Shown piece after piece: positions 1 to 58,134 of a stretch of DNA of 58,134 nt (positions within the stretch are counted from its first letter, which is position 1; the number at the start of each line of letters is the position of its first letter). Source of the DNA: an uncultured Flavobacteriales bacterium (GTDB lineage: Bacteria > Bacteroidota > Bacteroidia > Flavobacteriales_D > Parvicellaceae); NCBI GenBank assembly GCA_905480225.1, contig CAJQPO010000098.1:1-58134 (forward strand), written 5' to 3'. The notes under the pieces were generated by a model. The model saw nothing but the letters and a program-made list of their open reading frames with translations, made no database searches and had not been told where the DNA came from. A program made the translations under genes and the position numbers.

Positions 1-233
1 CCTCCACTAGAAACCACTGCGTTCTTACAACGCATATTGTATAGCATTAAGATTTTTTCGTAAGTTTCGCCAGGCACATCTGGGAAATCGAACACATAAT
101 TTCTGCCCGATGAATCCCATGTTAATGTCTGAAAAACAACAGTGTCTTGCGCGATTATTTGTGATGAAAAAAGAATAGAACAGGTAAGGAGAAAAACAAT
201 TCTTCTTGCCTTTGAGAATAATAAGTTAGTCAT
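1..233 (-). CDS. Secreted PNGase F-related protein, N-terminal fragment (runs off the window)
   Basis: An open frame reads on the minus strand from an ATG at 233-231 to the window edge, giving 77 codons with no stop. It begins with a signal peptide: basic MTNLLFSKARR, then a hydrophobic stretch ending IIAQ. The mature start contains a Tyr-Glu-Lys-Ile-Leu-Met motif followed by Asn-Met-Arg-Cys. This resembles the beta-sandwich N-domain of bacterial peptide-N-glycosidase F-related proteins, where a similar strand precedes a Cys and a GEWD motif. The catalytic region would lie outside the window, so the assignment rests on one short motif. If right, the enzyme would remove N-glycans from glycoproteins outside the cell, which fits the GH92 and glycosylasparaginase genes further on. 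Confidence 0.5.
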   Translation of the reverse strand, partial: MTNLLFSKARRIVFLLTCSILFSSQIIAQDTVVFQTLTWDSSGRNYVFDFPDVPGETYEKILMLYNMRCKNAVVSSG

Positions 234-356
234 TTTCGGTGGTTATGATAAAAAATACTAGCGTTAAAAGTCGCTAAAAAAAATTATAATAAAAAGTTGA
301 GTGGTAAAGTTATTTTATAAGAATAGAAATGCATTCCTGATTTACGGACAAAATAA

Positions 357-2120
357 CTAATCCATAAACTGTAAATCGTGAAGACGCTTGTAGTAACCTT
401 CATCTATTTTCAATAAATCAGTGTGATTTCCTTGTTCTACAACCTCACCATTATCCAATACAATAATTCGATCACTATTATGTATTGTTGAAAGTCTATG
501 TGCAATAATTATAGCTGTCCTACCCTGTGAAAGTTTTTTAATTGCACGTTGAATAAGAAACTCTGATTCCGTATCAATAGAGGAAGTGGCCTCATCGAGC
601 ACAAGAATTCGAGGTTGGTAAACATAAGCCCGAATAAACGAGATTAGTTGTCTTTGCCCAACCGAAAGCAATCCTCCACGTTCTCTTACATTGAAATCAT
701 AATTACCTGGCAAATTCATAATAAAATCATGTGCGCCTACGTATTTTGCAGCTGCAACAACTTGCGTCCTGGTGATGGAACGGTCACCTAAAGTGATGTT
801 GTTATGAACCGTATCTGAAAAAAGAAAAACGTCTTGCAGCACTAAAGCTACATTTGTTCGGATTGTATCTTTAGCATAGTTTCTGATATCCGCACCATCA
901 ATTAATATGGTGCCATTCTGAAATTCATAAAAGCGGCTAATCAAATTAATTATCGAAGTCTTACCTGCACCAGTAGCACCAACAAATGCTACCGTTTCTC
1001 CTTGCTCTACTTTGAACGACACCCCTTTCAGCACTTTTTCTGATTCGTTGTAAGAAAAATTTACAGACTTAAATTCAATATCACCATTAAATTCAGCTTT
1101 ACGAATCAAGCCTTTATCATGTACGTATTCCTCCGTATCTAATACCTTAAAAACACGTTCTGAACCCACCATTCCCATTTGCAAAACATTAAAACGGTCT
1201 GCCAACATCCGAATCGGACGATACAAGTTGGAAATCAACATGATATACATGGTTATTGTGCCCGCCAATTCAGCTCCATCTATTGCCTCTGATTTTAACA
1301 TGAGTGAGGAACAAACCATAACCAAACCCAGCGATGCCGCACTTAAAATTTCTACACTCGGTAAAAAAACAGAAAATGCCCAGACCGATTTTATATGTGC
1401 TTTTTTGTGCTTTTCATTAATCAATCTAAAGGTAGCGGCTTCCTTTTTTTCTCTATTGAAAATTTGAACAATTTTCATACCTGTAATGTGTTCTTGCGTA
1501 AAAGAATTCAAATTTGCAACTTCTGCTCTAACTGAACTAAAAGCTGCTTTGATTACTTTTTTAAAGACCACTGTGGCCCATATCAATATTGGAATTGGTG
1601 CGAGTGCAGCCAGTCCTAGCCGCCAATCGTAAACCATCATGAGCGTTACAACTAAGGCCAATTTCAATAAATCGCTGGAAATCGTTAAGATACCCTGAGA
1701 AAAAACATCTGCAATTGTTTCGATATCAGACACCGCTCTGGTTACCAACCTGCCAATAGGGTTTTGATCAAAATATTTTAAACGCAGGGAGCAAACTTTT
1801 CTAAAAAGTTCTACTCGTATGTCTCGAATCACATTCTGTCCCACGATATTAGACATGTTCGTGATTGAAAATTGAATCACGGCTTCAAGAAATATCAAAC
1901 CAACCAGAATAACAGCCAAATTTGCCAATCCGTCCTTATCATTGAATTTAACAAACACCGATACCATTTGGCCAATAAAAAATATTCGCAACATTAACAA
2001 TGCGCCACCAAGAATCGTCAAAAACAAAGAAAAAATGAACATGAGTCTGTAAGGTCTAGCGTAGCTCAAAACCCTCCTAAAAAGTTTAATATCAAATGCT
2101 TTTCCCGTGACTGAACTCAT
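357..2120 (-). CDS. ABC exporter, fused permease/ATPase (MsbA/multidrug type)
   Basis: A 587-residue half-transporter that should act as a homodimer in the inner membrane. Residues about 20-310 form a six-helix type IV exporter domain. The ATPase follows, with Walker A GATGAGKTS at 381-389, signature LSVGQRQ, Walker B ILVLDEATSSID and the H-loop His in AHRLST. The length is normal for the MsbA/BmrA family. The ATG overlaps the truA stop in an ATGA, so the two genes are translationally coupled. The substrate cannot be read from sequence; lipid or drug export is the family norm. Confidence 0.93.
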   Translation of the reverse strand: MSSVTGKAFDIKLFRRVLSYARPYRLMFIFSLFLTILGGALLMLRIFFIGQMVSVFVKFNDKDGLANLAVILVGLIFLEAVIQFSITNMSNIVGQNVIRDIRVELFRKVCSLRLKYFDQNPIGRLVTRAVSDIETIADVFSQGILTISSDLLKLALVVTLMMVYDWRLGLAALAPIPILIWATVVFKKVIKAAFSSVRAEVANLNSFTQEHITGMKIVQIFNREKKEAATFRLINEKHKKAHIKSVWAFSVFLPSVEILSAASLGLVMVCSSLMLKSEAIDGAELAGTITMYIMLISNLYRPIRMLADRFNVLQMGMVGSERVFKVLDTEEYVHDKGLIRKAEFNGDIEFKSVNFSYNESEKVLKGVSFKVEQGETVAFVGATGAGKTSIINLISRFYEFQNGTILIDGADIRNYAKDTIRTNVALVLQDVFLFSDTVHNNITLGDRSITRTQVVAAAKYVGAHDFIMNLPGNYDFNVRERGGLLSVGQRQLISFIRAYVYQPRILVLDEATSSIDTESEFLIQRAIKKLSQGRTAIIIAHRLSTIHNSDRIIVLDNGEVVEQGNHTDLLKIDEGYYKRLHDLQFMD

Positions 2121-2860
2121 AAAGTATTATTCGGATATTTTACGGCCACGAGAGATAAACCATTTGCCGGAACGGACTTACCAGCTTTGCCACGGTCTTT
2201 GGAATTAATGATTTCATTAAAATCTTCCTGTTCAATTTTACCTTCTCCAATCTCGATCATAGTTCCGACTATGGCACGTACCATATTCCTTAAAAAACGA
2301 TTTGCCTGTATGGTGAAAACAATGCCCGTTTCAGAATGTTCCCATCGTGCTTGAGTAATAACGCAATCATTGGTGTGCGCCTCAGTATTTACTTTAGAGA
2401 ATGAGGTGAAATCACGATGATTGAACAAAAAGCCACAAGCGGCATTCATCTTATCTATATCAAGCTTTCTATAGTGCCTGTATGATTGCCACCTGATGAA
2501 TGGATTTTTTTGATAATGTAAATGGTACTTGTATGTCCTGGAAATCGCACTAAATCTAGCATGTAATAAATCGTCCACCTTACAAATTGTTTTTATGGCA
2601 ATATCCTTAGGCAGCATGTTATTTAAATTGTGTACCGCCTTAAGTATATCTATTGCAGTTGCATAATCAAAATGAGCATAAAACTCCTCGGCATGAACCC
2701 CAGTATCTGTGCGCCCACAGCCCGTTAAACTAAAATCCGAATTATTAAAGTAATTGGATCCTACATCAGTCAGTACTTGTTGAACAGAAATAGCATTGGG
2801 CTGAATTTGCCAGCCATGGTATCGAGTTCCGTCATATGCCAATTCAATAAAGTACCGCAT
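2117..2860 (-). CDS. truA: tRNA pseudouridine synthase A
   Basis: A 247-residue enzyme that makes pseudouridine at positions 38-40 of the tRNA anticodon stem-loop. The catalytic motif GRTDTGVHA is present, with Asp52 as the expected nucleophile. The length is normal. The gene starts the truA-ABC exporter operon, sharing an ATGA with the exporter. A consensus -7 box (TACTTTTG) lies only six bases before the ATG, so the message may have little or no 5' leader. Confidence 0.96.
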   Translation of the reverse strand: MRYFIELAYDGTRYHGWQIQPNAISVQQVLTDVGSNYFNNSDFSLTGCGRTDTGVHAEEFYAHFDYATAIDILKAVHNLNNMLPKDIAIKTICKVDDLLHARFSAISRTYKYHLHYQKNPFIRWQSYRHYRKLDIDKMNAACGFLFNHRDFTSFSKVNTEAHTNDCVITQARWEHSETGIVFTIQANRFLRNMVRAIVGTMIEIGEGKIEQEDFNEIINSKDRGKAGKSVPANGLSLVAVKYPNNTL

Positions 2861-2865
2861 CTACA

Positions 2866-2873
2866 CAAAAGTA
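2866..2873 (-). promoter_or_regulatory. Putative -7 box upstream of truA
   Basis: TACTTTTG on the minus strand matches the Bacteroidota TAnnTTTG element exactly. Transcription would begin about six bases on, at or next to the A of the truA ATG. No well-placed -33 TTTG was found, which lowers confidence. Confidence 0.4.
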
Positions 2874-2925
2874 ATCTTCGTATTAAATTATTCGGTAATC
2901 CAATAAAAAATCATTCTTTTGAAAA

Positions 2926-3447
2926 GTGAAAAGAATTGGTTTAATATCTGACACCCATAGTTATTTGGAGCCTAATTTATTCAAATACCTGGAGAAATGC
3001 GATGAAATTTGGCATGCAGGTGACATTGGGTCACTTGAAATAACAGATCGTTTGAAATCAATTGCTCCAGTTAAAGCAGTTTATGGAAATATTGATAATC
3101 ATCACATAAGGCAAGAATTCAAACTTCATGAACGATTCATTTGTGAAGGAGTTGACGTATGGATGACACATATTGGAGGTAAGCCCTATGTGTACAACCC
3201 AAAAATAAAGGACCAACTGAACAATAATCCTCCAAAGTTATTCATCTGTGGTCATTCACATATATGCAAAGTACAAATGGACAAGCGTCTCAAAATGCTT
3301 TACATGAACCCTGGAGCAGCTGGGATTCATGGATTTCACCAAATAAAAACAATGTTGCGCTTCACATTATCTTTGGGTACAATAAAAGATTTAGAAGTTG
3401 TTGAACTTGGCCCAAGAGCAAAAAGTCCTAATTCGCCAATCAACTAG
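2926..3447 (+). CDS. YfcE/MJ0936-family metallophosphoesterase
   Basis: A 173-residue calcineurin-like phosphoesterase. The metal-binding motifs appear in order: SDTH (Asp9, His11), AGDIG (Asp33), GNIDN (Asn56) and GHSH near residue 125. Members of this family hydrolyse phosphodiesters with two metal ions in the cytoplasm, but their physiological substrates are mostly unknown. The start is a GTG; no upstream in-frame ATG is available. The 3' end overlaps the convergent DUF4293 gene by four bases. Confidence 0.9.
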   Translation: MKRIGLISDTHSYLEPNLFKYLEKCDEIWHAGDIGSLEITDRLKSIAPVKAVYGNIDNHHIRQEFKLHERFICEGVDVWMTHIGGKPYVYNPKIKDQLNNNPPKLFICGHSHICKVQMDKRLKMLYMNPGAAGIHGFHQIKTMLRFTLSLGTIKDLEVVELGPRAKSPNSPIN

Positions 3448-3905
3448 CGCAATCGGTCAGATTCTCTGACTAGTTTCTCGTCTTTTTTAATCGCGCGATT
3501 TGCTAAAAAAACAAATGGGAATGACGCTACTGTAAGAAAAAGTCCCGCTCCGTATCCTATAGTGACGGATTGACCACTTGCTGTTAGAACGGCAAAAATA
3601 TTGAACGTATCGTAAAATACAAAACCAAGAATCAGTAATAAAAACAAATACATCACTTTCCCGATAAACAATTGGTTGGTTCTTTTTTTAAACTGAAAAA
3701 TACTAATCAAACTAATGCTGGCGACAACGGGAATGACTATGTTATATGGAAACCAGCTCATTGCACCCTGAACATTTTCAAAACCAAGCAAATTAAATGG
3801 AACCGTTTGCTCTCCAACTTTATAAATTGAAAAATCAAAAAAGAACGTTAACCACAAACAGATGGATGACAAGAAAAGATATATAGTCTGAATTCTTTGA
3901 ATCAT
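3444..3905 (-). CDS. DUF4293 family membrane protein
   Basis: A 153-residue protein beginning MIQRIQTIYLFLSS, the characteristic opening of the DUF4293 family found in Bacteroidota. Four hydrophobic segments are visible (about residues 7-27, 50-70, 78-100 and 112-133), and the tail is charged and probably cytoplasmic. No function is known for the family. A TATATTTG box 17 bases upstream gives it its own promoter. Confidence 0.85.
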   Translation of the reverse strand: MIQRIQTIYLFLSSICLWLTFFFDFSIYKVGEQTVPFNLLGFENVQGAMSWFPYNIVIPVVASISLISIFQFKKRTNQLFIGKVMYLFLLLILGFVFYDTFNIFAVLTASGQSVTIGYGAGLFLTVASFPFVFLANRAIKKDEKLVRESDRLR

Positions 3906-3921
3906 ACTTTAATTTTGAGAA

Positions 3922-3929
3922 CAAATATA
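3922..3929 (-). promoter_or_regulatory. Putative -7 box for the DUF4293 gene
   Basis: TATATTTG on the minus strand is an exact TAnnTTTG match, ending 17 bases before the ATG. An ATTG lies 22 bases further upstream, roughly where the -33 element is expected. Confidence 0.5.
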
Positions 3930-4047
3930 GTTCGCACGAATAAATTATGAGCAATAAATTTGCTTTTGCTTAACAATTGTTGAAATAAATTAGCGGAATA
4001 CACAAACAAACTATTTATTTTATTACTATACTTGCAGTGTTCTTAAA

Positions 4048-4101
4048 AGTCAAAAGTTCTTTTTGACTAAAAACTTTAAACTAAAATCTTTTAAAAAAGA
4101 T
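4048..4101 (+). promoter_or_regulatory. Two inverted repeats in the rho leader
   Basis: AGTCAAAA (4048-4055) and TTTTGACT (4061-4068) form a perfect 8-bp stem with a 5-base loop. A second inverted repeat follows at 4086-4101, with arms ATCTTT and AAAGAT. Both lie between a near-consensus -7 box (TATACTTG, 4027-4034) and the rho ATG at 4131. rho is autoregulated through its leader in other bacteria. That these hairpins serve such a role here is inference. Confidence 0.35.
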
Positions 4102-4130
4102 ACTTATTTATATCCCAATTTAAATTTTAC

Positions 4131-5759
4131 ATGTACGATATTCTTGCATTAAACGAAAAGAAAGTTGCAGAGCTGAAAGACATAGCTGATGAACTAAAAA
4201 TCAAAAAAATTGATAAGCTCAAAAAACAAGAGCTCATATACAAAATCCTTGACGAACAGGCAATAAGTCCCAAGACGGAGACTGTTCCAGTTAAAGACAG
4301 CGATACAGAGAGAAAGCCTGTGCGTAGAAACAGTGGTCAAGACAACAGAAGAAACAGAACAAGGCCTCAAAACAATACCAACGCATCCACTAAATCGGAA
4401 GATAAAACCGAAAAACCGAAGAAGACTAACCGTTCAGAAGAAAAAGAAACGGTTACTAATTCTACAGCATCGGAGAATCCTACTTCAAAAGATGGCCCGA
4501 AATCAGAAGAAACTTCTAATCATGACAGAAGGCGTCATGATAACAACAGAGGAGACAGGAAAGGAAGAGATCATCAATCTAGGAACTCCAATCAAGATAG
4601 AAAAGAGAAAGTTGACCCGGCTGAATTACACGGTTATAATTTTGATGGCATCATTCATAACGAAGGTGTAATTGAAATAATGCCTGATGGATACGGTTTC
4701 CTTAGGTCCTCAGACTATCATTATTTGGCATCACCAGATGACGTATATGTCTCACAATCTCAAATTAAACTCTTTGGACTAAAAACGGGTGACACAGTCA
4801 ATGGTACAATCAGACCTCCTAAGGAAGGTGAAAAGTACTTTCCATTATTGGAAGTATCCAGTATTAACGGAAGAGAACCGTCATTCGTAAGAGATCGTGT
4901 TCCTTTTAAATATTTAACTCCTTTATTTCCAGACGAAAAAATTAAATTAACTGGCCACAGTAAAGATAATTTGTCGACGAGAGTAATGGATCTATTCTCA
5001 CCGATTGGAAAAGGTCAAAGAGGGATGATTGTCGCCCAACCAAAAACAGGTAAAACGGTATTATTAAAAGATGTTGCAAATGCAATTGCAGCAAATCATC
5101 CCGAAATTTACCTTATTGTTCTTCTAATTGACGAAAGACCTGAAGAGGTTACAGATATGCAACGATCTGTTAATGCAGAAGTTGTTGCTTCTACTTTTGA
5201 TGAACCGGCTGAAAGACACGTAAAAGTTTCTAACATCGTATTGGAAAAAGCTAAACGAATGGTAGAATGTGGACATGATGTTTGCATTTTGTTAGATTCC
5301 ATTACAAGATTAGCTCGGGCCTACAATACAGTTGCTCCTGCTTCTGGCCGTGTATTATCTGGTGGTGTTGATGCTAATGCGCTTCAAAAACCAAAGAGAT
5401 TTTTCGGAGCTGCTCGTAAAATTGAAAATGGTGGATCCTTATCCATTATTGCAACAGCTTTAACGGAAACCGGTTCTAAAATGGACGAAGTAATTTTCGA
5501 AGAATTTAAAGGAACAGGTAATATGGAACTCCAGTTAGATCGTAAAATTTCTAATCGAAGAATATATCCAGCCATAGACATTTTAGCTTCTGGAACGAGG
5601 AGAGAAGATTTACTAATGGATAAAGAAGCATTGCAGCGCATTTGGATTCTTAGAAAACATTTAGCCGACATGAATCCGGTTGAAGCAATGGAATTCGTCA
5701 GAGACCGAATGAACGGTACTCGAAGCAATGAAGAGTTTCTTATTTCTATGAACGGATAA
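4131..5759 (+). CDS. rho: Transcription termination factor Rho with a long charged N-terminal insertion
   Basis: A 542-residue hexameric RNA helicase that ends transcription. Residues 1-45 are the Rho N-terminal helical domain. Residues about 46-165 are a low-complexity insertion rich in Asn, Arg, Lys, Glu and Ser. The cold-shock-like RNA-binding domain follows at about 170-245. The ATPase core has Walker A in [11 protein letters not shown], the catalytic Glu in [10 protein letters not shown] and Walker B in [15 protein letters not shown]. coli Rho has about 419 residues, so the insertion explains the extra length. Such insertions are known in Bacteroidota Rho. The gene is monocistronic, with its own terminator. 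Confidence 0.98.
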
Positions 5760-5776
5760 CTCCTAATTAATGGATT

Positions 5777-5808
5777 AAAAGCACCCGCCTTTTGGTTGGT
5801 GCTTTTTT
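5777..5808 (+). terminator. Rho-independent terminator after rho
   Basis: AAAAGCACC at 5777-5785 pairs with GGTGCTTTT starting at 5798 and runs into a tract of six T residues. It lies 18 bases after the rho stop codon. The loop is 12 bases long. Confidence 0.85.
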
Positions 5809-5822
5809 ATTGAAAATAATCG

Positions 5823-6377
5823 TTGGATTCTACAAGAAAAATAGCACTCATTTTTGGCCTTTCGTGGATCATTATAAAATTGGTTATTTTTAATTTAGGA
5901 TATGCTGTCGAGCTATTTACGGTAACGGCAATGGTGAATTTACTTTTTTTGCTTTTAGTCATCTTTTTTACTCTTCATTTTCGTCGACAAAAAGGGTTTA
6001 ACATCGAAAAAGTAGAATTTCTTTCAGACCTGAAAGAAGCAATGAAAGCTGGCAGTATTTACACCATTATTTTTGCAGGATTTATTTTAGTCTATTTTTC
6101 AGCTATCGACCCAAACTTTGCTGTAAATAGAATGGAAATGCAAGGAATAATTGCTCCGGAAAATATAGATTTTGATGCAATTAAAGCACAGAATCCAATA
6201 AAATTGAAAGACTTAAGCAAAGAAGACTTCTTACTAAGAGAAGCAGAAACCCGGGCTTTATTCGCATCCCCGCTGCTCGTATCAACCATATTTTTAGCAG
6301 GAATGATGCTTATATCACTTTTTTATTCTTTTTTAACTGTCATCTTTTACCGAAAAGTATTGTCAAAATTGAGATAA
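5823..6377 (+). CDS. DUF4199 family membrane protein
   Basis: A 184-residue protein with four hydrophobic segments (about residues 8-28, 33-52, 77-95 and 150-175) and an amphipathic stretch in between. This is the layout of the DUF4199 family of Bacteroidota, which has no known function. The frame opens at a TTG (5823); no ATG exists before residue 37, so a non-ATG start is needed. It begins just after the rho terminator. Confidence 0.75.
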   Translation: MDSTRKIALIFGLSWIIIKLVIFNLGYAVELFTVTAMVNLLFLLLVIFFTLHFRRQKGFNIEKVEFLSDLKEAMKAGSIYTIIFAGFILVYFSAIDPNFAVNRMEMQGIIAPENIDFDAIKAQNPIKLKDLSKEDFLLREAETRALFASPLLVSTIFLAGMMLISLFYSFLTVIFYRKVLSKLR

Positions 6378-6472
6378 AGCTCCATTTATTTCATGATTTG
6401 TACTACGAAAACTTTTTACTTAAATGTAGAATGAGATTTATTATTGTACTTTAATTGCATTATAAATTAGCC

Positions 6473-7906
6473 ATGCAGAAATCTACGACCAATTACGGTG
6501 CTTTAGGCACATTAATTACCATCTTTTTTTTCTGGGGATTCGTTGCCGCAAGTAATGATATTTTGATTCCCGTTTTTAAAAAAGCCCTCGATTTATCTCA
6601 ATTTGAATCGCAACTTATATCAGTAGCATTTTACGTCGCATACACCGTTGGTTCCATTTTATATTTTGTTATTTCTGCTGTCCTGAAAAAAGACATATTA
6701 AATTCTTTAGGATACCGAAACGGATTAGCAATTGGCTTAATCATCTCTGCAATTGGAACACTCTTATTTATACCTGCAGCTAACAATGCCTCTTTTCCAA
6801 TACTAATCGCAGGATTATTCATTGTCGGTTTGGGATTTTCTCTTCAACAGATTGCTGCGAATCCACTGGCCGTTCAAATGGGTGATCCGACAAAAGGGAA
6901 CATGCGGCTGAGCCTTGCAGGTGGGGTAAACAATGTAGGAACGACCATTGGTCCTGTCATTGTATCTTTTGCCATTTTTGGAGGTATTTCTAATGGAAAT
7001 ACTACCATTAACTTAGAAGCTGTGCAAACTCCTTATTTGGTGCTTGGTGCAGCTTTTGTCTTGGCTGCTATTTTGTTTAAGTTTTCAAATGTGCCTGATC
7101 GAATTGGCAATAATGAAGACAATTCATCAAGTGGCAACATTGTTCAAACGCTTAAATACCCGCAAGTTTTATTGGGCATGATTGCTATTTTCTTATACGT
7201 GGGTGTAGAAGTTTCCACCGCAAGTAATCTGCCGGAATTCATGAAACAAAAATTAGGTACCGCAGAGAATGAAGTAGCTCCTTTTGTTTCGCTATTTTGG
7301 GCAAGCCTCATGATTGGAAGATGGACTTCAGCAGCAGGTGCCTTCAACCTTAAAAAGACAACAAAAGTTAAACTTGGTGTACTGCTGCCTTTTGTTGCAT
7401 TTGCCCTCTTCTTGCTCATTAATTTCATTGCTGGATATCCAGTAGATAATTTTTATCCTTACCTATTCATTGTAATCATTTTAGCCACCGCTGATTCAAT
7501 TAGTGAAGGGAATCCCATTAGACAACTATTGCTTTATTCCTTTTTAGCCATTGCATCTTTAGTCGTTGGTATATTTGCTAGTGGAATGATTAGTGTATTT
7601 GCCTTTATAGCAGTGGGTCTTTTTTGTAGCACTCTTTGGCCTTGTATTTTTACATTAGGCATTGTGGGATTAGGAGATAAAACCAATACCGCTTCTAGTT
7701 TGTTGATTATGATGATTATGGGAGGTGGTATCGTGTCTGCAATACAAGGTGCTTTAGCAAGTGATGATTATTTGGGTATTCAACACTCTTATTGGGTGGG
7801 AGTTGCTTGTTTTGTGTACTTAGGATTCTTCGCATTAGCTTCGAAAAAAATTCTAGCCAAAAGAGGAATTAATTATGAAGAACTAAGTGAGGAGCAGACA
7901 GGTTAA
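6473..7906 (+). CDS. FHS-family sugar:H+ symporter (FucP/NagP-like)
   Basis: A 477-residue major facilitator with 12 predicted helices. The opening GALGTLITIFFFWGFVAASNDILI is typical of the fucose/glucose/galactose permease (FHS) family, as are QQIAANPLA in helix 4 and GGGIVSAIQG near the end. The family imports monosaccharides such as fucose, glucose, mannose or GlcNAc. The frame can be extended to a TTG at 6455, but the ATG at 6473 fits the family N-terminus better. The gene is 62 bases before the GH92 mannosidase, so mannose is a reasonable guess for the substrate. Confidence 0.9.
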   Translation: MQKSTTNYGALGTLITIFFFWGFVAASNDILIPVFKKALDLSQFESQLISVAFYVAYTVGSILYFVISAVLKKDILNSLGYRNGLAIGLIISAIGTLLFIPAANNASFPILIAGLFIVGLGFSLQQIAANPLAVQMGDPTKGNMRLSLAGGVNNVGTTIGPVIVSFAIFGGISNGNTTINLEAVQTPYLVLGAAFVLAAILFKFSNVPDRIGNNEDNSSSGNIVQTLKYPQVLLGMIAIFLYVGVEVSTASNLPEFMKQKLGTAENEVAPFVSLFWASLMIGRWTSAAGAFNLKKTTKVKLGVLLPFVAFALFLLINFIAGYPVDNFYPYLFIVIILATADSISEGNPIRQLLLYSFLAIASLVVGIFASGMISVFAFIAVGLFCSTLWPCIFTLGIVGLGDKTNTASSLLIMMIMGGGIVSAIQGALASDDYLGIQHSYWVGVACFVYLGFFALASKKILAKRGINYEELSEEQTG

Positions 7907-7968
7907 AAACCCAAGTTGAATTTCGCCCTCACTGAATCAATTGTATATTTTTTTTGAACTGTTGTAAA

Positions 7969-10899
7969 ATGAGAAACTGCTTAATTTTAATCTTTGTCTT
8001 ATCATTCTTTGGCTGCGAATCCAATAGAAATGAGGATAACAGTGCCGTTAATCCTATTTTAAAATCTCCTTTTGACTTGGTTAACACTTTTATCGGTACA
8101 GGTGGCCATGGTCATACATTTCCGGGTGCAACCGCACCACATGGTATGGTTCAACTGAGTCCGGATACGCGCCTAGAAGGATGGGACGGCTGTGGAGGGT
8201 ATCACTACACCGACTCGATTATCTTCGGATTCAGTCACACCCATCTGAGTGGTACCGGAATCCCGGATTACGGAGACGTCCTACTCACACCCTTTACGGG
8301 TGATAAAATTAACCTTGAAGATGCCATTGAGCGGATTACAGCACCAAGTTATTTTGATAAGTCTACAGAAAAAGCGCATCCAGGATACTACAGCGTATTT
8401 CTTGAAAATCATGACTTAGCAGTAGAGCTCTCTACCACCGAAAGAACGGGAATGCATCGATATGTAAATTTATCAGAAGACGAACTTCATGTATTAATCG
8501 ACCTCAGGCATAGAGATAAACTAAGAGGGTACGAAATTGACTTTGTTTCTGATCGTGTTATTCGTGGAAAAAGAATTTCACAGGCATGGGCAAATGAACA
8601 ACATGTTTATTTCTATATGGAATTCTCAGCACCTTTCCATGTTACACCATTTTCAAATAACGAGTCAGTAGATTCCATCAGAAAGCAGTTTGCTCAGCTA
8701 TCATTCGGAGCTTTAGACTCCCTTTTAGTGAAAGTGGGAATATCTGCCGTTGATATTGCAGGAGCCCAACAAAATTTAGAGATTGAAAATTCGAATTGGA
8801 ATTTCGAAAAAATTCGGGAGGAAATGAAAAACAAATGGGAATCTGCTCTTAGTAAAATTGAAATTGAAGGAGGAACAGAGGAACAGCGTACTATCTTCTA
8901 TAGTGCACTATACCACGCGATGATTGTTCCCAACTTATTTTCTGATCAGGATGGGAGATACCGAGGAGTCGACATGAAGATTCATCAAGATTCTTCGGAC
9001 CTGACCTATACAATCTTCTCTCTTTGGGACACGTTCCGGTCTGCCCATCCACTCTACACTCTCATTGATCAAACGAGAACTAATTCTTACATCAATACAT
9101 TTCTAAAACATTATGATCAAGGTGGTAAACTACCGATGTGGGAACTATCGGCTAATTATACCGGTTGCATGATTGGATATCATGCAGTACCCGTAATAGC
9201 CGATGCACACATAAAAGGAATTACAGGTTGGGATATAAATAAAGCCTTCGAAGCCATGGTCAGTGCAGCAAATACAGATCATCTTGGCATTACTAATCAC
9301 ATTCAACAAGGTTATATTTCCATGGGAAATGAACCAGAATCAGTGTCTAAGTTATTAGAATATTGCTACGATGATTGGTGCATAGGAAGTATGGCGGAAA
9401 GAATTAGTGATCAACGAGCGCATGAATTTTACAACCGTTCTCTTCATTACAAAAACATATTTGACCCAGAAACAGGATTTATGCGAGGTCGAAATAACGG
9501 TATGTTTCAGTTTCCTTTTGATCCATCTGAAGTTAATTTTTGTTTCACTGAAGCTAACAGTTGGCAATACAGCATGTTTGTTCCTCAAGACATTTCAGGC
9601 ATGATTCAACTTTATGGTGGACCAGACACTTTTGAGGCCAAGTTAGATGAATTATTCAGCACAGCATCCAATGTTAGTGGAAGGCACCAAGTAGATATTA
9701 CGGGATTGATTGGTCAATATGCACATGGAAACGAACCAAGTCACCACATGGCGTATTTATACAATTATATTGGAAAACCTTGGAAAACAGCTGAAAAAGT
9801 TGAACAGATCATGCGTGAATTATACACGAGTAATCCAGATGGCTATTGCGGCAACGAAGATTGTGGTCAAATGTCTGCATGGTATGTTTTAAGTGCTCTT
9901 GGCATTTACGCGGTAACCCCTGGTACTGATTATTATACCATCGGGCATCCAATTTTTGATTCGGCAACCATTCATCTAGAAAATGGCAATGACTTCACCA
10001 TTTCTGCTGCCCGCGAAAGCAACCGTTCCTTTGGAGTAAAATCGTGCTTTTTAAATGGCATGAAATACAATAAATCATTTATTAATCATTTCGACATCAT
10101 GAAAGGTGGAGAACTTCATTTTGAACTGACAGATAATAAACAAAAAGAATTCGGAACTCAAGTCGGGAATATTCCCATAACATCGGTTCAAAATAACGCT
10201 ATTCTGCCGGTCCCGTATTTTGTAGCGGAAAACTACTCATTCGAAGACAGTCTTCTTATTGAAGTAAAATCTCCATTGAACAAAAAGATGAATTTTATAG
10301 TTAACATCAATGGCAAAACTCAACAATACGATGGGCCGTTTTGGCTAAAAGAAACTTCTCTCATCGAAGCTAGAATTATCAATGAACGAGATCAAGAGAG
10401 CCTTCCAGCCATAGGGACTTTCAAGAAAAGAGATAAAAACATGACCATCATTGATTTATCTGCCTATGCCAATCAATATGCAGGTGGTGGAAAACAAGCA
10501 CTGGTAGACGGCATCGATGGGGGATTTGATTACAGAACTGGATTTTGGCAAGGTGTGCAGGGTACTGATTATTTCATTACTATCGACAGAGGCAGACAAA
10601 GACCCATTAATCAAGTTACAATAGGCTGTTTTCAAGACATCAAGTCCTGGATATGGTTTCCAAAAGAAATTGAAATATATACTTCAAATGACAACATAAA
10701 TTTTACACTTTCCACTACAATCACTAACGATTTCAGCAGAGAGTCATTCGGTAATTTCAAACATGATTTCGAAACATCTTTAAAAGGAAACGCGAGATAC
10801 ATTAAAATTAATGCTGTCTATCCAGGAGATTGCCCTCAATGGCATCTTGGAGCAGGCGGGAAAGCATGGATTTTTATGGATGAGGTTACAATTGATTAG
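7969..10899 (+). CDS. GH92 alpha-mannosidase lipoprotein with C-terminal F5/8-type domain
   Basis: A 976-residue exo-acting enzyme that releases mannose from N-glycans. It starts at ATG 7969 with a lipoprotein signal ending FFGC, so it is likely anchored to the outer membrane. The GH92 core spans about residues 35-760. Visible family motifs are VNTFIGTGGHGHTFPGA, TAPHGMVQLSPDT, GNEPSHHMAYLYN and CGNEDCGQMSAWYVLSALG; the conserved Glu residues of the last two are the expected acid/metal site. Residues about 830-970 look like a discoidin/F5/8-type carbohydrate-binding domain. The larger frame begins at a TTG five codons earlier, which would break up the signal peptide. It follows the permease, forming a hydrolyse-and-import pair. 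Confidence 0.95.
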   Translation: MRNCLILIFVLSFFGCESNRNEDNSAVNPILKSPFDLVNTFIGTGGHGHTFPGATAPHGMVQLSPDTRLEGWDGCGGYHYTDSIIFGFSHTHLSGTGIPDYGDVLLTPFTGDKINLEDAIERITAPSYFDKSTEKAHPGYYSVFLENHDLAVELSTTERTGMHRYVNLSEDELHVLIDLRHRDKLRGYEIDFVSDRVIRGKRISQAWANEQHVYFYMEFSAPFHVTPFSNNESVDSIRKQFAQLSFGALDSLLVKVGISAVDIAGAQQNLEIENSNWNFEKIREEMKNKWESALSKIEIEGGTEEQRTIFYSALYHAMIVPNLFSDQDGRYRGVDMKIHQDSSDLTYTIFSLWDTFRSAHPLYTLIDQTRTNSYINTFLKHYDQGGKLPMWELSANYTGCMIGYHAVPVIADAHIKGITGWDINKAFEAMVSAANTDHLGITNHIQQGYISMGNEPESVSKLLEYCYDDWCIGSMAERISDQRAHEFYNRSLHYKNIFDPETGFMRGRNNGMFQFPFDPSEVNFCFTEANSWQYSMFVPQDISGMIQLYGGPDTFEAKLDELFSTASNVSGRHQVDITGLIGQYAHGNEPSHHMAYLYNYIGKPWKTAEKVEQIMRELYTSNPDGYCGNEDCGQMSAWYVLSALGIYAVTPGTDYYTIGHPIFDSATIHLENGNDFTISAARESNRSFGVKSCFLNGMKYNKSFINHFDIMKGGELHFELTDNKQKEFGTQVGNIPITSVQNNAILPVPYFVAENYSFEDSLLIEVKSPLNKKMNFIVNINGKTQQYDGPFWLKETSLIEARIINERDQESLPAIGTFKKRDKNMTIIDLSAYANQYAGGGKQALVDGIDGGFDYRTGFWQGVQGTDYFITIDRGRQRPINQVTIGCFQDIKSWIWFPKEIEIYTSNDNINFTLSTTITNDFSRESFGNFKHDFETSLKGNARYIKINAVYPGDCPQWHLGAGGKAWIFMDEVTID

Positions 10900-10906
10900 A
10901 TGACGA

Positions 10907-11911
10907 CTACCACTCTTTCATGTACTTCGCGTCTATCATTTCATTTCCCGACGTTGTAGCATGTGCATAATTGAATCCTGCATATACTGAATAGCCCCCT
11001 GATTGCCCGTATTTATCTAATGCCAGAAAGCCAACCTGTAAATTAGTCAGGTCATCGTGTTTCCTAATGATTCTATGAACCGCTTCTTTACAAGCTTCTT
11101 CTGGAGTTGCACCACCACGCATAAGTTCAACAACAATAGCACTACCGGCAATACGGATAACTGCCTCGCCAACCCCGGTTGCGCATGCTGCTCCGACTTC
11201 TCCATCAACAAACAACCCTGATCCAATGATTGGAGAATCTCCTACTCTGCCGTGTAATTTATATGCCATGCCACTTGTAGTGCACGCACCAGCAAGCTGA
11301 CCATCCTTGTCTATCCCAAGCATACCAATCGTATCGTGATTTTCACTATTAATTTGCGGGTTGTAATTACTTTGGAGTTTCCACTTCTCCCATGCTAACC
11401 TTGATTCTTCCGTCAATAAATTCGATTCTTCAAATCCTTTTTCAATAGCAAATTCCAATGCCCCTTTTCCTGAAAGCATTACGTGTGGTGTTTCCTCCAT
11501 TACCTTTCGAGCAACAGAAATAGGGTTTTCAATATTTTGCAAAAAACTAACAGCCCCACACTGGGATTTATGATTCATAATGCAAGCGTCCAATGTCACA
11601 TTTCCGTCTCTATCAGGAAGACCACCGAGCCCGACGCTCTGGTTGTTGGCGTCCGACTCTGTAATGCGCACACCGGCTTCAACCGCATCTAAAATTGTTC
11701 CACCTTGACCCAGCTTTTCCATTGCCATCCGATTAGCCGCAATTCCATGATTCCATGTAGATACGATAACCGGAAATTTTTGAATTGATTGACCTGGCAA
11801 CAAACTCGTTGAGGCAATTTGCTCGTTTGCAGAACTTTCAGCACATCCAAGTAAAGCTGTACCGGCCACACCAATACTTGCTGTCTTTATGAAGTCACGT
11901 CTAGTCTTCAT
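10907..11911 (-). CDS. N4-(beta-N-acetylglucosaminyl)-L-asparaginase (glycosylasparaginase)
   Basis: A 334-residue Ntn-hydrolase that cleaves the GlcNAc-Asn bond left after N-glycan and protein degradation. The N-terminus has a twin-arginine-like signal (MKTRRDFIKTASIG), matching export of folded enzyme; a Cys in ALLGC could also be a lipobox. The autocleavage site is HDTIG, with Thr194 as the nucleophile of the mature beta chain. GRVGDSPIIGSG and GAACATGVGE are the substrate-binding loops. Its ATG lies 11 bases inside the wzc 3' end, so the two are probably one transcript. Convergent with the GH92 gene, 8 bases apart. Confidence 0.94.
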   Translation of the reverse strand: MKTRRDFIKTASIGVAGTALLGCAESSANEQIASTSLLPGQSIQKFPVIVSTWNHGIAANRMAMEKLGQGGTILDAVEAGVRITESDANNQSVGLGGLPDRDGNVTLDACIMNHKSQCGAVSFLQNIENPISVARKVMEETPHVMLSGKGALEFAIEKGFEESNLLTEESRLAWEKWKLQSNYNPQINSENHDTIGMLGIDKDGQLAGACTTSGMAYKLHGRVGDSPIIGSGLFVDGEVGAACATGVGEAVIRIAGSAIVVELMRGGATPEEACKEAVHRIIRKHDDLTNLQVGFLALDKYGQSGGYSVYAGFNYAHATTSGNEMIDAKYMKEW

Positions 11912-14291
11912 CTATGTAACCTTCTCCATAACCGGCTCCGTAGCCGTAGCCATAACCGTAACCGTATCCATAGCCATAACCTCCTCCGTACCTACTTCCA
12001 TAAGCACTCCATTTCTTTACTTTGATACTATTTAGAACAAGCCCGTAACTAGAAACTCCACTTTTAGAAATAATTTCCTCTAAAAACTCTACCCCTTGTC
12101 TTTTCGCCATATTCGTATGCATGACAAAAATCCCGACATCCACTTTTTCTAAGAAAACCATCGCATCACTGATTAATCCAATTGGTGGTGTATCAACAAT
12201 TACGAAGTCATAATTATCTCTTCCAAATTGAATGAGTTGCGCTAATTTTTCATTTAAAATTAACTCTGATGGATTCGGTGGAACTGGGCCAGATAAAATT
12301 ACATCCAAATCGATATCTGGGATTTGAACAATAATGTCTTCAATCTTCAGTTTTCCAATGAGAAATGACGAAGCACCAATTTCATTAGACAAATTAAAAG
12401 AATTGTGAATTTTGGGTTTATGCATATCCAAATCTATTAGCAAAACCTTTTTATCTGTTTTGGCATGCACGGCAGCAATATTAGATGATAAAAACGTTTT
12501 TCCCTCGCCTGGATGCACTGAAGACACTAAAACAACTCGAGTTTCTTTATCCGGATTTAAAAAGGCCAAATTCGTCCGAAGATTCCTGAAAGCTTCTGTT
12601 ATCTGCGCTTTTGGACGCGCGTGTATAACCAATTGTTGTGTTTCAATTTCTTTATAATGTGGGATTCCTCCCAAAACTGCCATGTTGGTAATACTTTTTA
12701 AATCTTGTACTTTTTCAATCGTATCAAAATAGAGGTACCTCAAAAAAGTAATAATCCCAGCAATCAGGAAACCTGCAAAAATGAAAATGTAGTATATACG
12801 CTCCTTGTTTGGTCCAACCTTACCTATAGATCTTGCCTTTTCAATAATTTTCATTTGTGGAGCAATTCCAGCCTTGGCAATTTGCGTGTTAGCCTGCTTC
12901 TCTAATAAAAAAACATATAATTTTTCATTCACTTGATTCTCACGAGCAATAGAAAGCATATCTCGTTCCCGTCGTGGCACCCTTCTCATTAATGCCGCAT
13001 ACTGCTCAGTTTGAACAGTTACTTCATTAATCTTTTGCTTGATGGCAACTCGTGTGTCCTCAATGTACAATAGAATGTCTTTTTTCATTGTGCTGATAGT
13101 ACTGTCCAACTGCTGCATTCCTGCATGCTGAAATCTGATATCAAATTGGGCCCTGTTTTTTTGAATTTGTTTCGTATACAGCTCCTGCAGACTTTGTTCT
13201 AAAAAATTATCTTTTTCCAACATGTAAAAACTTGGAGGAATCAAATTATGATCCTTCGTGTTCTTCATGTAATTCTCAAGGTTATTGATCGATTGTAACT
13301 GTAATTGAAACTTTCTTCGTTGACCGTCAAAACTTACCCATTGACTAAAAAACTTTTCAGACTCTTTGCCCAAATCTAGTATGGTAGAATCCTTACGATA
13401 AACTTCAAGCTCGTTCTCAATAGTATCCAGTCGGGATTTAAGTGTATCAATTTGATTTCCGATGTGATAAAGGGTTCGCTCATTCAATAAACTGTCGCTC
13501 CGTTTTGAATAATTAATATAAACATGAGACAAAGTATCTAGAAACAACTTAGCTCGAACGGCTATTTGGTCTTCCAACCTAATCGATAAAATAGATGTAA
13601 AATCCAAATTATCAATAGACATTGAGCTTCTAATCTTATTCACTAAAAAAGATTCTGAATGAACAATAAATCGGTATTTAATCTGCTTTAACCTACTCTC
13701 CGACTTTTCATTCAGTTCAGCTCTCCTATTCGTTTTGATAATGTATTCATTTGTATATTCTTTCTCGCCAAATTTGTGCAAACGCGAAAATTTAGACCCA
13801 TTTTTTTCAAAATCTAATTTATAGGTATCCATATCAACAATCGAAAATCGTATGGATTGTTCGTAAAGACTTGAATTGAGTAGTTCCATATCAATTTTAA
13901 ACGGCATGGAATTATACAATTCAGTAGTTTTAAGTCGCCCTTCAATGTAATAGGAGATTTTAAAATCCACTTTTGACAATGCTCTTTGGACAAGATCATA
14001 GGAAGACAATACTCGCTTTTGGTTACTGATATCGCCATATACCGCTAAGTATCCAATATTTTTATATATCCGATCCTGATAATTGTAAGTCTCATTATTT
14101 CGCAATAATATTTGAGTCTCAGCAGCATACACTTCAGTCATTCTGTGTGTATAAAAAAATGCGAGGCTCGCCAAAGCCAACGGTGCTAAAATAAAATAGT
14201 ACCAGTTCTTGAAGAAGATTTTATAAATCGATTTCAAATCTTCGACGTTTATAATTGGTAAATTCTTTTTAGTCTTTATTGGTTCAGTCAT
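11901..14291 (-). CDS. Wzc-type polysaccharide co-polymerase/tyrosine autokinase
   Basis: A 796-residue inner-membrane protein that controls export of surface polysaccharide. A Wzz domain with a first membrane helix (WYYFILAPLALASLAFF) is followed by a long periplasmic coiled-coil region and a second helix (IYYIFIFAGFLIAGIITFL). The cytoplasmic BY-kinase has Walker A (VHPGEGKT), Walker A' (VLLIDLDMHKP) and Walker B (FVIVDTPP). The tail has 11 Tyr in its last 34 residues, mostly as Tyr-Gly dipeptides, the usual autophosphorylation cluster. The frame extends to a TTG at 14327, but the promoter box at 14312-14319 lies inside that extension. ATG 14291 is therefore the start. Confidence 0.93.
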   Translation of the reverse strand: MTEPIKTKKNLPIINVEDLKSIYKIFFKNWYYFILAPLALASLAFFYTHRMTEVYAAETQILLRNNETYNYQDRIYKNIGYLAVYGDISNQKRVLSSYDLVQRALSKVDFKISYYIEGRLKTTELYNSMPFKIDMELLNSSLYEQSIRFSIVDMDTYKLDFEKNGSKFSRLHKFGEKEYTNEYIIKTNRRAELNEKSESRLKQIKYRFIVHSESFLVNKIRSSMSIDNLDFTSILSIRLEDQIAVRAKLFLDTLSHVYINYSKRSDSLLNERTLYHIGNQIDTLKSRLDTIENELEVYRKDSTILDLGKESEKFFSQWVSFDGQRRKFQLQLQSINNLENYMKNTKDHNLIPPSFYMLEKDNFLEQSLQELYTKQIQKNRAQFDIRFQHAGMQQLDSTISTMKKDILLYIEDTRVAIKQKINEVTVQTEQYAALMRRVPRRERDMLSIARENQVNEKLYVFLLEKQANTQIAKAGIAPQMKIIEKARSIGKVGPNKERIYYIFIFAGFLIAGIITFLRYLYFDTIEKVQDLKSITNMAVLGGIPHYKEIETQQLVIHARPKAQITEAFRNLRTNLAFLNPDKETRVVLVSSVHPGEGKTFLSSNIAAVHAKTDKKVLLIDLDMHKPKIHNSFNLSNEIGASSFLIGKLKIEDIIVQIPDIDLDVILSGPVPPNPSELILNEKLAQLIQFGRDNYDFVIVDTPPIGLISDAMVFLEKVDVGIFVMHTNMAKRQGVEFLEEIISKSGVSSYGLVLNSIKVKKWSAYGSRYGGGYGYGYGYGYGYGYGAGYGEGYIDED

Positions 14292-14311
14292 GAGATTGCA
14301 GTCCTTGTATG

Positions 14312-14341
14312 CAAATATAAGAGGCAATATGACATTGCAAA
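14312..14341 (-). promoter_or_regulatory. Promoter of wzc
   Basis: The -7 box TATATTTG (14319-14312) and the -33 box TTTG (14341-14338) are separated by 18 bases. Both match the Bacteroidota consensus. The predicted transcript starts near 14306, 15 bases before the ATG at 14291, and so excludes the upstream TTG start. Confidence 0.7.
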
Positions 14342-14685
14342 GCAGAACGGTATAGATTCTATTAAATTCTAAAAGAAAAACAAAATGAATATAGACTTTC
14401 TAAAACGGATTGAGGTCGTATTAAAGTAAAATTTCACGGTGTAATCTAAATGTATGTCATGAAAAAATATTCAGCTGTATTATTCATTAACCAAATTTTA
14501 AAACACGTATTTCAGTTGTGCATTGCATAAAATGACCAAGAATCATTTATGAAAAACGAAATAGAAGTTCGTATTTATTTGACTAAAGTTTCATTTTGTT
14601 ATTTTTCTTAACTAATTAATATATCTTTTGTGGCAAGTCCTTATATGTTTTGTGAAATTCACGCACATCAATCAAGAGGAATGAT
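14342..14685. other. Intergenic region between divergent wzc and the exosortase cassette
   Basis: About 340 bases with no supportable gene. Only very short frames occur, for example 26 codons at 14450-14530, with no family resemblance. The region is AT-rich and is the likely place for regulators acting on both divergent units. No clear operator repeat was recognised. Confidence 0.5.
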
Positions 14686-14693
14686 TATATTTG
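14686..14693 (+). promoter_or_regulatory. Putative -7 box of the exosortase cassette
   Basis: TATATTTG is an exact TAnnTTTG match 18 bases before the ATG of the PID-CTERM gene. A good -33 element is missing, which may mean that an activator is needed. Confidence 0.55.
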
Positions 14694-14711
14694 ATTATTG
14701 AATGAACTAAA

Positions 14712-14963
14712 ATGAGAAAATTTAAATTTCTGCTCGCGTCTTTTGTTTTTTGCACGAGCTTTATGTTAAGTATGCCAGTTAATGCGCAAGTAGCAGCTGG
14801 TGGACCGCCGACTGACCCTGATGGTGCTGGTGGATCTCCGCCTTGCTGGCCTCCACCTTGTATCCCTATAGACGGAGGTTTAGGAGTACTACTTGCTGCT
14901 GGTGCGTTGTTAGGTGGTAAAAAAGTATATGATGCAACGAAAGATTCGGATCTAGAAAGTTGA
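14712..14963 (+). CDS. PID-CTERM sorting-signal mini-protein (exosortase substrate)
   Basis: An 83-residue protein made almost only of targeting parts. Residues 1-26 are a signal peptide ending VNAQ. Residues 27-55 are a Gly/Pro-rich stretch containing two Cys (PPCWPPPC). A PIDGG motif follows at about 52-56, then a small hydrophobic helix (LGVLLAAGALLGG), the basic KK and a charged tail. This order (motif, helix, basic residues) is the plan of exosortase/archaeosortase recognition signals, and PIDGG is the hallmark of the PID-CTERM type in Bacteroidota. The exosortase gene follows 19 bases later, so it is the likely processing enzyme. Cleavage near PIDGG would leave a mature peptide of about 25-30 residues. 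Its role is unknown. Confidence 0.8.
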   Translation: MRKFKFLLASFVFCTSFMLSMPVNAQVAAGGPPTDPDGAGGSPPCWPPPCIPIDGGLGVLLAAGALLGGKKVYDATKDSDLES

Positions 14964-14982
14964 GACTCGACTCAACTTTTGT

Positions 14983-15552
14983 ATGAAAAGTTTTCTTAAA
15001 AATAGAGTTGTTGTATTCTTATCATTAGCAATTCTATTGTTTACTATTTGGCATTTCAGCTACTATTACCTAATTAATCCTCACACGGGCATTGACAAGG
15101 CCATTTCCTTGAACTTAGCAGAAATCTCAAATCAACTGCTGTGCTGGATGGGGTATGATAGCGTTGTTGACTATTATCCAGCGGAAGAATACATCATAGT
15201 TAGAATGCAAGACTCGTGGTTGCCTGGTGTTCGAATTGGAGATCCATGTAATGGTTTAAATCTATTTGGTCTATTTGCTGTAGTACTAATTGCGTTTCCT
15301 ACTTCATTCAAAAGAAAATACAGAATTAATCTACACAAATTGTGGTACATACCATTAGGAATACTGCTCATTCATATCGTTAATGTAATTCGTGTTGCTG
15401 TTTTGGCAATTATTGCAAGCTATAATTACGAAGCGCTCAATTTTAACCATGATGTCACGTTTAAAGTTATTACTTATAGTTTTATATTCTTATTATGGTA
15501 CCTATGGATTAAGCAATATTCTGGATTCAATAAAATTGAAACTAAAGAATGA
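14983..15552 (+). CDS. Exosortase/archaeosortase family protein (probably the XrtX type)
   Basis: A 189-residue polytopic membrane protein with about five helices. The three catalytic residues of the family are visible in order: Cys89 in GDPCNGLN, Arg137 in NVIRV, and His156 in NFNHD. Exosortases are transpeptidase-like enzymes that cut C-terminal sorting signals at the membrane and pass the protein to the cell surface or to a lipid or glycan. It lies between a PID-CTERM protein and a small membrane protein. I recall the XrtX type having such neighbours, so that subtype is likely but unproven. Its stop overlaps the next gene's ATG in an ATGA. Confidence 0.88.
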   Translation: MKSFLKNRVVVFLSLAILLFTIWHFSYYYLINPHTGIDKAISLNLAEISNQLLCWMGYDSVVDYYPAEEYIIVRMQDSWLPGVRIGDPCNGLNLFGLFAVVLIAFPTSFKRKYRINLHKLWYIPLGILLIHIVNVIRVAVLAIIASYNYEALNFNHDVTFKVITYSFIFLLWYLWIKQYSGFNKIETKE

Positions 15553-16025
15553 ATCGTTGGTTGAAAATAACCATTGCAATTGCCTTTTTCGTAGTTCTAT
15601 CAGGACTTTACTTCTTTCGTGATTTCATTTTTGTAAACGCTAATGGTCACATGGAGTATTTGAGATTAATTAATAACAATGAATTTGCTGAGCTAGTTCC
15701 AAATTATACGCATTCAAAAATGAGTGCGTTTTTCGATGGATGGGGAATTCCAGAAATAATAAATTTCAAATGGTACATGACTTTTGCATTTACATCAATC
15801 TTTGGTCTAACCAGTTTTGTAGCACTGTACGCGCTGCGTAAGAAGAAACTTGCTTTTTACATCATCGGGCTCTATACAGTTTCATTTGTTCTGGCTTATT
15901 TATTATCTCTTTTTTCTTACCCAGTAGCGCGAGCTGTTATCGGCCTGCTTCACAGCCCCCTCCCACTATTGCTGATGTTAACAGCATCGTATCTTGAAAT
16001 AAAAACCAATACGGAATATGGATGA
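15549..16025 (+). CDS. Exosortase-associated membrane protein
   Basis: A 158-residue protein with an N-terminal hydrophobic helix (about residues 6-24), an extracytoplasmic segment of about 50 residues, and three further helices (77-95, 102-120 and 125-148). It is translationally coupled to the exosortase by an ATGA overlap and itself overlaps the RluA gene by eight bases. I do not recognise a catalytic motif. Its size, topology and position match what I recall as the XrtX-associated membrane protein. A role in substrate presentation or release is a guess from context. Confidence 0.7.
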   Translation: MNRWLKITIAIAFFVVLSGLYFFRDFIFVNANGHMEYLRLINNNEFAELVPNYTHSKMSAFFDGWGIPEIINFKWYMTFAFTSIFGLTSFVALYALRKKKLAFYIIGLYTVSFVLAYLLSLFSYPVARAVIGLLHSPLPLLLMLTASYLEIKTNTEYG

Positions 16026-16698
16026 GTCAAGAGTTTTGTTTGAAGACAATCATTTAATTGCTGTAGAAAAGTTACCAAGTGATATTGTTCAAGGTGATAA
16101 AACCAAGGATAAACCATTAAGTGAGATTGTAAAAACATTCTTAAAAGAAAAATACAATAAACCAGGTAATGTTTTCTGTGGTGTAATTCACCGAATTGAC
16201 AGACCTGTAAGTGGTGTTATCCTTTTTGCTAAAACGTCAAAGGCGTTGGCCAGAATGAACCAACTTTTTCAAGATAAAAAAATTCAAAAAACGTACTGGG
16301 CTGTTGTAAAAAACAAACCAAATGCTTCTAAAAATCGGATTCAGCATTACTTACAAAAAAACCAGAAACAGAACAAATCTTACCCTGTTCAAGAAGGAAA
16401 AGGTAAACAATGTGAATTAACCTATGAAGTAATGTCGTCAAGTGATCATTATCACCTTCTAAAGATAACACCGCATACGGGAAGACATCATCAGATCAGG
16501 TGTCAGCTAAGTGCGATAGGTTCTGCTATTAAGGGAGACCTTAAATATGGTTTTGACCGTTCAAATAAAAATGGATCAATTCATTTACACGCAGGTAATG
16601 TCGAATTCGTTCATCCCGTATCGAAAGAAATCGTATCTATCACTTGTCCCCCACCTTCAGAGGCATTATGGGATTTTTTCAAAGAATTTATTCATTGA
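16018..16698 (+). CDS. RluA-family pseudouridine synthase
   Basis: A 226-residue cytoplasmic enzyme converting uridine to pseudouridine in rRNA or tRNA. The catalytic motif is HRIDRPVSG, with the Asp as nucleophile, followed by VILFAKTSKAL. The later PHTGRHHQIRCQL motif is also typical. No S4 domain is present, as in the short RluC/RluA-like members. It overlaps the exosortase-associated gene by eight bases, so it is probably co-transcribed, though a functional link is unlikely. The exact target base cannot be read from sequence. Confidence 0.93.
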   Translation: MDESRVLFEDNHLIAVEKLPSDIVQGDKTKDKPLSEIVKTFLKEKYNKPGNVFCGVIHRIDRPVSGVILFAKTSKALARMNQLFQDKKIQKTYWAVVKNKPNASKNRIQHYLQKNQKQNKSYPVQEGKGKQCELTYEVMSSSDHYHLLKITPHTGRHHQIRCQLSAIGSAIKGDLKYGFDRSNKNGSIHLHAGNVEFVHPVSKEIVSITCPPPSEALWDFFKEFIH

Positions 16699-17092
16699 TT
16701 CTTTTTCTAAATTCTTTTATGTTCGCCCTTCGTTTTTTTTCTTTTAACCTTTTTTCTTTTTGAGTGTTTGATAATCGATGCTTTTTGCGTTTCTTTTTAA
16801 CTTTCAGTCCTTCATTCATTAAAGCTATAAATTTCTGAAAACAGAGTGCTTTATTCTTAATTTGACTACTGTATTTCTGTGCCGTAACCTGTATGTTTCC
16901 TTTTGTGTTAATCTTGTTGCCGATGTTCTCCCGTAACAATTGTTTTTGATTTGAATCTAAGAGATTAGATTCTACTACACTAAAAACCAGGGTTACTTTA
17001 GTTTCAACTTTATTAACATGTTGTCCCCCACTACCTTTACTTCTCGCGGTAAGGTAATTTACTTCTTTAGAAAGAGCATCAGCATCGATCAT
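16688..17092 (-). CDS. arfB: Alternative ribosome-rescue factor / peptidyl-tRNA hydrolase ArfB
   Basis: A 134-residue class-I release-factor-like protein that frees stalled ribosomes. The catalytic GGQ is in GSGGQHVNKVETKVTL near the N-terminus. The C-terminal third is a Lys/Arg-rich tail (KVKKKRKKHRLSNTQKEKR), which in this family enters the empty mRNA channel. The length and layout match ArfB (YaeJ). Its 3' end overlaps the convergent RluA gene by 11 bases. Confidence 0.94.
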   Translation of the reverse strand: MIDADALSKEVNYLTARSKGSGGQHVNKVETKVTLVFSVVESNLLDSNQKQLLRENIGNKINTKGNIQVTAQKYSSQIKNKALCFQKFIALMNEGLKVKKKRKKHRLSNTQKEKRLKEKKRRANIKEFRKRINE

Positions 17093-17174
17093 ACTGGTCT
17101 AGGTAACGTAAATCAAATCAATTGGATACGATATTCGTGTCACAATTATTCTAATAAGTAAACTATATTAGTTT

Positions 17175-17612
17175 GTGCGTATAACAATTCTCTTCATCTT
17201 ATTATTTATCGGGCATAAAGGCATTTGCCAATATACCAGAACCCATAACGTGCGTATTGATACATTTCAAAATGGAACTGTTTTCCATTATAACACTACT
17301 AAAAAAGTAAAATCAAAAGAATTTCAGCTCCATGAATTTTACTTAAAAGAAATTGTTCAACATACCTTCTACTACCCAAATGGGAATAAATCTTATATGT
17401 CTCAGAGAATAACCAAAAAAGGAACCTATGGCAAGTATTGTTTTGAAATTAAATTTGAGCAAAAAGAATTTCACGAAAATGGCAAATTAAAAAGCAAAGA
17501 GCTTAATTTATGCGACTGTTACAAAGTGAAAAAATATAACTACAATGAAAAAGGTAAACTGATTTCTAATGAATACATTAAAAACAGATGGCTTAAAAAA
17601 AAGATGGATTGA
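17175..17612 (+). CDS. Secreted YwqK/MORN-like repeat protein
   Basis: A 145-residue protein with a signal peptide ending GICQ. The mature part has repeats of the kind YPNGNKS, FHENGKLKSKE and YNEKGKLISNE. These are the short tyrosine-glycine beta repeats found in MORN-like and YwqK families. The function of these proteins in Bacteroidota is unknown. The start is a GTG at 17175. It overlaps the following M23 peptidase gene by 44 bases in another frame. Confidence 0.65.
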   Translation: MRITILFILLFIGHKGICQYTRTHNVRIDTFQNGTVFHYNTTKKVKSKEFQLHEFYLKEIVQHTFYYPNGNKSYMSQRITKKGTYGKYCFEIKFEQKEFHENGKLKSKELNLCDCYKVKKYNYNEKGKLISNEYIKNRWLKKKMD

Positions 17613-18267
17613 ACTTTCAGAATATCTGCATACGCTATCATTCGCCGAAGTAATTCCAAATTCAAGAATTAAATCAAAAAAAATTAACCTTTCAAAAAAA
17701 GCTCTTATTGCAAAAGGAATAAACACCAAAAAAAAAACTGACCTAAAAAAGTACATTTTTAAAAACAGCGCAATGTGTCACGGAGGTTACCTGGAAACCC
17801 GCGGCTTGTATTCCGATTACTCAGCCTTTCAAGACAATAAAAGGGACATACATTTAGGTATGGATATTTGGACAACCCAAGAAACCGAAGTAATCTCCCC
17901 GATAGATGCAGAAGTATTTAGCGCTTTTGACAACATTGGCATAGGTAATTATGGCCCAACGATAATACTCAAACATTCAGCTCTAGAGACCGATTTTTTC
18001 ACTTTATACGGCCACCTCACCCAAGACAGCATTCGTTCATTAAGTAGAGGCCAACTGATAAAAAAAGGCCAATCATTCGGTAAAGTTGGCCATGAGTCAG
18101 AAAATGGTGGCTGGCCACCACACGTGCATTTCCAGTTAATACTTGACCTTCTGCATCACAAAGTAGATTTTCCGGGTGTTTGCAATAAAGAAAACCTTAC
18201 TTTCTACCAATCTATCTGTCCAGATCCTAACATTATTTTAAAGTTGGAAAGCACTCAACGCTTGTAA
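17569..18267 (+). CDS. M23-family metallopeptidase
   Basis: A 232-residue protein with a LytM/M23 domain over about residues 75-215. The zinc ligands are visible as HLGMD (HxxxD) and HVHFQ (HxH), and the surrounding NYGPTIILKH and LYGHL are typical. Such enzymes cut peptidoglycan cross-bridges, but no signal peptide is seen. This type, with a DFPGVC motif near the end, also occurs fused to kinase and aminotransferase domains, so another substrate is possible. The N-terminus overlaps the preceding gene by 44 bases; the basic segment at residues 40-70 argues that the overlap is real. Confidence 0.85.
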   Translation: MNTLKTDGLKKRWIELSEYLHTLSFAEVIPNSRIKSKKINLSKKALIAKGINTKKKTDLKKYIFKNSAMCHGGYLETRGLYSDYSAFQDNKRDIHLGMDIWTTQETEVISPIDAEVFSAFDNIGIGNYGPTIILKHSALETDFFTLYGHLTQDSIRSLSRGQLIKKGQSFGKVGHESENGGWPPHVHFQLILDLLHHKVDFPGVCNKENLTFYQSICPDPNIILKLESTQRL

Positions 18268-19013
18268 TGATCTAAAAAAGCTTGCTTTTTACTTGCTGAA
18301 ACATCCACCATGCTACCATCTTGCATCTCAACATAGCCACCTTTACCCTTCTTGTAGGCTTTCACATATTGCATGTTAATCAAATGCGATTTATGTACCC
18401 GAACAAAACCCAACTCCGACAATATTTGGTCATAAAACTTCAGTGTCCTGCAAATCACCTTTTTCTTTCCATCTATTAAATGAAAGTCCGTAAAATTATC
18501 ATTGGCTTTGCATCGAATAATTTCTTGAACTTCTACCACCTCAAACCCATCCAAAACCGGCAGTACGATTTTTTTTAATTGACTATTGGTTATCTGAATA
18601 TTTTCTAATAATATTTTTGTGTTAATGTTCTCTTGATTTCGCTTTTTATCTTGAACCTTGCTAATGACTTTTTGAGTGGCAGCAACCAATTCATCTATGT
18701 CAATGGGTTTTAATAAGTAGTGACACGCACTGTAATTAATTGCCTTCACTGCGTAGTTGGAATATGCAGTTACAAATATGGTTTCAAAAAAGACATCGTC
18801 AAATTGTTCTAAAAGATCAAAGGCATTTCCATAGGGCATTTCAATATCTAAAAAAATGAGGTCCGGCTTATGTAACTTTATGATTTCCAAGCCATTTTTT
18901 ACACCATCCGCTTCACCAACAATTTCAACCTCTTCGCAATATTTTTGCACGTAATTTTTTAGCGTAATTCTACTCGCTTCTTCATCTTCAATAATCACTG
19001 CTTTTATACTCAT
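18255..19013 (-). CDS. LytTR-family response regulator
   Basis: A 252-residue regulator. The receiver domain (1-120) has the acidic pair in IIEDEEAS, the phosphoacceptor Asp in LIFLDIEMP and the conserved Lys in LLKPID. The C-terminal LytTR DNA-binding domain (about 145-250) contains FVRVHKSHLINMQYV. It is coupled to the upstream sensor kinase by a four-base overlap, and it should receive phosphate from it. The target genes are unknown. Confidence 0.94.
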   Translation of the reverse strand: MSIKAVIIEDEEASRITLKNYVQKYCEEVEIVGEADGVKNGLEIIKLHKPDLIFLDIEMPYGNAFDLLEQFDDVFFETIFVTAYSNYAVKAINYSACHYLLKPIDIDELVAATQKVISKVQDKKRNQENINTKILLENIQITNSQLKKIVLPVLDGFEVVEVQEIIRCKANDNFTDFHLIDGKKKVICRTLKFYDQILSELGFVRVHKSHLINMQYVKAYKKGKGGYVEMQDGSMVDVSASKKQAFLDHYKR

Positions 19014-20980
19014 TGGGTTGCATTTTTCGGGATTATCAACTCCACTTTAGTGCCTGTTCCATCTGTGCGTAAATCTGATATCTGCAAACTAATATCTTGA
19101 TTATACAACTCCTTGATTATCCGCAATCTTTCAGCTGTATTTTTCATACCGGTTGAATTACCGTCCAATTGATGTTTCGTTTTCATTTGTTTTGATTTTG
19201 TACGCCCAATGCCATCATCCTCTATTAGCCAATGCAAATTTTCATTTGATGACCGGCAGGATACACGCAGCATTCCTTTGTTTTCAGCATATCTTAGTCC
19301 GTGCCATACCGCATTTTCGATGTAAGGCTGTATTAACATGGGTGGAACGAAAACCTCATCAGCATCACTTACATCCATGAGAAATTCATACTCAAACTTA
19401 TTGGAAAATCGTAAATACTCTAAACCCAGATACAATTCCAAGGATTTTATTTCACTCGCCATAGTAACAAAATCATGTTTTGAATTTTCAAGAACCATCC
19501 TCATTAATTTTGAAAATTCGGTCAAATACTTATTTGCAGATCGCTCGTCACTTTGCGAAATAAAACTATTCACCGAATTCAATGAATTAAAAATAAAATG
19601 AGGATTCATTTGCGTTCGGAGTGATTTTAATAGCAATAATTTATTTGCTTTTTTCTTTTCTCTATTTCCTTTTAAAAAAACAATCGTCGAAAAAAGTAAT
19701 ATTCCAACTCCTATTAACAAACTATATGTGAGCGTTCTTGATGTCTTGGCCTCATCTTCCTTTTCTTTAAGCGCTAAGTCAAATTGTAAATGATCCAGTT
19801 CAGCTTCTTTCTTTAACAACTGTATTCTCTTGTCCCTATCAAATACTTGCGCCTCTAATCTTAATGCCAGTAACTTTTCATTTTCCTTTTCTGTTATCAA
19901 AGAATCCTTTGATTTAACGAATTGTTTATAGGCTATTAAAGCTTTATCAAATTCCCCTACCTTTTCATAAGCTTCAAAAAGTGCTTCAAAACTTTGAACT
20001 TCGTTTTCTAGTATTCCAATATCAGTGGCAATATCAATGGATGATTTAATATAGGGTATTGCCTCTAGCGGCTGATTATTGTCTAGGTGAATTTTTCCTT
20101 GAATGAAATTTGATTGATATAAATTCTCATCTATATCCTTAATTTGCTGTTTTTCATTTTTACTTTTTACCTGCTTTTTATTTAATTTCTTTTTTTCTTT
20201 TGCGTAATAGTTGATCGCCTGATCATTAACATCCAACTGTTTGCTAACATTACCTCTACTGCTAAAGAAGCTATTTACATTATTGTAGTAGCCTTGCACT
20301 GCATCATTATTTGCACTACTAATGCCATTAGTAAGGCCTTGTTCGTAATTTTCGAATGCACTTACCGAATCATTTTTCAAATCATATATTTTGCCGATTT
20401 GATTGTAAATCATTGCTAATTTAACTTCATCTCCCACTTTTTCGGCTTCAACTTTTTGAATTTCGAACAATTCAAGTGCTTTGTCATAATTTCCTGAATT
20501 ATAGTACAAGCGTCCTAATGCCTCTTGTGCCATATTGAAATCAGCTTGCTTGTTATTAGCATTGGCCCTTTCACTAAAAATGGTATACACATCAATTGCC
20601 TTTTTATAATTCAAACTCGCATCGTAAGAAGTTGCTAAATATTTTAAAGAAATATACTGACCAAGGTCGTCCTCTATTAAATCAAAAACGTCCAATGCTT
20701 TCTTGAAATTAGTAGTTGCAAGAGAGTACTTACTTAGTTCAAACTGAATACAACCAATTGTATTCAAACAATGTGCTTCTGCTTTCTTATTCTCAGACAA
20801 CAAGGCCAATTCCAGCGCAAGTTCAGCATAACTAAAGGCACTATCTAAATTAGACAGCAATACCTGATTAGCCTTATTAATGAATATAAATGGGTTTTGA
20901 ATACTATCATTTCTTATTTGCGCAGAAGCACTAAACGTCAGCACCAATAAGAACATCGATATTCCTGTTTTCATATTCAT
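19010..20980 (-). CDS. TPR-containing sensor histidine kinase (LytS/His_kinase type)
   Basis: A sensor kinase of about 656 residues. It has a signal peptide (MKTGISMFLLVLTFSASAQ), then tetratricopeptide repeats over about residues 30-400 that lie in the periplasm. A coiled coil, one membrane helix (TLTYSLLIGVGILLFSTIVF) and a His_kinase domain follow. The phosphorylated His is in MNPHFIFNSLN, and the ATPase has the N-box PYIENAVWHG and G-box DDGIGR. The frame extends to 21034, but the signal peptide supports the ATG at 20980 or 20974. TPR-His kinase plus LytTR regulator is a common pair in this phylum. Confidence 0.92.
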   Translation of the reverse strand: MNMKTGISMFLLVLTFSASAQIRNDSIQNPFIFINKANQVLLSNLDSAFSYAELALELALLSENKKAEAHCLNTIGCIQFELSKYSLATTNFKKALDVFDLIEDDLGQYISLKYLATSYDASLNYKKAIDVYTIFSERANANNKQADFNMAQEALGRLYYNSGNYDKALELFEIQKVEAEKVGDEVKLAMIYNQIGKIYDLKNDSVSAFENYEQGLTNGISSANNDAVQGYYNNVNSFFSSRGNVSKQLDVNDQAINYYAKEKKKLNKKQVKSKNEKQQIKDIDENLYQSNFIQGKIHLDNNQPLEAIPYIKSSIDIATDIGILENEVQSFEALFEAYEKVGEFDKALIAYKQFVKSKDSLITEKENEKLLALRLEAQVFDRDKRIQLLKKEAELDHLQFDLALKEKEDEAKTSRTLTYSLLIGVGILLFSTIVFLKGNREKKKANKLLLLKSLRTQMNPHFIFNSLNSVNSFISQSDERSANKYLTEFSKLMRMVLENSKHDFVTMASEIKSLELYLGLEYLRFSNKFEYEFLMDVSDADEVFVPPMLIQPYIENAVWHGLRYAENKGMLRVSCRSSNENLHWLIEDDGIGRTKSKQMKTKHQLDGNSTGMKNTAERLRIIKELYNQDISLQISDLRTDGTGTKVELIIPKNATQ

Positions 20981-21034
20981 TCTATAGGAAAAAACCATAC
21001 TTGTTAGGTTTACGATTAATCCAGTTACTTCCAT

Positions 21035-21338
21035 AATTAGACCGTTCCCAATACTAATTTAACCTTAATAAAGGACTGAAAAAAATAGAGCTGTACAATA
21101 TGAGGTTCTCCAATCATCTATAATCGGAACTTCCCTATGCTTAAGAGCACTTTTACCCAGTTTACAATCCAACCAAACTAATTTTAGCGCGTATTTGTAA
21201 TTGACCATGAATTACAGACTTAAGACTTGAAATTTCCAATGATTTCTATTCCATTACAACTGTGCACAAAGACGGCAGAATGACCATGTCTTCGTGGAGT
21301 GTTGTATACTCCCGAATCTAAATAATTAATAATGCCTA
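21035..21338. other. Intergenic region between the kinase and priA
   Basis: About 300 bases without a supportable gene. A weak inverted repeat (GGAGT/ACTCC, 21296-21312) lies downstream of priA but has no T tract in that direction, so it is not a convincing terminator. Confidence 0.4.
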
Positions 21339-23810
21339 TTAAATTGGATCTATGTCCACTTTAACAATACAAGATTTAAAGGTCTTATTTTGTTTCAATT
21401 GGCCGATGCAATCGTTAACGTATCGTTTAATTTTAACCGGTGAAGCATTTCGATCAAACTTAATCAGCGCATTCATTAAATAAAAGTTTCGTATTCTCGC
21501 AATACTTGGAAATTCGGGACCAAGAACCCATCCTTTTAGTTCTACTTGTAACAGTTTTACTAATTCCCGTGCTCCATCCTCTGAAAGATTCTTATCTCGA
21601 TGTTTTACAGTGAGCTGAATTAATCTGTAGAAAGGTGGATAATTAAAATTTTTTCTTTCCAATAACTCCTGATGATACATGGCTTCGTAATCATTGCTCA
21701 TCACTTTTTGGATAATCCAATGATTTGGATTGCGCGTTTGAATAATTACCTTACCCCTTTTTCGTTTTCTTCCAGCTCGTCCACTTACTTGAGCCATTAA
21801 TTGATAAGCCCTCTCAAATGCCCTAAAATCTGGAAAACCAAGCATCTGATCCGCGTTTAAAACACCAACTAGCGCAACATTGTCAAAATCAAGACCTTTG
21901 GTTACCATTTGAGTACCAACTAAGATGTCAATTTCCCTGTTTTCAAAGCCTGCTAATAATTTTTGATATGCACTTTTCGAACGAGTGGTATCCAAGTCCA
22001 TGCGAGCAATTTTTGCTTTTGGAAATTGCAGCGCTAAATCTTCTTCTATTTTTTCAGTTCCAAAACCAATCATTGTCAATTTTTGACTACCGCAAGCATC
22101 GCATTTTCTAGGCGGATTAATCGAATATCCACAATAGTGACAATTCAATCTTTTTTGAAATTTATGATAAGTAAGGCTAACATCGCATCTCGTACATTGT
22201 GGCACTAATCCACAGTTATCGCATGACCATTGGGGTGCATAGCCCCTTCTATTTTGAAACAAAATAATCTGTTCTCCATTGTCTAATGCCGTTTCCATTG
22301 CATTCATTAAAAAGGTAGTAAACACACCTTTTATTTTCTTTTTTCTTCGCTCTTCTTGGATATCAGCACAAAAAATTTCTGGAAGCTGTATTCCGCCAAA
22401 CCGTTTACTCATGGTAACGTGTCCGAACCGCCCTTGGGTAGCACTCCAATACGTTTCTATAGATGGCGTAGCTGACCCTAAAACTACTTTCGCATCTGAA
22501 ATGTTTGCTAGAACAATAGATGCATCTCTTGCATGGTACCTTGGATTTGGGTCGTATTGTTTAAACGAATTCTCATGTTCTTCATCGACAATTACTAAGT
22601 CAAGATTTTTAAACGGAAGAAACAATGCCGATCGAGCGCCTATGATAATGTCATACCCCTTGCCAGACAACACGTTATTCCAAATCTCAACTCTCTCATT
22701 CGCATTAAATTTTGAATGATAGACTCCAATGCTATTGCCAAAATATTTTTTTAAGCGATTTATTATTTGAGTTGTTAAAGCAATTTCTGGTAATAAGTAT
22801 AAAACTTTACCTCCTGCCGCTATTGTTTCTTTAATTTTTTCTACATAAACATTTGTTTTTCCGCTACTTGTAACTCCGTGCAGAAGACAAACTTGTTTAC
22901 TTTCCAGTGCATGGTCTATTTCTTTTAACGCTCGAGCTTGCTGACTACTCAACTCGTTAAATGGAGTTAACGAACCATCGTAACTCTCTATTCGACCAAT
23001 CTCTTTTTCATACACCTCAATTATTCCTTTTTTTACCAATTGGGCTGTTTGGGCAGAAGTCGCTCCAGCTGCTTTTTGAAAGGCTGTCTTTTTCACTTCA
23101 AGTGGTGAATTACTATACATTTTACTCAGTGAAATAAAATGCATTAATAGCTCCAATTGTTTGGGTGCCCGATCAAGTTCCTGAAAGACATTCTTCAGGC
23201 TTTCTTCGCTGGTGTATGCTGCAGTCAAACGCACATACTTATCGATTTTTGGCTTGTACTTATTGATTAGCTCCTCCTCAACTAACACTGCTTTTTTATC
23301 AAGTAGCGATTTAACTATTGGATAGACTGTCTTCTGATCTAGAATTTCAGAGATTTCTAATAAACTAAGTACATTTCTAATTTCAATTGCCTCGACTATT
23401 AAGTACTCAGAATCTGTTAGTTGTTGATAATCTCGATTAAAATCAGGATTTGATACAATTCTTGTTTCACTTGCTAATTTTAACGCACTGGGTAAAGCTG
23501 CCAGCATCACCTCCCCAATTGTACACATGTAATAAGTTGCTATCCACTCCCAAAATTTAAATTGATCTTCTGTAACGATTGGTAATGGATCTAAGATTGC
23601 CTCAATGTATTTCGCCTGATAAGCTTTAGGTGCGACTTCATGTACCTTCCTTACAATGGCAGAATATCGTTTCCGCTTACCAAATTCTACTATAACACGT
23701 TGTCCAGTAATAACAAATCCTGTTAACTCAACGGGGACTCTGTACGTATACAGGTTGGGTACTGCAACAGGTAGAATTAAATCCACAAATTGTGTTATTC
23801 TTTCTTTCAA
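21339..23810 (-). CDS. priA: Primosomal protein N' (replication-restart helicase PriA)
   Basis: An 823-residue superfamily 2 helicase that reloads the replisome at stalled forks. The N-terminal 3'-DNA-binding domain is followed by Walker A GVTSSGKT, the DEEH box (VIVDEEHENSFKQ) and zinc ligands in CDNCGLVPQCTRC, CHYCG and CDACG. The helicase motifs VGTQMVTKGLDFDNV and QVSGRAGRKRKRG come next. Walker A has Ser where most PriA have Gly (GVTGSGKT). The start is TTG 23810: the in-frame upstream codons reach a TAG without an ATG. Confidence 0.97.
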   Translation of the reverse strand: MKERITQFVDLILPVAVPNLYTYRVPVELTGFVITGQRVIVEFGKRKRYSAIVRKVHEVAPKAYQAKYIEAILDPLPIVTEDQFKFWEWIATYYMCTIGEVMLAALPSALKLASETRIVSNPDFNRDYQQLTDSEYLIVEAIEIRNVLSLLEISEILDQKTVYPIVKSLLDKKAVLVEEELINKYKPKIDKYVRLTAAYTSEESLKNVFQELDRAPKQLELLMHFISLSKMYSNSPLEVKKTAFQKAAGATSAQTAQLVKKGIIEVYEKEIGRIESYDGSLTPFNELSSQQARALKEIDHALESKQVCLLHGVTSSGKTNVYVEKIKETIAAGGKVLYLLPEIALTTQIINRLKKYFGNSIGVYHSKFNANERVEIWNNVLSGKGYDIIIGARSALFLPFKNLDLVIVDEEHENSFKQYDPNPRYHARDASIVLANISDAKVVLGSATPSIETYWSATQGRFGHVTMSKRFGGIQLPEIFCADIQEERRKKKIKGVFTTFLMNAMETALDNGEQIILFQNRRGYAPQWSCDNCGLVPQCTRCDVSLTYHKFQKRLNCHYCGYSINPPRKCDACGSQKLTMIGFGTEKIEEDLALQFPKAKIARMDLDTTRSKSAYQKLLAGFENREIDILVGTQMVTKGLDFDNVALVGVLNADQMLGFPDFRAFERAYQLMAQVSGRAGRKRKRGKVIIQTRNPNHWIIQKVMSNDYEAMYHQELLERKNFNYPPFYRLIQLTVKHRDKNLSEDGARELVKLLQVELKGWVLGPEFPSIARIRNFYLMNALIKFDRNASPVKIKRYVNDCIGQLKQNKTFKSCIVKVDIDPI

Positions 23811-24143
23811 ATCGATGAGCTATGATAAGTTTACTTTGATCGATATAAATTTAAGAACTTCCTTAAGCCTTCGGCACTTTTAAGGTAGATTTATATTTTA
23901 GAAGATCAATGAAATGAAAAATTGATCGTCTTCTAAGCGGTCATTGTAAGGAGTACAAATAATCTATTTCAACAAACTATTTTAGATTTCTGCAACACTA
24001 AGTTCCGTGTTATTGGCCAATATCAATGTCCAATCCAACTAAATCCGAAGGATTAATGGCCTTATAATCATGTGTTTTTGCTTTGCTATGTCGGTTATTT
24101 TTTATTACTTGCATGCGTTAATTTAAGCGAATAAAAGACGTTC
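23811..24143. other. Intergenic region with a 12-bp perfect palindrome
   Basis: About 330 bases between divergent priA and the 24144 lipoprotein gene, with no gene. It holds the perfect palindrome TATTGGCCAATA around 24010-24021, a possible operator for a dimeric regulator. A TTACTTG resembling a degenerate -7 box lies near 24107. Confidence 0.35.
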
Positions 24144-25046
24144 ATGAAAGACCATTTCAAGCAAATAATGATACTTACTGTCGTAGTGGCAACAGTGTTA
24201 ACAAGTTGCGAGGATCCTGAAAAGGACAATATTGATCCTGTAGCGCCAGTCAAAATCCCAACAGATATCATTGAAAACAGCAAGCAATTTGATTTAAATG
24301 GTCAAATTTTCAGTATTCCTTCGCCCGTACAGACGGCTATTTTAATTAAAGAGTCTGGTGCCGAATTTAATGAGGCTTATTTGAATCCTAAGGAAAAGGC
24401 TGATATGTACAGCACGATGTTTCAAAAGGCTATGAATCTTGGGGTCTATGGTGCAGATCTTGGGTATGCGACCATTTATGAAAACACCAATATCTCGTTA
24501 GACTATTTAACACCTGTCAGAAAGTTGGCGAGTGAAGTAGGCGTCGAAAATGCATTTAATGAAACTTTAATTGAGCGCTTTAGTGCTAACTCAACCAATC
24601 AAGATTCAATCTTGGTTTTCATTTCTGAAGCTTATCAGGCTGCAGACAATTATTTGAAAGAAAATGATAAAAGTTATCAAGCTGGATTAATTCTCGCTGG
24701 TGGTTGGATTGAGGCTTTGCATTTCTCGTGTAAAGTAGCGGAAATGGGGAATGAAGATGTACGCCATAGAATTGGAGAGCAAAAAAGTACACTAAAGTCA
24801 CTAATCTCACTACTGCATAGCTTAGATGTAAATGGTGACGATTATGAAGAATTTGTTATTGGTATGGAAGATTTATACGCCAATTTTGAAGAAGTAACAT
24901 CAGAATACACGTACCAAGAGCCTGTAACCTATGCAGACAAAAAATTAACAGTATTTAATTCAACGAATACCGTAAATATGCCTGACGATGTTCTTGCCAA
25001 CATTGCGATGCATGTTTCCGACCTGAGAGAATTAATTATCAAATAA
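24144..25046 (+). CDS. Hypothetical alpha-helical lipoprotein
   Basis: A 300-residue protein with a lipoprotein signal (hydrophobic VVVATVLTSC, lipidated Cys about residue 21), followed by Glu/Asp and then mostly helical sequence. I do not recognise a catalytic family. Its composition suggests a helical bundle on the periplasmic side. It is 15 bases before another exported protein gene and 0.5 kb before the large ABC exporter. The three may form an operon and a functional unit at the cell envelope, but that is inference from spacing only. Confidence 0.7.
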   Translation: MKDHFKQIMILTVVVATVLTSCEDPEKDNIDPVAPVKIPTDIIENSKQFDLNGQIFSIPSPVQTAILIKESGAEFNEAYLNPKEKADMYSTMFQKAMNLGVYGADLGYATIYENTNISLDYLTPVRKLASEVGVENAFNETLIERFSANSTNQDSILVFISEAYQAADNYLKENDKSYQAGLILAGGWIEALHFSCKVAEMGNEDVRHRIGEQKSTLKSLISLLHSLDVNGDDYEEFVIGMEDLYANFEEVTSEYTYQEPVTYADKKLTVFNSTNTVNMPDDVLANIAMHVSDLRELIIK

Positions 25047-25061
25047 CAACCCATACGGAAG

Positions 25062-25508
25062 ATGAAATTAAGCGTAGTACAATTAGCCATAGCAATCCTT
25101 TTCTTAGGATCCGTTTCGCAAGCACAAGTCACGTGCGACTCTATTGCTGGAATTGCGGGAAGCTATCTGAATTCTGGAACGGAGAATAGTATTTTCATCT
25201 CAGATGGTCAAGTTTACAGGGCATTTTTACAAGATGAGGAAGCAGCAGAATTCAATACCACTTTTTTCGGTGGAAGCACATATAGAATTGCAGTTTCTGC
25301 TGGGCAAAGAGAAGACTATGTAATTTTCGAAATATGGGATGAGCAAGATATGCTACTCTTCTCTAATGTCGATCAAAGCAACGCACCCTATTGGGATTTT
25401 AAAATTACCAATACGATGCAGTGTAAAATACAAACGAGACTTGATCCAAATAAAAAAAGTTCTGGTTGTGCCATTTTGCTGATTGGATTTGAAAAAAGTA
25501 CTTACTAA
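25062..25508 (+). CDS. Hypothetical secreted protein
   Basis: A 148-residue protein with a clear signal peptide (MKLSVVQLAIAILFLGSVSQAQ). The mature part has three Cys, predicted beta strands (TYRIAVSAG, YVIFEIWDEQ) and a conserved-looking end, CAILLIGFEK. No known domain is recognised. It sits between a lipoprotein and the ABC fusion, 39 bases before the latter, and may be its periplasmic partner. Confidence 0.65.
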   Translation: MKLSVVQLAIAILFLGSVSQAQVTCDSIAGIAGSYLNSGTENSIFISDGQVYRAFLQDEEAAEFNTTFFGGSTYRIAVSAGQREDYVIFEIWDEQDMLLFSNVDQSNAPYWDFKITNTMQCKIQTRLDPNKKSSGCAILLIGFEKSTY

Positions 25509-25547
25509 AAGCGTTAATATCGTCTAACCCAATAATCACTACCTAAA

Positions 25548-28500
25548 ATGAGTGAAAGAATACTCAAAGCCTTAATGCAACTCTTCGCTATAATTGCGAA
25601 AGTTGACATGGAGGAAGTCGATGGTGGTGGATTTAAGATAAGTGGTGGTGGTCGAGATATTGTTCGCCTCTTTCTCAGGCAAGAATTAAATCAAGAGTTA
25701 GTTAATGAATACATCAAACTGTTTGATGAATACTTGACTGTTCACCAAGGTAAATCAAAAAAGAAAGATAGTGGAAGAAAAAGAACTTCCGTCAATTCTG
25801 TTAAAGTACTTCGAATATGTACTCAGATTAACGAGGAGTTAACTCAAAAACAAAAACTAATTGTTCTTATTCGAATCTTGGAATTCATTTATGCCAATGA
25901 CGAAGTTGCGGAACAAGAATTAGAATTTGCAACTACCGTTGCAGAAACTTTTAACATCTCGAGAGAAGAATTTAATCGATGTAAAGATTTTGTCGAATTA
26001 AACGCAGATAAACTTATTGATGATGCGCATTGGATGTTTGTTGATGCCATTTCGGATTCGACATTAGACCAAGCCCACCATCTGTATTCTGAAAGTATTG
26101 AAGGAAGGATTGTCATTATTCGTATTGAGTCGGTGAATATTTACTTCATGCGGTATCAAGGCAAATCAGACCTTTATCTCAATGGCCAGGTATTGCCCCC
26201 GAATAGAAATTTTATTTTAAACCAAGGATCTTCAATAAGAAGCTCACGCGTTAAACCAATCTATTACAGCGATATAATTGGTCGTTTCCTCAGCGATGAC
26301 TCAACCGCTAAAATCAATTTTAAAACCGACGGTATACAATACCATTTTAAAGGAGGAAAAGTAGGCTTACACCCCATTAATTTTTCTGAAGATTCCGGTA
26401 AACTTATTGGTATAATGGGTGGTTCTGGAGCAGGAAAATCAACGTTATTAAATGTACTGAATGGTAATTACACCCCCACTATAGGTGCGGTTACCATTAA
26501 TGGAGTAGATATTCATAGAGAGACAGACGATATCGAAGGTTTAATTGGATATGTGTCACAAGATGACCTTCTAATTGAAGAACTTACCGTTTTTCAAAAC
26601 TTGTTTTTTAATGCAAAGCTGTGCTTCGGAAACTTGAGTGACTCTAAAATTTCACTCATGGTAATGGACACCTTAAATGCCATTGGCTTAAGTGAAGCCA
26701 AAAATTTAAAGGTAGGTAGCCCATTAGAAAAAACTATTTCTGGTGGTCAGCGTAAGCGATTGAATATCGCGCTTGAATTGATCCGAGAGCCGTCTGTGAT
26801 GTTTGTAGATGAACCTACCTCTGGTTTATCATCCAGAGACTCAGAAAACATTATGGATTTGCTTAAGGAGCTCGCTCTTAAAGGCAAACTTATTTTTGTG
26901 GTTATTCATCAACCATCCTCTGATATTTTTAAGATGTTTGACACGCTTCTCATTCTAGACCAAGGAGGTTTTCCTATTTACAATGGAAATCCTGTAGATG
27001 CTGTCGTTTATTTCAAAAAATTAGTTAGCCATGTAAATGCAGAAGAAAGCGAATGTCATTCTTGTGGAAATGTAAATCCAGAACAAATTTTCAATATCAT
27101 CGAATCAAAAGTGGTTGATGAATATGGAAACCTAACTGGAAACCGTAAAGTTTCTCCTAAAGAATGGAATGATAATTACAAAGAGCTAATAGACAACACG
27201 GAATTACCCACTACGGTAAAAGAAAACATACCTGAAAGCGAATTCAAAGTACCTAGTATCTGGAAACAGTTTATGGTATTCTTTAAACGAGATGTACTTT
27301 CTAAATTAACCAATACACAATACTTACTGATTAATTCTATTGAAGCGCCTGCACTTGCGGCTATTCTAGCCTTTTTCATGAAGTATTTTAACAATACTGA
27401 AATTGGAGAAGAATATGTTTTCAGATACAGTGAAAACATCCCACAATACTTATTTATTTCTGTAATTGTGGCCTTATTTATTGGATTAACTGTAAGTGCA
27501 GAAGAAATTATTGGCAATCGAAAAATATTGAAACGAGAAGAGTTTCTGAACCTGAGTAGAGGCAGCTATTTAGCTTCAAAGATTTCAATTATGTTTGTTA
27601 TTTCAGCCATTCAAACACTTCTTTTCGTATTAGTTGGGAATTTTATTTTAGAAATAAGAGGCATGATCATACCTTATTGGATCATTATGTTTTCAACATC
27701 TTGTTTTGCAAATATGCTTGGCCTGAACATATCATCCAGTTTTAATAGCGCCAAAGTAATCTACATCTTGATTCCGATTCTAATTATTCCACAACTACTT
27801 TTTAGTGGAATCATCGTTTCCTTTGACAAACTCAACCCGATGTTTAAATCAGAGTCTCACGTGCCTTGGATTGGTAACGTAATGGCGTCAAGATGGGCTT
27901 ATGAAGCATTGGCAGTTTACCAATTTAAAAACAACGATTACGAAAAAGACTACTATTTGTACGATAAAGAAATGAAGTTTTCCAACTGGAAGAAAGACCA
28001 ATGGGCCCAGGCAATGGAAAACAAAGTCAATTATGTACATAAATATTATCTAGACTCTTCAGATTCCCCTAATATTCAGGAAGGGATTGATCTAATTGTT
28101 CGTGAGTTTGAAAAAGAACAACGTAGACTAGCTAAAGATACTAGGATTGAAGTAAAACCTGAATTCAAATTTCTGTCAACACTCAAAGATGCCAAAACGT
28201 TCAATGAAGAAATCTATGTCGATTTAAGAGGTTCAATAGTTACCATTGAAGAAATTTATAAATGGTTATTTAATTATTACGAAAACTTATCGGATGACAT
28301 TGCTGTAGCCGCTAAAACTCCTTCTGCTGAATTCATAGAAGATCTTGACAGAAAATTAGCAGCAGGCACCATCACAAAAAAAGAATTTAGATCAATTAAA
28401 AAAGCAGAAAGGAATCGTCTAAGTGCGATAAATTCCGGGCTTCAAAAAATCTATACAAACGAAGCGCTAGAAAAATTTGTCACCAATGACAATAGTTTCG

Positions 28501-28769
28501 AATACATCGTTGAAGCTGAAGGGCAACTCATTCAAAAATCCGACCCTATCTATCTCGATCCCTATGATAATTATTTCATGCGTTCACATTTTTATTCTCC
28601 CAGAAAAATGTTTTTTGGAAGCTATTTGAGCACCTTCGTGTTCAATACAATGATGATCTGGCTGATGTCTGTGATTTTAATTATTGCTTTGTACTTTGAC
28701 CTTTTAAGAGGTATTATTGAAGGATCAGGAAAACTATTCTCAAAAATAATTCCATCAGGCAAGAATTAA
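25548..28769 (+). CDS. ABCG-type transporter with N-terminal TerB-like and FHA-like domains
   Basis: A 1073-residue fusion. Residues 1-165 are helical and resemble a TerB-like domain (LTQKQKLIVLIRILEFIY, then an acidic region). Residues about 180-260 look like a degenerate FHA-type beta sandwich (LYLNGQVLP, GSSIRSS, IYYSDIIGRF). The ABC ATPase has Walker A GGSGAGKST near 290, signature ISGGQRKRL and Walker B VMFVDEPTSGLSS. Five helices of an ABC2/ABCG permease (about 610-770) are followed by a hydrophilic region of about 260 residues and a last helix near 1030. The single-chain layout resembles eukaryotic White-type half-transporters. The substrate is unknown; the two upstream exported proteins are likely partners. 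Confidence 0.85.
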   Translation: MSERILKALMQLFAIIAKVDMEEVDGGGFKISGGGRDIVRLFLRQELNQELVNEYIKLFDEYLTVHQGKSKKKDSGRKRTSVNSVKVLRICTQINEELTQKQKLIVLIRILEFIYANDEVAEQELEFATTVAETFNISREEFNRCKDFVELNADKLIDDAHWMFVDAISDSTLDQAHHLYSESIEGRIVIIRIESVNIYFMRYQGKSDLYLNGQVLPPNRNFILNQGSSIRSSRVKPIYYSDIIGRFLSDDSTAKINFKTDGIQYHFKGGKVGLHPINFSEDSGKLIGIMGGSGAGKSTLLNVLNGNYTPTIGAVTINGVDIHRETDDIEGLIGYVSQDDLLIEELTVFQNLFFNAKLCFGNLSDSKISLMVMDTLNAIGLSEAKNLKVGSPLEKTISGGQRKRLNIALELIREPSVMFVDEPTSGLSSRDSENIMDLLKELALKGKLIFVVIHQPSSDIFKMFDTLLILDQGGFPIYNGNPVDAVVYFKKLVSHVNAEESECHSCGNVNPEQIFNIIESKVVDEYGNLTGNRKVSPKEWNDNYKELIDNTELPTTVKENIPESEFKVPSIWKQFMVFFKRDVLSKLTNTQYLLINSIEAPALAAILAFFMKYFNNTEIGEEYVFRYSENIPQYLFISVIVALFIGLTVSAEEIIGNRKILKREEFLNLSRGSYLASKISIMFVISAIQTLLFVLVGNFILEIRGMIIPYWIIMFSTSCFANMLGLNISSSFNSAKVIYILIPILIIPQLLFSGIIVSFDKLNPMFKSESHVPWIGNVMASRWAYEALAVYQFKNNDYEKDYYLYDKEMKFSNWKKDQWAQAMENKVNYVHKYYLDSSDSPNIQEGIDLIVREFEKEQRRLAKDTRIEVKPEFKFLSTLKDAKTFNEEIYVDLRGSIVTIEEIYKWLFNYYENLSDDIAVAAKTPSAEFIEDLDRKLAAGTITKKEFRSIKKAERNRLSAINSGLQKIYTNEALEKFVTNDNSFEYIVEAEGQLIQKSDPIYLDPYDNYFMRSHFYSPRKMFFGSYLSTFVFNTMMIWLMSVILIIALYFDLLRGIIEGSGKLFSKIIPSGKN

Positions 28770-28852
28770 GTGATTTTGTAGTGGTAGCAATCTGTGTGCA
28801 TTATCCGATACTTCGATCAAGATTAATAATGAACTACAAGCAGATTGATTTA

Positions 28853-29425
28853 TTATCGTGATAAAATGGCACTGTCTTCTTTAATTAAACGGGCGATTTT
28901 CACCTTAAGCGTAAAGAAGGATGAATGATTGTCCAAAGACATGAAACTGTATTCAAGTTTCTGTCCAGACTTTCTCGCAATATCTATCATCCCTAATCCA
29001 CCTCCACCCTTCGCAGACATTTGACCATTTCTTAAAACAGCCTTATAATACGTTTTGAGTTCTTCCTTATTCAATTCATTGACCTTGTCAATTTTACTTT
29101 TCAATTCAGGCACGTGCTTAGTCAAAATATAATTACCGGTATATACATTATAATAACCGCTATGACTCGACAACATGAAAATGGCATCATTATCTTGCCC
29201 ATTGCATTCTTGACAATCATCTATATGGTGATACAGATTTTGTAGACATTCCACTAAAACATTGAATACTTTTTTCTTCACCCTAGGAGCCTCCTCAATA
29301 ATATCTAATTTTGATTCTATACTTATTAGAATTGAACTTAGTAGGTTCGATGTTATTTCCCCCTTGAAGGAAATCATCACATTGTGATCCTTCATTCGTT
29401 CATAAAAATCGTATATATCAATCAT
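28853..29425 (-). CDS. SiaB-family serine kinase-like protein (DUF6272)
   Basis: A 190-residue GHKL-type protein. It has an N-box-like ECLQNLYHH and a G-box-like GGGGLGMIDIARKSGQ, separated by about 65 residues. This pattern is that of the SiaB kinases, which phosphorylate a serine in the small SiaC protein and so act as switch kinases. A SiaC partner or a PP2C phosphatase is not adjacent here. It converges on the ABC fusion. The target in this organism is unknown. Confidence 0.8.
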   Translation of the reverse strand: MIDIYDFYERMKDHNVMISFKGEITSNLLSSILISIESKLDIIEEAPRVKKKVFNVLVECLQNLYHHIDDCQECNGQDNDAIFMLSSHSGYYNVYTGNYILTKHVPELKSKIDKVNELNKEELKTYYKAVLRNGQMSAKGGGGLGMIDIARKSGQKLEYSFMSLDNHSSFFTLKVKIARLIKEDSAILSR

Positions 29426-29512
29426 TATCGTGACACATATTTGTTGGGCGAGTACCTAAATATAAATAAACTGTAATGGTACGCAAAACTTATAATGCTA
29501 TATTCGTTAACA

Positions 29513-30250
29513 ATGGGGACAAAAAATTGGTATTCGGATTGGTTTGACTCGAAATATTACCACATACTCTATAAAAACAGAAGTCAAACTGAAGCAGAGT
29601 TCTTTATCCGCAATTTAATTACGTTCCTCAAGCCTGCTGAAAACAGCCACACATTAGACCTAGGCTGTGGAAAAGGAAGGCATTCCAAATTTCTTTTTGA
29701 CAATGGGTTGAAGGTAACCGGAGTAGACTTATCTGAAAACAGCATCAATTATGCTAAGATTCAGGAAACAGAACGCCTGCGTTTTTGTGTCCATGACATG
29801 AGAGAAATTTATCAACGAGATGAATTTGATTTTGTATTCAATTTATTTACAAGTTTTGGATATTTTAATTCCCAAATTGAAAACCAACAGGTAATAAACG
29901 CCATTGATACACAGCTAAAAAAAGATGGTATTTTAGTACTGGATTATCTGAATGCACAAAAAGTTCGAAGCACATTGGTCCCAAATGAGATAATAATCCA
30001 TGATGGAATAAAATTCAATATTACGAGATACATTGCTAATGGCAATGTTTTCAAAAGAATAAATTTTGAAGTCGAGAAAAAGGCATTTAGCTTTGAAGAG
30101 CGCGTGGAATTATTAGAAATAAATGACTTTAAAACGTATCTAAATGCAACTTCGTTGCGTTTAATTTATACCTTTGGTGACTACGAATTAAAAGAATTCC
30201 AACCCGAGAAATCAGATAGGTTAATTCTAATTGCCAAAAAAGAAAAGTGA
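29513..30250 (+). CDS. Class I SAM-dependent methyltransferase
   Basis: A cytoplasmic methyltransferase of about 245 residues. The start region WYSDWFDSKYYHILYKNR is a conserved opening in this family. Motif I is TLDLGCGKGRHSKFL and motif post-I is TGVDLSENSI. A longer frame starts at ATG 29495, but the family N-terminus fits ATG 29513. It overlaps the ZIP transporter start in GTGA. The substrate cannot be determined. Confidence 0.88.
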   Translation: MGTKNWYSDWFDSKYYHILYKNRSQTEAEFFIRNLITFLKPAENSHTLDLGCGKGRHSKFLFDNGLKVTGVDLSENSINYAKIQETERLRFCVHDMREIYQRDEFDFVFNLFTSFGYFNSQIENQQVINAIDTQLKKDGILVLDYLNAQKVRSTLVPNEIIIHDGIKFNITRYIANGNVFKRINFEVEKKAFSFEERVELLEINDFKTYLNATSLRLIYTFGDYELKEFQPEKSDRLILIAKKEK

Positions 30251-31065
30251 ACGAAGATTTAAGTGCTATTTTACTACTAACTGTTCCCGTTGTGTCTTTA
30301 GGGATACTTACTGTTTACTACCAGGATAAACTAAAGCAATTCAATCAGTACTTTTTACAATTCTCTGGAGCTTTTTTACTCTCAGTTCTTGCCTTACATA
30401 TATTCCCTGAAGTGTATGATGCAGCGTCCAAAGATGGTGGATTCTTATCGATTAAAACAATTGGACTCTTCGTTATTGTTGGCTTTTTTGTACAGGTATT
30501 TTTAGAATTTCTTTCTCAAGGAATAGAGCATGGACATATCCATGTGCATAAAAGAAAATCGTTTCCGTTAGGAGTTCTTATAAGTCTATGTGTTCATGCC
30601 TTCATTGAAGGCATGCCACTGGAGTTGATTATTCATTCGGATTTATCAGAAAATGCTCAAAATGCAATCATCCATGCACATGATCACGGTCATGGGCATG
30701 CCCATCATGGTGAAGGTGAACACAGCTCTTCTTTACTTTGGGGCATATTGGTTCACAAAGTTCCTGTTGGCATTACCTTAGCGATGCTTCTGATTGCTAA
30801 TAACACAAGTAAAATTAAAACGCTTCTGTCTTTGATGTTATTCGCCTCAATGGCGCCATTAGGCCTTCTTTTGATGCACTTTGTTAGTCATGGCGCAAAT
30901 ATATCTTTAGGATATACTTTAGAAATCTCTATGGCCATTGTAATGGGTATGCTCCTGCATATTGCGAGTACAATTTTGTTTGAGGCTGACGATGGACATC
31001 ACTTTAATGCAAAAAAGATTGGCATCATGTTGCTGGGTGCTGTTGTCGCCTATTTTACTTTATAG
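30247..31065 (+). CDS. ZIP-family metal transporter
   Basis: A 272-residue inner-membrane protein with about eight helices. A His-rich loop (HAHDHGHGHAHHGEGEH) lies between helices, and metal-binding helix motifs are seen in HAFIEGMPLE and HKVPVGITLA. These are the TM4/TM5 signatures of ZIP proteins that import zinc, iron or manganese. The start is a GTG overlapping the methyltransferase stop. It converges with the next gene by six bases. Confidence 0.92.
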   Translation: MNEDLSAILLLTVPVVSLGILTVYYQDKLKQFNQYFLQFSGAFLLSVLALHIFPEVYDAASKDGGFLSIKTIGLFVIVGFFVQVFLEFLSQGIEHGHIHVHKRKSFPLGVLISLCVHAFIEGMPLELIIHSDLSENAQNAIIHAHDHGHGHAHHGEGEHSSSLLWGILVHKVPVGITLAMLLIANNTSKIKTLLSLMLFASMAPLGLLLMHFVSHGANISLGYTLEISMAIVMGMLLHIASTILFEADDGHHFNAKKIGIMLLGAVVAYFTL

Positions 31066-31596
31066 AAACAGCAAACGTGCTTTTTCAGCATCACCCTTTC
31101 GCAGTTCTCCTTTAAAATACTGCCATTTATGGATTAAGCTCTTGTCGTTAGAATCCTGCAATTTCCAAGCCCTGTGTCGCTTTCCTTTTTGATACCTACC
31201 AATTAAATTAATTTGTAAATCTCTCCAATACCCGTGTTTTAATCCATTAACATATTGTCCTTTTTTAATCACAGTACCGGCGTCACAATAAATGGTGTAA
31301 TCTCCATGTAGTAATCCGTATCCATAAACCATGGTTTGCAGATACTCCCCATTCGGAAAATAGTATAGAAAAACACCGTTTCGCTTCCCGCTATAATAAA
31401 CCTCCTTAAAAGCCAACGTATTGGTATCATCGAAAAAAACAGCACGAACGTTACCATTCGTGGAATCGCACTCTTTAAAAATGACTGAATAATTTACGGT
31501 GTCCCCATTCGGCAAAATTCTACTTACCAATTCTTGGCAGCTTAGCTCGAAAAATTGCAATACCATGAGCATCGAAAGAATGAAACTTCTTTTCAT
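31060..31596 (-). CDS. YwqK/MORN-like repeat protein
   Basis: A 178-residue protein with a short signal peptide (MKRSFILSMLMVLQFFELSCQ; the Cys may be a lipidation site). Repeats such as YYFPNGEYLQTMVYG and KKGQYVNGLKHGYWRD are the YwqK/MORN type, predicted to form a beta meander. Its role is unknown. It is the second such protein in the window (see 17175-17612), so the family may be expanded in this genome. Confidence 0.7.
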   Translation of the reverse strand: MKRSFILSMLMVLQFFELSCQELVSRILPNGDTVNYSVIFKECDSTNGNVRAVFFDDTNTLAFKEVYYSGKRNGVFLYYFPNGEYLQTMVYGYGLLHGDYTIYCDAGTVIKKGQYVNGLKHGYWRDLQINLIGRYQKGKRHRAWKLQDSNDKSLIHKWQYFKGELRKGDAEKARLLFL

Positions 31597-31625
31597 AAAT
31601 TAAGCAAGATTCGTTGGCTTTATTA

Positions 31626-32600
31626 TTACTGAACTTCTGGCATTTCAATTCCTACGGTATCGGCAATCCTGTAATTGTTCCGTTCAGGAGAATTTCTAGC
31701 TATCATTTCCCCTAAAAATCCTGCTACAAAGAAATTAACTCCTAAAATCATAAAAGTTAACGCCACAAAAAACCATGAATTCTCTGCCAAATGTTCTGCC
31801 TGGGTATCAATAAAAATTTTCTCGATTCCCAACCACATGAAAATACCCAAACCAAAAATAAAGACTAAAGAACCTAGGATTCCGAACAAATGCATTGGCT
31901 TTTTACCAAATCGAGTAATGAAAGTGATGGTTGCTAAGTCCAAGAATCCATTTACAAAACGCTCCAGACCAAATTTAGTTACTCCATACTTCCTTGACCT
32001 GTGTTCTACTTTCTTTTCCCCTATTTTTTCAAAACCTGCCCACTTAGCGATAACGGGAATATAACGATGCATCTCTCCATAAACTTCAATATTCTTGATA
32101 ACATCTTGCTTATAAGCCTTTAGACCGCAATTAAAATCGTGCAGTTTAAGTCCACTCAATTTTCGCGTCGCCCAATTGAATAATTTTGTAGGGATTGTTT
32201 TTGATGTTGGATCTTGTCGATTTTGTTTCCATCCAGAAACCAAATCAAAATCGTCTTCAATTATCATTTTATAAAGACCAGGTATTTCGTCAGGAATATC
32301 TTGTAAATCAGCGTCCATAGTGATAACTACAGTGCCCTGAGCCGCTTCAAAGCCACGATTCAACGCAGCACTTTTACCAAAGTTTCTGCGAAACTTAATT
32401 CCTTTAACATGGTTATTTACAGATGCGAGTTCTTGAATCTTTTTCCAACTCCCGTCCTTTGAACCGTCATCAACTAATATCATTTCGTGCGAATAATTAT
32501 TATTCTCACAAACTTTTCTTACCCAGTCTGTTAGCTCTTGTAATGATTCTTCCTCATTCAATAATGGGACTACTACGGATATGTCGATTTCTGAAGTCAT
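31626..32600 (-). CDS. GT2 family glycosyltransferase (DPMS/GtrB/ArnC-like)
   Basis: A 324-residue enzyme. The GT-A domain has VPLLNEEESLQEL, the sugar-nucleotide loop LVDDGSKDGSW and the metal-binding DADLQD. Two C-terminal membrane helices (LFGILGSLVFIFGLGIFMW and FVALTFMILGVNFFVAGFLG) anchor it. This layout is that of undecaprenyl- or dolichyl-phosphate glycosyltransferases. The sugar is unknown; no flippase gene is adjacent. Confidence 0.92.
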   Translation of the reverse strand: MTSEIDISVVVPLLNEEESLQELTDWVRKVCENNNYSHEMILVDDGSKDGSWKKIQELASVNNHVKGIKFRRNFGKSAALNRGFEAAQGTVVITMDADLQDIPDEIPGLYKMIIEDDFDLVSGWKQNRQDPTSKTIPTKLFNWATRKLSGLKLHDFNCGLKAYKQDVIKNIEVYGEMHRYIPVIAKWAGFEKIGEKKVEHRSRKYGVTKFGLERFVNGFLDLATITFITRFGKKPMHLFGILGSLVFIFGLGIFMWLGIEKIFIDTQAEHLAENSWFFVALTFMILGVNFFVAGFLGEMIARNSPERNNYRIADTVGIEMPEVQ

Positions 32601-32660
32601 ACGGTCTTAAGTCTTGCGAAATAACGAAATAATATCCAATAACTCATTGTGAAACTCAGC

Positions 32661-33145
32661 TCATTTTGTTGAATAAAGAACCGCCGTGCACTTACAAACC
32701 TTTGCCCTGTTAGGACAATGAAACTGTTTTTTATCACATGCGTCTTTCCATATATACCCCATTTTTTTTACCTTTTTTAAACCTACTGAAGTTAACCGAG
32801 AGTCCGCAATAATAACACCTTCCATTTCCCACGCGAATCCAAACACTTGTAAAGGTGCTAATTTCTCGACAATTCGGCGCATTAACCCAACACCAATACC
32901 CAGGTTTCTGTACGCTGGAATAACGCCAACAAGCTGTAGAATACCTACAGGTAATTGAGCTAACTGTACATTATTATAATTACCCGTCTTTTCTATTAAA
33001 CCTATACCGAATCCAACTAATTCACCTTTGTAAAAAGCAGTTATTGTAAATTGATTTTTAGTGCTCCGTTTTATCTTCGTGTAGAACCGTTCAAAAATAA
33101 CATCTGCTAAGTCTTGTGTTTTTGAAATGTAATCGACATTAACAT
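32661..33145 (-). pseudogene. GNAT-family acetyltransferase with a frame break at its 5' end
   Basis: A continuous reading frame from about 33155 to the stop near 32661 encodes a GNAT domain: VIPAYRNLGIGVGLMRRIVEKL is the acetyl-CoA-binding motif A. It has no ATG, GTG or TTG start before the internal ATG at 32882, which lies after motif A. Upstream it is in frame with the SDR stop codon. ATGs at 33145 and 33139 lie in a neighbouring frame that stops after about 11 codons. Adding one A to the A5 run at 33119-33123 would join those ATGs to the GNAT frame and give a normal start 10 bases after the SDR stop. A one-base deletion, sequencing error, frameshifting or non-standard start are all possible. 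Confidence 0.6.
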
Positions 33146-33155
33146 AGTTGTATAA

Positions 33156-33974
33156 CTATGGATTTCTTTTCATCTTGTAATGATTCATCATGAGTCTTTC
33201 GAACCATCTGTTGGGCAGTATTCTTTTTGCTATTAACGCTAACTTAGACCTAATGTTTCCGACGTTATACCTTAACTTAGGTTTCCGTTTTGTTATAATT
33301 TTAGCCACAAGTTGACCGATTAATTCAGGATTATCTCCCTCCGCTACTTCTTGGTTTATGATGTCATGAATTCTTTCAAAATCCTGCTTATATACAGAAG
33401 TTAATGATTTTTCAGACACATATCTGTTTTCGTTGATTTTTGTTCTGAAATCACCAGGCTCAATAATCACTGTTTTTATTCCAAACTGCATAATTTCTTG
33501 ACTCAAAGACTCTGTTATGGTTTCAACTGCTGACTTCGAAGCGCAATAAATTCCCCTGTAGGGTAATCCCATTAACCCACCTACTGAGCTAATGTTTATG
33601 ATTAATCCGGCTTTATTTGCGCGCATCTGGGGCAAAACAGCTTGACAAGTTCTAATTAAACCCGCAACATTGGTATTGAAAATGTCAACAATTTCATTCA
33701 CACTTGAATCTTCTATAGCTCCAGCCATACCTTTGCCGGCGTTATTTACCAACACATCAATTTTCTGTTCTCTTGAAAGAATCCAATCGATGGCATTTGC
33801 AACAGAATCATCTAAGCTTGTGTCCATTTGAACCAAAGTGTAACCGTCTAATTGATCCCCAGTACAAATCGACCTTCCTGTTCCGTATACTGTGTGGCCA
33901 TTAGACCTAAGAAAATTGCAAATTGCCCTACCAATTCCCGAGGTTCCACCAGTTATTAAGACTACTTTTTTCAT
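33156..33974 (-). CDS. Short-chain dehydrogenase/reductase (SDR)
   Basis: A 272-residue NAD(P)-dependent oxidoreductase. The cofactor motif is TGGTSGIGRA, with NNAGKG, the catalytic Ser in NISSVGG and the Tyr-Lys pair in YCASK. A C-terminal extension of about 60 residues (ILPNRWFERLMMNHYKM) suggests a membrane-associated or lipid-related SDR subgroup. The substrate is unknown. The damaged GNAT gene follows directly. Confidence 0.93.
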   Translation of the reverse strand: MKKVVLITGGTSGIGRAICNFLRSNGHTVYGTGRSICTGDQLDGYTLVQMDTSLDDSVANAIDWILSREQKIDVLVNNAGKGMAGAIEDSSVNEIVDIFNTNVAGLIRTCQAVLPQMRANKAGLIINISSVGGLMGLPYRGIYCASKSAVETITESLSQEIMQFGIKTVIIEPGDFRTKINENRYVSEKSLTSVYKQDFERIHDIINQEVAEGDNPELIGQLVAKIITKRKPKLRYNVGNIRSKLALIAKRILPNRWFERLMMNHYKMKRNP

Positions 33975-34069
33975 GACACTTTAGTGAACCGAAGATAAAA
34001 AGCTTTTTAAAACTTACTTAATGAAATAAATAAAAATATGAGTGAGCGAAATTTAAGGCACAAAAATAA

Positions 34070-34163
34070 GGCAAGCTACTCACATCGCACCGCTACAACC
34101 GTTTACCCTTGCTATGTTCCCATCCTGGGGGATTCAACAGGAGCTAGTCGTGTGAGACTTGCC
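34070..34163 (-). ncRNA. ffs: Signal recognition particle RNA (small bacterial type)
   Basis: A 94-base RNA on the minus strand. The ends pair (GGCAAG with CTTGCC), and the apical S-domain contains CCCAGGATGGGAACATAGCA. This has the GGAA tetraloop on an ATG/CAT stem and the asymmetric loop that Ffh binds, matching Bacteroidota SRP RNA. It guides nascent membrane and secreted proteins to the membrane. The -7 box TATCTTTG lies six bases upstream of the mature 5' end. Confidence 0.88.
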
Positions 34164-34169
34164 TCAGTG

Positions 34170-34177
34170 CAAAGATA
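34170..34177 (-). promoter_or_regulatory. -7 box of the SRP RNA gene
   Basis: TATCTTTG on the minus strand is an exact TAnnTTTG match. It ends six bases before the predicted 5' end at 34163, the normal distance to a start site. An ATTG lies 22 bases further upstream as a weak -33 element. Confidence 0.75.
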
Positions 34178-34341
34178 AAACCTTTTGTGATTTTATACGC
34201 AATATTTAATAAAATAAATGATTTTAGGAAACTTAAATGTGCTACGATAAAGCCAGTAACAAAATGCTACCAGCTCTAATCAACTAGTAATAGAATCAGG
34301 ATTTAAGTAGAACTATCCATCTACCTAGTTAACCGATAAGG

Positions 34342-36312
34342 CTATGCATGTGCTAGTGGCAAACGATAAAGAATTTTTCGGAAATTTCGTACAATAAACC
34401 CATCACCTTTTCTAGTAAACTCTCGTAATCGCTTCATTTCCTCATCACCCAATTTTAATATATCACTGAAGCTTGACAAGCTAAGATCATATTTCAGATT
34501 TAGATAATTTTGAATAATCTCTTGTTCTGCTCTGGAAAACGAGTTTAAACGATCGACTATTTTCTCTGATATTTTGCGAGATGCTAAAGCACAAGTCAAC
34601 AGATGACACTCCACAGTAATTCTAGAATCAGGAACTAAAATTCCATTTGTTTTTTTACTGGAATTTAAAACTAAATTCGGATCAATATATTTCACGCCGT
34701 TCTCTATAAATTGAGTACGAAGTTCAATGGTCATGGTATTCTGATTTAGCAAATTCAAAACAACCTGAGTACCATTCCTTTTCTTAATCATATCAACCTT
34801 ATTAACATACGGGTGATCGTTCAAAAAATGTATCGTCTTTGCTTGATTTTCAGCATTAATCAAAACTTCAACTCTTTCTATTGTACCAGTACTCTCTTCA
34901 TTTTGGTGCAAAAACGTATGGCGATAATTACTCAGGAAATGATTTAAATCAAAATAAATCGCAACGCGCTCATCTACCGTTTGTACGGTTAACTCAGCTA
35001 ATGCTTCTTTCCAAATACTAATTGATTTCAGCTGGTTATCTGTTATTTCACTTTGAAACGAAATCAGACCCAAGTTTTGAGAAATCGTACTTAATAAATA
35101 GTGTTTCAAATAGAAATTAACATCGATAGCCCATTTCTCCACCAAATCAATCAATCCGCTATTTTTAAGTTCAGAGTCAATTTTTTTCTTGATCGAAGTC
35201 CAATCTTGATTTTTAACTAAACCTTCATTTTGAAAAACAAAATGAAAAAAATCGAATAAAATTACATTCATGCTCGCTGAATGAGAAAAATTAAACAAAT
35301 ACAATTTGTCTTTTGCGACTCCACTCGTCCATGGCGTTAAATCGCCGTAGCAGAAGGAAAAAAGTGTTCTTGATTGCTTTAACTCTTCATGTAATCGAAT
35401 CAGAGAATCACTAAAATATTTAAAGTAGGGTATATTATCTGATTTATACGCGAGTAACAATTCAATATTATGCTTGACAGTTAAAGACATTGGCGTCTCA
35501 TTGAACTTATATTGTTTAATTGTTTTATCAATGATTTCAGTAACGAACCGGCCATGTTCTAACGAAAAGTTATCCGATGCAATTACGGGATGATTTCCTA
35601 TCGAAATATTAGCCGTTTTAGAATACTTTTCAATTCGAGGCATTATAATGGAATTGAATCCCTCTTCTCTCCAAACATCCGCCATTAATAACTGATTATG
35701 AAGTAAATTTTTTGTGTAACCATTACGACTAAAATTTACAAAACAATCCTCCGAAGCAATTTTATAATATACCGTAGGTGAAGCACCGTACTCGTGCGAA
35801 CCACTAGAATACGCATAGCTTTTCCCGACATGTTTTAAATGTGGATTACCTTGTAAATCCTTTTTCCAAAACACATGACAAGAACCATGTATAAACAATC
35901 GGTCAAGCTTCAAGAAATTGAATAATTGGTACTTAGCAAAACGTAATTTATCAGCCCGCGTATTCCTTTGATACAGTCGTGAGAAATTAAGTGTCGATTT
36001 CTTGAAAATCCATTTTACGTAATCGTTTTCATTACCTAAAATAGAAAGCGTCGTTCTACTAAAATTACTGAGTTTTATTCTACACGTAAAATCAAGAACA
36101 ACGTCATAGGTAGCCTGCACATCTGCATTATACTCGGTTTCTTTACCACTCATTATGAGTAAAACCTTTAACCCATCACTAATGGGTAAAGTGTCTCTAA
36201 GTGCTTCGTCATTAATCAAAATGACTGCTGGATCTGATACATGAACAATCTTCTTGGCGGGAAGAATTGTGGATAGCCACAAGTTAATGTCAGAATTTCG
36301 GAATTTAATCAT
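34342..36312 (-). CDS. Large protein with a degenerate APH-fold kinase domain (pseudokinase)
   Basis: A 656-residue protein without signal peptide or membrane helices. Residues about 215-395 follow the aminoglycoside-phosphotransferase fold. At the catalytic loop, where active relatives read HGDxTPWN, this protein reads YGDLTPWT. Where the metal-binding Asp-Trp is expected, it has LYLFNFSHS. The base Asp is kept but the His, Asn and metal Asp are lost, so phosphotransfer is unlikely. The C-terminal part (about 470-640) resembles the module of polysaccharide-related nucleotidyltransferase or kinase proteins (IELRTQFIENGVKYIDPNLVL, NGILVPDSRITVE). It follows the phosphorelay genes on the same strand, 182 bases downstream. 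A non-catalytic binding role in surface-glycan synthesis or signalling is a guess. Confidence 0.55.
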   Translation of the reverse strand: MIKFRNSDINLWLSTILPAKKIVHVSDPAVILINDEALRDTLPISDGLKVLLIMSGKETEYNADVQATYDVVLDFTCRIKLSNFSRTTLSILGNENDYVKWIFKKSTLNFSRLYQRNTRADKLRFAKYQLFNFLKLDRLFIHGSCHVFWKKDLQGNPHLKHVGKSYAYSSGSHEYGASPTVYYKIASEDCFVNFSRNGYTKNLLHNQLLMADVWREEGFNSIIMPRIEKYSKTANISIGNHPVIASDNFSLEHGRFVTEIIDKTIKQYKFNETPMSLTVKHNIELLLAYKSDNIPYFKYFSDSLIRLHEELKQSRTLFSFCYGDLTPWTSGVAKDKLYLFNFSHSASMNVILFDFFHFVFQNEGLVKNQDWTSIKKKIDSELKNSGLIDLVEKWAIDVNFYLKHYLLSTISQNLGLISFQSEITDNQLKSISIWKEALAELTVQTVDERVAIYFDLNHFLSNYRHTFLHQNEESTGTIERVEVLINAENQAKTIHFLNDHPYVNKVDMIKKRNGTQVVLNLLNQNTMTIELRTQFIENGVKYIDPNLVLNSSKKTNGILVPDSRITVECHLLTCALASRKISEKIVDRLNSFSRAEQEIIQNYLNLKYDLSLSSFSDILKLGDEEMKRLREFTRKGDGFIVRNFRKILYRLPLAHA

Positions 36313-36494
36313 GGTTTAATCGTTTCGGATAGCAAGGCCTAATTCATGCCATCGACATAAACACCTGAAAAACAGCAAGATGATATATTCTCATTATGCG
36401 ACTTTTTCCGCTAAACGGAATACTATTCCCATTTTGAGATAAAAACTACGCGAAAATTACATGAAATATTACAAGGAACGAATTACCAAATAAA

Positions 36495-36866
36495 TTACTT
36501 AATGGAGGATACAACCAATTCATTGATTGCCTCTAATGCGTCTTCAGAAAATACAACACGCCTAATCGGTCCACTAGAGACTTCACCTTTATGATGGGCG
36601 CAACTATTAGCTGGAGAAAAATGAAAAACAGGAACATCCATTTCAAAATTATTAATCCGCTCTAAAAACAACCTATAGAGGTCTTGCTTTTGGGAATAAT
36701 ATTCATCTAGAATGACAATATCTGGACACATGTCCATGGTGGCATCAAATGATTTTGGCGAGCTATCAAAATTCTTGAAAATGACCTTCTTCAGATCAAA
36801 ATAAGCGTTCCAAAATGAATCATCTTTCACTTCAGAGCTAATAATAGCCATTTTAGTACGTTTCAC
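36495..36866 (-). CDS. Single-domain receiver-like protein (degenerate)
   Basis: A 123-residue protein with the fold order of a CheY-like receiver. Asp54 in DIVILDEYY sits at the phosphoacceptor position. The acidic pair near the N-terminus is poorly placed, and the conserved Lys-Pro near the end is missing (VFSEDALEA instead). It starts at GTG 36866, or ATG 36851. A TAATTTTG box lies 24 bases upstream. It follows the Hpt gene, so it may accept phosphate from it, or be a non-phosphorylated adaptor. Confidence 0.6.
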   Translation of the reverse strand: MKRTKMAIISSEVKDDSFWNAYFDLKKVIFKNFDSSPKSFDATMDMCPDIVILDEYYSQKQDLYRLFLERINNFEMDVPVFHFSPANSCAHHKGEVSSGPIRRVVFSEDALEAINELVVSSIK

Positions 36867-36889
36867 GGAGGCATTTTAAAAAGGTACCG

Positions 36890-36897
36890 CAAAATTA
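36890..36897 (-). promoter_or_regulatory. Putative -7 box for the receiver-like gene
   Basis: TAATTTTG on the minus strand matches TAnnTTTG exactly and would start transcription near 36884. No clear -33 box was found. It suggests that the degenerate receiver has a transcript separate from the Hpt and kinase genes. Confidence 0.4.
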
Positions 36898-36978
36898 GAA
36901 CCAAGGATGTAATCTGCTAGTTATCAGCAACATAAATCAAAAGTGATTCGGTATTATTCCCACCAAGAAAAATAGATT

Positions 36979-37308
36979 CTATTCCTGGGACAAATCCGCC
37001 TCAATCTGATCCACAGAAGCACGCAAATCGGCAGCAAATTGCTCCACAGACGACACCTCATTAACATCACTCATTGTCTCCAACTTTCTAACTCCCTCAC
37101 TTAAGGCCGGAGCAACAGTATCTACAGATGGCTTAATCTTATGAGCTGTTCGATTAATTGCAATTATGTCAGCAGAAGTCATGGCCTTTTCCATATCAAC
37201 TATCGCATCTCGACAGGAGTTCACAAAAGTTTCGAGCATCAATTTAATAAAGGAGGTATCTCCTTCCGCCATAGCCTCTAAACCACTTTTAGTATATAAT
37301 TTTCGCAT
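36979..37308 (-). CDS. Histidine phosphotransfer (Hpt) protein
   Basis: A 109-residue four-helix protein. The phosphorylated His56 lies in AHKIKPS, the classic HKxKP motif. It should carry phosphate from the hybrid kinase's receiver (Asp621) to a response regulator. It is 37 bases downstream of the kinase gene on the same strand, so it is likely the dedicated relay partner. Confidence 0.88.
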   Translation of the reverse strand: MRKLYTKSGLEAMAEGDTSFIKLMLETFVNSCRDAIVDMEKAMTSADIIAINRTAHKIKPSVDTVAPALSEGVRKLETMSDVNEVSSVEQFAADLRASVDQIEADLSQE

Positions 37309-37345
37309 ACCTACTACAACCTAAACACCTTTCCTTATACTCCAT

Positions 37346-39415
37346 TCACTTACATAAGTTCGCAGAAATAACTTCATACAACTGATTGGGTGAATACGGC
37401 TTACTCAAATAACCTTGCATTCCCGCATCAAGACATTTCTGACCATCTCCTTTAATTGCATTAGCAGTTAATGCAATGATGGGAACTGCTAATTTAAGCT
37501 CATTCCTAATCACACCAGTCGCTTCAAGACCATCCATTTCAGGCATCATGATATCCATTAACACAACCGCATATTCATTGGCCTCTAACTGAACTATAGC
37601 CTCTTTACCGTCTACCGCTTCATCAACTACAAACTTCTTCCGCTCCAAGATTGCCCGAGCCATCATTCTATTCATCTCGTTATCATCAACAAGCAGTATC
37701 TTTATACCTTCTTCAAAATCAAAATCCAGCTCCACAATCGCCTTCTTCTTCTGCTCTACTTCTATATATACTGGCAAGTTCATTGAAAGTCGGAATGTAG
37801 ACCCTTGATCCATTTTACTTTTCAATAACTCAAGCGTCCCCCCCATAGCTTCGGCTAATTGTCGTGCAATAGACAAACCTAAACCGGTACCTCCATACTT
37901 TCTTGCTGTACCAATATCAGTCTGAGAAAAACTCTTGAAAAGATCTTTTATTTTATTTTCAGCAATACCAATTCCAGTATCGGTAAAATCAATAATAAGC
38001 AGCTGACTTGCTTTATTTTCTTTAGCTACAGATATTTCAACCAATAGGCCTCCATTCTCGGTGAATTTGATAGCATTGGTGCATAAATTTAGAATTACTT
38101 GGTACAACCTAAATGGGTCTCCAAGATAACATTCAGCCATCTTGTCATCTACTTTTATGTCGAAATAAACACCTTTAGACTCAGCACTATACAAAAGTGC
38201 TGATTTGGTTTGATCAAGAATGGTTTCTATATTGAATGGAATTGAATCTACCTCAAGTTTACCCGCTTCCAATTTTGAAAAATCTAAAATATCATTAATG
38301 ATATTCAATAAATGATCCGATGATTTTTTAATTGAATCAATGTACTTCAATTGAGTCTCATCCAAAGAAGTATCTCTAAGAAGATAATTTAAACCAACAA
38401 TCCCATTCAATGGGGTACGCATCTCATGACTCATTCTTGCCAAAAATTCCTCTTTTATGGCTGCATTTTGCTCTGCTGTCAATTTTGACTCCATCAAGTC
38501 TTGCTCCATGATTTTTCTATCCGTAATATCAACATGAATACCAATTGAGCCAATAATTTCATTATCCTCATTGAAAACGGGCGTCCCCGAAACGAGAACC
38601 CAAGCATAATCACCATTCTTCTTAATTATTTTAACTTCATATACACTTGACTTACCCTCTCTTCTTTTGGCAATTTCATGCTCAAAGTCAACTTCAGAAT
38701 CACCAAATATCAGTACCTCTGAAGCGACAAGACCAATCAATTCATTCGATCCATAACCCGTCATTTCAGAAAACTTTGGATAAACCTTTGTAATCCTGTC
38801 ATCGAGATCCACCTCTAACAACCCCAGTTCTATATTTTCGATAATCTTTTGGTACTTCTCATCACTTCGAACAACGTATTCTTGTAATTTAACTTTCTCA
38901 GAAACATCTGTTATCTGAACAAGCCGAACCTTTCTAGTACCATAAGGAATAGTACATGCCTGAATGTCAACAATAATATTCTCGCCATCTTTTGTAATAT
39001 GATCCCACTCCCTCGACGCTTCAAACTCCGAATCATTAATGATGTTATCTACATCTTTTTCTAGAGAATCCCACTGATTCTTTGGATGCAAATCATGAAT
39101 TTTCAGTTTTACAAATTCACTTCTTGAATAACCATACTTTTCAATAGCCGTTTGGTTAACGTCAAGAATGCGATAAGTACTGGGATTATATATCAATAAG
39201 GCAAGCGGATTGTTGTCATACAACATTTTAAAATAATCCTCTTTCTGCTGAGTATGGTGATCTTGCGTCTGTTCATTGAGCTTCTCCAGATCAAATAAAC
39301 GTAAAGTACGCTCTTTTAAGTCTGTTGTTTTCCTTTTGAGCTTTTCTTCCAGGTCCCTTCGAGCAAGGTTTTCCTTTAAATACCGTTCCTTCCAGATATT
39401 CGCCTCATCATTCAT
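37346..39415 (-). CDS. Hybrid sensor histidine kinase (coiled coil-PAS-PAS-HisKA-HATPase-receiver)
   Basis: A 689-residue soluble kinase. A coiled coil at 1-60 is followed by two PAS domains (about 62-175 and 185-300, with DITDRKIMEQDL at the end of the second). The phosphorylated His330 is in MSHEMRTPLNG. The ATPase has the N-box LCTNAIKFTENG and G-box GTGLGLSIAR. A receiver with Asp621 (LMDIMMPEMDG) and the conserved Lys (LSKPYSP) ends the protein. No membrane helix is seen, so the signal is probably intracellular. It lies 12 bases after the sigma-54 regulator gene, giving a His-Asp-His-Asp relay order with Hpt. Confidence 0.95.
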   Translation of the reverse strand: MNDEANIWKERYLKENLARRDLEEKLKRKTTDLKERTLRLFDLEKLNEQTQDHHTQQKEDYFKMLYDNNPLALLIYNPSTYRILDVNQTAIEKYGYSRSEFVKLKIHDLHPKNQWDSLEKDVDNIINDSEFEASREWDHITKDGENIIVDIQACTIPYGTRKVRLVQITDVSEKVKLQEYVVRSDEKYQKIIENIELGLLEVDLDDRITKVYPKFSEMTGYGSNELIGLVASEVLIFGDSEVDFEHEIAKRREGKSSVYEVKIIKKNGDYAWVLVSGTPVFNEDNEIIGSIGIHVDITDRKIMEQDLMESKLTAEQNAAIKEEFLARMSHEMRTPLNGIVGLNYLLRDTSLDETQLKYIDSIKKSSDHLLNIINDILDFSKLEAGKLEVDSIPFNIETILDQTKSALLYSAESKGVYFDIKVDDKMAECYLGDPFRLYQVILNLCTNAIKFTENGGLLVEISVAKENKASQLLIIDFTDTGIGIAENKIKDLFKSFSQTDIGTARKYGGTGLGLSIARQLAEAMGGTLELLKSKMDQGSTFRLSMNLPVYIEVEQKKKAIVELDFDFEEGIKILLVDDNEMNRMMARAILERKKFVVDEAVDGKEAIVQLEANEYAVVLMDIMMPEMDGLEATGVIRNELKLAVPIIALTANAIKGDGQKCLDAGMQGYLSKPYSPNQLYEVISANLCK

Positions 39416-39427
39416 ATGTGACGAAAT

Positions 39428-40774
39428 TTAGTAAGCTGGTTGTTTTTCTTCCTTAAGCATTCTGTAAATAGTGGATTTACCAACATCCAATTTAGCAGCC
39501 ACTTTCAAGACATTATTGTCATACTGTTTTAGATAAATTTTGATTATCTGATTGTTATACTCTCTTAAAGTGAGTTCCTGATTTAGAACATCCTCAACTT
39601 CATTAGAAGAAGTTGCATGAAAATTAATTTCATCAGCCGTTATAAGACCATCCTCACAAATGGCACAAGCCAGCTCAACTAAAGCTTTCAACTCTCTAAT
39701 ATTACCCGGGAAATTATACGATAGCAGTTTATCTTGTGCATCTTGATTAAGCTCTATTTTACCCATACCGTTTAACTTACTAAAATCTGCAATAAAATGT
39801 TTAGCAAGAATTAAAATGTCTTCCTTTCGATTTCTAAGGGGAGGTAAATCAATTGGCAATCCAATCAATCGATAATATAAATCTTCTCTAAAATTTCCTT
39901 TACGAACCTCATCTAACAAATTCTTGTGGGTAGCACAAATTATCCTGATGTCTAGCTTGACGGGATTATTATCTCCAATTCTAACCAACTCCCTCTCTTG
40001 TATTACCCGTAGCAATTTTGCCTGCAGAGAAAAGTCCATCTCTCCTATTTCATCTAAAAAGATAGTACCCTTATTGGCTTCTTCAAATTTACCAATCCTT
40101 CTTGCTCCAGCACCCGTAAAAGCTCCTTTTTCATGACCAAATAATTCGCTCTCCAGCAGCTCAGAAGGAATTGCAGAAACATTCACTGCCACAAACTTTT
40201 TCTTCTTTCGATCCGAATTATAATGTATTGCCTTTGCAACCAGCTCTTTACCTGTACCTGTTTCACCGGTAACTGAGACATTTATCGCCGTTCTACAAGC
40301 TTTCTCCATCAGTTTATAAATACCCTTCAGAACAGCACTGTTTCCTTTTATATAATTTGAAAAAGCGTATTTACTAGTGACTTCATCCTCTAGTTCTTCA
40401 ATTCGTTCTTTCAGTTGACGTTTCTCCCGAATTAAGTTGATCGAATTCCAAAGACGGTCTTTCGCATCCTCATCTTTAACAATGTAATCGAAAGCCCCGT
40501 TTTTCAAAAGGCCTATTGCCGTACTTACATCTTCTTGTGCTGATACTACAACTACGTCCGCACTTGATCTTTCTGATTTTAATTTATTCAACAATACAGT
40601 ACCCTCCATATCTGGAAGACCATAATCCATCACAACAACGTCGCAACGCAATTTGTCGGCAAAAAAATCTGCGGCATTTTCATAAACTTTGGCATCAACG
40701 TCAGGATTTAGATTAACATGGTATTTAATCATTTCCGCATACCACTTATCATCCTCAATTATAGCAATATTCAT
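39428..40774 (-). CDS. Sigma-54-dependent response regulator (NtrC family)
   Basis: A 448-residue activator. The receiver (1-120) has Asp50 in VVVMDYGLP. The AAA+ domain has Walker A GETGTGKE, the sigma-54 contact loop GAFTGA and Walker B GTIFLDEIGEM. A Fis-type helix-turn-helix is near the end (VAAKLDVGKSTIYRML). The frame extends 31 residues further to 40867, but those residues are not receiver-like; MNIAIIEDD at 40774 is the start. It probably takes phosphate from the following hybrid kinase/Hpt relay. Confidence 0.95.
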   Translation of the reverse strand: MNIAIIEDDKWYAEMIKYHVNLNPDVDAKVYENAADFFADKLRCDVVVMDYGLPDMEGTVLLNKLKSERSSADVVVVSAQEDVSTAIGLLKNGAFDYIVKDEDAKDRLWNSINLIREKRQLKERIEELEDEVTSKYAFSNYIKGNSAVLKGIYKLMEKACRTAINVSVTGETGTGKELVAKAIHYNSDRKKKKFVAVNVSAIPSELLESELFGHEKGAFTGAGARRIGKFEEANKGTIFLDEIGEMDFSLQAKLLRVIQERELVRIGDNNPVKLDIRIICATHKNLLDEVRKGNFREDLYYRLIGLPIDLPPLRNRKEDILILAKHFIADFSKLNGMGKIELNQDAQDKLLSYNFPGNIRELKALVELACAICEDGLITADEINFHATSSNEVEDVLNQELTLREYNNQIIKIYLKQYDNNVLKVAAKLDVGKSTIYRMLKEEKQPAY

Positions 40775-41132
40775 ACAGGTTATATTATTGGCGTTGTCCC
40801 AATTTAGGAATAATAAACTATTAAAAAAACAAAAACAGTACCAAATTTCATAAAAATTTTGTTGCATCCCTATGAAAATAGACTATCAAAACCCAGAACC
40901 TTTATGATTTTTAGCGTAACTACCTAAAAAATAGCAACTTAATTATAAATGTCACGCTATTAATTTATTCTTCTAATAAGGCGAAAAAGCTTTCAAAAAC
41001 TTAATGTTCGGACATGTGTATATTCCTATAATGGGACGGTTCCTTTTTCGGGAATAAGAATAAAAAAAATGAGCAGAGCCTATTGCTGGTTTTGATTAAA
41101 AGAAAATAACACTTAAGGGTTATGCCTAGATT
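40775..41132. other. Intergenic region upstream of the phosphorelay operon
   Basis: About 358 bases with no gene. It holds a near-perfect 18-bp palindrome (ATAACACTTAAGGGTTAT, 41106-41123, one mismatched pair) just after the ruvX stop. A TATTCC/GGAATA inverted repeat lies around 41020-41057. No clear -7 box for the regulator gene was seen. Confidence 0.35.
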
Positions 41133-41558
41133 TTAGCGAAAACCATTCTCTCGCTGAATCAAATAATCTTGTAAAATAATCGTAGCGCTTATTTCGTCAA
41201 TCAACTTCTTATCCGCACGTTTCTTTTTACTCAGCCCAGACGCTAACATTGACTTTTGAGCAATTTTAGATGTGTATCTTTCATCTATACACTCCGTTTT
41301 AATTCCGGGAAATTCTCTCCCTAAATGAATTCCAAAATTTTTAACTGCTTGTGTTGAATTAGTTGCAGAATTACTCAAGCGTTTAGGCTCACCAATTACA
41401 AAAATGTCAATGGCATAACGAGTATTGTAATCCTTCAAGTATTTTATAACCTCTGCTGAATGAACAGTAGCTAAGCCAAAAGCAAATAATTGTTGGTCGT
41501 CAGTAACGGCCAATCCTACTTTTTTGGTTCCATAATCGATTGCAACAATTCTTCCCAT
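41133..41558 (-). CDS. ruvX: RuvX/YqgF-family Holliday-junction resolvase-like protein
   Basis: A 141-residue RNase H-fold nuclease. The metal-binding motifs are AIDYGTKKVGLAV at the N-terminus, DERYTS in the middle and DEISATIILQDYL near the end. The length is normal. Relatives act in 16S rRNA 5' processing and possibly DNA repair. A TAGCTTTG box ends six bases before the ATG. Confidence 0.94.
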   Translation of the reverse strand: MGRIVAIDYGTKKVGLAVTDDQQLFAFGLATVHSAEVIKYLKDYNTRYAIDIFVIGEPKRLSNSATNSTQAVKNFGIHLGREFPGIKTECIDERYTSKIAQKSMLASGLSKKKRADKKLIDEISATIILQDYLIQRENGFR

Positions 41559-41564
41559 CGTTCA

Positions 41565-41572
41565 CAAAGCTA
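41565..41572 (-). promoter_or_regulatory. Putative -7 box upstream of ruvX
   Basis: TAGCTTTG on the minus strand matches TAnnTTTG exactly, with its last base seven positions from the A of the ATG at 41558. Transcription should therefore begin at or beside the start codon. An ATTG 23 bases further up is a weak -33 candidate. Confidence 0.5.
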
Positions 41573-41623
41573 AGGAATCATAGAAATTATTAAAACAATA
41601 ACCGATTATGGAAAATTGAAATC

Positions 41624-41631
41624 TATATTTG
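41624..41631 (+). promoter_or_regulatory. Putative -7 box of dapD
   Basis: TATATTTG is an exact TAnnTTTG match, 28 bases before the dapD ATG. It is back to back with the ruvX promoter, about 50 bases apart. Confidence 0.55.
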
Positions 41632-41659
41632 CATTACCCATTTAATTAAATTTTCAATT

Positions 41660-42466
41660 ATGAGAGAGGTAATCGAACAGGCATGGGAAGATCGGAGCAT
41701 GTTGCAAGATTCAACGGTACAAGCTACCATACGGAAAGTAATTGAGGAAATAGACAAAGGCCGACTTCGTGTTGCTCAGCCAGACGGCGACAACTGGGTT
41801 GTAAATGAATGGATTAAAAAAGCCGTTGTACTATACTTCCCAATCCAAAAAATGGAAACGATGGAAGCCGGACCACTGGAATGGCACGACAAAATGAAGC
41901 TGAAAAATAATTTTGCTGAACTCGGCATTAGGGTTGTTCCACATGCAGTTGCAAGATATGGTGCCTATCTGGCTTCCGGCGTTATCATGATGCCTTCGTA
42001 TGTAAATATTGGCGCATACGTTGATTCAGGAACAATGATTGACACTTGGGCTACAGTTGGCTCTTGCGCCCAAATTGGTAAAAATGTACACCTAAGTGGT
42101 GGAGTCGGAATTGGAGGCGTACTAGAACCTTTACAGGCTGCTCCCGTAATCATCGAGGACAATGCCTTTGTTGGATCACGATGCATTGTTGTGGAAGGTG
42201 CAAGAATTGGAGCAGCAGCTGTACTTGGCGCAAATGTAGTCATCACAAAATCCACAAAAATCATTGACGTCACCTCGGAAAAACCCACAGAATACAGAGG
42301 CTACGTACCCCCAAGAAAAGTAGTTATTCCGGGTTCATATCCCAAAACCTTTAAAGCAGGAACTTACCAGGTGCCTTGCGCACTAATTATTGGTGAAAGA
42401 AAACCAAGCACAGATTTAAAAACATCATTAAACGAAGCACTGAGAGAATATGATCTTGCCACATAA
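41660..42466 (+). CDS. dapD: 2,3,4,5-tetrahydropyridine-2,6-dicarboxylate N-succinyltransferase
   Basis: A 268-residue trimeric enzyme of the succinylase route to diaminopimelate and lysine. An N-terminal helical domain (1-100) is followed by a left-handed beta helix of hexapeptide repeats (GAYVDSGTMIDTWATVGSCA, then VHLSGGVGIGGVLEP and further turns). The short C-terminal strand region follows. Length and sequence match DapD closely. It is transcribed from its own promoter. Confidence 0.97.
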   Translation: MREVIEQAWEDRSMLQDSTVQATIRKVIEEIDKGRLRVAQPDGDNWVVNEWIKKAVVLYFPIQKMETMEAGPLEWHDKMKLKNNFAELGIRVVPHAVARYGAYLASGVIMMPSYVNIGAYVDSGTMIDTWATVGSCAQIGKNVHLSGGVGIGGVLEPLQAAPVIIEDNAFVGSRCIVVEGARIGAAAVLGANVVITKSTKIIDVTSEKPTEYRGYVPPRKVVIPGSYPKTFKAGTYQVPCALIIGERKPSTDLKTSLNEALREYDLAT

Positions 42467-42497
42467 CTTCAAAAATTTATCATTGAATTTTCATTAA

Positions 42498-43613
42498 ATG
42501 CGAATCGGATTTGACGCAAAGCGTGCATATCACAATAATACAGGACTGGGCAACTACAGTAGAGACCTCATAAAAGGGCTTGCTGATAATTACCGAGAAG
42601 ATGAATATATTTTATTTACTCCAAAACATTCCAACAATCCCCGCATTGCTTTTACCAATTACTTTCCTAACATTTCGTCAAGGTTACCAAAAAGCTTTTT
42701 AGACAAACGTTTTAAAAGCTACTGGAGAACGATGAACATGGAAAAAGACCTAATCTTAAATAAAATCGATCTATTTCATGGCTTAAGTCAAGAAATTCCT
42801 AGAAGAAGAAATCATAAAATAAAATACGTTGTAACGATTCATGATCTCATTTTTCTACGGTTTCCTGAAACTTACAAAAGAGTGGATAGAATAATCTATA
42901 ACAAAAAGTTTAAATACGCCTCTGATAATTCAGATAAGATTATTGCCATTTCAAAGCAAACGAAATCTGATCTTATAGACTTTTACAATATTGATCCCGA
43001 GAAAATAAAAGTAGTTTATCAAAGCTGTCACGAACAATTTAAGGAAATTCTCCCGCAAGATGAAGGCATTGCCATTAGAGAAAAATACCAATTGCCCAGT
43101 AATTACCTACTGAGCGTTGGGACAATCGAAAAACGAAAAAATTTAGTTGCACTTCTTGAGGCAGCATCTAACATTGACATTCCAATCGTTGTAATAGGAA
43201 ACCGTACGGCCTATTTTCAAGAAGTCAGCCAAAAAGTTGCTCAATTAAATATGAAAAAGCGAGTTATATTCCTGAGCAACATTCCTTTTAAAGATTTACC
43301 AGGCATATATCAAGGAGCTCAAGCTTTCTGTTATCCTTCCGTTTTTGAAGGTTTTGGTATTCCCATTATTGAAGCGTTGTATTCTAAGATACCGGTAATT
43401 ACAACCAAAGGAGGTGTTTTTGCGGAAACAGGTGGAGCAAACTCAATTTATGTAGACCCCTACAACAAAGAAGAATTTGAAAATCAAATTAACCAAGTGC
43501 TTTCTTCAGACCAATCGCAACGTGTGAAAAAAGGCTATGATTTTGTCAAAAAGTTCTCAACAGAAAATCATGTTAAAGAAATTAAATCCATCTATAACGA
43601 GCTACTTAAATGA
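42498..43613 (+). CDS. GT4 family glycosyltransferase
   Basis: A 371-residue GT-B enzyme. The N-terminal domain begins RIGFDAKRAYHNNTGLGNYSR and contains VVTIHDLIFLRFPE. The donor-binding domain has SVGTIEKRKN and the E-x7-E type loop PSVFEGFGIPIIEAL. Such enzymes usually transfer mannose or glucose residues in surface polysaccharide synthesis. It is coupled to the tsaC gene by ATGA overlap and follows dapD by 31 bases. Confidence 0.93.
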   Translation: MRIGFDAKRAYHNNTGLGNYSRDLIKGLADNYREDEYILFTPKHSNNPRIAFTNYFPNISSRLPKSFLDKRFKSYWRTMNMEKDLILNKIDLFHGLSQEIPRRRNHKIKYVVTIHDLIFLRFPETYKRVDRIIYNKKFKYASDNSDKIIAISKQTKSDLIDFYNIDPEKIKVVYQSCHEQFKEILPQDEGIAIREKYQLPSNYLLSVGTIEKRKNLVALLEAASNIDIPIVVIGNRTAYFQEVSQKVAQLNMKKRVIFLSNIPFKDLPGIYQGAQAFCYPSVFEGFGIPIIEALYSKIPVITTKGGVFAETGGANSIYVDPYNKEEFENQINQVLSSDQSQRVKKGYDFVKKFSTENHVKEIKSIYNELLK

Positions 43614-44173
43614 ACCAAATTATACAAGAAGCGATTGAAGTTTTAAAGAATGGTGGTATCATCCTTTATCCTACTGATACCATTTGGGGATTAGGGTGCG
43701 ATGCTACGAATGAAGCAGCCGTTCTAAAACTTTTAAAAATAAAACAAAGGTCTGATAGTAAAAGTCTGATTATTTTACTGGATCAGGACCATAAAATCAA
43801 TCGCATCGCTAAAAACATACCAGATGCAGCATGGGACATCATAGATCATGCGCAAAAGCCCACTACTCTTGTGCTAGACGGTGCGTACAACCTAGCTCCC
43901 AGCGTAATTGCTTCAGACGGTTCAGTGGGTATTAGAATTTGCAAAATGAAATTTTGCCAACAGCTCATCAGTAAATTGAATAAGCCATTGGTTTCTACAT
44001 CTGCTAATTATAGTGGAAACCCTTCTCCAAGTAATTTCAATGAAATTGACACTACTATAAAAAAGAAAGTAGATTTCGTCATTGATTTACCAGAGTTTTA
44101 CCAATCTAAAGGTCAAGCTTCAAGTGTAATTAAGCTTGATAAAGACAGTAATGTTACGATTATTCGGACATAA
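43610..44173 (+). CDS. tsaC: L-threonylcarbamoyladenylate synthase (TsaC/Sua5/YrdC family)
   Basis: A 187-residue single-domain enzyme that makes threonylcarbamoyl-AMP for the t6A modification of tRNA. The substrate-binding N-terminal motif is ILYPTDTIWGLGCDA, with the conserved Lys/Arg in LLKIKQRSDSK and the STSANYSGNPSP motif near the end. It lacks the C-terminal Sua5 domain, as TsaC proteins do. It overlaps the glycosyltransferase stop by four bases. Confidence 0.94.
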   Translation: MNQIIQEAIEVLKNGGIILYPTDTIWGLGCDATNEAAVLKLLKIKQRSDSKSLIILLDQDHKINRIAKNIPDAAWDIIDHAQKPTTLVLDGAYNLAPSVIASDGSVGIRICKMKFCQQLISKLNKPLVSTSANYSGNPSPSNFNEIDTTIKKKVDFVIDLPEFYQSKGQASSVIKLDKDSNVTIIRT

Positions 44174-44217
44174 AAATTTACCCCTTTTAAGGTATTTTAA
44201 AGAACTCTGAAGTACCC

Positions 44218-44225
44218 TAGATTTG
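44218..44225 (+). promoter_or_regulatory. Putative -7 box of the ferric-iron importer operon
   Basis: TAGATTTG matches TAnnTTTG exactly. It covers the TTG at 44223, the first possible start, so the real start must be ATG 44238 or 44247. No clear -33 or Fur-box pattern was recognised. Confidence 0.5.
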
Positions 44226-44237
44226 CTTTTAAACATT

Positions 44238-45311
44238 ATGCCCCGAATGAAAAGTATTTATGGACTATTTTGTGTGCTGTTTTTTTTAGGCTCTTGCGTA
44301 GAAACAGATCCAGACGCTGACTCATCGAATTCTGAAGCAGACCAAACTCCAATACAAAAAATCACTAAAAGTGTTACGGTCTACTCTCATAGACATTACG
44401 ATATTGATAAGGAAATTTTTAGTGCTTTTGAAAAAGAAACAGGTATTCAAGTATTGGTTAAAGAGGACAAAGCCTCTAAACTAATTGAACTAATTAGCCA
44501 AAAGAAAGATGCTGCAGATGTCCTGATAACGGTAGACGTAGCTAGACTTGAACAAGCCAAGAATAAGAACATTCTTCAATCCATCCAATCAGACTATATC
44601 CAATCAAGAGTCCCCTCTAATTTCATGGACTCCGACAACATGTGGTTCGGACTAACCAAAAGATATAGAGTGCTGGCCTACAGTAAAGAACGAGTCGATC
44701 CATTAGAAATTAAGAGCTATACTGATCTCGCAAAACCTAAATGGAAGGGGAAAATTGCAGTTCGTAGTTCAAGCAACACATACAATCAATCTTTAATGGC
44801 ATCCGTTATTGCCCACAGTGATGAACAAAAAGCTGAATCTTGGGCAAAATCTGTAGTTGCTAACTTTTCTAGATCTCCGAAAGGGAATGATAGAGACCAA
44901 GTAAAAGAAGTAGCAGCAGGCAGAGCAGATATTGCCATTATTAACACATACTATTTAGGCAAATTATTAAATTCTGAAAACCAGCAAGAGGTAGAAGCAG
45001 GGAAAGCTGTAGGGCTCATTTTTCCTGATCAAGAGCATGCTGGAGCTCATGTGAATATTTCAGGTATAGGCGTCTGTAAAAACGCTCCGAATAAAGATAA
45101 CGCCATAGAACTTATTGAATATTTATTGTCTGATAAAGTTCAAGAGTTATACTCAGCTGCGAATTACGAGTATCCAATTGTAAAAGATATTCCTGTTTGC
45201 GACTTGCTAAAGTCTTGGGGTTCATTTCACGAAGATTCTATTGCCTTAGAAAGAATTGGCCAATTAAATACAGCAGCACTGGAAGTATTTGCTCGCGCGG
45301 GGTGGGAATAG
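44238..45311 (+). CDS. Ferric-iron ABC transporter substrate-binding lipoprotein (FbpA/FutA-like)
   Basis: A binding protein of about 357 residues with a lipoprotein signal (LFCVLFFLGSC). The sequence VTVYSHRHYDIDKEIFSAFEKETG is typical of FutA/FbpA proteins. The iron-binding tyrosine pair is in INTYYLGKL, and GAHVNISGIGV is conserved. It should deliver Fe(III) to the permease encoded next, whose start codon directly follows the stop. Confidence 0.92.
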   Translation: MPRMKSIYGLFCVLFFLGSCVETDPDADSSNSEADQTPIQKITKSVTVYSHRHYDIDKEIFSAFEKETGIQVLVKEDKASKLIELISQKKDAADVLITVDVARLEQAKNKNILQSIQSDYIQSRVPSNFMDSDNMWFGLTKRYRVLAYSKERVDPLEIKSYTDLAKPKWKGKIAVRSSSNTYNQSLMASVIAHSDEQKAESWAKSVVANFSRSPKGNDRDQVKEVAAGRADIAIINTYYLGKLLNSENQQEVEAGKAVGLIFPDQEHAGAHVNISGIGVCKNAPNKDNAIELIEYLLSDKVQELYSAANYEYPIVKDIPVCDLLKSWGSFHEDSIALERIGQLNTAALEVFARAGWE

Positions 45312-46913
45312 ATGAAATCATTCCTAAAATCTTTCAAATTTTCCAGAAAAGGATGGCTCATGGTTCTCCTTGTAATCGTTGGTGTTATTTTGCTACCCTT
45401 ATTTGCTATCCTCATAAGAGCATTTGATTCGGATGCAAGCACATGGAAACTGATCTCTGAATTTTATTTATCCAAATACATTTGGAATTCAATCGGACTT
45501 GTAATTGGTGTTTCTGGCATGACTATTCTAATGGCGGTCATTCCGGCTTGGTTGATTGCCAATTACAAATTCTTCGGACGAAAATTTTTCAGACTTGCCT
45601 TATTATTACCAATCGCTTTTCCCACCTATATCATGGCGTATACGTACACGGGAATTTTTGATTCCACCGGAACTATACAGCAATTGGCTAATGCTCTTCT
45701 AGGAAACGATTTTGCCAATGCCATTTATTTTGATTTCATGACCCCATTTTGGCTTTTACTGGTTCTGTCCTTTTGTTTATACCCATACATTTATGCCGCT
45801 TGTTTGATTTCCTTTTCTAATGATTCTGCTCAACACCTGGAGGCTTCTAAAATGTTAGGAGCAAACAGCATTTCTAGATTCTTTAAAATTGGCCTACCTA
45901 TGGCAAGACCCGCATTATTGGCAGGCTTGTTTTTAGTTATCATGGAAGTGCTAAACGAATACGGAGCTGTTCAATATTTTAATTTTAAAACATTTACGAG
46001 TGGAATTTTTACTGCATGGGAAAATGGAGACCTCACAAGTGCTGTGCGCATTGCTGCAGTTCTTTTTGCAACAGCTATTTTCTTTTTGTTCATTACCCAC
46101 ATTCTTATTCGAAAGTCTAAAATTGAAAAAGCCAGTAAAATACCTATTGTACATGAACAATTAAAAAAACATCACAATGTACTTGCCTTTCTTTTTTGTG
46201 GATTACTGTTCCTTTTTGCTTTTTTAATACCTTTCATACAACTGCTATTTTGGGCTGTTTCTACTTATTCGGAAGTAGTCACGTTTGATTTTTATGTAGT
46301 CGCATGGAACACTTTTACAATTTCGATACTAGCAGCAATCGTAATTACCCTAATTTCATTTATTTTATTGTTTGCAGGGAACCAAATTAGAAACATTGGA
46401 GGAAAACAGCTTGCCTCGCTTGGCATTCTTGGATATAGTATTCCAGGTGCAATAATAGCAGTCGGAATCATTATGCCTTTTGCATTCATTGACACTTCAC
46501 TACAAAGCAACTGGCTCCTCGGAAGTATTTTTGGACTATCCATAGCTTACTTAATCCGTTTTATGGCCGTTTCTTACAACGCGTTAGATGGCGCAGTTCA
46601 AAAGCAAGGAAGTAGATTAGACGAAGCCGCATTAAATATGAAGACTAAACCCTTAATCGCTATGTTTAAGATTCACTTTCCAATTTTAAAGCCTGCTTTG
46701 TTTATTGCAGTAATTTTAGTTTTTGTGGACATCATGAAAGAACTTCCTATGACATTAATCCTAAGACCAATGAATTACGATACGTTGGCTACTGAGGCGT
46801 ATAGGTATGCGGAAACAAACGAATCAGCCATGCAATCAGCACCAGCGAGTATAATTCTTATTCTTCTCGGAACTATTCCAGTAATTTTTCTTCATAAATT
46901 AATAAAGAATTGA
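45312..46913 (+). CDS. Ferric-iron ABC transporter permease (FbpB-like)
   Basis: A 533-residue fused-duplicated permease with about 12 helices. Each half carries the EAA loop for contact with the ATPase: EASKMLGANSISRFFKIGLP and DEAALNMKTKPLIAMFKIHFP. The length is normal for FbpB. The stop overlaps the ATPase gene start. Confidence 0.93.
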   Translation: MKSFLKSFKFSRKGWLMVLLVIVGVILLPLFAILIRAFDSDASTWKLISEFYLSKYIWNSIGLVIGVSGMTILMAVIPAWLIANYKFFGRKFFRLALLLPIAFPTYIMAYTYTGIFDSTGTIQQLANALLGNDFANAIYFDFMTPFWLLLVLSFCLYPYIYAACLISFSNDSAQHLEASKMLGANSISRFFKIGLPMARPALLAGLFLVIMEVLNEYGAVQYFNFKTFTSGIFTAWENGDLTSAVRIAAVLFATAIFFLFITHILIRKSKIEKASKIPIVHEQLKKHHNVLAFLFCGLLFLFAFLIPFIQLLFWAVSTYSEVVTFDFYVVAWNTFTISILAAIVITLISFILLFAGNQIRNIGGKQLASLGILGYSIPGAIIAVGIIMPFAFIDTSLQSNWLLGSIFGLSIAYLIRFMAVSYNALDGAVQKQGSRLDEAALNMKTKPLIAMFKIHFPILKPALFIAVILVFVDIMKELPMTLILRPMNYDTLATEAYRYAETNESAMQSAPASIILILLGTIPVIFLHKLIKN

Positions 46914-47836
46914 TTCTAAAAGCGCATAATATAACCAAACGATTTGGTCAGGTTGAAGCATTATCTAACCTCACTTTTGATATGCAAAAAGGTGAAACAA
47001 TTGCGATACTAGGAGAAAGTGGGTCTGGAAAAACAACGTTGTTAAGAATTATTTGCGGATTAGAACAAATAGATACTGGTGAATTAATCATTAACCATGA
47101 AGTGCTGAATGACAACAGCACTTTTCTGCGGCCAGAAAAAAGAAACATTGGTTTAGTATTTCAAGATAATGCTTTATTTCCGCACCTGAATGTATTTAAG
47201 AACATTGCATTCGGTGTTTCGCGAAAAACGAATCGATTTGAAAAAGTATCCAGTCTTATGGCCATTACTAAATTGACTGGACTAGAAAAAAGAATGCCCC
47301 ATGAACTAAGCGGAGGTCAGCAGCAAAGAGTTGCATTAGCTCGAGCGTTAGCCACGGAGCCTGAGTTGCTCTTATTAGACGAACCATTTAGCACACTTGA
47401 TCACAGTCTAAAAAATGAAATCCGTACAGAGATAAAAGAAATCATTAAGACTTCAGGTGTTAGCTGTATCATTGTAACTCACCATATTGACGATGCCACA
47501 TCCATGGCCGATCGCATCGCCATCTTAAAAAATGGAGAACTGATTCAGATGAACACGTCAAAATTTATTTTTGACAACCCAGTGAATGAATATGTAGCTA
47601 AATTATTTGGCATCGTCAACGAGGTTGACGGTGTTTTTTTTAGAGCTCAAGACCTTATTTTAGGTGAAGGGAATAGAGAAGCAATAGTTCGCGCATCCTA
47701 TTTTGAAAATGGACTGTTTCAAACTACCCTTCAATATAAAAATCAATTAATGTATTGCCCTCATCCCAAATTCCTACCAATCGAAACGAATATTAATTTC
47801 TCCATTAAGAAGAATTTATCATTTAGCGTGAAATAA
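46910..47836 (+). CDS. Ferric-iron ABC transporter ATPase (FbpC-like)
   Basis: A 308-residue ATPase. Walker A is GESGSGKTT, the signature LSGGQQQRVALARALA, and Walker B LLLLDEPFSTLD with the H-loop in THHIDDA. Residues about 235-308 form an accessory C-terminal domain. The start is TTG, overlapping the permease stop as TTGA. The 3' end overlaps the convergent kinase gene by 18 bases. Confidence 0.93.
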   Translation: MILKAHNITKRFGQVEALSNLTFDMQKGETIAILGESGSGKTTLLRIICGLEQIDTGELIINHEVLNDNSTFLRPEKRNIGLVFQDNALFPHLNVFKNIAFGVSRKTNRFEKVSSLMAITKLTGLEKRMPHELSGGQQQRVALARALATEPELLLLDEPFSTLDHSLKNEIRTEIKEIIKTSGVSCIIVTHHIDDATSMADRIAILKNGELIQMNTSKFIFDNPVNEYVAKLFGIVNEVDGVFFRAQDLILGEGNREAIVRASYFENGLFQTTLQYKNQLMYCPHPKFLPIETNINFSIKKNLSFSVK

Positions 47837-48670
47837 AGCCAAGCCAGAAATTGGCGTTTTGATCACGGTTCCAAGAACAATTGATTTCTCTTTGCACAAT
47901 TTCTCAAGTAACGGTTTGTTAAAATAGCCAATTGAACCAACTACGTGCAGCGGAACCTCTTTGTGTTGACTGTATTTCATTATATGCTTATTAAGAAAAG
48001 ACTCTAAACAAGACTTCACCAAATCAAAAGCATACTTATCTTGATTTTTTATTTCGATTACCCACTTTGCAAACGATGCTAAAAATCGATTGGGTAAATC
48101 ACCAGTATATACCTCATCCAATAATTGCTCTTTAGTATATCCGAAGTGCTCAACAAATTGATCCCTGAGCGCAATAGGAAGCTCTTGATCGAGAAAATCT
48201 TTAATCAATTTTTTTCCAATATTTGAGCCACTTCCCTCGTCTCCTAAAATATAACCCAATGCAGTTACGTTGCGTACGATTCCACAGCCATCAAAATAAC
48301 AAGAATTAGAGCCCGTCCCAAGGATAGCTGCGATACCCGGCTTATCTCCACACAGGGCCCTTGCAGCGCCCAAAAGATCATGTTCAATATGAATTACAGC
48401 ATTCGAGAAAACAGCATCAAACGCAACCTCAAGAACAGAACAATTCTTCTCACTTGAGCAGCCAGAACCATAGAACCAAATCTCTTCAACCAAATCTAGA
48501 TCGAGTTGCCCTAATTGAGGAATCAATTCATTTTCAAAGGTAGTTAGGCAATCTTGAGAGGTTTTAAAAAAAGGATTCAATCCCTGAGTTTTGGCTTGTT
48601 GAATTGTCCCAGAATGGTCAATTAATCGCCAATCTGTTTTTGTTGAACCACTGTCTGCAATTAAAATCAT
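47819..48670 (-). CDS. BadF/BadG-type N-acetylglucosamine kinase
   Basis: A 283-residue ASKHA-fold kinase. The phosphate-1 loop is DSGSTKTDWR, the phosphate-2 loop ILGTGSNSCYFDG, and GDEGSGSNIGKK is the adenosine region. The family phosphorylates GlcNAc or glucosamine in the cytoplasm. It follows the TonB receptor by two bases, so they share a transcript. GlcNAc from the glycoprotein pathway is a plausible substrate. Confidence 0.88.
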   Translation of the reverse strand: MILIADSGSTKTDWRLIDHSGTIQQAKTQGLNPFFKTSQDCLTTFENELIPQLGQLDLDLVEEIWFYGSGCSSEKNCSVLEVAFDAVFSNAVIHIEHDLLGAARALCGDKPGIAAILGTGSNSCYFDGCGIVRNVTALGYILGDEGSGSNIGKKLIKDFLDQELPIALRDQFVEHFGYTKEQLLDEVYTGDLPNRFLASFAKWVIEIKNQDKYAFDLVKSCLESFLNKHIMKYSQHKEVPLHVVGSIGYFNKPLLEKLCKEKSIVLGTVIKTPISGLALFHAK

Positions 48671-48672
48671 GT

Positions 48673-51333
48673 TTACAAAGTAAACTTAATTCCTGCATTT
48701 ATTTGTCTAAAACCGCCAGGCATAATTCCAGATGATACTCTATGGAGCCTGGATGCTTTATAAATTTGGTTACGTAAATTCTTACCGGCTACAAATACAG
48801 TCATTGCATTTAAAAGTCTCTTTTTACTTGTGACTTCATAAGACACATTTGCATCAATCACATTAAATAAATTTAATTTCCCAATAGCGCCCTCAGCAGT
48901 TTCGTTATTGAAATTCAGATACTCCGTATACTGTGCTCCTATCATACTATAGCTAACACCTAGATTGATTCCTTTATAGCCGTAATTGAAATTGAAGCAA
49001 AGAATTTGAGTAGGTACATATGGAGCCGCATTGTTCGCAATTTTACCTTCTCCAAATTCAAACCCGAGCGATTCTATCTGATCAAAATCAGTATAATTTA
49101 AGTTTCTGTTTACAAGGCTATCGCCAGCGAAGAAAACCGAATAGCCCGTGCGTTCCAAATTAATTTTATCAATCAATTCAATTTTAGTTGCTTCTGTATG
49201 CTTTGCTTTAAACAAATCCGCATCTTTTAGCTTCCCACTGAGTATTTTTGAATTCATTAAGGTATAAGCCAATCCAACAATTAATTCATGATTTCCATTT
49301 TTAATTAGTTGACCAAAATCATAGCTCGCATTGAATTCTATTCCCTGAATACTAACAGCGCCCAATGTTTCGAAGGCTTCTTTTCTTCCTGCGGCATAGT
49401 AATTGTCAATGGTATTGTGGAAGACTGCTGCCTGTCCAAGCAATGCTCCCTTGAGTCCGTAGCCTCTTAATCCTAACTCAAAATTAGTACTCGTTTCAGC
49501 CTTAATATTAATTGACTCCTCACTTGGAGTTGGTTCCACCGTACCTTCTTCGTTAATCCCAACGAACCCAACACTTGAAGTAGGCGGGGTGTACCCATTA
49601 TACCCTCCACCAAAAACTTCAAATTTATTTTGATTGGTATCAACGACAACGTAATTCATAGATACTCCCGGTAATAGCTGGCCAAATGTATTGAGAACGG
49701 ACCCGTAATTATTGGTGCCATCGTTTAATGGATCAGATGAGATCGCTAACAAATTATATTTTCTCATGTTAATCACCTCGTATCGAATGGTTGGCGCAAT
49801 GCTTAATTTTCCAACAGTAAAGGTGTTTTTAATAAACCCGGAGATTGCTGAAAGCGTAAATTTCTGATCTTTCACAATCGTTCCACTTCTCGAAAATCGA
49901 CTTGAATCAGCTACTATTTCCTGATTTAAAAACTGCTCTGTATGTGCGTTCAACCCAACAGCCAGCTTTCCATTAAATTGTTCAGAAATACTGTAATTCC
50001 ATTCGACCTCTTCTTTGATACCTGCTACTCTAAATACTCTATTTCTTGCTTTAGTATTTTCTCTACCACTAGAAACAACACCTACTCTAACATAATCATC
50101 ATCACTAGAAATAACACCATTTAAATATGCATATTTAGCATCGTAAATTTCCTCTCCCACATAAGACCGAACTGCAGAAGGATTTAACAAGGTTGTGTTT
50201 TGTCTCCACCAGTCTCTACTAAACTGCGAAGCATAAGCCGTTGAGGTTAACACTGAATTTTGCCCAAGCTTGTATTTGTAAATCAAGTCTATCGCATAAC
50301 GTTTAGTAGCCAAATCATCCGCATCAAATGGATTTTGATTTGGATCTAGATTAAATGTTAGTGGCGTCTGGCCACTATAGGTAGCTTGTGCATTTTCTTG
50401 GTGAAAATTAAACTTCACATATGCCGTGGAGCGATCTCCCAAATCCGCATAAACTTTTCCTGTTGCATTAAATATTCGAGAGGAAGTATTGTCTTGAAAG
50501 CCATCAAAAGCCTTATTTAAAACTTGCAATTCAGCACCAACATTATTCCATGTTCCACCATAGGTTATGAATTGAGACTGGTAGCCACTTTGTCCGCCAA
50601 CCAATGCGACACTAAGCTCTGGTTTTAAAGAAGGCTTTTTAGTTACATAATTAAGCACTCCATACATGTTGTTAGGCCCCATAGTAAGTGCGTCTGATCC
50701 CTTTACTACCTCTATTCCATCTAACCGATCAGTTGGTGGATTGTAATACGCTGACGGTGACAAATACGGAGCAGGTGCAATTGGGATACCATCCTCGAGT
50801 AATAATATTTTTTCAGACCGCCTGGGATAAGATCCTCGAATACCAACATTTAATCGATTGGATATGCCCATATCTCCGGCAACATTCACACCCACGACCT
50901 TCTTTAAAATTTCCTCACTACCAAGAGGCTGAACCTGGTTTAATTCCTCTTGAAGAACAAGATTAGATGTTCCATGATAATTATGACTATATCCTGGTCT
51001 GATATAGACAATTTCGAATGGATCCATAATGGTAATCATCGGCTCCATTTTTAATAATCCTAAATCTGTTACAGCATTATTTATATGCACATCTGCAATC
51101 ACTAATTTTGCATAACCTAAAGTTGTAATGGAGACATTGTACGTTCCGTTAGGGATGTCTTTTATTAAAATATTGCCTGATTCGTCAGAATAACCACTTC
51201 GCGCTTCTCCAATTACTACAGCAACATAGTTCATTTCTGCTCCACATTCTGCTACTACTTTTCCCTTTAACACCCCTGCTATAGCAGAAATAGAAAACAA
51301 CAGCATCATTGTGCAAACCCCTAATTTCACCAT
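48673..51333 (-). CDS. TonB-dependent outer-membrane receptor (FecA-like)
   Basis: An 886-residue receptor with a signal peptide, an N-terminal carboxypeptidase-regulatory-like domain (GKVVAECGAEMNYVAVVIG) and a plug domain (about 130-240). The plug includes LNVGIRGSYPRRSEKILLLEDG and VEVVKGSDAL-like IEVVKGSDALTMG. A 22-strand barrel follows, ending in FTL. The plug resembles the ferric citrate receptor FecA. With the FbpABC-like importer nearby, ferric-chelate uptake is likely. Promoter boxes lie upstream. Confidence 0.9.
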   Translation of the reverse strand: MVKLGVCTMMLLFSISAIAGVLKGKVVAECGAEMNYVAVVIGEARSGYSDESGNILIKDIPNGTYNVSITTLGYAKLVIADVHINNAVTDLGLLKMEPMITIMDPFEIVYIRPGYSHNYHGTSNLVLQEELNQVQPLGSEEILKKVVGVNVAGDMGISNRLNVGIRGSYPRRSEKILLLEDGIPIAPAPYLSPSAYYNPPTDRLDGIEVVKGSDALTMGPNNMYGVLNYVTKKPSLKPELSVALVGGQSGYQSQFITYGGTWNNVGAELQVLNKAFDGFQDNTSSRIFNATGKVYADLGDRSTAYVKFNFHQENAQATYSGQTPLTFNLDPNQNPFDADDLATKRYAIDLIYKYKLGQNSVLTSTAYASQFSRDWWRQNTTLLNPSAVRSYVGEEIYDAKYAYLNGVISSDDDYVRVGVVSSGRENTKARNRVFRVAGIKEEVEWNYSISEQFNGKLAVGLNAHTEQFLNQEIVADSSRFSRSGTIVKDQKFTLSAISGFIKNTFTVGKLSIAPTIRYEVINMRKYNLLAISSDPLNDGTNNYGSVLNTFGQLLPGVSMNYVVVDTNQNKFEVFGGGYNGYTPPTSSVGFVGINEEGTVEPTPSEESINIKAETSTNFELGLRGYGLKGALLGQAAVFHNTIDNYYAAGRKEAFETLGAVSIQGIEFNASYDFGQLIKNGNHELIVGLAYTLMNSKILSGKLKDADLFKAKHTEATKIELIDKINLERTGYSVFFAGDSLVNRNLNYTDFDQIESLGFEFGEGKIANNAAPYVPTQILCFNFNYGYKGINLGVSYSMIGAQYTEYLNFNNETAEGAIGKLNLFNVIDANVSYEVTSKKRLLNAMTVFVAGKNLRNQIYKASRLHRVSSGIMPGGFRQINAGIKFTL

Positions 51334-51364
51334 ACCTTATTTAGATTAGGTTTAAATAACAGGA

Positions 51365-51396
51365 CAAAGCTAAAATTGACAGCGCATTTCGACAAT
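51365..51396 (-). promoter_or_regulatory. Promoter of the TonB receptor-kinase operon
   Basis: The -7 box TAGCTTTG (51372-51365) is an exact match. A -33 ATTG (51396-51393) lies 20 bases upstream, the ideal spacing. Transcription should start near 51359, 26 bases before the ATG. Confidence 0.65.
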
Positions 51397-51430
51397 ACCC
51401 CAAAAGTGGTATAATGAAACTGAATTGGAT

Positions 51431-51835
51431 TTAAGCTGCTATCGACTTACTAAATGATAACCATTTAATTTGAAGTAATTGCGTTAGATTGCTAATGGTA
51501 TTTTCGTCTTTCGCCAATGATTTATGAGCAAATAGTTCATATTCATTGACGACTTCAGCATTGCACAAATAATTAGACCTATTGAGGTAAATTATCGATA
51601 CATCTTTATTGTAAAGTTTAACCAAATCACTTAACCCCCTAAGGCTAACGTCCGGAATTGACTGATTAACAACCAGCACATCAGGAACTTCATGTAATTT
51701 TTCAATCAACGCTAATCCCGAATTATAATTGACTACATCAATAGCTAAATCTGAATCTAAACGTTCTTTAAAAATACTGCCATAGAACCCGTCTTCGTCC
51801 AGAAATACTACTTTGAATTTATCCTTAATTGCCAT
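51431..51835 (-). CDS. Pseudo-receiver protein (phosphoacceptor Asp replaced by Asn)
   Basis: A 134-residue receiver-like protein. The acidic cluster DEDG (residues 13-16) and a Lys near 105 (AHKSL) are kept. The strand that normally ends in the phosphorylated Asp reads VLVVNQSIP, with Asn57 at that place. It cannot be phosphorylated in the usual way. The next gene upstream, on the same strand 90 bases away, is a LuxR-type response regulator. A signalling or protein-contact role is likely, but unproven. Confidence 0.65.
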   Translation of the reverse strand: MAIKDKFKVVFLDEDGFYGSIFKERLDSDLAIDVVNYNSGLALIEKLHEVPDVLVVNQSIPDVSLRGLSDLVKLYNKDVSIIYLNRSNYLCNAEVVNEYELFAHKSLAKDENTISNLTQLLQIKWLSFSKSIAA

Positions 51836-51925
51836 TACTTCATGTTTGCGAGAGACAAATATGAGCAGTGAATTACATATGGAGAGATATAAATTTCCTA
51901 CCGTTATAATTGAATTACCGAACGA

Positions 51926-52612
51926 CTAAGAAGCAGCGCTTGTAAAAAGGAATTTATTCGGACTAACAAGCTGAGTTTTAACCGCATACATAACTATTCC
52001 CGCTGTATTATTAACCCCAAGCTTTCTCATGATGTTTTTTCTATGCGTATTTACTGTGTGATTACTTAAAAATAGTTTTTCAGCAATTTGAGCATTCGTA
52101 TAGCCTTCGGCAATCATTTTAATTACTTCCTGCTCTCTTTCAGAAAGCAAAATAGGTTCACAACTTAATTGCTCGAAATCAATGTCATCAACATTTATTT
52201 TTTCCTCACGAATTCTTTCCAAAATTTGACCACAAAAGAATTTTTTACCGGCTGCCGTTTCAATAACAGATTCCGTTATCTCTTGAGCGGAACAATCTTT
52301 TTTGACATAGCTCGTAACACCAGATCTAAGAGCATCAACAATGGTTTGAGCAGATTGATCTTTGGTAATTGCTACAAAGCGAACGGTAGGCAAGTGCTGA
52401 ATAACTTCAGGGATTACCCTAATATCAAAATCTTTTGATGTATAATCAACTACTATGATATCGGGCGTTCGGGTTGTCGCTAATTCTTTTAACTCGTTAT
52501 TACTATTCGCTTCACCTACAATTGAAATGAAATCACTCTGAACAAAAATAGCTTTAAGACCAATTCTAATTAATTCGCTTGAGTCTGCTATTACTACATT
52601 AACTGTTTCCAT
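51926..52612 (-). CDS. NarL/FixJ-family response regulator
   Basis: A 228-residue regulator. The receiver has Asp in IIVVDYTSKD and Lys in YVKKDCSAQE. The LuxR-type helix-turn-helix is LSEREQEVIKMIAEGYTNAQ followed by IAEKLFLSNHTVNTH. No cognate kinase lies beside it, so it is an orphan in the window. It is divergent from the CBM9-like gene. Confidence 0.92.
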   Translation of the reverse strand: METVNVVIADSSELIRIGLKAIFVQSDFISIVGEANSNNELKELATTRTPDIIVVDYTSKDFDIRVIPEVIQHLPTVRFVAITKDQSAQTIVDALRSGVTSYVKKDCSAQEITESVIETAAGKKFFCGQILERIREEKINVDDIDFEQLSCEPILLSEREQEVIKMIAEGYTNAQIAEKLFLSNHTVNTHRKNIMRKLGVNNTAGIVMYAVKTQLVSPNKFLFTSAAS

Positions 52613-52751
52613 AATCTGAGCGTAAAATTAGATAGTATTTAGAATCATTCCAAATAAATAGTGACTAGTTATACACAAAATGTAATCTCCTTACACAAGC
52701 TTTATTACTATTTAATCCAACTGCAAAAACTAAGTGCTAATTTAGCAGTCA

Positions 52752-53780
52752 ATGAAAATGTTCCTGTTTTTCTTGGTTGGTCTTTATGCGACACAGTCTT
52801 TAGCACAATTCCCTTTACCTAAAGTATACGATTGTTTACAAATAGACCAAAGCATTTCGATTGATGGCCAAGCTACAGAATCTGCCTGGAAAACAGCCAA
52901 ATGGTCAGACCACTTTGTGGACATAGAGGGAGAAAAAAATAACACACCGTACTACACCACAGCGTTTAAAATGCTTTGGGACACCAACAACTTGTACCTG
53001 TTTGCTCTTCTTGAAGAAGAACATCTTTGGGCTACGCTAAAAAATCACGATGATATCATTTATCGAGACAATGATTTCGAGGTCTTTATCGACCCAGATA
53101 GTGACAACCACAATTACCTGGAAATCGAGGTGAATTTATTCAATACTATCCTGGACTTAATGCTGACTAAACCCTATAGGAATGGCGGTCCTTTAATCAT
53201 GGACTGGACCGCTAATGGATTACAATCGAAAATTACTATGGCTGGAACATTAAATGACCCAAGTGATACAGATTCTCTTTGGCGAATTGAAATGGCAATA
53301 CCGATCAAAATTATTAGCGAAATTCCTCGAGTTGGAGAATCTTGGAGAATTAATTTTTCAAGAGTTCAATATGAGACAATGATTATCGCTGAACAATACA
53401 ATAAAAAGAAAGATTTATATGGCAAAATCCTACCAGAAAATAATTGGGTTTGGAGCCCTCAAGGAATAATCAATATGCATTATCCTGAAAAATGGGGCTA
53501 CCTCTTCTTCAATGACTCAGCTGGCAGTAAAACTGCGAAACAACCAGAAGACGCAGCAATCAGAATGGCATTACATGAATTGTATTATGAACAATCTGTT
53601 TATTTGAAGAAGAATGGAATTCCAAATAAAGACATGATTAATGAAATAACGGTAGCCAATGAATTGTATAAAATCGACCTAGTTATACAAGAGAAAGACT
53701 TTGAAATCTCTGCAGCCAATACGAAATGGACTTGGCACATTCAAAACGATAGCAAAATATGGAAATCAAGGAACCAATGA
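52752..53780 (+). CDS. CBM9-like carbohydrate-binding protein
   Basis: A 342-residue exported protein with signal peptide ending QSLAQ. Residues about 35-230 form a CBM9-like fold: IDGQATESAWKTAKWSDHFVD, FKMLWDTNNLYLFALLEEE, and FEVFIDPDSDNHNYLEIEVN are the typical strands. Similar proteins bind sugars or polysaccharides at the surface. The C-terminal 100 residues are poorly recognised. Its stop overlaps the next gene start (ATGA), so they are made together. Confidence 0.85.
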   Translation: MKMFLFFLVGLYATQSLAQFPLPKVYDCLQIDQSISIDGQATESAWKTAKWSDHFVDIEGEKNNTPYYTTAFKMLWDTNNLYLFALLEEEHLWATLKNHDDIIYRDNDFEVFIDPDSDNHNYLEIEVNLFNTILDLMLTKPYRNGGPLIMDWTANGLQSKITMAGTLNDPSDTDSLWRIEMAIPIKIISEIPRVGESWRINFSRVQYETMIIAEQYNKKKDLYGKILPENNWVWSPQGIINMHYPEKWGYLFFNDSAGSKTAKQPEDAAIRMALHELYYEQSVYLKKNGIPNKDMINEITVANELYKIDLVIQEKDFEISAANTKWTWHIQNDSKIWKSRNQ

Positions 53781-54847
53781 AACAAAAAATCATTAGCCTA
53801 AGTCTCATCCTACTTACTTTTCTTTCTTGCCAAAAAAAACAAGCATCTTATTCAATAAAAACTACAACTATTGAAGTGCCAGAGATTGAGAAATGGATCT
53901 GGCTGCATGGAACCTCCGATACAAATGCGGCCGCACTAAAAACACAATTCAAAACACTCGCGAACAATGGAATCACTGGAGTTCTAATTGGCGGTGATAA
54001 TGAATCCATGTTTCGAGCTGCAAAAGCAGAAGGGCTGCAAGCGCATATTTGGCTTTGGACCCTCAACAGAGGCGACGAATACATTATGAAAAATCACTCA
54101 GACTGGTATAGTATCAACAGAAATGGTGAATCCTGCTTCGACAATCCGCCATATGTTTCTTACTATCGCTGGTTGTGTCCTACCAATAAAGAGGTCAGAA
54201 GTTTTCTGAAGGATGAAATACGTAGGCTGTCTCAAAAAGATTATATCGATGGCATCCATTTGGACTATGTCCGATACTGCGATGTTATTCTCCCCATTGC
54301 ACTTTGGGAAAAATACAACCTCGTTCAAAACAGAGAACTGCCTGAATTCGATTACTGTTATTGCAAAACATGCCGATCTACCTTTCAAAAAGTATCTTCG
54401 AATGATCCCTTAACATTAGCAGAACCCGCTGCGGATAGCAATTGGATCAATTTTCGTTACCATCAAGTAACATCGCTCGTAAATGATCTTGCAGCAATCG
54501 CACATCAAAACCAAAAACCTATTTCAGCAGCAGTATTTCCTACTCCGACAATTGCTAAGAAATTAGTCCGACAAGACTGGGTTAATTGGAATCTCGACCG
54601 AATTTTCCCTATGGTCTATCATGCTTTTTACGAAGAAGAAATTACTTGGGTAAAGAATGCGACCTCTGAAGGAGTAAGTAAATTAAAAAGTAGAATACCC
54701 GTTATTACAGGCATATATATGCCTGACATCGAAAATGAAACAGTACTAAAACAGGCCATTGATGGGGCTTTAAACGGCGGAGCCAATGGAATCTCGTTGT
54801 TTGGAAAACTTACTTCGAAACAGTGGAAAGTGGTGAAAGGCAAATAA
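53777..54847 (+). CDS. TIM-barrel glycoside-hydrolase-like lipoprotein (GHL10-like)
   Basis: A lipoprotein of about 356 residues, starting at ATG 53777 with a signal ending LTFLSC. The barrel contains GITGVLIGGDNESM, HIWLWTLNRGDEY, YIDGIHLDYVRY (Asp/Tyr of the likely active site) and a C-terminal half with ISAAVFPTP and DRIFPMVYHAF. These follow the GHL10-like/YbbR-type hydrolase pattern seen in bacterial surface lipoproteins. The paired upstream CBM9-like protein suggests a shared polysaccharide substrate. Confidence 0.75.
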   Translation: MKQKIISLSLILLTFLSCQKKQASYSIKTTTIEVPEIEKWIWLHGTSDTNAAALKTQFKTLANNGITGVLIGGDNESMFRAAKAEGLQAHIWLWTLNRGDEYIMKNHSDWYSINRNGESCFDNPPYVSYYRWLCPTNKEVRSFLKDEIRRLSQKDYIDGIHLDYVRYCDVILPIALWEKYNLVQNRELPEFDYCYCKTCRSTFQKVSSNDPLTLAEPAADSNWINFRYHQVTSLVNDLAAIAHQNQKPISAAVFPTPTIAKKLVRQDWVNWNLDRIFPMVYHAFYEEEITWVKNATSEGVSKLKSRIPVITGIYMPDIENETVLKQAIDGALNGGANGISLFGKLTSKQWKVVKGK

Positions 54848-54872
54848 AATATCTATCTTTTTATACCACAAC

Positions 54873-54903
54873 TTTGCAAGGGAAGAAAATTCTACTAATT
54901 TTG
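54873..54903 (+). promoter_or_regulatory. Promoter of the tRNA-Asp gene
   Basis: TTTG (54873-54876) and TAATTTTG (54896-54903) are separated by 19 bases, both exact matches to the Bacteroidota housekeeping consensus. Transcription should start near 54910, about 65 bases before the tRNA. Confidence 0.75.
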
Positions 54904-54974
54904 TCGTCCGTTTGAACGGAATACAATTTCCATTAAAGCTAACTGTTGTTAGCGGTTGAGAGACTTGGAAATTT

Positions 54975-55048
54975 GGTCTGGTAGTTCAGTTGGTTAGAAT
55001 ACCTGCCTGTCACGCAGGGGGTCGCGGGTTCGAGTCCCGTCCAGACCG
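54975..55048 (+). tRNA. tRNA-Asp (anticodon GTC)
   Basis: A 74-base cloverleaf. The acceptor stem is GGTCTGG/CCAGACC with discriminator G, the anticodon stem CCTGC/GCAGG encloses loop CTGTCAC, and the anticodon GTC is at 55009-55011. The T-arm GCGGGTTCGAGTCCCGT is standard. The CCA end is not encoded in full. Confidence 0.97.
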
Positions 55049-55082
55049 CATCAAAGAAAAGCCCATATGGCTGTGGGATTAG

Positions 55083-55127
55083 AAAGCCCTAGGAAGTATC
55101 AAAATTCCTGGGGCTTTTGTTTTTTTA
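55083..55127 (+). terminator. Rho-independent terminator after tRNA-Asp
   Basis: AAAGCCCTAGGAA (55083-55095) pairs with TTCCTGGGGCTTT (55105-55117), with one mismatch, around a 9-base loop. A T-rich tract follows. Confidence 0.8.
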
Positions 55128-55216
55128 AAACCCATTGAACCCGCGCATATTACACTACATCGCGAACGAAGTTACCAATCATTGCAAATGAATCGATTGG
55201 TATATTAAGGAACGGA

Positions 55217-55651
55217 TTACTCTGCTATAATGTGGAATTCGAGCAGTTCAAAATTAGATTCATCTTTCGGGTCAAAAAGTTTAAATTGCACAGTCCCCTG
55301 CCCTTGAATGCCTTTAGGAAAAACATGAAGTGCCAGAAACCCTGGTTTACCTGGAGAAATCAATTTTAAAGCTCCTCCCGATGGAATTCCAATTTGACAT
55401 TTTCCAAAGGCACACATGGAGTAATCCCATTCTATCGGCAAAGTATTTTCTAATCTCTCCCAATGCAGATATAAATCATTTTCTGTGGTGTTTAAAAATT
55501 TGATTTCTGCCAGCTCTACCCTTCCATTTCTATCGACAGTTGAATTTTGAACACCATTACCTAAGATTTTAAAGGATCTCGCATCTGTTAAATTGAAAGA
55601 AACAAGCACAATCGTCAATGCTACAAACAAATATATTTTCACCAACCTCAT
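55217..55651 (-). CDS. Hypothetical secreted protein of the cupredoxin cluster
   Basis: A 144-residue protein with an N-terminal signal peptide. The mature part is predicted all-beta, Ig-like, with EWDYSMCAFGKC (two Cys) near residue 80 and VQFKLFDPKDESNFE near the end. I do not recognise a named family. It lies two bases after the multicopper oxidase stop on the same strand and is probably co-expressed. A structural or copper-related accessory role is a guess. Confidence 0.65.
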   Translation of the reverse strand: MRLVKIYLFVALTIVLVSFNLTDARSFKILGNGVQNSTVDRNGRVELAEIKFLNTTENDLYLHWERLENTLPIEWDYSMCAFGKCQIGIPSGGALKLISPGKPGFLALHVFPKGIQGQGTVQFKLFDPKDESNFELLEFHIIAE

Positions 55652-55652
55652 C

Positions 55653-56882
55653 TTACTTTTTCACAAATTGCTTTGAAACAACGCGAGTGCCGTCTGTTAT
55701 TGAAAGAATATACTGTCCCGCTGAATAATTGGAGGTATTTATTGAAATAGATTGGTTACCAGACGGATACCTCTTGACCAATTCTGATTTAATTAAACGC
55801 CCATCAATTGATACTACCCTGAAACCAATTGTCGCCGGTTGAATCAAATCAAATGTCACTTTCAATTCCAACTCTGTTGGGTTAGGTGCAAGTTGGAGGT
55901 TATTCAATTTCGGTAACTCCACCACCTGATTAGGAATTTGGATATCGACCTTTACATATTGAACATCTTTTAATACACCAGTCATCATATCGAAATAATG
56001 TACTTCAATTGAATCAAGAACCGGAGTACTAGATTCTGCCAATACTCCGTATCGCTCACCAGGATAAATTTCAACTGTATCGGAAATTACATTATTCGGC
56101 AATGGCCTACCATCTGAATCAATTATAATTGCGTTTAACGAACCTGGAAAGATTACTTTATTAGAACAATAACCAATATTAACCAAACGAAAATAATTGA
56201 CATAATTGGTTTTTGATGTAAGCTCTACGGTGTCTTCTAATTGTTGATCAGAAAGCCCATTAATAGCAAAGAAATCGGGAGTATATCTTGGAATTTCTAA
56301 GGAATCATGCACCGCACTATTGTCATGCTCGTGGTCTAAAATTGAATCCGAATGCCAAAAGGTATCAAACTCTGACATAAATAACATGGTTTCAGTATCA
56401 AAGGCATACCCACCATCCCAAGTTGTATTGCTTCCATCTGACGGACGAATAACAACGGGCCCATACATGCCAGCCTGCAAATGTAATGTTGACCCTACGT
56501 GACAATGATAAAGGTATGTACCAGCATGAGGCGCTTTAAAATGGTACCAACCATGTTCCATGTGGTCTACATCGAAAGAAAGCATCGGCACTCCATCATT
56601 AGCCTGATTAACATCTAGACCATGCAAGTGAATGGTATGGTGATGCAGCTGTGAAACATTCCAAAAATCAATGTGAACAGAATCTCCCTGATTCGCTTCA
56701 ATTAAGGGTGCCGGAATAGGCGGATGGCTTGAGAGATTGGATGCAAATCCAAAAACGCGCATCGTATCTCCATTTGCAATTATCTTTTCACCCAATGTTC
56801 TACCTATTAAAAAAACATTGGTTTGGGCATTCAAGAATAATGAGCAGCAAATGAATAAAGCGATCAATAATGTCTTCATCAT
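55653..56882 (-). CDS. Secreted multicopper-oxidase-like protein with T9SS sorting domain
   Basis: A 409-residue protein. The signal peptide ends FLNAQ. The first cupredoxin domain has copper ligands in HHHTIHLHGLDV and in YLYHCHVGSTLHLQAGMYG. A second domain (about 200-315) lacks such ligands. The last 85 residues are a T9SS type A sorting domain (LAPNPTELELKV, then SAGQYILSITDG and a Lys-Lys end). It should be secreted and attached to the surface through type IX secretion. The start overlaps the next upstream gene by one base. Confidence 0.88.
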   Translation of the reverse strand: MMKTLLIALFICCSLFLNAQTNVFLIGRTLGEKIIANGDTMRVFGFASNLSSHPPIPAPLIEANQGDSVHIDFWNVSQLHHHTIHLHGLDVNQANDGVPMLSFDVDHMEHGWYHFKAPHAGTYLYHCHVGSTLHLQAGMYGPVVIRPSDGSNTTWDGGYAFDTETMLFMSEFDTFWHSDSILDHEHDNSAVHDSLEIPRYTPDFFAINGLSDQQLEDTVELTSKTNYVNYFRLVNIGYCSNKVIFPGSLNAIIIDSDGRPLPNNVISDTVEIYPGERYGVLAESSTPVLDSIEVHYFDMMTGVLKDVQYVKVDIQIPNQVVELPKLNNLQLAPNPTELELKVTFDLIQPATIGFRVVSIDGRLIKSELVKRYPSGNQSISINTSNYSAGQYILSITDGTRVVSKQFVKK

Positions 56883-57739
56883 TACTGAATTAATATTGTT
56901 AAGAACATTCCAAAAGGGTACAAACCTCCACCAGTAATTGATAATAAATTATGATCATGAACTGGATATTCGCCCACTTGATCCGGAACTAATCTCAAAA
57001 CATACCCTTCCAATCGTTTTAGGGGGAACGTGTCTTTAATCCGACCAATATGACTAGTGCTCATCGTTGAGTATAATATCTCACAATGATATCCATGAAA
57101 ATGAATGGAATGTTCCGCTTGCCCTGTATTGGCCATGAAAATGAGTATTGTATCACCTATTTCCCCCTCTACTCTTGCTGTTGTATCCCCATTAATATTG
57201 GGATTACTTCGTCCATTAATTGTGAAATAATCGGGGTAATAATTTAGCCAATCTACCACACCACCAAATGCTAAAGAATCATTCCATTCGGATTGGTGGT
57301 CTTTAATGTTCCAAAAAAAAGACTGTTCATTTATTCCAACTCCAATAATGCCAGACAAACCCATATAAGCATGATTTGGATAATTAAGGTGGTCGTAATA
57401 AATAAATAAGCCCAGATCAGCAGATGAAAAAACAAACTGAGCTGTATCACCCGGGAGGATTGTATCTCTTAACCCCAACATACCTTTAACATCGAAACCA
57501 TGCACTATTGTATCATTATTAATCACAGAAAGGCTAAGCGTATCTCCAACTCCAACGGAAAGTTGCACATTCTGTTGCTCAAAAACACCCGTTGAATTAA
57601 ATGCCTTGAAAGCCATTTGGTGACCATCTACACAATAAGCCTGCCCGGCATTAACAAAAAGTGTCTGGTCAATATTATTGGCAAAAAAAATGGCCTGAAA
57701 TGAAATAAAACAGACCATTGATAAAAAAGCACTTTTCAC
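56882..57739 (-). CDS. Cupredoxin-domain protein (multicopper-oxidase-like)
   Basis: A protein of about 285 residues from GTG 57739, starting with a signal-like segment (VKSAFLSMVCFISFQAIFFAN). Two cupredoxin domains are seen. The second has HSIHFHGYHCEI and YPVHDHNLLSITGGG, followed by YPFGM. The Cys of the usual HCH copper site is replaced by Asp (HDH), so a classical type-1 centre is unlikely. A longer frame extends to 57862 over the previous gene. It has no T9SS tail. It is followed by the T9SS-tailed oxidase in the same operon. Confidence 0.82.
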   Translation of the reverse strand: MKSAFLSMVCFISFQAIFFANNIDQTLFVNAGQAYCVDGHQMAFKAFNSTGVFEQQNVQLSVGVGDTLSLSVINNDTIVHGFDVKGMLGLRDTILPGDTAQFVFSSADLGLFIYYDHLNYPNHAYMGLSGIIGVGINEQSFFWNIKDHQSEWNDSLAFGGVVDWLNYYPDYFTINGRSNPNINGDTTARVEGEIGDTILIFMANTGQAEHSIHFHGYHCEILYSTMSTSHIGRIKDTFPLKRLEGYVLRLVPDQVGEYPVHDHNLLSITGGGLYPFGMFLTILIQ

Positions 57740-57749
57740 TCTATAAAAC

Positions 57750-58134
57750 TTATTTTTTGATGATTTTTTTCGAACTCTGCATTCCATTTTTACCGATAAC
57801 GGAAACCAGATATACGCCTTTTCTAAAATCAGAAACATCAATCTGCACAATAGCATTTGCACCCAAACGATTTTGGCGCATTTTTTTACCTAAAATATCT
57901 GTAATCACAATTGAACCATTGACATCTGAAAGGTTCTCAATAATCAGCTGATCTAAAACAGGGTTCGGATACGTCAACATGGAAATTTTGTGCTCGGCAA
58001 TAGCCGATGCTGGAGCAGGCCAATGAATTGAGAAACTCACCGTATCTCCTCTTGAATAATCATTTTGATCATACACATATATTTCCACTTTTCCATCACC
58101 GTAATTGAGCCCGCATGTCATGTTGCATTTTATA
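57750..58134 (-). CDS. T9SS-sorted protein, C-terminal part (runs off the window)
   Basis: The frame is open to the window edge, and no gene start can be placed inside; the ATG at 58121 is internal. About 128 residues are seen. The first part has CNMTCGLNYGDGKVEIYVYD and DTVSFSIHWP, like the end of a beta-rich domain. The rest is a T9SS type A sorting domain: TYPNPVLDQLIIENLSDVNG, RKGVYLVSVIG and a Lys-Lys end. It precedes the cupredoxin gene by 10 bases. Confidence 0.85.
   Translation of the reverse strand, partial: IKCNMTCGLNYGDGKVEIYVYDQNDYSRGDTVSFSIHWPAPASAIAEHKISMLTYPNPVLDQLIIENLSDVNGSIVITDILGKKMRQNRLGANAIVQIDVSDFRKGVYLVSVIGKNGMQSSKKIIKK

Follow-up and report, generated by a model that had tools for sequence, protein, structure and literature searches.

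The 58,134-nucleotide stretch of DNA analysed here (the window) carries a single-copy gene for a protein of 656 amino acids, which we read, at a probability of roughly 0.6, as a catalytically dead kinase of a polysaccharide locus that has been re-used as a regulator or scaffold under the control of a phosphorelay. Directly supported are the ancestry of the protein, the loss of its catalytic residues, the absence of the cognate Wzc and Wzy, the purifying selection on the gene, and the conservation of gene order and upstream elements. The window belongs to a genus of marine Flavobacteriales, of which three species were compared (G000, which contains the window; G001; G002). The change from enzyme to pseudoenzyme can be traced in this case from an active family through an intermediate (G001) to the derived form, with the pathway lost, the control circuit kept and apparent parallels in two other lineages.

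The pseudoenzyme and its three-module ancestry

The gene and its parts are as follows:

34342..36312, minus strand: pseudoenzyme gene, 656 aa (open-reading-frame list, AlphaFold model, fold comparison, residue alignment)
Residues 1-154: N-terminal region
34978..35850, minus strand: APH/choline-kinase-like fold, predicted dead, residues ~155-445 (AlphaFold model, VIA-align)
35326..35349, minus strand: catalytic loop YGDLTPWT, residues 322-329; family consensus HGDFTPWN
35290..35292, minus strand: Asn341 replacing the invariant metal-binding Asp (LYLFNF; YDWE in the relatives)
34453..34977, minus strand: nucleotidyltransferase-like second module, predicted dead, residues ~446-620, by motif; Asp triad changed to R480, E482, E530
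C-terminal end: short tail after residue ~620; third (TMK-like) module absent

The protein has no significant sequence match in Pfam, NCBIfam or the PDB and is readable only through its relatives; in Pfam, PF01636 gave no match even at E <= 1, and a match to HTH_19 (E 0.012) was rejected as chance. The fold was recovered by structure prediction and comparison. In an AlphaFold model built with 33 relatives (mean pLDDT 86.7), residues ~155-443 are matched by choline kinase, LicA and APH structures in Foldseek (E 3e-6 to APH(2'')) and in VIA-align, with Z from 16.2 for Plasmodium falciparum choline kinase (6yxs) and 16.1 for LicA (4r7b) down to 13.5 across the chains. The kinase fold that the sequence-only reading had put at about 180 residues is thus real and larger, at ~290 residues; the frame coordinates were exact, and both motifs stand where they had been placed. 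The second module is nucleotidyltransferase-like as judged by motif; one active relative has a weak Pfam match to NTP_transf_5 there (E 0.04), and a sequence-profile search gave no solved-structure relative of the module. No remnant of the third module was seen on reading the stretch 3' of the pseudoenzyme stop. This stretch carries a small SRP RNA of the Bacteroidales type (34065-34171, minus strand; Rfam RF04183, 106.5 bits), which lies between the pseudoenzyme gene and a downstream short-chain dehydrogenase gene.

The ancestor was a protein of ~880 aa from Wzx/Wzy polysaccharide loci of Bacteroidota, in which an APH kinase, a nucleotidyltransferase-like module and a thymidylate-kinase-like module were joined. 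Homologues are present in 22 of 399 genomes of the order and, outside the genus, are mostly ~800-910 aa long and carry the third module. Their motifs are HGDFTPWN...YDWE, SDLDI...SIDL (nucleotidyltransferase type) and a GVDGAGKT P-loop. In the active relatives Pfam matched Thymidylate_kin in 31/31 and APH (PF01636) in 24/31 (E <= 0.01), and one member was found by structure comparison to fold like a thymidylate kinase in its C-terminal module (Z 19.7). Among named genomes 65 loci were found, in Flavobacteriales, Cytophagales, Chitinophagales, Saprospiraceae, Pedobacter and others, with the modules encoded as separate genes in some Saprospiraceae. The window protein is homologous to the family over the kinase and nucleotidyltransferase-like modules, at 22-24% identity across ~620 residues (E 8e-28 to the member of G009, which is of the same family as the window). 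In the tree the genus is a single clade (support 1.0) that branches within the active family, with Crocinitomix-type sequences as neighbours; its stem is very long. The earlier suggestion, made from the letters of the window, of descent from a glycan kinase is supported as far as descent from a kinase of a polysaccharide locus, by this homology and by the placement of the three-module proteins in Wzx/Wzy loci; a glycan may have been the substrate of the ancestor. A scan of viral contigs found no relative.

Some other members depart from the usual pattern. In a 634-aa member (L159/L169, in G418) the kinase residues are intact, the nucleotidyltransferase positions have changed to E, D, N and a P-loop cannot be recognised, which makes it another partial loss. 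Two members (L096, L107) come from records titled Hyphomicrobiales and Geobacter MAGs, and these may be contaminating contigs or transfers.

The residue losses were scored in an alignment of 30 relatives outside the genus with the three genus species. Residues E207, H322, D324, N329, D341 and E343 are invariant in all 30 relatives, position 193 is K in 29 and R in one, and the nucleotidyltransferase Asp triad (D480, D482, D530) is kept in every one. In the window the six positions read Q/Y/D/T/N/S and the beta3 Lys at position 193 is Asn, so that the ATP-contacting Lys and its alphaC-type Glu partner are both lost and the catalytic-base Asp324 is the sole kinase motif residue left. G002 is identical to the window at the scored sites except that D530 is kept. 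G001 reads Q/Y/D/N/N/S with a triad of E/D/V, and has kept K193 and N329. The substitutions E207Q, H322Y, D341N and E343S occur in all three species and are therefore common to the whole genus, while the remaining ones are later and differ between species. The third module is still present in G001, with its P-loop replaced, and has been lost from the window and G002.

With H322, D324, N329 and D341 kept in 30 of 30 aligned relatives outside the genus, the losses are not due to chance. The alignment upholds the earlier call: the lost residues mark a pseudokinase, and nothing else can be seen to take over the metal site (N329T, D341N, E343S). It adds K193N, E207Q, E343S, the second-module Asp triad and the third module to the losses already noted. 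The claim of a loss confined to catalysis is right for the kinase fold and fails for the protein as a whole, in which the motif of the second module is lost and the third module is gone. On these residues the window protein is a predicted pseudokinase, in which those essential for phosphotransfer are lost and the fold and the selection on it are kept.

The phosphorelay locus and its upstream DNA

Upstream of the pseudoenzyme gene lie the phosphorelay genes and several candidate control elements:

36337..36351, minus strand: sigma54 -24-like element TGGCATGAATTAGGC, ~40 bp before the pseudoenzyme start codon; non-canonical -12 half
36389-36401, minus strand: weaker palindrome TCGCATAATGAGA, read directly from the sequence
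36407-36419, minus strand: weaker palindrome TCCGTTTAGCGGA, read directly from the sequence
36427..36439, minus strand: palindromic box TCTCAAAATGGGA, one mismatch from TCCCANNNTGGGA; candidate enhancer site
36495..36866, minus strand: 123-aa protein resembling a small receiver, without a significant match in Pfam; related to the REC-like gene of intact loci
36979..37308, minus strand: Hpt domain protein (PF01627, E 9e-8)
37346..39415, minus strand: hybrid histidine kinase, PAS-PAS-HisKA-HATPase-REC by domain content
39428..40867, minus strand: NtrC-type sigma54-activating response regulator (receiver, AAA+, weak Fis-type HTH)
41024-41036 and 41041-41053, minus strand: palindromic boxes TCCCATTATAGGA and TCCCGAAAAAGGA, 5' of the response regulator

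By domain content the phosphorelay is complete, as had been claimed, with sigma54 regulator, hybrid kinase and Hpt. The pseudoenzyme gene lies downstream of it, with the small receiver-like gene between it and Hpt. The 123-aa product of this small gene seems to lack the paired acidic residues and the conserved Lys that receivers usually have and is possibly a pseudo-receiver; its relative in intact loci sits between the Hpt and response regulator genes.

An intact locus is seen in G009, where the order is sigma54 regulator, a 181-aa gene, hybrid kinase, Hpt, REC-like gene and response regulator, followed by Poly_export/SLBB (Wza), a Wzz/GNVR tyrosine-kinase-type protein (Wzc), a flippase-type protein (Wzx), a glycosyltransferase, a Wzy_C polymerase, the three-module protein and further glycosyltransferases. 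The window has the order sigma54 regulator, hybrid kinase, Hpt, REC-like gene and pseudoenzyme, that is, the same order minus the block from response regulator to polymerase, and minus the extra 181-aa gene that G009 has between regulator and kinase. The cognate Wzy had no match in any of the three genus species, and searches there for the cognate Wzc gave only full-length paralogues of 23-25% identity at other loci. All three species have kept the dead enzyme together with the sigma54 regulator, the hybrid kinase and Hpt. An assembly artefact was rejected, since G002, an independent assembly, has the same order, and G001 has it too except for the REC-like gene. The co-occurrence with a phosphorelay is more than proximity, as gene order and upstream DNA elements are common to intact loci. 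Elsewhere in the window, both at ~20 kb from the phosphorelay, are a Wzc-type protein (11901-14327, minus strand), which is distinct from the cognate Wzc that went with the lost locus, and a gene of the exosortase family (14983-15552, plus strand).

The upstream box of the pseudoenzyme gene is TCTCAAAATGGGA in the window and G002, and the exact TCCCATTTTGGGA in G001; TGGCAC stands at the -24-like element in G001 and G002. A palindrome and TGGCAY, the latter ~40 bp before the start, thus precede the gene in all three species, and the same pair is found ahead of many active three-module genes. TGGCAY within 60 bp of the start was counted in 20 of 33 active relatives and in 27 of 427 control ORFs (p 5e-14), and the palindrome lies within 300 bp upstream of 11 of 35 genes (nine active relatives, G001 and G002), against a mean of 0.23 and a maximum of 2 in shuffled sequences. 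The canonical TGGCAC-N5-TTGC was not found upstream of the pseudoenzyme gene, where only the -24 half is convincing and the -12 half is poor in the genus. The palindromes may be enhancer sites of the sigma54 regulator of the window; a candidate sigma54 enhancer site for such polysaccharide loci and the three-module protein are further products of this analysis. The boxes ahead of the regulator gene itself suggest autoregulation. The strict box recurs in the genus ahead of a 183-aa protein. In the window assembly the contigs C88 and C92 (L128 2986, L129 2944) end near-identically around the same palindrome, a split or strain-variant repeat in the assembly.

Parallel dead relatives and known systems

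Two further members of the family are apparently dead:

L076 (uncultured Flavobacteriales), 9320-11959, plus strand: dead three-module protein, in the order sigma54 regulator, hybrid kinase/Hpt, response regulator, dead three-module protein
L091 (Catalimonadaceae), 9233-10633, plus strand: dead APH, in the order kinase, response regulator, dead APH

In L076 the Lys is changed to Leu, the Glu to Gly, HGD to HFN and the third nucleotidyltransferase Asp to Asn, and the P-loop is altered; both metal ligands are kept, and the protein is dead only through the loss of Lys, Glu and base Asp. An active member (L067) is present in the same MAG. In L091, HGD has become HNN and the metal Asp is Asn. No sigma54 regulator was seen within 10 kb of L091, and no Wz genes within the ~10 kb flanks of either. 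Among members whose flanks were adequate, Wz genes accompany 0 of 3 dead and 16 of 18 active ones (Fisher p 0.0075, a hand tally on a small sample). In two further samples of ~395 genomes (the class, with L076, and the phylum, with L091), the other homologues with a readable kinase module keep H, D, N and D of the kinase motif.

L076, L091 and the genus each find their closest matches among active members and not in another dead lineage, which suggests independent losses and speaks against a single clade of all dead members. In the FastTree tree L076 and L091 are paired (0.96), so that two or three loss events are counted; the pairing may reflect long-branch attraction or one shared event. A recurrent and so far undescribed signalling arrangement in Bacteroidota, in which enzymes of phosphorelay-controlled polysaccharide loci repeatedly lose catalysis and are kept beside the phosphorelay as dedicated non-catalytic regulators or sensors of glycan status even when the locus is gone, can be proposed only tentatively, and we consider it somewhat doubtful.

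Pseudokinases of the APH-type fold, control by sigma54 and kinases at polysaccharide loci with a two-part upstream motif, and the control of an initiating sugar transferase by a response regulator are already known. The window protein shares its fold over ~290 residues with the APH/choline-kinase superfamily (PF01636; LicA, choline kinase, aminoglycoside phosphotransferases) and is linked to it through relatives that match PF01636. It differs in the replacement of Lys, Glu, His, Asn and metal Asp, in having no Pfam match of its own, and in its extra N-terminal region and nucleotidyltransferase-like module. The paper on bacterial spore kinases (YtaA/CotI, CotS, YutH, YsxE) describes a choline/aminoglycoside-kinase-type fold, a genomic link to glycosyltransferases, and several classes that independently became pseudokinases and are still conserved (PMC2860764). 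Unlike the window protein, those kinases belong to the spore coat of Firmicutes, and the passages considered give them no phosphorelay or Wzx/Wzy link. In the PrsK/PrsR system of PEP-CTERM/exopolysaccharide loci, an activator site, ~60 bp and then a sigma54 element are found upstream (PMC1569441); like the window system, it has a paired upstream motif and, close to genes for polysaccharide synthesis, a histidine kinase with a sigma54 regulator. The window has a hybrid kinase with Hpt and a different upstream site, and its regulator falls short of the PrsR cut-off of TIGR02915 (335.1 against 502.6 bits). The literature searched, with subscription journals mostly outside the search, yielded no description of the three-module family, of its dead descendants or of the palindrome in Bacteroidota polysaccharide loci, and none of a polysaccharide phosphorelay in Bacteroidota that carries the TCCCANNNTGGGA palindrome.

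What the dead protein may do

The gene might be a relic whose purpose was lost with the polysaccharide locus and which is disappearing, catalytic residues first. The missing polysaccharide block would fit such decay, as would the state of the third module in the three species and the uneven substitutions at K193, N329, D480, D482 and D530. Selection contradicts it strongly. Between G000 and G002, dN/dS is 0.076 for the whole gene and 0.038 for the kinase fold (95% bootstrap 0.019-0.067), the most constrained part of the protein, which is as low as the neighbouring histidine kinase (0.040); the downstream dehydrogenase stands at 0.109. The reading frame is intact in all three species, and the upstream elements are conserved. 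The gene is not decaying and is under strong purifying selection, and we regard a relic as highly improbable. Continued enzyme activity, by an unorthodox catalysis that uses the retained Asp324 and holds the nucleotide in another way, as in some other proteins whose kinase motifs are degraded, would account for the invariance of Asp324 and of the loop residues TPW, and for the 21 of 57 columns (>=90% conserved in active relatives) that are kept in all three species. Against it, the window has replaced Lys, alphaC Glu, metal Asn, metal Asp and the DWE Glu, and G001 and the window differ at two catalytic sites, so no single new active site is conserved between them; we think this quite improbable. 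The protein could also serve another polysaccharide pathway as a substrate- or nucleotide-binding subunit with no regulatory role; the Wzc homologue at 11901-14327 would be one possible partner. The genome retains other genes of the Wzc and Wzy types, and the box is also found ahead of an initiating sugar transferase, which lends this idea some credit. It is nevertheless unlikely, as in all three species the gene has remained beside the phosphorelay rather than beside other polysaccharide loci, and the parallel dead relatives likewise adjoin phosphorelay genes.

Strong purifying selection and the further dead relatives beside phosphorelay genes argue instead for a regulatory role. On the reading of a dead enzyme turned regulator or scaffold, a three-module protein of a Wzx/Wzy surface-polysaccharide locus stood under a hybrid kinase, Hpt and a sigma54 regulator. 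In the genus ancestor the genes for export, flippase and polymerase disappeared, and the kinase and nucleotidyltransferase modules lost their catalytic residues. Strong selection retained the kinase fold beside the phosphorelay genes, under a palindrome and sigma54-type promoter of the same type. From domain content and cis elements, a signal would pass through the hybrid kinase and Hpt to the sigma54 regulator, which would switch on the pseudoenzyme gene and other box-bearing genes. The pseudoenzyme, presumably unable to hold Mg-ATP normally, would work by binding, as a scaffold or feedback sensor, and would act on surface-glycan initiation or residual surface-glycan functions, or on the phosphorelay itself. 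Points that weigh against this are the poor -12 half, the one-mismatch box in the window, the metal ligands kept in L076, K193 and N329 in G001, the lack of a visible sigma54 regulator within 10 kb of L091, the pairing of L076 with L091 in the tree, and a comparison of only three genomes of the genus. The retained phosphorelay and palindrome make the regulatory idea testable, and, if true, it would show bacteria turning biosynthetic enzymes into signalling parts.

A candidate target is a gene pair for a single-domain response regulator and a Bac_transf initiating sugar transferase. In Myxococcus xanthus, the single-domain response regulator EpsW activates the initiating sugar transferase EpsZ (PMC12802240). 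The genus is alike in having the response regulator gene directly ahead of the Bac_transf gene, the two sharing one upstream box; the resemblance, known here from gene arrangement, concerns this pair and not the pseudoenzyme gene. The strict box precedes the pair in all three species, at L126 1241-2774 (minus strand) and in the regions of C1:129166 in G001 and C214:6942 in G002.
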